A stretch of 21,166 bases of DNA from a virus. The notes beneath the pieces were generated by a model. The model was not told the origin of the DNA and did not search any database. It was given only the letters and a program-made list of their open reading frames with translations. The stretch is from IMG/VR virus record IMGVR_UViG_3300027770_000293, positions 1 through 21,166 of that record; one strand, 5' to 3'. Below are positions 1-21,166 of the stretch, piece after piece. A program made the translations under genes and the position numbers. Positions within the stretch are counted from its first letter, which is position 1. Each line of letters opens with the position of its first letter.

Positions 1-2
1 TA

Positions 3-245
3 GCGGTCAAGCAATGCCCACCAGACGCGAAATGGGTTTTTACCAATACCAACGACTTACGCAACTTGCCAACATATGACGTTCAAGAATCATGCCAACT
101 CAAAAACTTTCTTCCCTTATGGCTACGTACGCATATGCGCATACATGCATATTGTTTCGGATGCGTCCGGACCGAACCGGAGTCAATGGCGAGCCGGAGT
201 CAAACCATGCCTCGTCGCCCACCACTTCCCCGCCTTGCTCTTTGA
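3..245 (+). CDS. possible 3' end of a gene cut by the window edge
   Basis: Frame 3 is open from the left edge to TGA at 243-245 (80 codons) with no start seen. The first 35 or so codons are protein-like with a purine-N-pyrimidine pattern; the second half is less convincing. No family is recognised. Its stop lies inside the first copy of the 22-bp repeat, so the end may be fortuitous. The other two plus frames also stay open for short stretches, so the call is weak. Confidence 0.22.
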   Translation, partial: AVKQCPPDAKWVFTNTNDLRNLPTYDVQESCQLKNFLPLWLRTHMRIHAYCFGCVRTEPESMASRSQTMPRRPPLPRLAL

Positions 246-306
246 CTACTCAAAATAGCCTATTTGACTACTCAAAATGGCCCGTTTGAGTTGCCAAACT
301 CCCGCG
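241..306 (+). repeat. 22-bp tandem iteron-like repeats with internal dyad
   Basis: Three adjacent 22-bp units start at 241, 263 and 285. The first two share TTTGACTACTCAAAATRGCC (one difference); the third keeps only TTTGA and the CAAA block. Units one and two each contain a dyad, TTTGA-CTAC-TCAAA. A period near two helical turns with a dyad in each unit is typical of sites for a cooperatively binding protein, as in plasmid or phage origins and partition sites. That function is inferred. Confidence 0.6.
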
Positions 307-440
307 CGCTTGCCCCTTGCCCCTTCCCCCATTGCCCGCCCTCTCCCATAGGGGGAACGCCCCACCTGGACCCCACCACCCACCACCCCCCCCACCAGGG
401 ACACGACGCCTACGCGTCTAAAGACCCTGTATGGCACAAC
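290..440. other. C-rich, strand-asymmetric tract with G4-capable run
   Basis: The plus strand is strongly C-rich and poor in G. It holds a 7-bp tandem repeat (CTTGCCC at 309 and 316, CTTCCCC at 323). At 371-393 the minus strand carries four or more G-runs of at least three, including eight consecutive G at 386-393, separated by TGGT, so it can form a G-quadruplex. ORFs crossing the tract are low complexity and I do not count them as genes. From 246 to 564 I see no gene. Confidence 0.5.
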
Positions 441-445
441 GGCCA

Positions 446-520
446 CATAAAACTTTTTTTACGGCCCCATAAAACTTTTTTTATTGGCTATGGGCCTACC
501 CCTTTTTCCTTATGGGCCTA
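446..520 (+). repeat. second set of 22-bp-spaced repeats
   Basis: CATAAAACTTTTTTTA occurs at 446-461 and again at 468-483. TATGGGCCTA occurs at 489-498 and 511-520. Both pairs have exactly the 22-bp spacing of the iterons at 241-306, though the sequence differs. The array ends at a TATAAT box before the first gene. Likely protein-binding or origin sequence; no known origin family is recognised. Confidence 0.5.
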
Positions 521-524
521 TAAT
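519..524 (+). promoter_or_regulatory. candidate -10 box TATAAT
   Basis: A perfect TATAAT begins inside the last TATGGGCCTA repeat, 40 bp upstream of the gene at 565. No good -35 sequence lies 16-18 bp upstream, so if this is a promoter it probably depends on an activator bound at the repeats. Confidence 0.35.
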
Positions 525-564
525 TTTTTTGTTTTTGTGCTTGCAATATATGATGAGTATATGA

Positions 565-1029
565 ATGGTGCTTGCAATGAGTGCTCAAATTGATGGAATT
601 AAGCTTGCAAAGAAACGCGGACCTAAGCCCGCTGCTGTGAAGAGTGTGGTATATTATCGGCGGGTATTACCTTGTGTGGTTAGTGAGTTAGATGAGTATT
701 TAAAAGGTAAGTTAGGGGCGGCGCGAACTGTGGTGCCATTGGGGCATAAGGTGCCTGCGGTTGTGGAGACTGTGGTTGATGGGCCTTCGGTTGTGTTGGT
801 TGAGGATGTTGAGATCAGGAAGCAGCTTGCTGATATGACAGCTAGCTACTTAGGGGAGTGTGAGAAGGTGGCCGCGATGGGGTTGAGGTTGGATGCGATG
901 AATAAGGATATGGATGATTGTTTGGCTATGACTGACGACGATAAGGTTAGGTATTGGCGCGGGCGTGCTTTGGTTGCGGAATCCGCTATTAAAGCGCGGG
1001 GCGGAGAGTTTGACCAAACCCAAGGTTAA
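565..1029 (+). CDS. orphan protein with basic KKRGPKP patch, 154 residues
   Basis: I do not recognise the family. Near the N-terminus (about residues 16-22) lies KKRGPKP, an AT-hook-like basic patch that suggests DNA contact. The middle (about 55-85) is Val-rich and beta-like, and the C-terminal half is charged and probably helical. Codon use is strikingly G+T-rich on the coding strand (many GTG, GTT, TTG), unlike the phage genes further right, so this gene may have a different origin. A second in-frame ATG at 577 (MSAQIDG) is an equally possible start; neither has a clear ribosome site. It lies just downstream of the repeat array, the usual place for a protein that binds such repeats, but that role is only an inference. 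Confidence 0.55.
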   Translation: MVLAMSAQIDGIKLAKKRGPKPAAVKSVVYYRRVLPCVVSELDEYLKGKLGAARTVVPLGHKVPAVVETVVDGPSVVLVEDVEIRKQLADMTASYLGECEKVAAMGLRLDAMNKDMDDCLAMTDDDKVRYWRGRALVAESAIKARGGEFDQTQG

Positions 1030-1055
1030 ATTGATTGCCTTTACGCACCAACGCA

Positions 1056-1076
1056 CCCCCCCCCATCCCCTATCCC
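1056..1076 (-). other. G-quadruplex-capable run
   Basis: Nine C at 1056-1064, four at 1067-1070 and three at 1073-1075 give G-runs on the minus strand. It follows the orphan gene. Downstream, a short CCC-ATC-GGG hairpin and eight T (about 1073-1100) could act as a weak terminator. Confidence 0.3.
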
Positions 1077-1184
1077 ATCGGGAGTGGTTTATTTTTTTTA
1101 TTTCGTTGACGGCATTATTACCGAATGAAACGAATGGTTCTTGTTAGGGATTTAGTAGATTGTTAAAAAAATACATTAATCATT

Positions 1185-1442
1185 ATGAGCATTAAATATC
1201 GAGGTATGGTGTTTGCGGGGTACAATACCCCTAAGAGGACTCCGGGCGCAACGAAGAAGTCTGCGGTGCTTGCCAAGGTTGGTGATACGGTTAGGCTGGT
1301 TCGTTTTGGAGACCCCTCCATGTCGATCAAGAAAGACCAGCCTGCACGCAAATCGTCGTACTGCGCTCGCAGCGGCGGGATCGTGGGTGGTGAAGGCAAG
1401 CTTTCAGCCAACTACTGGTCGCGCAGGGCTTGGGACTGCTAA
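1185..1442 (+). CDS. small conserved phage protein, RFGDP / IKKDQPARKS motif
   Basis: The 85-residue protein opens with MSIKYRGMVFAGYN. It then has a short KSAVLAKVGDTVRLVRFGDP segment, a basic core with IKKDQPARKSSYCARSGG, and ends with KLSANYWSRRAWDC. I recognise this layout (KPKRTP, VLAKVGD..RLVRFG, then PARR.S..AR and YWS...W) as a small family common in tailed phages, often near structural genes, with no established function to my knowledge. It is strongly basic, with cysteines at about residues 60 and 85. A TTGACG at 1106-1111 is a possible -35. It is the only gene in its unit and a strong hairpin terminator lies 47 bp after the stop. Confidence 0.75.
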   Translation: MSIKYRGMVFAGYNTPKRTPGATKKSAVLAKVGDTVRLVRFGDPSMSIKKDQPARKSSYCARSGGIVGGEGKLSANYWSRRAWDC

Positions 1443-1458
1443 ACATCAACCGGGCTTG

Positions 1459-1478
1459 GGTTCCTTGCGGTTCCTTGC
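1459..1478 (+). repeat. 10-bp tandem duplication
   Basis: GGTTCCTTGC is repeated directly at 1459-1468 and 1469-1478, between the stop of the small phage gene and its terminator. No function is apparent. Confidence 0.45.
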
Positions 1479-1489
1479 CCTTAAATCAG

Positions 1490-1522
1490 AAAGCCCTACA
1501 CTTATCAGGTGTAGGGCTTTTT
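1490..1522 (+). terminator. strong rho-independent terminator
   Basis: A perfect 12-bp stem, AAAGCCCTACAC (1490-1501) with GTGTAGGGCTTT (1509-1520), has a 7-base loop and ends in five T (1518-1522). It ends the plus-strand gene at 1185 and sits 30 bp from the end of the minus-strand operon. On the minus strand the stem is followed by few T, so termination there would be weaker. Confidence 0.85.
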
Positions 1523-1551
1523 ATGTGCCAAGGATTGCCTAGGATGGATTG

Positions 1552-1746
1552 CTAGGGATAGTCGTGAATGGTTATGTCGGGAGATTTTTTGCTCTTACCA
1601 AAGGATGCGCAAGCTGACTTGGCTGCTTCGAGGGTATTATAGGGTCCACCAAACCAACCGTCCAACCACTCGGTTTTGTGCTTGCTCTCGACATAAAAGA
1701 GCGAGTTTCCCGACTCCCAAGTTTTCTGCACAATTCTAAGCGTCAT
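1552..1746 (-). CDS. small hypothetical protein, 64 residues
   Basis: Last gene of the minus-strand operon. It overlaps the previous gene by ATGA (1743-1746). The protein is soluble and Trp/Tyr-rich, with WLDGWFGGPYNTLEAAKSA in the middle and a C-terminus ending ITIHDYP. The gene before it ends with a similar AIIHKYP, and both have a beta-hairpin followed by an 'AAK/ACRE' helix, so the two may be diverged copies of one small fold, perhaps adapters or inhibitors. This is inference; no family is recognised. Confidence 0.55.
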   Translation of the reverse strand: MTLRIVQKTWESGNSLFYVESKHKTEWLDGWFGGPYNTLEAAKSACASFGKSKKSPDITIHDYP

Positions 1747-1982
1747 GTCTGGGTATCCAAGGGGTACTTGTGAATGATTGCCTTGGGTCTATCTTCCACC
1801 TTGATCTTGGAGGAGATTAATAGTTCGATCTCCCGGCAAGCTTGCTTGTGCGACATGAAGCTGATCGGCTCTCCCTCATCGCGATAAAGCGGCAACCAAC
1901 GAAACCAATTATACCGTTGCGGATAGAATAAGCGGTCGGATTCGACAACTCGGTATTTATTAACTTTTATTGTGATTTTCAT
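1743..1982 (-). CDS. small hypothetical protein, 79 residues
   Basis: I start this gene at the ATG at 1982 (MKITIKVNKY) because it makes the four-base ATGA overlap seen throughout the operon. Longer versions reaching upstream would overlap the HExxH gene extensively. The protein has a beta-like N-terminus, an aromatic stretch (FYPQRYNWFRWLPLYRDEG), a helix with SHKQACREIELLI, and ends in a KAIIHKYP segment like that of the next gene. Function unknown. Confidence 0.6.
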   Translation of the reverse strand: MKITIKVNKYRVVESDRLFYPQRYNWFRWLPLYRDEGEPISFMSHKQACREIELLISSKIKVEDRPKAIIHKYPLDTQT

Positions 1983-2362
1983 TTTATTTTTATTTTGTGT
2001 TTTTTCATAAGCCCATACGCTACCTCGGTTAAGTAACCTTGTAAATAAGCGAATGGTTCGTGATTGTCTTTCGAGAAAATAACCTCGCAACGTTCCGCCA
2101 TCCTCATCGTCGCATGAAAGATTTCGTGAGATATGGTGTTATGGCATAAGTCTTTATACTGGAAGAATATTGAGAAGCACGCGCCGCGATAGCAATGGAG
2201 CGCGCAATACTCTCCGTCTACATCCTGCTCCCCTAGGTACTTGATCCTAAATGGCTTGGTTACCGATTTGCCTATATCGCGACTAATAACAACCTCAAAG
2301 AAACTGGCGTATATTGGTACATATACCCTGACCGATTTCTCGTTATTCCCCATGACCTTCAT
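1979..2362 (-). CDS. small HExxH zinc-peptidase-like protein
   Basis: A 127-residue protein with HEIFH at residues 79-83, the zinc-binding and catalytic pattern of zincin peptidases, followed about 19 residues later by HEPFAYLQGYLTE, where the Glu (102) is a plausible third ligand. The N-terminal half is beta-rich with several Cys (53, 57, 62, 73). No signal peptide or membrane segment is seen, so it should be cytoplasmic. Small phage proteins with HExxH then 'EpfAYLvGYL' are, as I recall, a recurring uncharacterised family; activity is not proven. It overlaps both neighbours by ATGA, so it is translated with the signal-peptidase-like protein upstream. The two may be a processing pair, but that is inference. 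Confidence 0.65.
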   Translation of the reverse strand: MKVMGNNEKSVRVYVPIYASFFEVVISRDIGKSVTKPFRIKYLGEQDVDGEYCALHCYRGACFSIFFQYKDLCHNTISHEIFHATMRMAERCEVIFSKDNHEPFAYLQGYLTEVAYGLMKKHKIKIK

Positions 2363-2868
2363 TTCTTGTCGCGTGTCGTATAAATAGCCACAACAATCCC
2401 TGTAAATTCCTCGACTCCCATTGTTTGCCCTTTTCCTTCGTAGTGTTTATTGGATTGACCATCCATAATCCAAGAATCTCCAAGTTTTTCCGCAACCCAA
2501 TGAGCCACCGGCGGAGAGTCCTTTGGACGCCAACTCGCTTGATAGGTAGCAATCATCCCCACGGAAACATCGGCATAGGGAATTGACTTTACGACAATAT
2601 AGTCTCCACCCGTAATAAATGGCTCCATTGATCCTGTTTGGGCTACAAGGTAAACCTTTCCATCAATTTCCTTGGCTTGGAGACTTGACGCCATCAATGC
2701 TTGGGTTGGTGTATTACCCCAGTAAGTTGCAACCTCCTGACGTTTTGGCGTGCAGCCAAAAACCAAAAGAGCAATCGACGCAATCGCAAGGCCAGCCACG
2801 ATCAGCTTAATCGTGGTCTTGGCGCAACAAGTGCGGTTAACTTCTGCGGGTGTTTTCTCGTTTTTCAT
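2359..2868 (-). CDS. membrane-anchored S26-type signal-peptidase-like lipoprotein
   Basis: A 169-residue protein. A hydrophobic segment at about residues 19-38 ends in LLVFGC, a lipobox-like site with Cys39, so it is probably a lipoprotein or single-pass membrane protein with its body outside the cytoplasm. The body carries TGSMEP (Ser80), the serine nucleophile box of signal peptidase I/LexA folds, then a GDYIVVK strand, HWVAEKLGDSW (His123) and MDGQSN (Asp136). The His and Gly-Asp/Asn positions resemble the Ser-His-Asp type (SipW/Sec11) more than the Ser-Lys bacterial LepB type. No helicase or terminase context explains it. It overlaps both neighbours by ATGA. It could process envelope proteins or be an inactive decoy. 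An alternative is a phage S24-like peptidase, but the membrane anchor argues against this. Confidence 0.7.
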   Translation of the reverse strand: MKNEKTPAEVNRTCCAKTTIKLIVAGLAIASIALLVFGCTPKRQEVATYWGNTPTQALMASSLQAKEIDGKVYLVAQTGSMEPFITGGDYIVVKSIPYADVSVGMIATYQASWRPKDSPPVAHWVAEKLGDSWIMDGQSNKHYEGKGQTMGVEEFTGIVVAIYTTRDKK

Positions 2869-3524
2869 AGTGTGATATATACTGGGTCGTGAACCATTGC
2901 GTACTCTTCATTTAGAAGGCTTGCATTGACTGAAATAGTTCCATTTTTCTCAAGAATTCCATATCCGGTATGGATATGTCCAAAGCAATGGACTTTTGGT
3001 TTGATTCTGTCAATAGCCTTCGCTAGCTCCTCGCAACCAAGATTTTCTCCCCTGCGACCCTCGCATGTATCGAGCACGCCGAATGCAGGTCCGTGCGTTA
3101 CGAGAATATCGGTGTCGCGCTGAATGCGGTCCCAATGCTTCTTGATATCCGCGCCGCGCTTGCGATTAAATGCCCAATTTAGAAACTCTGGCTGAACAGG
3201 AGACCCGTAGACCCTAATGCCATCAAATCGCGCCCAATCGTCCTCTAGGTAGGTCACGGAAGGCGCGTACTTCTTGATCAACCGACGTGCAGCTTTGGGC
3301 GCGTGTTCAAATACCCAGTCGTGATTACCCGCCACAAAACACTTGTGCTTAGCTGGTTGCGACTCAAACCATACAAGGAACTCCTTTAATGATTCAGAAC
3401 CACCGTCATAGGTCACGTCCCCTGCATGGATAAGGATGTCGCATTCCTTGAGGGTTCCAATCTTGGCGTGCCGACCGTGGGTATCCGAAATGCAGGTAAT
3501 GCGTTGAGCTGTTTCTGTTGACAT
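2865..3524 (-). CDS. calcineurin-like metallophosphoesterase
   Basis: A 219-residue protein with the full set of two-metal phosphoesterase motifs: DTHGRH (residues 14-19), GDVT (35-38), GNHDW (66-70), THGP (about 143-146) and FGHIHTG (about 182-188). It spans only the core domain, similar in layout to small MPPED-type cyclic nucleotide or nucleic-acid phosphodiesterases. Substrate cannot be told from the sequence: cyclic nucleotides, nucleotides, RNA ends or phosphoproteins are all possible. It is in the minus operon just upstream of the signal-peptidase-like gene (ATGA overlap) and starts right after a perfect inverted repeat at 3525-3541. Cytoplasmic. Confidence 0.9.
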   Translation of the reverse strand: MSTETAQRITCISDTHGRHAKIGTLKECDILIHAGDVTYDGGSESLKEFLVWFESQPAKHKCFVAGNHDWVFEHAPKAARRLIKKYAPSVTYLEDDWARFDGIRVYGSPVQPEFLNWAFNRKRGADIKKHWDRIQRDTDILVTHGPAFGVLDTCEGRRGENLGCEELAKAIDRIKPKVHCFGHIHTGYGILEKNGTISVNASLLNEEYAMVHDPVYITL

Positions 3525-3682
3525 AAAATAAGACTTATTTTTAACGATAGTTTATTACGAATTGATCGAGAGATTCTAAGCTCTCGCTCCCAATCCGCAT
3601 CTGTGATTGTGGAAAACATTAAAACATAGACTCCTGAATCGGGGCAATCTCTACGGATTTCCGCATAGTTGGGTTGCTGCAC
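3413..3682 (-). CDS. possible overlapping small ORF
   Basis: A GTG-started 89-codon frame overlaps the end of the gene at 3619-3918 and the first 112 bases of the phosphoesterase gene. Its first 50 codons (PNYAEIRRDCPDSGVYVLMF, then ITDADWERELRISRS) look coding by purine-N-pyrimidine pattern and fill the 94-base gap; the last third looks like a shadow. It may be a real small gene or a remnant after a frameshift. Confidence 0.25.
   Translation of the reverse strand: MQQPNYAEIRRDCPDSGVYVLMFSTITDADWERELRISRSIRNKLSLKISLILCQQKQLNALPAFRIPTVGTPRLEPSRNATSLSMQGT
3525..3541. promoter_or_regulatory. perfect inverted repeat, possible operator
   Basis: AAAATAAG-A-CTTATTTT is an 8-bp perfect palindrome with a one-base centre, adjoining the ATG of the metallophosphoesterase. 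The same half-site (ATAAGT/ACTTAT) recurs in two inverted repeats upstream of the capsid gene. A shared regulator is possible but unproven. The 94-base gap to the previous gene also holds a CGAGAG/CTCTCG hairpin at 3567-3586. Confidence 0.4.
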
Positions 3683-3918
3683 CTCGGAAGATCAAACTTT
3701 GAATCAACAACATTCTCTCCCGTTTTGTGATAGGCGCAAGATCCGTAGATCATAGACAGCGACAAAATCCCATAGGACGACGGCTTGATGTTTCGCTCTA
3801 TCTGCATCGAGTTATGGAATTGGTTTAACGCTTGGACTGGACCCGATGCTTGAAGATCGTCGGTTTGGTTTAGGTCGGGTAACGAATCCAAGGAATACTT
3901 TATCCTGAACCTTTTCAT
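3619..3918 (-). CDS. hypothetical protein, 99 residues
   Basis: The start ATG at 3918 abuts the stop of the membrane-protein gene. The N-terminal 60 residues (MKRFRIKYSLDSLPDL, then ASGPVQALNQFHNSM) look like a small beta-alpha fold in which a strand is followed by a 'S.P.QALNQFH' helix, a layout common in small phage proteins, including the 79- and 64-residue genes later in this operon. The C-terminal 40 residues contain two Cys and no clear motif. Function unknown. Confidence 0.5.
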   Translation of the reverse strand: MKRFRIKYSLDSLPDLNQTDDLQASGPVQALNQFHNSMQIERNIKPSSYGILSLSMIYGSCAYHKTGENVVDSKFDLPRCSNPTMRKSVEIAPIQESMF

Positions 3919-4239
3919 TTAGATTACTTTCTGCGAAGTTTTATCGTTGCTTGTCGTTGCCTTGTCGGAATCGGCAGATGGTACTGATAAATTAACCAAT
4001 TTCGCCGCTTCAGCGAATCCAACAAGTAATTGCTGGGCCGCCATCTTGGCTGCGAATGGAAGCAAGAGCAAGATCCACGCAACCACTACCGGAACAACAG
4101 CAAGCCACGTAAGGAACAGATTATCGAACGACACAAGTTTAACCATGGCCGCAAGCAGCAGGACGTAGGCCGCTAGAGGAGCGGACGCAAATACTGCCGC
4201 CGAGATTACGCAAGCAATGACCTTGAGATTATTTTTCAT
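3919..4239 (-). CDS. two-helix membrane protein, 106 residues
   Basis: I start at ATG 4239 (MKNNLKVIACV), which overlaps the end of the previous gene by 11 bases; a TTG at 4275 is possible but less likely. Two strong hydrophobic segments are visible: about residues 5-32 (VIACVISAAVFASAPLAAYV and onward) and about 40-65 (LFLTWLAVVPVVVAWILLLL). They are followed by an amphipathic Ala-rich helix and a polar, Ser/Thr/Lys-rich tail. This is the size and topology of a phage holin or a superinfection-exclusion protein, but no endolysin is nearby, so neither can be claimed. Inner membrane. Confidence 0.6.
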   Translation of the reverse strand: MKNNLKVIACVISAAVFASAPLAAYVLLLAAMVKLVSFDNLFLTWLAVVPVVVAWILLLLPFAAKMAAQQLLVGFAEAAKLVNLSVPSADSDKATTSNDKTSQKVI

Positions 4240-4442
4240 CCGGGCAAGATGACAAGGTAAACTTAAGGTCGTCAACTATTTTTTTGGTAAAAATCTCTTG
4301 CATTTGAATCGAATCTGCGGTTTGATCTACCTCGATGAAAATCAAGCCGTCGAATAAAAAGCCTAAACCTCCGCTTTGGTGGCTGTTGCCAAAGCCAATG
4401 AAAAAAGTCGGGCGTATCGCCCAGCTCAGCAAACACAATCAT
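4229..4442 (-). CDS. first gene of minus operon, apparently frameshifted
   Basis: Reading from ATG 4442 gives MIVFAELGDTPDFF, then a change of one frame at the six-A run at 4401-4406 (T6 on the coding strand) gives a natural continuation, IGFGNSHQSGGLGFLFDGL and then IEVDQTADSIQMQEIFTKKI, ending with SSCPDEK at 4229. Without the shift, the first frame ends at 4272 after an Arg-rich stretch and the second frame has only a TTG start at 4438. The codon pattern favours the first frame before the run and the second after it. Either a homopolymer sequence error, a recent mutation or programmed slippage. The product would be about 70 residues, acidic at its C-terminal end; function unknown. Confidence 0.45.
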
Positions 4443-4488
4443 CGTAACGCAAAATCACGTCGCCAATTAGCGGCGCAAATTGATCAAG
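4443..4488. promoter_or_regulatory. divergent intergenic region
   Basis: These 46 bases separate the minus-strand operon from the plus-strand block, so promoters for both should lie here or within the first codons. I see a short CGCC/GGCG hairpin around 4461-4476 but no convincing -35/-10 pair. Confidence 0.35.
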
Positions 4489-4752
4489 ATGAATCCTAAA
4501 CGGGAAGAGGGAGAAAACTACACGCAGGAACAGGAGGATTGGGTGGCTGGAAGAATGCCATCCCAGTCCAAAAGCGCGTTGAAAGCGAAGCTCGTAAGGA
4601 GCTTCATCGCAAAGAACCCAGGAAGCGTAAGTTACGATATTCGTTCAAAGATGGGAGCGGAATACGTTGCATCGCTAGACTGGCTGTTCAAAAGAAACTT
4701 AATTCGTTCAGAGGGCGGGCTTAATCGACGATACTTCGTCGTACCATTATGA
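4489..4752 (+). CDS. small winged-helix-like DNA-binding protein
   Basis: The start ATG at 4489 is preferred over a TTG at 4480. The N-terminal 30 residues are polar. From about residue 35, LVRSFIAKNPGSVSYDIRSK, then MGAEYVASLDWLFKRNLI and an RRYFVV strand read as a winged helix-turn-helix (helix, short turn, recognition helix, wing). At 87 residues it would be a minimal regulator. It is first in the plus-strand block and next to the divergent promoter region, so regulation of one or both operons is a reasonable inference. It overlaps the next gene by ATGA. Confidence 0.55.
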   Translation: MNPKREEGENYTQEQEDWVAGRMPSQSKSALKAKLVRSFIAKNPGSVSYDIRSKMGAEYVASLDWLFKRNLIRSEGGLNRRYFVVPL

Positions 4753-4985
4753 CATTAACACAAACAGCTCCGGGCGTGCCTTGCGGCATCTGCAAGGAAA
4801 TAATTCCCGATGTCTATGCAAAGACATCTGAACTTATGACCGCTTTGAACTATCCAGATAAATGGGAAACCGAAATGGAGTGCTTGGTATGCAACGACTG
4901 CCGTATTCAAGCCCGTGCTGCAAAAGCATGGCTTAAACACGCAGGTCTTCACGAATGCATCAAAGTAGGGAGGAACTGCGAATGA
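4749..4985 (+). CDS. small zinc-knuckle protein
   Basis: A 78-residue protein with a CGIC pair (residues 12-15) and a CLVCNDC cluster (45-51), the spacing of a four-Cys zinc ribbon or knuckle split by a helix. The C-terminal part is basic and helical (ARAAKAWLKHAGLHECIKVG). Binding to nucleic acid or a protein partner is likely but unproven. It has ATGA overlaps with both neighbours, so the three genes are translationally linked. Confidence 0.6.
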   Translation: MTLTQTAPGVPCGICKEIIPDVYAKTSELMTALNYPDKWETEMECLVCNDCRIQARAAKAWLKHAGLHECIKVGRNCE

Positions 4986-5311
4986 AGGCGCTTACATATG
5001 ACGACAATAAGCCGCCGCTAGCATTGCTGCCTTCAGCTGGCTTGCGGGAGATAGCCATGGTGCAAGCATACGGTGCTCTTAAATATGGGACCACTCATAA
5101 TTTCAGGTCAGGAATGGAGGTGAGCAGGAACCTGAGCTGCGCCCTTCGCCATATCTACGAGTATATAGATGGCAACGACTTGGATAATGAGTCTGGGCGA
5201 CATCACCTAGCTCACGCGGCTTGCCGACTAATGTTCATCCTCCAGAATATCAATGACGATGTTTTAATTGACGACAGGTACAGAAAGATAAATAAGCAAG
5301 AAAGTGCTTGA
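4982..5311 (+). CDS. dATP/dGTP diphosphohydrolase-like protein
   Basis: The start at ATG 4982 is supported by AGGGAGGA eight bases upstream (about 4967-4974) and an ATGA overlap. The 109-residue protein follows a family common in phages: KPPLALLPSAGLREIAMVQA, GALKYGTTHNF, NLSCALRHIYEYIDG, and an ESGRHHLAHAACRLMFI helix with the Glu/His residues expected for metal binding. I recall it as the dATP/dGTP diphosphohydrolase N-terminal family, an all-alpha, MazG-like fold. Such enzymes trim dNTP pools. Some phages with 2-aminoadenine DNA carry related enzymes, but no PurZ is in this window. Cytoplasmic. Confidence 0.75.
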   Translation: MKALTYDDNKPPLALLPSAGLREIAMVQAYGALKYGTTHNFRSGMEVSRNLSCALRHIYEYIDGNDLDNESGRHHLAHAACRLMFILQNINDDVLIDDRYRKINKQESA

Positions 5312-5313
5312 CT
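5308..5313 (+). promoter_or_regulatory. candidate -35 TTGACT before the RNA region
   Basis: TTGACT overlaps the stop codon of the preceding gene and is followed 17 bases later by TTTCGT. Similar TTGAC boxes stand before other units here (6747, 7157, 13447, 18258). It could drive the candidate ncRNA and tRNA cluster. Confidence 0.3.
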
Positions 5314-5339
5314 TTGTGCATTATGTGAATTTTCGTGCG

Positions 5340-5629
5340 AAGAGTTAAGCGAGCCTTTAAGTTGAGCCAAAATCAACGAACGTCCGATTAGCAAATCCTC
5401 GGCACCAGCAAATGGTTAAGGTTCAAGCTGTTTCTGTTCTTTGTTTATGCCTGCTGCGTAACCAATCGTGGGGGCGTTTTTCTTGGCCTATGATGCAAAC
5501 GAATAGCATACCTCGATTTCATGAGGCTATCCGGGTTAAAGTCCCGGTGGGTCATTCCTTAAAGGTTCCACCCCGGTAACAAGAACCCATTGGGTTCTCT
5601 CGCAAGAGTAGCCGGAGTGGTCATTTTTT
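5340..5629 (+). ncRNA. candidate structured RNA ending in a three-way junction and U tract
   Basis: No ORF is visible between the last gene and tRNA-Trp. The 3' part folds well: a 9-base outer stem CCACCCCGG (5568-5576) with CCGGAGTGG (5612-5620, one mismatch) encloses AGAACCC/GGGTTCT (5582-5598) and a CTC-GCAA-GAG tetraloop hairpin (5599-5608), then six T at 5624-5629. The first hairpin's last two bases abut the second, so the two compete slightly. Upstream lie CCTC/GAGG (5511-5526) and a T-arm-like CCGGG-TTAAAGT-CCCGG (5531-5547). This may be a phage ncRNA of about 285 nt or a relic of tRNA-like genes. The 5' end is a guess from the TTGACT box. I see no tmRNA tag. Confidence 0.4.
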
Positions 5630-5631
5630 CC

Positions 5632-5705
5632 AGGGACTACAGGTAAGGTATCGGGCAAATCTCCAAAATTTCGCCGAGGTGGTTCGATTCCATCAGTCTC
5701 TGCCA
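5632..5705 (+). tRNA. tRNA-Trp (anticodon CCA)
   Basis: Acceptor AGGGACT pairs with AGTCTCT (one G-T), followed by G and encoded CCA. The T-arm is GGTGG-TTCGATT-CCATC. The anticodon loop CTCCAAA has T33 and CCA at 5663-5665 on an AAAT/ATTT stem. The D-arm is short and irregular (GGT/ATC only), making the RNA 74 nt. Scoring by a covariance model may be low, but acceptor, T-arm and loop agree. Confidence 0.75.
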
Positions 5706-5933
5706 TCTACACCCACGAGCCTCTAGCGACAAGCAATGCTTAATTCGGTAACCTGAATTAACAGGTGATTCCATAGGACGCTATGGCGTAGGGTGCTTCA
5801 TTCTTGTTTATGGTTACGTCAATCCTAGTAATGGCTTACGTTGTTTTGTGGGTTGCAGTTCTGCCCTCAGAAAGCGGGGCTAAGTAAATAATAAGGGACT
5901 AGGCGTAAAAAATCTAGTCCCTTCCAATTTTAT
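5706..5933 (+). other. non-coding spacer with several hairpins
   Basis: There is no gene between tRNA-Trp and tRNA-Met. TTAATTC/GAATTAA (5740-5761) competes with ACCTG/CAGGT (5751-5766). CCATAG-GACG-CTATGG lies at 5771-5786, and GCCCT/GGGGC at 5863-5880. The density of stems suggests a processed or functional RNA, or decayed tRNA genes; no family is recognised. Confidence 0.4.
5893..5923 (+). terminator. perfect 10-bp hairpin before tRNA-Met
   Basis: AAGGGACTAG (5893-5902) pairs perfectly with CTAGTCCCTT (5914-5923) around an A-rich loop. The following CCAATTTTATT is only weakly U-rich, so this may be a terminator, a processing signal or a mini tRNA-like end (the stem is followed by CCA). 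Confidence 0.45.
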
Positions 5934-6009
5934 TGCAGAGTAGTTGAGCAGCTAAAACACATGACCCATAATCATGAGGCCGTGGGTGCGAATCCCGCCT
6001 CTGCATCCA
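5934..6009 (+). tRNA. tRNA-Met (anticodon CAT)
   Basis: Acceptor TGCAGAG/CTCTGCA (7 bp), discriminator T and encoded CCA. D-stem GTT/AAC. Anticodon stem CATGA/TCATG with loop CCCATAA gives CAT. T-arm GTGGG-TGCGAAT-CCCGC. Position 33 is C instead of the near-universal T, and the T-loop starts TG. The CAT anticodon could also be a lysidine-modified tRNA-Ile. Elongator versus initiator is not decided. Confidence 0.85.
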
Positions 6010-6014
6010 ATTTT

Positions 6015-6093
6015 AGTCCTTTAGTTTAATGTAGGTAAAAACGTGCTCTTTATAAGGGCTTAACGATGGAGCCTCCGCCATCAGGGACTACCA
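6015..6093 (+). tRNA. tRNA-Ile (anticodon TAT), unusual T-loop
   Basis: Acceptor AGTCCTT pairs with AGGGACT (one G-T), then A and encoded CCA. D-stem GTTT/AAAC encloses a normal loop with GG. The anticodon arm TGCTC-TTTATAA-GGGCT carries TAT (6051-6053) with T33. The T-stem GATGG/CCATC is good but its loop is AGCCTCCG, 8 nt without the usual TTC. It would read the rare codon ATA. Confidence 0.65.
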
Positions 6094-6098
6094 TAAAC

Positions 6099-6130
6099 CG
6101 GGGATCGCGAGTTAAAATCATCGCCCGGAC
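6099..6130 (+). other. hairpin between tRNA-Ile and tRNA-Arg
   Basis: CCGG (6099-6102) and GCGA (about 6107-6110) pair with TCGC and CCGG near 6121-6128, leaving a small bulge; the stem is followed by ACCACCA. It resembles half a tRNA (3' stem plus CCA) without a partner and may be a decayed tRNA or a processing element. Confidence 0.3.
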
Positions 6131-6136
6131 CACCAC

Positions 6137-6215
6137 TTTCCCTTAGCATAAACGGACAATGCCCTTGTTTCCTAAACAAGCTGCTATCGGGGTTCGACTC
6201 CCCGGGGGAGAACCA
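6137..6215 (+). tRNA. tRNA-Arg (anticodon CCT)
   Basis: Acceptor TTTCCCT pairs with GGGGAGA (two G-T), then A and encoded CCA. D-stem GCAT/ATGC has a GG-containing loop. Anticodon arm CTTGT-TTCCTAA-ACAAG gives CCT at 6171-6173. T-arm CGGGG-TTCGACT-CCCCG is canonical. It reads AGG. Confidence 0.9.
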
Positions 6216-6220
6216 CTTTC

Positions 6221-6412
6221 ATGAACTCCAAAATGGATTACTTTCTAGACATGACAGATAGGGGGCTGATGTTCGACATGGTGGTTACTAAGAATCTAAC
6301 ACCCGACATCTATAGGGTAGCCGCGATGCGCGACTACTCCTATGCCCCACTAACAGCCACAGGATCATATGACGACGAAGAGCTGGAAGTGCGCTTCTGG
6401 CCCGTCGAATAA
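6221..6412 (+). CDS. small hypothetical protein, 63 residues
   Basis: Starts five bases after tRNA-Arg, so it is probably on the same transcript. The protein is acidic with MDYFLDMTDRGLMFDMVV at the N-terminus and ends EELEVRFWPVE. The codon pattern is coding-like. No family is recognised and no ribosome site is clear. Confidence 0.5.
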   Translation: MNSKMDYFLDMTDRGLMFDMVVTKNLTPDIYRVAAMRDYSYAPLTATGSYDDEELEVRFWPVE

Positions 6413-6425
6413 CCTTACGGACCCT

Positions 6426-6508
6426 AAATCCCAACTTAAGAGTAAGTCTGCGTTAGCCCACTTTGGGTAGGTGGGATTTGCGCAGGCGGGGTCCACCTCT
6501 TTACCTGC
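6426..6508 (+). promoter_or_regulatory. structured leader with alternative pairings
   Basis: AAATCCCA (6426-6433) can pair with TGGGATTT (6472-6479), or CCCAC (6457-6461) with GTGGG (6471-6475) inside CTGCG/CGCAG (6448-6485). A further GCAGG/CCTGC stem spans 6482-6508. The mutually exclusive stems lie just before a start codon at 6526, as in an attenuator or riboswitch, but no known class is recognised. Confidence 0.35.
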
Positions 6509-6525
6509 TATCAATTTATCAACCA

Positions 6526-6738
6526 ATGACACAAGATTCATCCAACATAACCCCCCGCAAGTGGCAACCTAAAGAAAGCTGGACAGCCCCCGAGCACAAA
6601 AGTGAAGCGAGATCCATGCGCCGTGACTACCCGAGGGACGATTTAGGGAATAAAATTCCGGGTAAAGGAAAAGAGTTGCAAGTTGATAAGCGTCCGACGG
6701 TTATGATTCAACCAAGGCCAACCTATACGATTTCTTGA
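6526..6738 (+). CDS. small basic hypothetical protein, 70 residues
   Basis: The start is taken at ATG 6526 (MTQDSSNITPRK), which leaves the structured leader untranslated; an upstream frame begins at 6463. The protein is polar and basic, with MRRDYPRDDLGNKIPGKGKE in the middle and TVMIQPRPTYTIS at the end. It looks disordered. Function unknown. Confidence 0.5.
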   Translation: MTQDSSNITPRKWQPKESWTAPEHKSEARSMRRDYPRDDLGNKIPGKGKELQVDKRPTVMIQPRPTYTIS

Positions 6739-6746
6739 GAAAAGTA

Positions 6747-6752
6747 TTGACA
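6747..6752 (+). promoter_or_regulatory. candidate -35 TTGACA
   Basis: A perfect TTGACA, eight bases after a stop codon, with CTTTGT 17 bases further. It precedes a 90-base segment that ends in a strong terminator and has no convincing ORF. Confidence 0.4.
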
Positions 6753-6781
6753 AATAGCGGTTAGTTGTTCTTTGTGGTCCC

Positions 6782-6873
6782 TGTTGGGGTTGCGGTCTGA
6801 TAGCCGCGAGAACGAATTTGTATTATGGTTAGTAATCCGGTCCCGTGTCTATCAGCACTCGACCGGATTTTTT
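6782..6873 (+). ncRNA. candidate small RNA between promoter and terminator
   Basis: A likely transcript of about 90 nt runs from the TTGACA promoter to the terminator. It contains a GCGG/CCGC hairpin (about 6792-6808) and ends with the terminator stem. No family is recognised, and the 5' end is estimated. Confidence 0.35.
6834..6873 (+). terminator. rho-independent terminator
   Basis: AATCCGGTC (6834-6842) pairs perfectly with GACCGGATT (6861-6869), the loop has an extra GTG/CAC stem, and six T follow at 6868-6873. Confidence 0.85.
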
Positions 6874-6941
6874 ATGTCCAAACTAACCGTAGCATCTCAC
6901 TACTTCCCGAGAACTCACTTAGATAGGTGGAAGCAAAAAAT

Positions 6942-6981
6942 CCACGGCGCGCTTTTTATGGGGCATTGTTGGTAGCCGTGG
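6942..6981 (+). other. inverted repeat in non-coding stretch
   Basis: CCACGGC (6942-6948) pairs with GCCGTGG (6975-6981) around a 26-base loop. The stretch 6874-7081 holds only a 33-codon frame that starts directly at a terminator T-run, which I do not call a gene. Confidence 0.35.
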
Positions 6982-7081
6982 TAGATATACCTAGATACAA
7001 GGTCCGAAAGAGGAGCAACGCAACCACCGACAAGAGCAATAACGGCTGAGAAAAATCCGGGCCTTCTAAGGGGAAACAAAA

Positions 7082-7186
7082 ATGAAAGAATGCCCTAACT
7101 GTGTCCAGAACCGAAGAGGAGCGGCGGAGCTGGCAGTTAGCAAAACAAAAATAAAGTTGACAACCTTCGGTAATTCCAATTTCTGA
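7082..7186 (+). CDS. very small CPNC protein, 34 residues
   Basis: ATG at 7082 follows AAGGGG by a suitable distance. The product begins MKECPNCVQNRRGAAELAVS, with one CxxC pair that could bind metal as a dimer or with a partner. It ends 15 bases before the next gene. Too short to be certain. Confidence 0.35.
   Translation: MKECPNCVQNRRGAAELAVSKTKIKLTTFGNSNF
7157..7162 (+). promoter_or_regulatory. candidate -35 TTGACA before metallophosphoesterase
   Basis: TTGACA stands 40 bp upstream of the ATG at 7202, inside the possible 34-residue gene, with TTTCTG 17 bases later. It would start the terminase-region transcript. Confidence 0.35.
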
Positions 7187-7201
7187 TACATCCACAAGCA
7201 T

Positions 7202-8032
7202 ATGGCACACAAAACACGGAAGCCGATCAAACGAGTCGTAATCTGCTCCGATCTACATATCGGGAGTACTAAGGGACTGCTTGAACCGGGGTTCACGACC
7301 TTGGAGGGTAATAAAGTCTCGCTAAATGCCATGCAAGAGTGGCTTTGGCTTTGTTGGAAGAAAGCGAATAGATTTATCGACGAGCAGGTGGGCGATGAGC
7401 CCTTCGCGTTTGTCGTCAATGGAGACATCATCGAAGGCATTCATCATGGAACCAAAGAAATCTGGAGCCCGGAAATTGCGGACCAAAGGCGTGCCGCCGT
7501 TGAAATCCTCAAGCCTCTTGTTGCTAAAGCCACTGCGTCGTTCATCGTCCGAGGCACGGAATGCCATGTTCAAAACACGGAAAGCGGCATCGGAGAGCAA
7601 CTTGGATGCGTTAAAGACGAGGAAACGGGACTACATGCATTTGATCGACTTGTGCTAGAGCTAAATAGTGTTCGCCATGTATTTCGCCATCATATCGGAA
7701 CATCAGTCCGTAGAGGGCTTGCCGGAACTCAACTGTCTGCCAATCTTGCCGAAGAACAAGTGGAAGCCGCAAATAACGGCGAGAAAATCCCGCGAGTCGT
7801 CGTCTGTAGCCATCGCCACAAATTCGGTCTTTATCAGGATACCAACGGACTACTCGTCGTTACCCCTCCATTTCAGGGACTGACAAGATTCGGTCATAAG
7901 GTAGTTAGTCAAGCACGCACAAACCCAGGAATTGTCATTTTGGATTATTCCGGAAAACAGCTCGGAGAGCTGCCAACCGTGATCGAGAAAACATTCAAAA
8001 CACCGGAGGCTAAAACAATTGAACTTAGTTAA
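7202..8032 (+). CDS. second metallophosphoesterase, phage type
   Basis: A 276-residue protein with SDLH (Asp17, His19), NGD (Asp75) and a late SHRHKFG (about 204-210), the metal-ligand motifs of the calcineurin-like fold. The usual GNHD box is replaced by RGTECH (117-122): the invariant Asn is Thr-Glu and the catalytic His may be His122, so the active site differs from the first phosphoesterase. Long inserts with HHGTKE and TSVRRGLAG suggest nucleic-acid binding. Known phage phosphoesterases of this size lie near terminase and replication genes. An exonuclease or DNA-end role is possible but not shown. The stop overlaps the next gene by 14 bases. Confidence 0.8.
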   Translation: MAHKTRKPIKRVVICSDLHIGSTKGLLEPGFTTLEGNKVSLNAMQEWLWLCWKKANRFIDEQVGDEPFAFVVNGDIIEGIHHGTKEIWSPEIADQRRAAVEILKPLVAKATASFIVRGTECHVQNTESGIGEQLGCVKDEETGLHAFDRLVLELNSVRHVFRHHIGTSVRRGLAGTQLSANLAEEQVEAANNGEKIPRVVVCSHRHKFGLYQDTNGLLVVTPPFQGLTRFGHKVVSQARTNPGIVILDYSGKQLGELPTVIEKTFKTPEAKTIELS

Positions 8033-8345
8033 TCTCGATAAACCAATCCCCCGAAAGAGGGGGTATTCCACGCACGATACGATAGGGCTGCTAAGCCGAG
8101 AGGAGGTCGTTGGAACCAAGACGATGGCCGCGTTGGAATCTGACTTCCTTGCAGGATTCAACAAATCTAATCCGCAAGGAAGGCCAAAGGGCGGTCTAAC
8201 CATCGTAGAGATGGCTAAATTGGCCAATGTCGGTCACGCTTCCATCAGGAGATGGCTGGCCAAGCAAAAGGGCTATAAAGCGATTCTAGGCACCAAGCAA
8301 TACGTCTCCAGAAAACAAGTCGTAACCTACTACGTAAAACAATGA
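8019..8345 (+). CDS. helix-turn-helix protein, TTG start
   Basis: No early ATG exists in frame. The TTG at 8019 has GGAGG nine bases upstream (8005-8009), which decides the start. The 108-residue protein has an extended N-terminus, then LTIVEMAKLANVGHASIRRW, a clear helix-turn-helix, and a short wing (KAILGTKQYVSRKQVVTYYV) of the MerR/excisionase kind. It lies four genes upstream of the large terminase, so it could be a regulator or the DNA-recognition part of the small terminase. It overlaps the next gene by ATGA. Confidence 0.65.
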   Translation: MNLVNLDKPIPRKRGYSTHDTIGLLSREEVVGTKTMAALESDFLAGFNKSNPQGRPKGGLTIVEMAKLANVGHASIRRWLAKQKGYKAILGTKQYVSRKQVVTYYVKQ

Positions 8346-8473
8346 ACTACGAAATCGCTTTCTATGTATTGATCGCGTTTGTGATAGGCAGGATTATCCC
8401 CCGCAAAATCTATATTGGTAACAACGTAGATAAATACAATGCCGCCGATTTTGGCATTCTCTTAAGGAAATAA
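8342..8473 (+). CDS. single-pass membrane protein, 43 residues
   Basis: ATG at 8342 overlaps the stop of the HTH gene (ATGA). The product is MNYEIAFYVLIAFVIGRIIP followed by a basic patch (RKIYIGNN) and a polar tail ending in LLRK. One membrane helix at residues 4-19 is likely, N-terminus out. Small membrane proteins beside terminase genes can be pinholins, spanins or unknowns; nothing here decides. Confidence 0.6.
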   Translation: MNYEIAFYVLIAFVIGRIIPRKIYIGNNVDKYNAADFGILLRK

Positions 8474-8483
8474 TCAAGATAAA

Positions 8484-8711
8484 ATGAATTACGTCCGATA
8501 CGTCGGAATCCCCGGAAACTCGGGTCATCGTTACCTAGCTAAACTTAAAAATGGCAAAGCAATCATTAACCGAGCGCCTGATGTTACCGAAGGCGACGAT
8601 AGTAGAGATGGATGGCGCTTCAGTAACCGTGCCGTTCGACAAGAACGAGAACGCAACCGCAAACAAGATAGTCGTCGCTCAGCTAAGGCAAGCACTACAG
8701 TTTGCTATTAA
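8484..8711 (+). CDS. possible gene overlapping the next in another frame
   Basis: ATG at 8484 opens MNYVRYVGIPGNSGHRYLAK and KAIINRAPDVTEGDD, a natural beginning, but from 8551 it shares DNA with the next gene in a different frame for 160 bases. There its product becomes Arg-rich and low in complexity, as overprinted sequence usually is. Either a true overlapping gene or a shorter gene with a lost stop. Confidence 0.4.
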   Translation: MNYVRYVGIPGNSGHRYLAKLKNGKAIINRAPDVTEGDDSRDGWRFSNRAVRQERERNRKQDSRRSAKASTTVCY

Positions 8712-8904
8712 ATCCTATCGGGATGGAGAGACGGTCATGAGCCCCAAAGAGCTTAATGACTTAGCTATGGCCGTAAAGAACATGACATCTAGCTCAAAAG
8801 AGATCTACGATACCGCGGAGCCAATCCAAACCTCAAAGATAGTTGTTAATGCGGATATAGACGTTGAGGACATTAGCTTTGACTCAATTAAGAAAACTGA
8901 ATGA
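8551..8904 (+). CDS. possible small terminase subunit
   Basis: A 117-residue protein directly upstream of the large terminase gene with a four-base overlap, the usual place of the small subunit. Segments: a beta-like N-terminus (ATIVEMDGASVTVPF), a helix (ANKIVVAQLRQALQFAIKSY), MSPKELNDLAMAVKNMTSSS and an acidic C-terminal tail (DIDVEDISFDSIKK) of a kind that could contact the large subunit. It has no evident HTH, which the gene at 8019 does have. The identity rests on position and general layout only. ATG at 8581 is an alternative start. Confidence 0.5.
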   Translation: MAKQSLTERLMLPKATIVEMDGASVTVPFDKNENATANKIVVAQLRQALQFAIKSYRDGETVMSPKELNDLAMAVKNMTSSSKEIYDTAEPIQTSKIVVNADIDVEDISFDSIKKTE

Positions 8905-10805
8905 CCATAGATGAGTTAAAGGTTATTCATGCGCTCCTTATTTCGGATCGCTGGATTGAAGCAGCCGAGCTTGCGCTAAAAAGCATCGGAAACAACAGGT
9001 CCGTTCCTACGAAATCGGAGGCCGTTGGGGTTATGAGGAAACTTTTTCAAGCAACCCTAGACGCAGAAGATTATCTTTCCGCCGCCACATTGCAGTGGGG
9101 ACCAGACTTATTTAACACCGAGCCCGAGTCGGTTAAGCGTGTATTTATTGCGTTGAGGGAGGGATCTACAATCCTGCTCGTCGGAGCAAGTTCGATGTCA
9201 AAAACTTATTCAGCAGGGGCGTTCATGCTATTAGATTACCTGCGTGACCCACTTTACACTACCGTAAAACTTGCCGCAATTAACGAGGATCATCTCAGGA
9301 AGAACCTTTTTGCGCATGTTGCAACTCTTTACCGGAACTGCATTATCCCGTCAAAATATGATATTCAAGTACGCGACTCTGATTTATGGATGGGGGTTAA
9401 GGATGCCGGTTATGAGTTTGGTATATCCGGAATTGCGTTCAAGCAATCACAAGAGACATCCGGACAATTCAAGGGATACAAGGCCAAGCCAGTACGCACA
9501 AGTCGTCATCCTAAATTTGGGGTAATGTCCCGCCTTCGCGTTCTGGGAGATGAGGGTCAAAACTGGCCCGGCGGTCCATTTAAGGACTTTAATTCTCTAG
9601 TTGCATCAAAGACCGGATCTGAGCTAATTAAGATAGTCGTAGCCTTTAATCCTGAATCCACATCTCAGCTGGTTGTTCAGATGGCAGAGCCTGAACAGGG
9701 TTGGCTTGCGGATGAGATGGATACATTATACGATTGGACGAGCAAAGCGGATTGGCGCGTGTGCCGATTGGACGCAGCAAAATCGGAAAATGTAATCCAA
9801 AAAAAGAAAGTTTACGAGGGACTACAAACCTACGAGGGGTTCATGTCTTACCTGAAGGCGGGTGGAGACTCATCGGCCAATTACAGTTGTTTCGCGAGAG
9901 GGTGGCCACCCATGAAGGGGTCCATAAATACCCTTATTCCACCCGCTTGGCCCAACGAGGCTCGCGGAGAATGCACGTTCATCGACAACCCGATAGTTCT
10001 GGCTTCAGTTGACTTAGCTTTCATGGGCAAGGACTCGGCCCAGATGGCAGTTGCTAGATGGGGAAGGGCGTCGGGATGGCGCGACCACACCGGGAAATTT
10101 ACGGTATTTAAGGATCGCCTTAACGTCGCCCAAGATAAGCCTAGGTACGTATTGCAGATAGATCAAATTCTGCCAATGAACAAACACGACGACACAACCA
10201 AGATGTCGGAGGAAATTATGGCAAGAGCTAAGATGTTGAGTATCAAGCCGGAAAATCTAATTATCGACCGTACATCTATCGGACTAGGCGTACATTCCCA
10301 TTTGAATAAGGTGTGGGGTGCGAGCCGAGGTGTTTCTTGGAATGAAAAAGCGACATCAAAGAGGATTGTTAGTGAAGACCTTGACGGTGCAGATGCCCAA
10401 TGCGATGGAGTGATGTCTGAGATGTGGTGGACATTTAGGCGATGGCTGGACCCACGTTGCTGCGCTATCCTAATAAACCCGATTATCCCAACCAGTCCCA
10501 TCAACACCGAGCTTACCTCCCGGCGATACGGAACATCTAAGGGCGGAAAAATCAAGGTTGAAGCCAAGGATCAATACAAGGCAAGGAACGGCGGAGCTTC
10601 TCCAGACGCGGCGGATGCGTGCATTATGCTTACGCTACTCGTTAGACAGACTGGAGATGCGCTACCGGGGCTGGTGGACCAAAGCCCTGAAACTACTTCG
10701 CGGAACGGAGCAATCAGATTCGAGCAGCCGTTCAAGAGTCCGATTGCCTTCGAGAAAGATGACTCCATCGGAGAGGAACCAGACGGAAAGGAGGGCTTGG
10801 AGTGA
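8901..10805 (+). CDS. terL: terminase large subunit
   Basis: A 634-residue DNA-packaging motor. The ATPase half has a Walker A GASSMSKT (residues 95-102) with Thr102, a Walker B with hydrophobic residues then GDEGQN (about 213-218), and a coupling motif near IVVAFNPES (about 249-257). The nuclease half has the RNaseH-fold acids: SVDLAFMGKDS (about 372-382), LIIDRTSIG (about 455-463) and PDAADACIML (near 572-581). Size is normal to slightly long. The start ATGACC overlaps the preceding gene. It cuts and threads genomes into proheads at the portal encoded downstream. Confidence 0.95.
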   Translation: MTIDELKVIHALLISDRWIEAAELALKSIGNNRSVPTKSEAVGVMRKLFQATLDAEDYLSAATLQWGPDLFNTEPESVKRVFIALREGSTILLVGASSMSKTYSAGAFMLLDYLRDPLYTTVKLAAINEDHLRKNLFAHVATLYRNCIIPSKYDIQVRDSDLWMGVKDAGYEFGISGIAFKQSQETSGQFKGYKAKPVRTSRHPKFGVMSRLRVLGDEGQNWPGGPFKDFNSLVASKTGSELIKIVVAFNPESTSQLVVQMAEPEQGWLADEMDTLYDWTSKADWRVCRLDAAKSENVIQKKKVYEGLQTYEGFMSYLKAGGDSSANYSCFARGWPPMKGSINTLIPPAWPNEARGECTFIDNPIVLASVDLAFMGKDSAQMAVARWGRASGWRDHTGKFTVFKDRLNVAQDKPRYVLQIDQILPMNKHDDTTKMSEEIMARAKMLSIKPENLIIDRTSIGLGVHSHLNKVWGASRGVSWNEKATSKRIVSEDLDGADAQCDGVMSEMWWTFRRWLDPRCCAILINPIIPTSPINTELTSRRYGTSKGGKIKVEAKDQYKARNGGASPDAADACIMLTLLVRQTGDALPGLVDQSPETTSRNGAIRFEQPFKSPIAFEKDDSIGEEPDGKEGLE

Positions 10806-11386
10806 TGCTCAAGCTAAACAAAGACCAGCAGGTTCTGCCGGATGGCGGTCACCACTTTTCTACGCGCGGGATTATGTTTCGAGCAGATAGCTTCGAAGAA
10901 CTGCTTGAGAAGGTAGCGGACTTTCGCATTGCCAACATGATTCTACCCGGCGACTTGAATGAGGAGATTTTGCAATACTACGCAGAGTGCTTCCCGCAAA
11001 TGGTGTTATCTGACGGAAAGCCATACAAACCAAAAATAGACGGTACTTACGAGCAGTGGGCTAGGTGGATGGGAATGGCGTGGAGAAGCCCCGTAAAGGC
11101 GAATGTAGCCCCCAAGGAGGCCGAGATGCGAACGGACATATGCAAGACGTGTCCTCGAAATAAGCCGATGAACTTCCAGGAATCGCCCGGTCTTAGTTCG
11201 TTGAAACAGAGATCCTACATACTGACAAGGGGTTACGGAAATACTGATAAAATAAACTTTTGCGACTTGCACAGAGCCGACATATCTGTCTTGTCTTTCT
11301 CCTCAACCCCGGATGCGCTCTCGGAAAAAGAAAGTTCAGCAGAGCCTCAAGCATGTTGTTGGGTTGGTTCTTTGAAGGGGTCATAG
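10805..11386 (+). CDS. Cys-rich protein next to terminase, possible zinc binder
   Basis: ATG at 10805 overlaps the terL stop by one base (TGATG); GTG 10802 is possible. The protein begins as a packed alpha/beta domain with FRADSFEELLEKVADFRIAN, and a central YEQWARWMGMAWRSP. The last third holds CKTCPRN, FCDLHRADISVLSF and ACCWVG, a C..C..C..H..CC spacing likely to bind zinc. I have no family name; similar Cys/His blocks follow terminase in other environmental phages as far as I recall. It may be a packaging or DNA-binding accessory. The 126 bases after it hold a GGGGTTTC direct repeat (11392, 11406) and no gene. Confidence 0.6.
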   Translation: MLKLNKDQQVLPDGGHHFSTRGIMFRADSFEELLEKVADFRIANMILPGDLNEEILQYYAECFPQMVLSDGKPYKPKIDGTYEQWARWMGMAWRSPVKANVAPKEAEMRTDICKTCPRNKPMNFQESPGLSSLKQRSYILTRGYGNTDKINFCDLHRADISVLSFSSTPDALSEKESSAEPQACCWVGSLKGS

Positions 11387-11512
11387 GATAGGGGGTTTCC
11401 GTATCGGGGTTTCTTGTTTGCCTCGTTAGTTCTTTCCCTCCTGCGCACGTATATCGGTGAAACGCGCGTCCCTTCATTCGTTTTTCGTTAGAACACACAA
11501 ACCAAAGGAAAT

Positions 11513-13375
11513 ATGCACGCCAATGACGCCCAATCCGTAAATCAACTTCTGTTAGGCCGCATGGAGGAGCTATGTATGCACCTCCTCCCAAACGGCAAAG
11601 CCAAGGGAAACCACTGGGTAGTTGGCGGCATTGACGGAGAAGCCGGTGCCTCACTTCAAGTCACACTCAACGGTAGTGCAGCGGGTCGCTTCATAGACTT
11701 CGCGAACAAGGACTCCAAGGGAGCTACCCCGCTTTGGCTCTGGTCCAAAGTTAGGAACACATCATTCTCCACGGCAATCAAAGAGGCGAGGGATTGGCTT
11801 GGTGTTAAGGATGATAATTTCGGTGTAAAGCGTCACAAGCCAAAGACTTACTCTAAACCAGAAAAAGGTGGGGTGCGGGCGCTAGAGACCAACACAGAGG
11901 CGATGGATTACCTCGTGCTTGAGCGCAAGATCAACCCCATTGTCGTCGTGAACTCAAAGGTCAGCGAAACCGAGGACGGAAAAGCAATCGTATTCAACTT
12001 CGCGGACTACGACGATGAGTCAAAGCGCTGGATCACCGCCCACCGAAAATACCTTCGCCTAGCCCGTCCAGACGGAAAGAAGGATACGTGGACTACAAAG
12101 GGAACGAAACGATGCCTCTACGCCAAAAACCTAATTACGGAAAACGACAGCGAACTCGTTATCTGCGAAGGGGAGATTGACGCACTCTCATGGAACTCGT
12201 GGGGAATACCCGCCGTCTCCCTTCCGAATGGAGTATCTGACTTTGAGTGGTGCGATGTTGACTGGGAGTGGCTGGCTAGGTTCGAGAAAATCTACGTTTC
12301 AACCGACATGGACGAACCCGGTCGCGCCTGCTCACTTGAAATCTGCAAGCGTCTCGGCCTCCACCGCTGCTACATCGTCACGCTCCCAAAGAAAGACGCC
12401 AACGAGTGCTTGGTAACGGGAATGACCCGCGAACAGATAGAGGCGTGCCTCAAGTCCGCGAAGGGAATTGAATTAGACGAGATTAAGCGGCCCGAAGACT
12501 TTAGGTCAGAGGTGATGGAATATTACAATACGGACCCGTCCCTTCGCGGTGTAGATACACCATGGACGCCCGCGCTTCCTTGGCGTGTACGCAAGGGTGA
12601 GCTTACAATCCTTAGCGGATTTTCGGGACACGGTAAAACAGCCGTGCTTAATCAGTTGATGCTTCACCTATTGGCCGCTAACCAGAAGATAATGGACGCC
12701 TCGCTTGAGATCAAGCCCGGCATGACACTATACAACATGACCCGATGCGCATTGGGCAAGAAGCATTCTGAAAAAGCCGAGATTGAGGCGTGCATTAGCT
12801 GGGTGAATGAATCCATGTTTTTCCTTGACTGCATTGGAACCGTGAACGTTACGCGCCTAATGAGCGCAATGGAATATGCAAGAAAGCGCCACGGCATAGA
12901 CGTGTTCGTAATTGATTCCCTGTTTAAGTGTGGCCTATCAGGAGAGGACTATGCCGGTGCTCGCGACTTCGTAGATAAACTTACCACCTTTTGCAATAAC
13001 ACTGGATGTCATATCATCCTAGTTGCCCACTCGCGTAAGGTTTCTAGCGGAAACGAGTTCGCTGTCCCAACTAAATCAGACGTAGCTGGTTCGTCCGACA
13101 TTTGCAACGCGGCATTTAATGTCATTATAGTATGGAGAAATAAACTCAAAAAGAAGAAGATAGATGAAATCATGCATTCAACCACCATGGACCCAGTGTC
13201 AAAGACAGAGGAGATGGTTAAGTGGATGGATCAACCGGACGGACAGATAGTCATCGACAAGCAGCGTTTCGGGGAGGGCGAAGAAAGCGCTATACCTGTA
13301 TTCTTCGACAAGGATAGCTGCCAATTCAGTGCCGTTCAGGGAATGGGCTCTCCGTACTTTATTCACGGAAAGTGA
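11513..13375 (+). CDS. primase-helicase, T7 gp4 / Twinkle-like
   Basis: A 620-residue replication protein with AAAGGAAAT before the ATG. Domains: N-terminal primase module (1-100) with a fold-like pattern SLQVTLNGSAAGRFIDFANK; Toprim (about 215-310) with CEGEIDALSWNSWG and DMDEPG; DnaB/RecA helicase (about 345-610) with Walker A GFSGHGKT (369-376), Walker B VFVIDSLF (about 463), VAHSRK and GSSDICNAAF. The four-Cys zinc module of T7 primase is not seen, so priming may be reduced or use another element. It unwinds DNA at the fork and synthesises primers. No DNA polymerase gene is in the window. Confidence 0.92.
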   Translation: MHANDAQSVNQLLLGRMEELCMHLLPNGKAKGNHWVVGGIDGEAGASLQVTLNGSAAGRFIDFANKDSKGATPLWLWSKVRNTSFSTAIKEARDWLGVKDDNFGVKRHKPKTYSKPEKGGVRALETNTEAMDYLVLERKINPIVVVNSKVSETEDGKAIVFNFADYDDESKRWITAHRKYLRLARPDGKKDTWTTKGTKRCLYAKNLITENDSELVICEGEIDALSWNSWGIPAVSLPNGVSDFEWCDVDWEWLARFEKIYVSTDMDEPGRACSLEICKRLGLHRCYIVTLPKKDANECLVTGMTREQIEACLKSAKGIELDEIKRPEDFRSEVMEYYNTDPSLRGVDTPWTPALPWRVRKGELTILSGFSGHGKTAVLNQLMLHLLAANQKIMDASLEIKPGMTLYNMTRCALGKKHSEKAEIEACISWVNESMFFLDCIGTVNVTRLMSAMEYARKRHGIDVFVIDSLFKCGLSGEDYAGARDFVDKLTTFCNNTGCHIILVAHSRKVSSGNEFAVPTKSDVAGSSDICNAAFNVIIVWRNKLKKKKIDEIMHSTTMDPVSKTEEMVKWMDQPDGQIVIDKQRFGEGEESAIPVFFDKDSCQFSAVQGMGSPYFIHGK

Positions 13376-13392
13376 GACAAAAACCAATAAAA

Positions 13393-13420
13393 TTATGCAA
13401 AAGATCAATATTTTGCATAA
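13393..13420. promoter_or_regulatory. perfect 10-bp AT-rich inverted repeat
   Basis: TTATGCAAAA (13393-13402) and TTTTGCATAA (13411-13420) flank an 8-base loop, just after the primase-helicase stop. Without a U-tract it fits an operator or weak terminator; the next 75 bases hold the structural-gene promoter. Confidence 0.45.
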
Positions 13421-13446
13421 AAATAGGCAATAACCTCGGTTTAATA

Positions 13447-13452
13447 TTGACA
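13447..13452 (+). promoter_or_regulatory. candidate -35 TTGACA for structural genes
   Basis: TTGACA lies 42 bp before the portal ATG, in a 118-base gap, followed by CTAGTTTG about 20 bases on. No Shine-Dalgarno sequence precedes the portal start. Confidence 0.45.
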
Positions 13453-13493
13453 ATTGGTTTATTCCCAACTCTCTAGTTTGACCAACAAAGTCA

Positions 13494-15608
13494 ATGGCAA
13501 AAAAATCAGATAATACGTCATCGGTACAATCATCCGGTAATACCTCCGGCAACGCACCTGAAGTCAGCCTAGAACTAAGTGTAGATAATCGAACCATAAC
13601 CGACGCGAGCCAAGCGTACGAGGTATGTTCATCGCTTCAGTCCGATTGGCAGAGAGGCATCACGAACGCGGCTAGGATTACCTCTAAGATCAATGGCGAA
13701 CGACCGTACAATCAAAAGAAGTTAGAGAACGCCGGTAAGGGATGGAAAACAAACATCTCTACCGGCTTTCTCGCATCCGAGTGCAGGCAGGTTGCCCCGC
13801 GCCTTTATATGCCGATTAAAACGGCTAAGTACCTTACGTCCGCAGCGCTTCCCGGAGGGTGGGCTGACGGAGACATGAAGACGGGTTTCTATCGCCAGAC
13901 AATTACAAAGGCTATTCGTTCATGGCCCAAGTGGAACTTCTATGTGCGGGGTCTCGCCCGCGAGGTATCAACATTCGCGTTCTGCTTCAACGCATTTTTC
14001 GATAAATATGATTGGCGTCCCACGCTTTTGCGCATGGATAAGGGATTCGTTCCACAAGGGACTGAGGTTATGGACACCGAGCCGTCGCTGTTCATGGCAA
14101 AGTATGATTATAAGCCATCGGAGTTACTGGCTCTCCTGAAGAATAACAAGGAGGCTGATCGCGATGAGTGGAAAAATGACGCTGTTGTAGACGCTATTAA
14201 CGAAGCCACAACGCCCTCGACCGACTCAACCTATTCTCAAGCTAGATCGTACACCGACCTAATTCGTCAGGCCGTATGGAGCAATGCCTACAGCAAGGGA
14301 TATAAGGTTATCAGTACATGGCATTTGTTTTCGCGTGAGACAACCGGAAAAGTTTCTCATTATGTCATAATGAGCGATCAATCCCCCGGAAGCAATGTAT
14401 CTAATTCGGGAAAGAATTCTGGTCAAAAAAGACTTTTGTATGAGTCCCTTGACCAGTTCGACTCAATGGAAGATTGCGTAGCAACCATTGTGTATGATTA
14501 CGGTGACGGAACTATTCACGGCGTGTGGGGAGTTGGCCAGATTCTATACGACATGGCCGTTCAGGTTGAGCGAGTCCGCTGTGACTCGGTTGATAACCTG
14601 CGAATGACCAATAAGATGAAGTTGCAGGTAAGTGACGCAAAGAACGTTAATGACGTAAAGCTTAACGTCACGTCCGACACAATGATCGTGTCTGGCGCGC
14701 AGTTTGCTGGCAATACAGCCGCAATGCCACAGGACATCCAAGGATACGAACTCTTGGATCAGAAGCTATCTCAAATAGCGCGAGAGAAGATCGGTTCATT
14801 TATTCCGCCCATCCCGCTTCAGCCCTCCGATATCAAGGCGGCCCAGATCAATGCAAAAGTAAATGACCAGCAGGAGCTTCGCGAGGACATGCTGGAGACA
14901 TTCCTGATTCAGTTCGCACCACTCATTCGCACGATTTCAAAACGCCTCACAGACCCGGACTCTCCAGACGATAAGGCCAAGGCCGTGATCAAAGAACTCA
15001 AAGAGAAACTTACGGACGAAGAGATTGAGCTTTTACGACAAGATATTCCAAGCCAATCCATAATGGGATTCACTGAGTTCGCAGCTCAGAAACGCGCTGC
15101 ATTCGCTGCCTCCGTCATAGGCAACCCATTATTCCGTCAATCCGCCCTAGCTCGCATAATGGCAGAGGGATCTGGAGACGAAAGCTTCATTCAATCTATC
15201 GTTCTACCCGATGGGGATCAATCGTCCCAGATAGAGGCCCAGCGCTCGCAACTAATCGAGAACGCATCGCTTGCCCTTGGTCAACCAACTCCAATTCTGC
15301 AAAACGATAACGACTGGGTTCATATGCAAACCCTTAAGCCAAGTATACTGGAGGTGATTAAGGCGGGAAATGCCCAGATTGCCCAGATTGGATTGCAACA
15401 TTATGCAGCCCACTGGGGTCAGGGCGTAAACAAGAAAATGATACCGCAGGATCAGATAAACACAGAGAAGGCATTTATTGCCGCCGCCGAAAAGGCGATT
15501 GAGGCACTTAATCAGAAACAACAGGTCGCGCAAGCGCAACAGCAAGCTGGCGTCCCCATGATGGACCCGTCGCAAGCGCAACAACAGGAGCAACCCCCTG
15601 TTCAATAA
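13494..15608 (+). CDS. portal protein (head-tail connector), long form
   Basis: A 704-residue protein recognised by size, position after packaging and before scaffold and capsid, and layout. It has a polar, Ser-rich N-terminus (1-30), an alpha/beta clip and wing region (60-330) with aromatic-rich parts, a stem/crown region with VERVRCDSVDNLRMTNKMKL (about 355-375), and a long helical barrel segment (500-680) ending in a Gln-rich tail (KQQVAQAQQQ). Long portals of about 700 residues occur in podovirus-like phages. It forms the dodecameric ring at one vertex and holds the terminase. ATG at 13494 has no clear ribosome site. Confidence 0.85.
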   Translation: MAKKSDNTSSVQSSGNTSGNAPEVSLELSVDNRTITDASQAYEVCSSLQSDWQRGITNAARITSKINGERPYNQKKLENAGKGWKTNISTGFLASECRQVAPRLYMPIKTAKYLTSAALPGGWADGDMKTGFYRQTITKAIRSWPKWNFYVRGLAREVSTFAFCFNAFFDKYDWRPTLLRMDKGFVPQGTEVMDTEPSLFMAKYDYKPSELLALLKNNKEADRDEWKNDAVVDAINEATTPSTDSTYSQARSYTDLIRQAVWSNAYSKGYKVISTWHLFSRETTGKVSHYVIMSDQSPGSNVSNSGKNSGQKRLLYESLDQFDSMEDCVATIVYDYGDGTIHGVWGVGQILYDMAVQVERVRCDSVDNLRMTNKMKLQVSDAKNVNDVKLNVTSDTMIVSGAQFAGNTAAMPQDIQGYELLDQKLSQIAREKIGSFIPPIPLQPSDIKAAQINAKVNDQQELREDMLETFLIQFAPLIRTISKRLTDPDSPDDKAKAVIKELKEKLTDEEIELLRQDIPSQSIMGFTEFAAQKRAAFAASVIGNPLFRQSALARIMAEGSGDESFIQSIVLPDGDQSSQIEAQRSQLIENASLALGQPTPILQNDNDWVHMQTLKPSILEVIKAGNAQIAQIGLQHYAAHWGQGVNKKMIPQDQINTEKAFIAAAEKAIEALNQKQQVAQAQQQAGVPMMDPSQAQQQEQPPVQ

Positions 15609-15614
15609 CAACCT

Positions 15615-15863
15615 ATGAAGATAACCAAAGTCACCGCCCTGAAATGGCGGCAAATGCTCAGCACGCAGGAAGGGGTAGAGGGAATGCTTTATCTACGCGA
15701 AAACATCCCATCTATTAACGGAGAGGATGCGACAGCAATTTTATTCTCTGCCGGTATAAACCAAGGATACACAAAGGCGATAGACGCCATTGTTGCGCTA
15801 TCTGATGCCGTTGATGAAAAGAAAAAATCAGAAGAAGACCTTCTTAACAGGGGACTAGATTAA
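15615..15863 (+). CDS. small hypothetical protein, 82 residues
   Basis: It sits six bases after the portal stop. Mostly helical, with LKWRQMLSTQEGVEGMLYLR in the first half and a charged tail (EKKKSEEDLLNRGLD). No motif. Small proteins between portal and scaffold are common and may be minor virion proteins; function unknown. Confidence 0.6.
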   Translation: MKITKVTALKWRQMLSTQEGVEGMLYLRENIPSINGEDATAILFSAGINQGYTKAIDAIVALSDAVDEKKKSEEDLLNRGLD

Positions 15864-15880
15864 CAAAACAATAGAACAAT

Positions 15881-17410
15881 ATGAAAGACCCATTTGAATC
15901 AGAAACTATTATTATCGGCAAACCTCCAACCGAGGTTTTATCCAATGGAAATCCTGTAGAAAGCCAGTCTGGCAAGAATCTAGCCGACATCTTCTTAAAG
16001 GTTGATGCTGGGTATTCCGTCGCAGATGCAATTGAGCAACAGGGAAATGCACCTGAACCAGATAAAGAACAATCCAGCAATGACGATAAGCTTGAAGCTA
16101 AACAAAGCGACTCAAAGCTTGATGCAAAGCTTGCTGAATCGGAAGGCAAGCAGCCTAAACCGCAAGTAAACGACGAGGACGTTTCCCGCGAAAAGCTCCT
16201 TGAGGCAACCTCACCAAAAAAGAAGGAAACCAATAGCGCGACCGATAATGTATCCGAGGTTAAGCCGGAACCAGTTGATCCAGAAGCGCCAAGCGATGAT
16301 GATCTAAAGGTTCTGCCGCACGACAAGCCAAAGACGGCCAAGCGCATCCAAGCCCTCCTAAAGAAAGTTGAGGGGCTGAACATGACATTTACAGAAACGA
16401 AACGCCTATCAGATGAGAAGGTTAAGCGTGTGGCGGAACTTGAAGAACAGCTCAAGAACGTGCAGTCTGCCGACCCCGCTACATCGGAAGCGGTAAAAAC
16501 CCAACTTGACGAACTTCGTATGTTCAAGCGAAAATACGAACTGGATAGTGATCCTGAACTAAAGACAAGGTTTGATTCTCGTGTTGAGTATGCCGAAAAG
16601 GGCATCACCGAGATTCTTGCGGCCCGCCAAGCCAGTCCCGCGCTTCTGAAGCTCATTTCCAATGAAGGGGGATGGACTAAGTTCTCGTCATCGACCTCCC
16701 CTGTGTCCGTTCGCGGTGCAGACGGAAATAGCACCACGATCACGGCAACCGAGGCAGCTGAGAACATCCTATCCGCTCTCCCTATGGTTGATCGTAAACG
16801 CCTAGAGTCCGCAATGATGGAGCAAATCCAGATCGAGCGAGATAAAAAGCGATTCATCGAAGATGAAACCAAGCGCGCAAATGAATTCTTCTCTGAACGC
16901 GAGGAGCAGAGTAAGAAACAGACCGAGGTACAGAAGAAGTCTATTGAGGATGCCGGGCGATTGATCGAGGAGTTCAAGACAACCGCTATTGCGCAGCGAG
17001 ACTGGCTGAAGCAGGAGGATATCCCTGCTAGCGCGACCCAAGACCAGAAATCCGAAATCGAGGACTCAAACGCTTACAAGAAACAGCTCGCCGCCCTCCT
17101 CAAGAAGAACCTTGAGGTTAGAGATGTCCCATCAATGCTTGGCGTTGTGGAGGACTCCGTGGCCTACTACGCAGAGCGCAGGAAGACGGCTAGGCTTACA
17201 GACGAAGTGTCTAGGCTTAAAAATGAAGTAGAGTCCAGCCGAAAGGCTCTGGATAAGTTTAAGAGCGCATCCAAGACAACCGTTCGCTCTGGGTCTATTT
17301 CCGGAGGAAGCTCAGCTAGCTCCGTTCCGAATCGCTCTAAAATCCCAGCCTCACTCACCGAGGCATTTGATGCAATTGAGGCTGGTGAGAAGTTGGGAAC
17401 TTTCGAGTAA
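15881..17410 (+). CDS. scaffold-like coiled-coil protein
   Basis: A 509-residue, highly charged protein (many Lys, Glu, Ser) in the usual scaffold slot between portal and capsid. The N-terminal 140 residues are Pro/Ser/Asp-rich and disordered. Long heptad-like stretches follow (about 160-220 and 300-460), for example VEGLNMTFTETKRLSDEKVK and EVSRLKNEVESSRKAL. The C-terminal tail is Ser/Gly-rich, then PASLTEAFDAIEAGEKLG. No catalytic motif for a protease is seen. A long minus-strand reading frame here is a shadow of its codon pattern. Confidence 0.7.
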   Translation: MKDPFESETIIIGKPPTEVLSNGNPVESQSGKNLADIFLKVDAGYSVADAIEQQGNAPEPDKEQSSNDDKLEAKQSDSKLDAKLAESEGKQPKPQVNDEDVSREKLLEATSPKKKETNSATDNVSEVKPEPVDPEAPSDDDLKVLPHDKPKTAKRIQALLKKVEGLNMTFTETKRLSDEKVKRVAELEEQLKNVQSADPATSEAVKTQLDELRMFKRKYELDSDPELKTRFDSRVEYAEKGITEILAARQASPALLKLISNEGGWTKFSSSTSPVSVRGADGNSTTITATEAAENILSALPMVDRKRLESAMMEQIQIERDKKRFIEDETKRANEFFSEREEQSKKQTEVQKKSIEDAGRLIEEFKTTAIAQRDWLKQEDIPASATQDQKSEIEDSNAYKKQLAALLKKNLEVRDVPSMLGVVEDSVAYYAERRKTARLTDEVSRLKNEVESSRKALDKFKSASKTTVRSGSISGGSSASSVPNRSKIPASLTEAFDAIEAGEKLGTFE

Positions 17411-17416
17411 CCTAAA

Positions 17417-17977
17417 ATGACAAAACCAGATAACAATTACCTGTCGGTAGCAGATGTAAGCGACAAGCACCTCAAGAATTGCTTTATATGCCCCAAAGAA
17501 GAGGGGTTAGACTGCGCGGATTTTGACGACATCCTGAAGTTCTCTCACGCAGAAAACTGCTCAATACAGAACTCTGTAATTTCCGGAATGGGCGTTAATC
17601 GAGAGAACGCTATTGATATGAATAGGTTGTGCTCGAACGTATCTGTGGTTGATTGCAAAATCGTTAGCGGGAAGCAGAACGCAATAACCATCAAGGGTGG
17701 ATGCAAGTCGATCATCATAAAGAATTGCGTAATTGTTCCCGGAGCTGGAAATTGCGACATTGATTTAGGCAATTTCTCCAATCAATCCCAGTCCGCTGTA
17801 ATCGGAGTTGGGATCATCAATGTAACTCGCTCGGACGGCAATCCCGTACGGGTGAGGGTTATTAATTCAGAAATACCGTATGTATCTGGAGGTAATGTAG
17901 TTATAACAAGACCATTCTGGGGTAGGTTTCCAATCTGGAATATCTACTCGTTCATGAGGTCCAAGGGATTTATCTAA
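17417..17977 (+). CDS. right-handed beta-helix protein in the capsid module
   Basis: A 186-residue protein with repeated rungs of about 25-30 residues: ENCSIQNSVISGMG, SNVSVVDCKIVSGK, KSIIIKNCVIVPGAG, each with the alternating hydrophobic and N/C stacking pattern of parallel beta-helices (pectate-lyase-like). It has five to six visible rungs and no catalytic acid cluster. The N-terminus (MTKPDNNYLSVADVSDKHLK) may dock to the particle. A beta-helix between scaffold and capsid suggests a capsid-surface or vertex protein, perhaps binding glycans. It overlaps the next gene by one base (TAATG). Confidence 0.65.
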   Translation: MTKPDNNYLSVADVSDKHLKNCFICPKEEGLDCADFDDILKFSHAENCSIQNSVISGMGVNRENAIDMNRLCSNVSVVDCKIVSGKQNAITIKGGCKSIIIKNCVIVPGAGNCDIDLGNFSNQSQSAVIGVGIINVTRSDGNPVRVRVINSEIPYVSGGNVVITRPFWGRFPIWNIYSFMRSKGFI

Positions 17978-18222
17978 TGGAAAACACTGAAACGGATAAG
18001 TTTAAGTTCTGCGGAGAGCTGTGCGCAGCGGCTAGGCGATTAGGCATAGGGATCAGAGAAGAGGATGGTTCTAAGGCTGGGTACGCGATATCATTCTACG
18101 ACCCAGCCGGGTCTATTATTTACGGAGAGGCCGGTGCAGACCGCAAGGAGGCCATGTATAATGCATGTTTGGCGTTGTGCAACTACCTGAATCGACTAGA
18201 TGGAGTTCCTGTCGCAAAATAG
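17977..18222 (+). CDS. small hypothetical protein, 81 residues
   Basis: ATG overlaps the stop of the beta-helix gene (TAATG), so the two are translationally coupled. Layout: a helix with three Cys (CGELCAAARRLG), then a beta-hairpin (GYAISFYDPAGSIIYGEAG) and a final helix (DRKEAMYNACLALCNYLNRL). It has the look of a small double-stranded-RNA-binding-like or regulatory alpha/beta fold. No family is recognised. Confidence 0.6.
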   Translation: MENTETDKFKFCGELCAAARRLGIGIREEDGSKAGYAISFYDPAGSIIYGEAGADRKEAMYNACLALCNYLNRLDGVPVAK

Positions 18223-18257
18223 GAATCCACAATTATTGATATTTTATAAGAAATGTA

Positions 18258-18277
18258 TTGACTTATATAAATAAGTC
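18258..18277 (+). promoter_or_regulatory. capsid promoter with overlapping operator-like repeat
   Basis: TTGACT (18258-18263) overlaps a perfect inverted repeat, GACTTAT-ATAA-ATAAGTC (18260-18277), and is followed by TACATTTG at 18278-18285. The half-site is the same as in the palindrome at 3525-3541. Confidence 0.5.
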
Positions 18278-18293
18278 TACATTTGTCGGAATC

Positions 18294-18334
18294 GCGGGGA
18301 TAGATTCGATCCGATAACCCCGCTTCACGGATCG
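18294..18334 (+). promoter_or_regulatory. possible H-type pseudoknot in capsid leader
   Basis: Stem 1 is GCGGGG (18294-18299) with CCCCGC (18318-18323). Stem 2 is CGATCCG (18307-18313) with CGGATCG (18328-18334). The interleaved order, with loops of 7, 4 and 4 bases, is the geometry of an H-type pseudoknot. It would lie at the 5' end of the capsid message. A later small hairpin, ATGGG-GTAAA-CCCAT, is at 18375-18389. Overall, 18223-18466 (244 bases) holds no supported gene. Confidence 0.45.
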
Positions 18335-18424
18335 CGTCGAAGGCGCTGTTAGAGGTTCCGTCGCCGGGAATAGGATGGGGTAAACCCATATATTCACCGA
18401 TGACTGGTTTGCGCACTTACGCTC

Positions 18425-18455
18425 AGATAAGTCACCGGATACAAGTAACTTATCT
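18425..18455. promoter_or_regulatory. inverted repeat just before capsid start
   Basis: AGATAAGT (18425-18432) and ACTTATCT (18448-18455) form an 8-bp repeat with a 15-base spacer, ending 11 bases before the capsid ATG. It can fold in the RNA near the start codon or bind a protein that recognises ATAAGT half-sites. Confidence 0.45.
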
Positions 18456-18466
18456 ATCATTATACA

Positions 18467-19693
18467 ATGGCCCTTCCTACAGCCTGCGCCGAGGCAGTCG
18501 ATTACAACGACGGCATCGCATCGCAGAATCCAATCCTTCGCAGTGAAATCATCCGTTTCATTGCTCTAAACGACCCATATGCTAACGTCTTCGACGGCGG
18601 CACCACGCTCTCTAATGCTGGTGAAACCATCAAGACTCTCGTTACGGGCCGCGTAGTTACCAACCAAAGCCTCACCCGTCCAGTGTTCGACACGGCTCAA
18701 GCGAGCTGCGGCATCTCTGGTGAAGCGGCTGAATTCGGTCAAGTTGAGTTCTCTACCGCTCTTGAAAACATGCGCGGAAAAGGTCCAACTATCTGCGTTA
18801 AGCAGGCGCGCAACTCCGTTATCGAGTCGTTTAATATCGCGGGCCAGAATCTCAAGGACGGCATTAAGTCCCTGATGTCTGCCGACAACCGCAATCAGCT
18901 TCTGGTTAAGTCCGGCGTAAAAGCCGTTCTCTTCAGCGGCTCAACCTCGCTAGGGACTATCTTGAGCGGTGGTTACAATCAAGTTGCCGTCAACTTCATC
19001 GGTGGTCTCCCGACCTCTCCGGTGTCCCATAAGTTCCTTGTGGCTCTGTCTAACTACATGCGTGACAATCTCTCGCCTGAGTTCTTCGGTGACGGCGCGG
19101 GCCAGCACTTGGTGTTCATTAGCTCTTCCGAGCAAACCGAAGTGCTTCGCAATGAAGCCGGGATCAAGCAGGAGCTTCTGGCGTTCGTTACCGGCAATGA
19201 CAAGGGCGTTGGTGATTCGCTTAAAAAGTATGCGTTCATCGACTATCCTTACCGTGGCATCAAGCTGGCCATTGACCAGCAGCCGCTTCGCTTCAATACC
19301 GTTGATGGCAGCGGCAATCCCGTTCTTATTGAGCCGCTCACCCGTACCGCTATTAGCGGTGGTTCCGGACAAGGCTATCAGAACGTCACTAGCCAAGCAT
19401 GGATTGATGCAGATTACGAGGTTGGATTCCTTGTCTCGAAGGGCGCGTTCCGTCGGTTGGTTCCAGAGCGCTATGTTGGTGAGGGCACCTTCAAGTTCGA
19501 GCCGCAATTCACGATGGGCGAGCTTCTGTGGAGGAATATCATCGACAATGCTTGCAATCCGTTCGGTGACTTCGGTTATCATATCTACCAGATCGAGCGC
19601 GCCATTCAGGCTCGCCGTCCGCATGGTGTGATTCCCGTGCTCTATAAGCGTTGCGCGCAAGACCTCGGTCTTAGCTCCTGCACCGGCGTCTAA
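18467..19693 (+). CDS. major capsid protein
   Basis: A 408-residue protein in the expected place after portal and scaffold, with its own leader and terminator-like hairpin. I identify it by context and HK97-like traits: a helical N-terminal arm (1-60), VEFSTALENMRGKGPTICVK resembling the E-loop and spine-helix start, a long central domain with a Pro/Gly-rich loop (FIGGLPTSPVSHKF) and a C-terminal domain with RYVGEGTFKFEPQFTMGELL. Codons are much more uniform and C-rich (CTC, CGC, AAC, GGC) than in neighbours, the pattern of very high expression. Cys occurs at 6, 81, 111, 375, 397 and 405. No Shine-Dalgarno precedes the ATG, so translation may depend on the structured leader. Capsid identity is likely but not proven by motif. 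Confidence 0.8.
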   Translation: MALPTACAEAVDYNDGIASQNPILRSEIIRFIALNDPYANVFDGGTTLSNAGETIKTLVTGRVVTNQSLTRPVFDTAQASCGISGEAAEFGQVEFSTALENMRGKGPTICVKQARNSVIESFNIAGQNLKDGIKSLMSADNRNQLLVKSGVKAVLFSGSTSLGTILSGGYNQVAVNFIGGLPTSPVSHKFLVALSNYMRDNLSPEFFGDGAGQHLVFISSSEQTEVLRNEAGIKQELLAFVTGNDKGVGDSLKKYAFIDYPYRGIKLAIDQQPLRFNTVDGSGNPVLIEPLTRTAISGGSGQGYQNVTSQAWIDADYEVGFLVSKGAFRRLVPERYVGEGTFKFEPQFTMGELLWRNIIDNACNPFGDFGYHIYQIERAIQARRPHGVIPVLYKRCAQDLGLSSCTGV

Positions 19694-19707
19694 TAGGGGT
19701 ACTCTTC

Positions 19708-19734
19708 GAGCCCTTCCATACGGGAGGGCTCTTT
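19708..19734 (+). terminator. terminator-like hairpin after capsid gene
   Basis: GAGCCCTTCC (19708-19717) pairs with GGGAGGGCTC (19722-19731) with one G-T, loop ATAC, followed by only three T. Termination is probably partial, leaving some read-through to the tail genes. Confidence 0.6.
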
Positions 19735-19755
19735 AGAGTCTCTCTGATTATCTAC

Positions 19756-19944
19756 ATGGCCGGAATACAACCATCACTTAACGATAGGGAATATGACCTA
19801 TGGCTACGGATAGCATCAAATATGTATGATGAGGCCATTGCTCGTGGAATCACGGGCCTAACTCCGCCAAGCTTGAATGACCGAGAGTTAGATTTAATAA
19901 AAAAGGTTACATACTACACGGCGGCACTAGCAAACGTTCAATAA
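19756..19944 (+). CDS. small protein with two PSLND motifs, 62 residues
   Basis: The protein is two copies of one motif: IQPSLNDREYDLWLRIASNM and TPPSLNDRELDLIKKVTYYT. The next gene starts with a third copy, YPSLNDSNFDLLKKITSNTA, and both genes begin ATGGCCGGA. It may be a separated version of a tail-fibre anchoring segment. The motif resembles the short 'ND...LL.KI' helices I recall at the start of fibre genes in environmental phages. Confidence 0.6.
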   Translation: MAGIQPSLNDREYDLWLRIASNMYDEAIARGITGLTPPSLNDRELDLIKKVTYYTAALANVQ

Positions 19945-19974
19945 TAAAGCTCCTAAGCGAAAACCAATAATAAT

Positions 19975-21166
19975 ATGGCCGGAAACTACCCATCCCTTAA
20001 CGACTCCAATTTCGACCTTCTCAAAAAGATCACATCCAATACCGCAGAGATCGCGGATGAAGCTGACATTCCTCCGCAACCCGGAAACAGCGGCAAGTTA
20101 CTGACGACGAACGGCACGAATACGGCGTGGACCACCAACGGCACGCTGACCTCCCTCACCGCCCCTTCCGGAACCAACCTCACCCTCGCAGGCGGCAGCA
20201 CGGGCGCGAGTTTGGTGCTGGGTCAGGGGGCGAACGGCTTGGCAACGATCACTCCAACTGGAACGGGTGCCCTTGTTGTTAATAGCACAGGATCATTTTC
20301 TGAGCTTGATCTTAACGCATCCGGTGTAGCTAACGGCTACTTCTTTTACGATACCGGCACGACAACCGTTGGTATCGGGAGCGTGCTTAATCGCGCCGTA
20401 AAGTTTATGGTGAACGCTTCTGAGAAAGCCCGTTTTACTGCGACAAACGGCAACCTCCTAATCGGCGGCACGACCGACATCACAGGCTCTGGCGGGCTGA
20501 AGGTGTTCGGCACCACGGCAGCGAGCAGCACGACGAGCGGTGCGCTACAAGTCGCGGGTGGCGTGGGGGTCGCGGGGGCGGTATTCTCTGGCGGCACGAT
20601 GAACGCGGGCGCTGGCCTATTCGTCCAAGGTCGCACTGTTCCAAGTAGCGGGGCTGGCCTTGAGACTTATTACGCATCAAACATTTCTGGTCTGCTTTCG
20701 TATGATCGCACTGGCTCGTCCTACAAAGGGTTGTCGCTTGATGGCTCGACTCAAGATTTCTACATTTCGGGAGCTCGTAAACTCGGCATCGACGCATCGG
20801 GTAACACGACCGTTTATAGCACCACCTCCGCCTCCTCCAGCACCGCAGGCGCACTCACCATCGGCAACGGCACGGCGGCGACGAACGTGGCGATTGGCGG
20901 GGGGAGTGTTAACGCGGGTGGGACGATCACCGGACAGACACGCGCCGTTCTTGGCCCTAACTCAGCCGCGAACACCGGCGTCGCGGTCACAGACAATCTC
21001 GTAATCGGCCAAGAGAACGTCGGGGCAACAATAAGGAAAGCATTGGTGTTTAACTACGGAGGATATGGAGTACCCGGGGCATTTGGAGTGAACTCTAATG
21101 GGGATAAAATTGTGCTCTACGGCACAGATAATGCCACGACGACTGCTGATTCTCGGATCGGCGTGG
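19975..21166 (+). CDS. tail fibre or spike protein, N-terminal part (runs off the window)
   Basis: Open from ATG 19975 through the end of the window (397 codons, no stop). The N-terminus (MAGNYPSLNDSNFDLLKKIT) repeats the motif of the previous protein and probably attaches to the virion. The body is Gly/Thr/Ser/Ala-rich beta sequence with tandem segments: TTAASSTTSGALQVAGGVGV then AGAVFSGGTMNAG, and later TTSASSSTAGALTIGNGTAA then GGGSVNAGGTI. This 'SSxxSGALxVxGGxG' pattern is characteristic of phage fibre shafts. Base composition turns GC-rich with many ACG/GCG codons between about 20090 and 20960, unlike the preceding genes, which suggests recombination. A C-terminal chaperone or receptor domain would lie outside the window. 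Confidence 0.8.
   Translation, partial: MAGNYPSLNDSNFDLLKKITSNTAEIADEADIPPQPGNSGKLLTTNGTNTAWTTNGTLTSLTAPSGTNLTLAGGSTGASLVLGQGANGLATITPTGTGALVVNSTGSFSELDLNASGVANGYFFYDTGTTTVGIGSVLNRAVKFMVNASEKARFTATNGNLLIGGTTDITGSGGLKVFGTTAASSTTSGALQVAGGVGVAGAVFSGGTMNAGAGLFVQGRTVPSSGAGLETYYASNISGLLSYDRTGSSYKGLSLDGSTQDFYISGARKLGIDASGNTTVYSTTSASSSTAGALTIGNGTAATNVAIGGGSVNAGGTITGQTRAVLGPNSAANTGVAVTDNLVIGQENVGATIRKALVFNYGGYGVPGAFGVNSNGDKIVLYGTDNATTTADSRIGV

Follow-up and report, generated by a model that had tools for sequence, protein, structure and literature searches.

A predicted SEC11-type peptidase, HExxH protein and MPPED-type phosphoesterase in a leftward, probably mosaic accessory operon of a tailed-phage lineage

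Enzymes of the MPPED family are diesterases which act on 2',3'- and 3',5'-cyclic nucleotides (PMC10547211). The fly member dMpped cleaves phosphodiesters including 2',3'-cAMP, 3',5'-cAMP and cGMP, and phosphomonoesterase activity was not detectable for this enzyme (PMC10547211). Among phages, the metallophosphoesterase Gp48 of mycobacteriophage A10ZJ24 has been described as an early counter-defence factor which is dispensable in one host, and its reported mode of action is damage to the host's DNA, not removal of a signal (PMC12287305). Our literature search found no paper on phage S26 peptidases. Here we describe a leftward operon which encodes putative members of both enzyme groups together with an HExxH protein and several small proteins, in a 21,166-base virus record analysed over its whole length (hereafter the window). 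It is probably a variable, mosaic accessory (cargo) operon, the first leftward operon of a previously undescribed lineage of freshwater tailed phages, whose products act in separate pathways. Relatives were found using the terminase-like, primase-helicase and capsid proteins as anchors, mostly at 58-92% identity; every one of these contigs is a fragment from an uncultured phage, and the matching leftward locus was examined only in those stretches that the contigs cover.

The leftward gene cluster occupies positions 1552-4239 and contains seven good ORFs, all on the minus strand. The junctions between the A64, B79, HExxH, S26 and phosphoesterase genes are four 4-nt ATGA overlaps, giving a chain of five coupled ORFs, compared to a maximum of two in 500 Markov shuffles of the region. 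The genes are thus arranged for translational coupling. An earlier note, made by eye, had described an operon of at least eight genes reaching to 4442, mostly ATGA-linked and running opposite to everything else; the cluster and its overlaps were borne out, except that the uppermost ORF is antisense to a conserved gene, and that the opposite orientation holds within the 21-kb fragment, leftward genes continuing for at least 10 kb in two related genomes (G001 and G010). The gene for the F99 protein and that for the two-helix membrane protein abut (3918/3919). At 3619, the start of a short ORF (W) overlaps the F99 stop through TAATG. The operon is closed by a strong, bidirectional, intrinsic-terminator-like hairpin at approximately 1489-1523, between its end (1552) and a facing plus-strand gene (which ends at 1442). 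A T-run flanks the hairpin towards the plus strand, and the opposite side is T-rich. RNA folding of 1470-1560 gave -31.5 kcal/mol (z = -3.6), and none of 200 shuffles was equally stable.

At the other edge lies an intergenic stretch between divergent genes (4240-4334, assigned to neither strand), which is presumed from the gene layout to be the start region for both leftward and rightward transcription; a promoter scan did not rise above chance (4 sites vs 5.3 expected). Beyond it is a small plus-strand gene (4335-4499, MKIK...RLGQLNKxNR), for which phmmer found a homologue in G002 (E = 4e-17) and weaker but recognisable counterparts in G001, G010 and G011. The uppermost minus-strand ORF (4272-4442, or in a different frame 4229-4438) was set aside because it runs antisense to this conserved gene, and the ORFs at 4229-4442 are probably spurious and not genes. 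Since the plus-strand gene is conserved in relatives, 4239 is the most likely start of the operon. Its first gene (3919-4239, minus strand) was called from the ORF and its hydrophobicity and encodes a two-helix membrane protein of 106 amino acids, which could be holin-like and had no match above noise in Pfam, PHROG, NCBIfam or PADLOC.

The operon encodes a putative metallophosphodiesterase of 219 amino acids (2865-3524, minus strand), which by its family and PDB matches is a member of the MPPED/239FB-type class III phosphodiesterases. It matched PF00149 (6e-16) and phrog_1649 (2e-18), and the only PDB sequences it matched were those of MPPED2 (3rl4; phmmer E = 4.2e-37, residues 8-216). The metal-site motifs are complete: SDTH, GD, GNHD, THGP and GHIH. 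The PADLOC model PDC-S10 was also matched (E = 6.4e-84, residues 5-218); this model represents a candidate host defence gene, and no paper naming PDC-S10 was found in our literature search. What is known of the MPPED family makes it possible that the phosphoesterase cleaves a cyclic-nucleotide signal of host defence, the part of the earlier note's proposal which still stands.

The adjoining gene (2359-2868, minus strand) encodes a putative S26B (SEC11/SipW-like) peptidase of 169 amino acids with one N-terminal membrane helix, identified from a weak family match and from alignment. The putative catalytic residues are the serine in GSMEP and the histidine in AHW, both kept in five of five aligned phage copies; the GD motif is kept in four, the window copy alone having GQ and lacking the usual Asp, so that its full activity is uncertain. 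Against a curated TIGR02228 cut-off of 51.85 bits, the window protein scored 30.7 bits (E = 2.6e-7). Its phage relatives reached 41-43 bits, apart from the G004 copy, which was alone in passing, at 57.3 bits. A profile built from four phage copies found human SEC11A/C (E = 5e-4), and SEC11A was also the top Foldseek match of the structural model (E = 0.01, probability 0.98), which is itself poor (mean pLDDT 53). Neither Pfam nor PHROG gave a significant match for these phage proteins; the window copy had no match among GenBank phages, and the G004 copy had two weak gut-phage matches. Single-sequence scans of viral contigs returned no relatives of the S26 or HExxH proteins, and profile queries succeeded. 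These S26 proteins of phages, a family that Pfam and PHROG do not cover, are the most novel and least expected element of the operon. We put forward tentatively, and with more doubt than conviction, that several phage lineages encode their own SEC11/SipW-type signal peptidase, which in the course of infection would re-process envelope proteins of the host or exported proteins of the phage.

Next to it, the gene at 1979-2362 (minus strand) encodes a 127-amino-acid HExxH protein of the family phrog_1365 (E = 1.1e-11), in which H79, E80, H83 and E102 are invariant among six aligned sequences. An export signal is absent from this protein and from the phosphoesterase. Its AlphaFold2 model is confident (pLDDT 89), and the best fold comparison reached Z = 4.2, to unrelated folds. 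SPRTN, a DNA-protein crosslink protease, gave Z = 3.2 over 72-81 residues; neither SprT/SPRTN nor the ImmA and DA1 zinc-peptidase families provided a convincing fold match, and the absence of other zincins from the list is uninformative. The by-eye identification of an S26-like peptidase, an HExxH protein, a cyclic-nucleotide-type phosphoesterase and a two-helix protein was correct, as judged by family matches, motifs and hydrophobicity.

Outside these three proteins, no ORF of the operon had an informative family. F99 (3619-3918, minus strand) is a small conserved protein of an FRxKY...NP family which had no family match; by phmmer it is shared with G002, G011 and G001 (E = 8e-10 to 9e-9) and is the most constant member of the locus across relatives. 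W (3413-3619, minus strand; MFSTITDADW...) is a short ORF whose 3' part lies out of frame within the phosphoesterase gene, with weak homologues in G001 (E = 0.002) and G002 (E = 0.03). The idea that W was truncated by insertion of the phosphoesterase gene was dropped, as W is also short in G001. At the downstream end are two small minus-strand genes: B79 (1743-1982), with IIHKYP near its C-terminus and a match to phrog_12822 (8e-5), and A64 (1552-1746), the last gene of the operon, which ends in ITIHDYP and was called as an ORF with an ATGA overlap with B79. The facing plus-strand gene (1185-1442) encodes a small basic protein of phrog_7595 (2e-17); in the window, as in G010, L047 and L048, a phrog_7595 gene lies within approximately 1.5 kb of the S26 gene, and the proteins of those three are 63%, 49% and 58% identical to the window copy, respectively.

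We compared the locus between the related contigs, bearing in mind that the absence of a gene from a relative is weak evidence when the contigs are fragments. In the relatives the place of this operon is taken by a leftward operon whose genes are for the most part different. G002 (L025) carries F99, the HExxH protein and W along with a SLOG protein of the YspA type and a secreted DPBB lytic transglycosylase, and neither the phosphoesterase nor the S26 gene was found on this fragment. In G001 (L026), F99 and W are accompanied by MazG and a DNA methyltransferase, followed by a long leftward arm with amidoligase genes. G010 (L037 and L043) carries the S26 gene and, further along in the same leftward direction, a secreted destabilase-type lysozyme; no MPPED-type phosphoesterase and no HExxH gene were found at the locus in these fragment contigs. 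G011 (L044) encodes a dATP/dGTP diphosphohydrolase, a NinI-like phosphoesterase, the HExxH protein, a small membrane protein, an FkbM methyltransferase, F99, YspA and DUF5662. No other contig was found with the full gene set of the window. The leftward operon itself is real and tidy; its gene set is not kept as a unit. As read from these contigs, the locus appears to consist of recognisable flanks and exchangeable cargo, and nucleotide-pool enzymes recur at it in this lineage.

It should also be noted that the pairing of a phosphoesterase with an HExxH protein recurs, in the window and in G011. In the latter the NinI-like gene is ATGA-coupled to the phrog_1365 gene, and its product shows no BLASTP similarity to the window phosphoesterase beyond short motifs, the two being non-orthologous. 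Given this pairing, the two proteins could cooperate.

Gene neighbours outside the lineage were compared by eye. In Klebsiella Drulisvirus and Salmonella/Serratia Guernseyvirinae, phrog_1365 genes adjoin those for DNA polymerase A, a helicase or VRR-NUC. This placement favours a cytosolic role of the HExxH protein linked to replication and speaks against one in the envelope. An MPPED-type gene lies near dNMP kinase and nucleoside deoxyribosyltransferase genes in Tunturi_5, adjoins the thymidylate synthase gene (ThyX) in ctfjg026 and is within approximately 4 kb of NrdF and ThyA annotations in immuto; such neighbours were seen for several, not all, MPPED-type relatives, so the picture is mixed. 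The S26 genes of L047 and L048 are found in a structural block, directly upstream of a gene for a two-helix holin-like protein which had no informative family match, with a phrog_7595 gene nearby. In Roseobacter phage CRP-207 a phrog_7595 gene is near a lysozyme gene. The co-occurrence search which the earlier note had proposed for the neighbouring families found homologues that are largely scattered, with no shared neighbourhood, the pattern which that note had itself named as speaking against its proposal. One common purpose for the whole set, be it exclusion or modification of the envelope, is not supported.

Because relatives do not keep the genes together and the families have differing neighbours, we favour a mosaic accessory operon over an exclusion module. 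If the genes formed a single module for superinfection exclusion or receptor masking, this would account for an operon that combines a membrane-anchored peptidase with a small membrane protein, but we hold such a module to be very improbable: the relatives, fragments as they are, carry subsets of the genes or none at the same locus, the HExxH protein and phosphoesterase lack an export signal, and other phages have their phrog_1365 gene in the replication region. An envelope or lysis module, in which the S26 peptidase would process an exported phage or host envelope protein (e.g. a phage lysozyme) and the two-helix protein would be the holin, seems improbable to us, if less so. It draws on the placement of the S26 gene before a holin-like gene in L047 and L048, on the leftward secreted lysozyme of G010 and lytic transglycosylase of G002, and on the lysozyme neighbour of S26-associated phrog_7595 in CRP-207. 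However, the window operon has no lytic enzyme, the holin-like protein lacks an informative family match, no homologue of the two-helix protein at 3919-4239 was found close to S26 genes elsewhere, and the HExxH protein and phosphoesterase do not fit lysis.

Of these alternatives a counter-defence operon deserves the most attention, and we still consider it unlikely. Here the phosphoesterase would destroy a cyclic nucleotide or dinucleotide that serves as the alarm of CBASS, Pycsar, Thoeris or type III CRISPR, with defence proteins being removed by the two peptidases. The cleavage of cyclic nucleotides by the MPPED family (PMC10547211) and the early counter-defence role of Gp48 (PMC12287305) are consistent with this, as is a variable-cargo position, which is typical of counter-defence genes. 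Gp48 is, however, reported to damage host DNA instead of removing a signal (PMC12287305), nucleotide-synthesis genes neighbour the phosphoesterase in several other phages, relatives of the enzyme are also present in Bacteroidota chromosomes, and its PADLOC listing as a candidate host defence gene points in the opposite direction. If the operon is instead accessory cargo, as we prefer, it would be transcribed early from the divergent region at 4240-4334, judging by its position, and each product would have a pathway of its own. For the phosphoesterase this would be the hydrolysis of phosphodiester bonds in nucleotides, next to the nucleotide-pool enzymes which recur at the locus, and it may also remove a cyclic-nucleotide signal; the HExxH protein would be a cytosolic metallopeptidase serving phage replication; and the S26 protein, anchored in the inner membrane with its catalytic domain outside, would cut an exported or membrane protein. 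An operon of this kind would imply no single exclusion machine.

With this locus mapped, conserved flanks and cargo can be told apart in future genomes. Two findings are open to ordinary biochemistry: a small family of phage proteins resembling signal peptidases, as yet without a name, and the repeated occurrence of a phosphoesterase together with an HExxH protein of phrog_1365.

Like the variable accessory and anti-defence loci of tailed phages, this locus combines conserved flanks, interchangeable small genes and translational coupling; it differs in that none of the cargo matched a known anti-defence protein in the searches run. The phosphoesterase resembles Gp48 of A10ZJ24, likened here by description, in being a phage-encoded calcineurin-fold phosphodiesterase which is not always essential, whereas Gp48 is reported to be host-DNA-damaging (PMC12287305). 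With MPPED2 (3rl4) it shares the family and all metal-site motifs, including the GHIH histidine, and it differs in being phage-encoded, in its shorter N-terminus and in having GNHD where MPPED2 has GNHE. The putative peptidase has the GSMxP serine, H(R/W) histidine, N-terminal helix and, as predicted, the beta-rich core of the S26B signal peptidases (SEC11A/C, SipW, TIGR02228), but the window copy is phage-encoded, falls below the TIGR02228 cut-off and carries GQ instead of the conserved GD. Finally, the HExxH protein belongs to the same family as the phrog_1365 proteins of Drulisvirus and Guernseyvirinae (E = 1e-11), with the invariant HExxH and downstream glutamate; their gene sits in the replication module, whereas that of the window sits in the leftward accessory operon.

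A second calcineurin-fold-like protein is encoded on the plus strand of the window (7202-8032), carrying the motifs NGD, GTECH and HRH and a weak match to Pfam Metallophos. Because counterparts are kept in the related sequences L020, L021 and L031 at 50-77% identity, this gene is probably, as judged by its conservation, a core gene of the sublineage and not cargo. The terminase-like gene (8901-10805) is intact in the window but is interrupted by approximately 1 kb of additional sequence in the relatives L020, L036, L037, L038 and L042, possibly an intron or a homing-endonuclease insertion.

Among the 24 window genes inspected, very few had a Shine-Dalgarno-like motif and most had A/T-rich sequence upstream of the start, which is common in Bacteroidota. 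The nearest cellular relatives of the MPPED-type phosphoesterase (2865-3524, minus strand) likewise come from Bacteroidota. On the 58-kb virus contig G004 (L002, L029), a gene for an MPPED-type phosphoesterase occurs together with one for an S26 peptidase that bears a lipoprotein-type signal, but the two lie approximately 9 kb apart.

Several small proteins of these operons (window 1552-1982; L043:208-489; L025:12065-12250) share C-terminal ends such as IIHKYP, ITIHDYP, VVHKYP and VERLYP. tRNA-gene-like runs, recognised by the spurious ORFs that typically mark tRNA clusters, adjoin the locus in several relatives (L025:4700-7345, L044:9155-11705). The window has such a run at 5411-6215, including tRNA-like sequence at about 5500-5705, and ARAGORN identified two window tRNAs (Met and Arg).

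The leftward arms of two relatives, G010 (L043:1426-7422) and G001 (L026:11767-19363), contain amidoligase and glutamine-amidotransferase-like genes, which resemble the amidoligase modules found in other phages.
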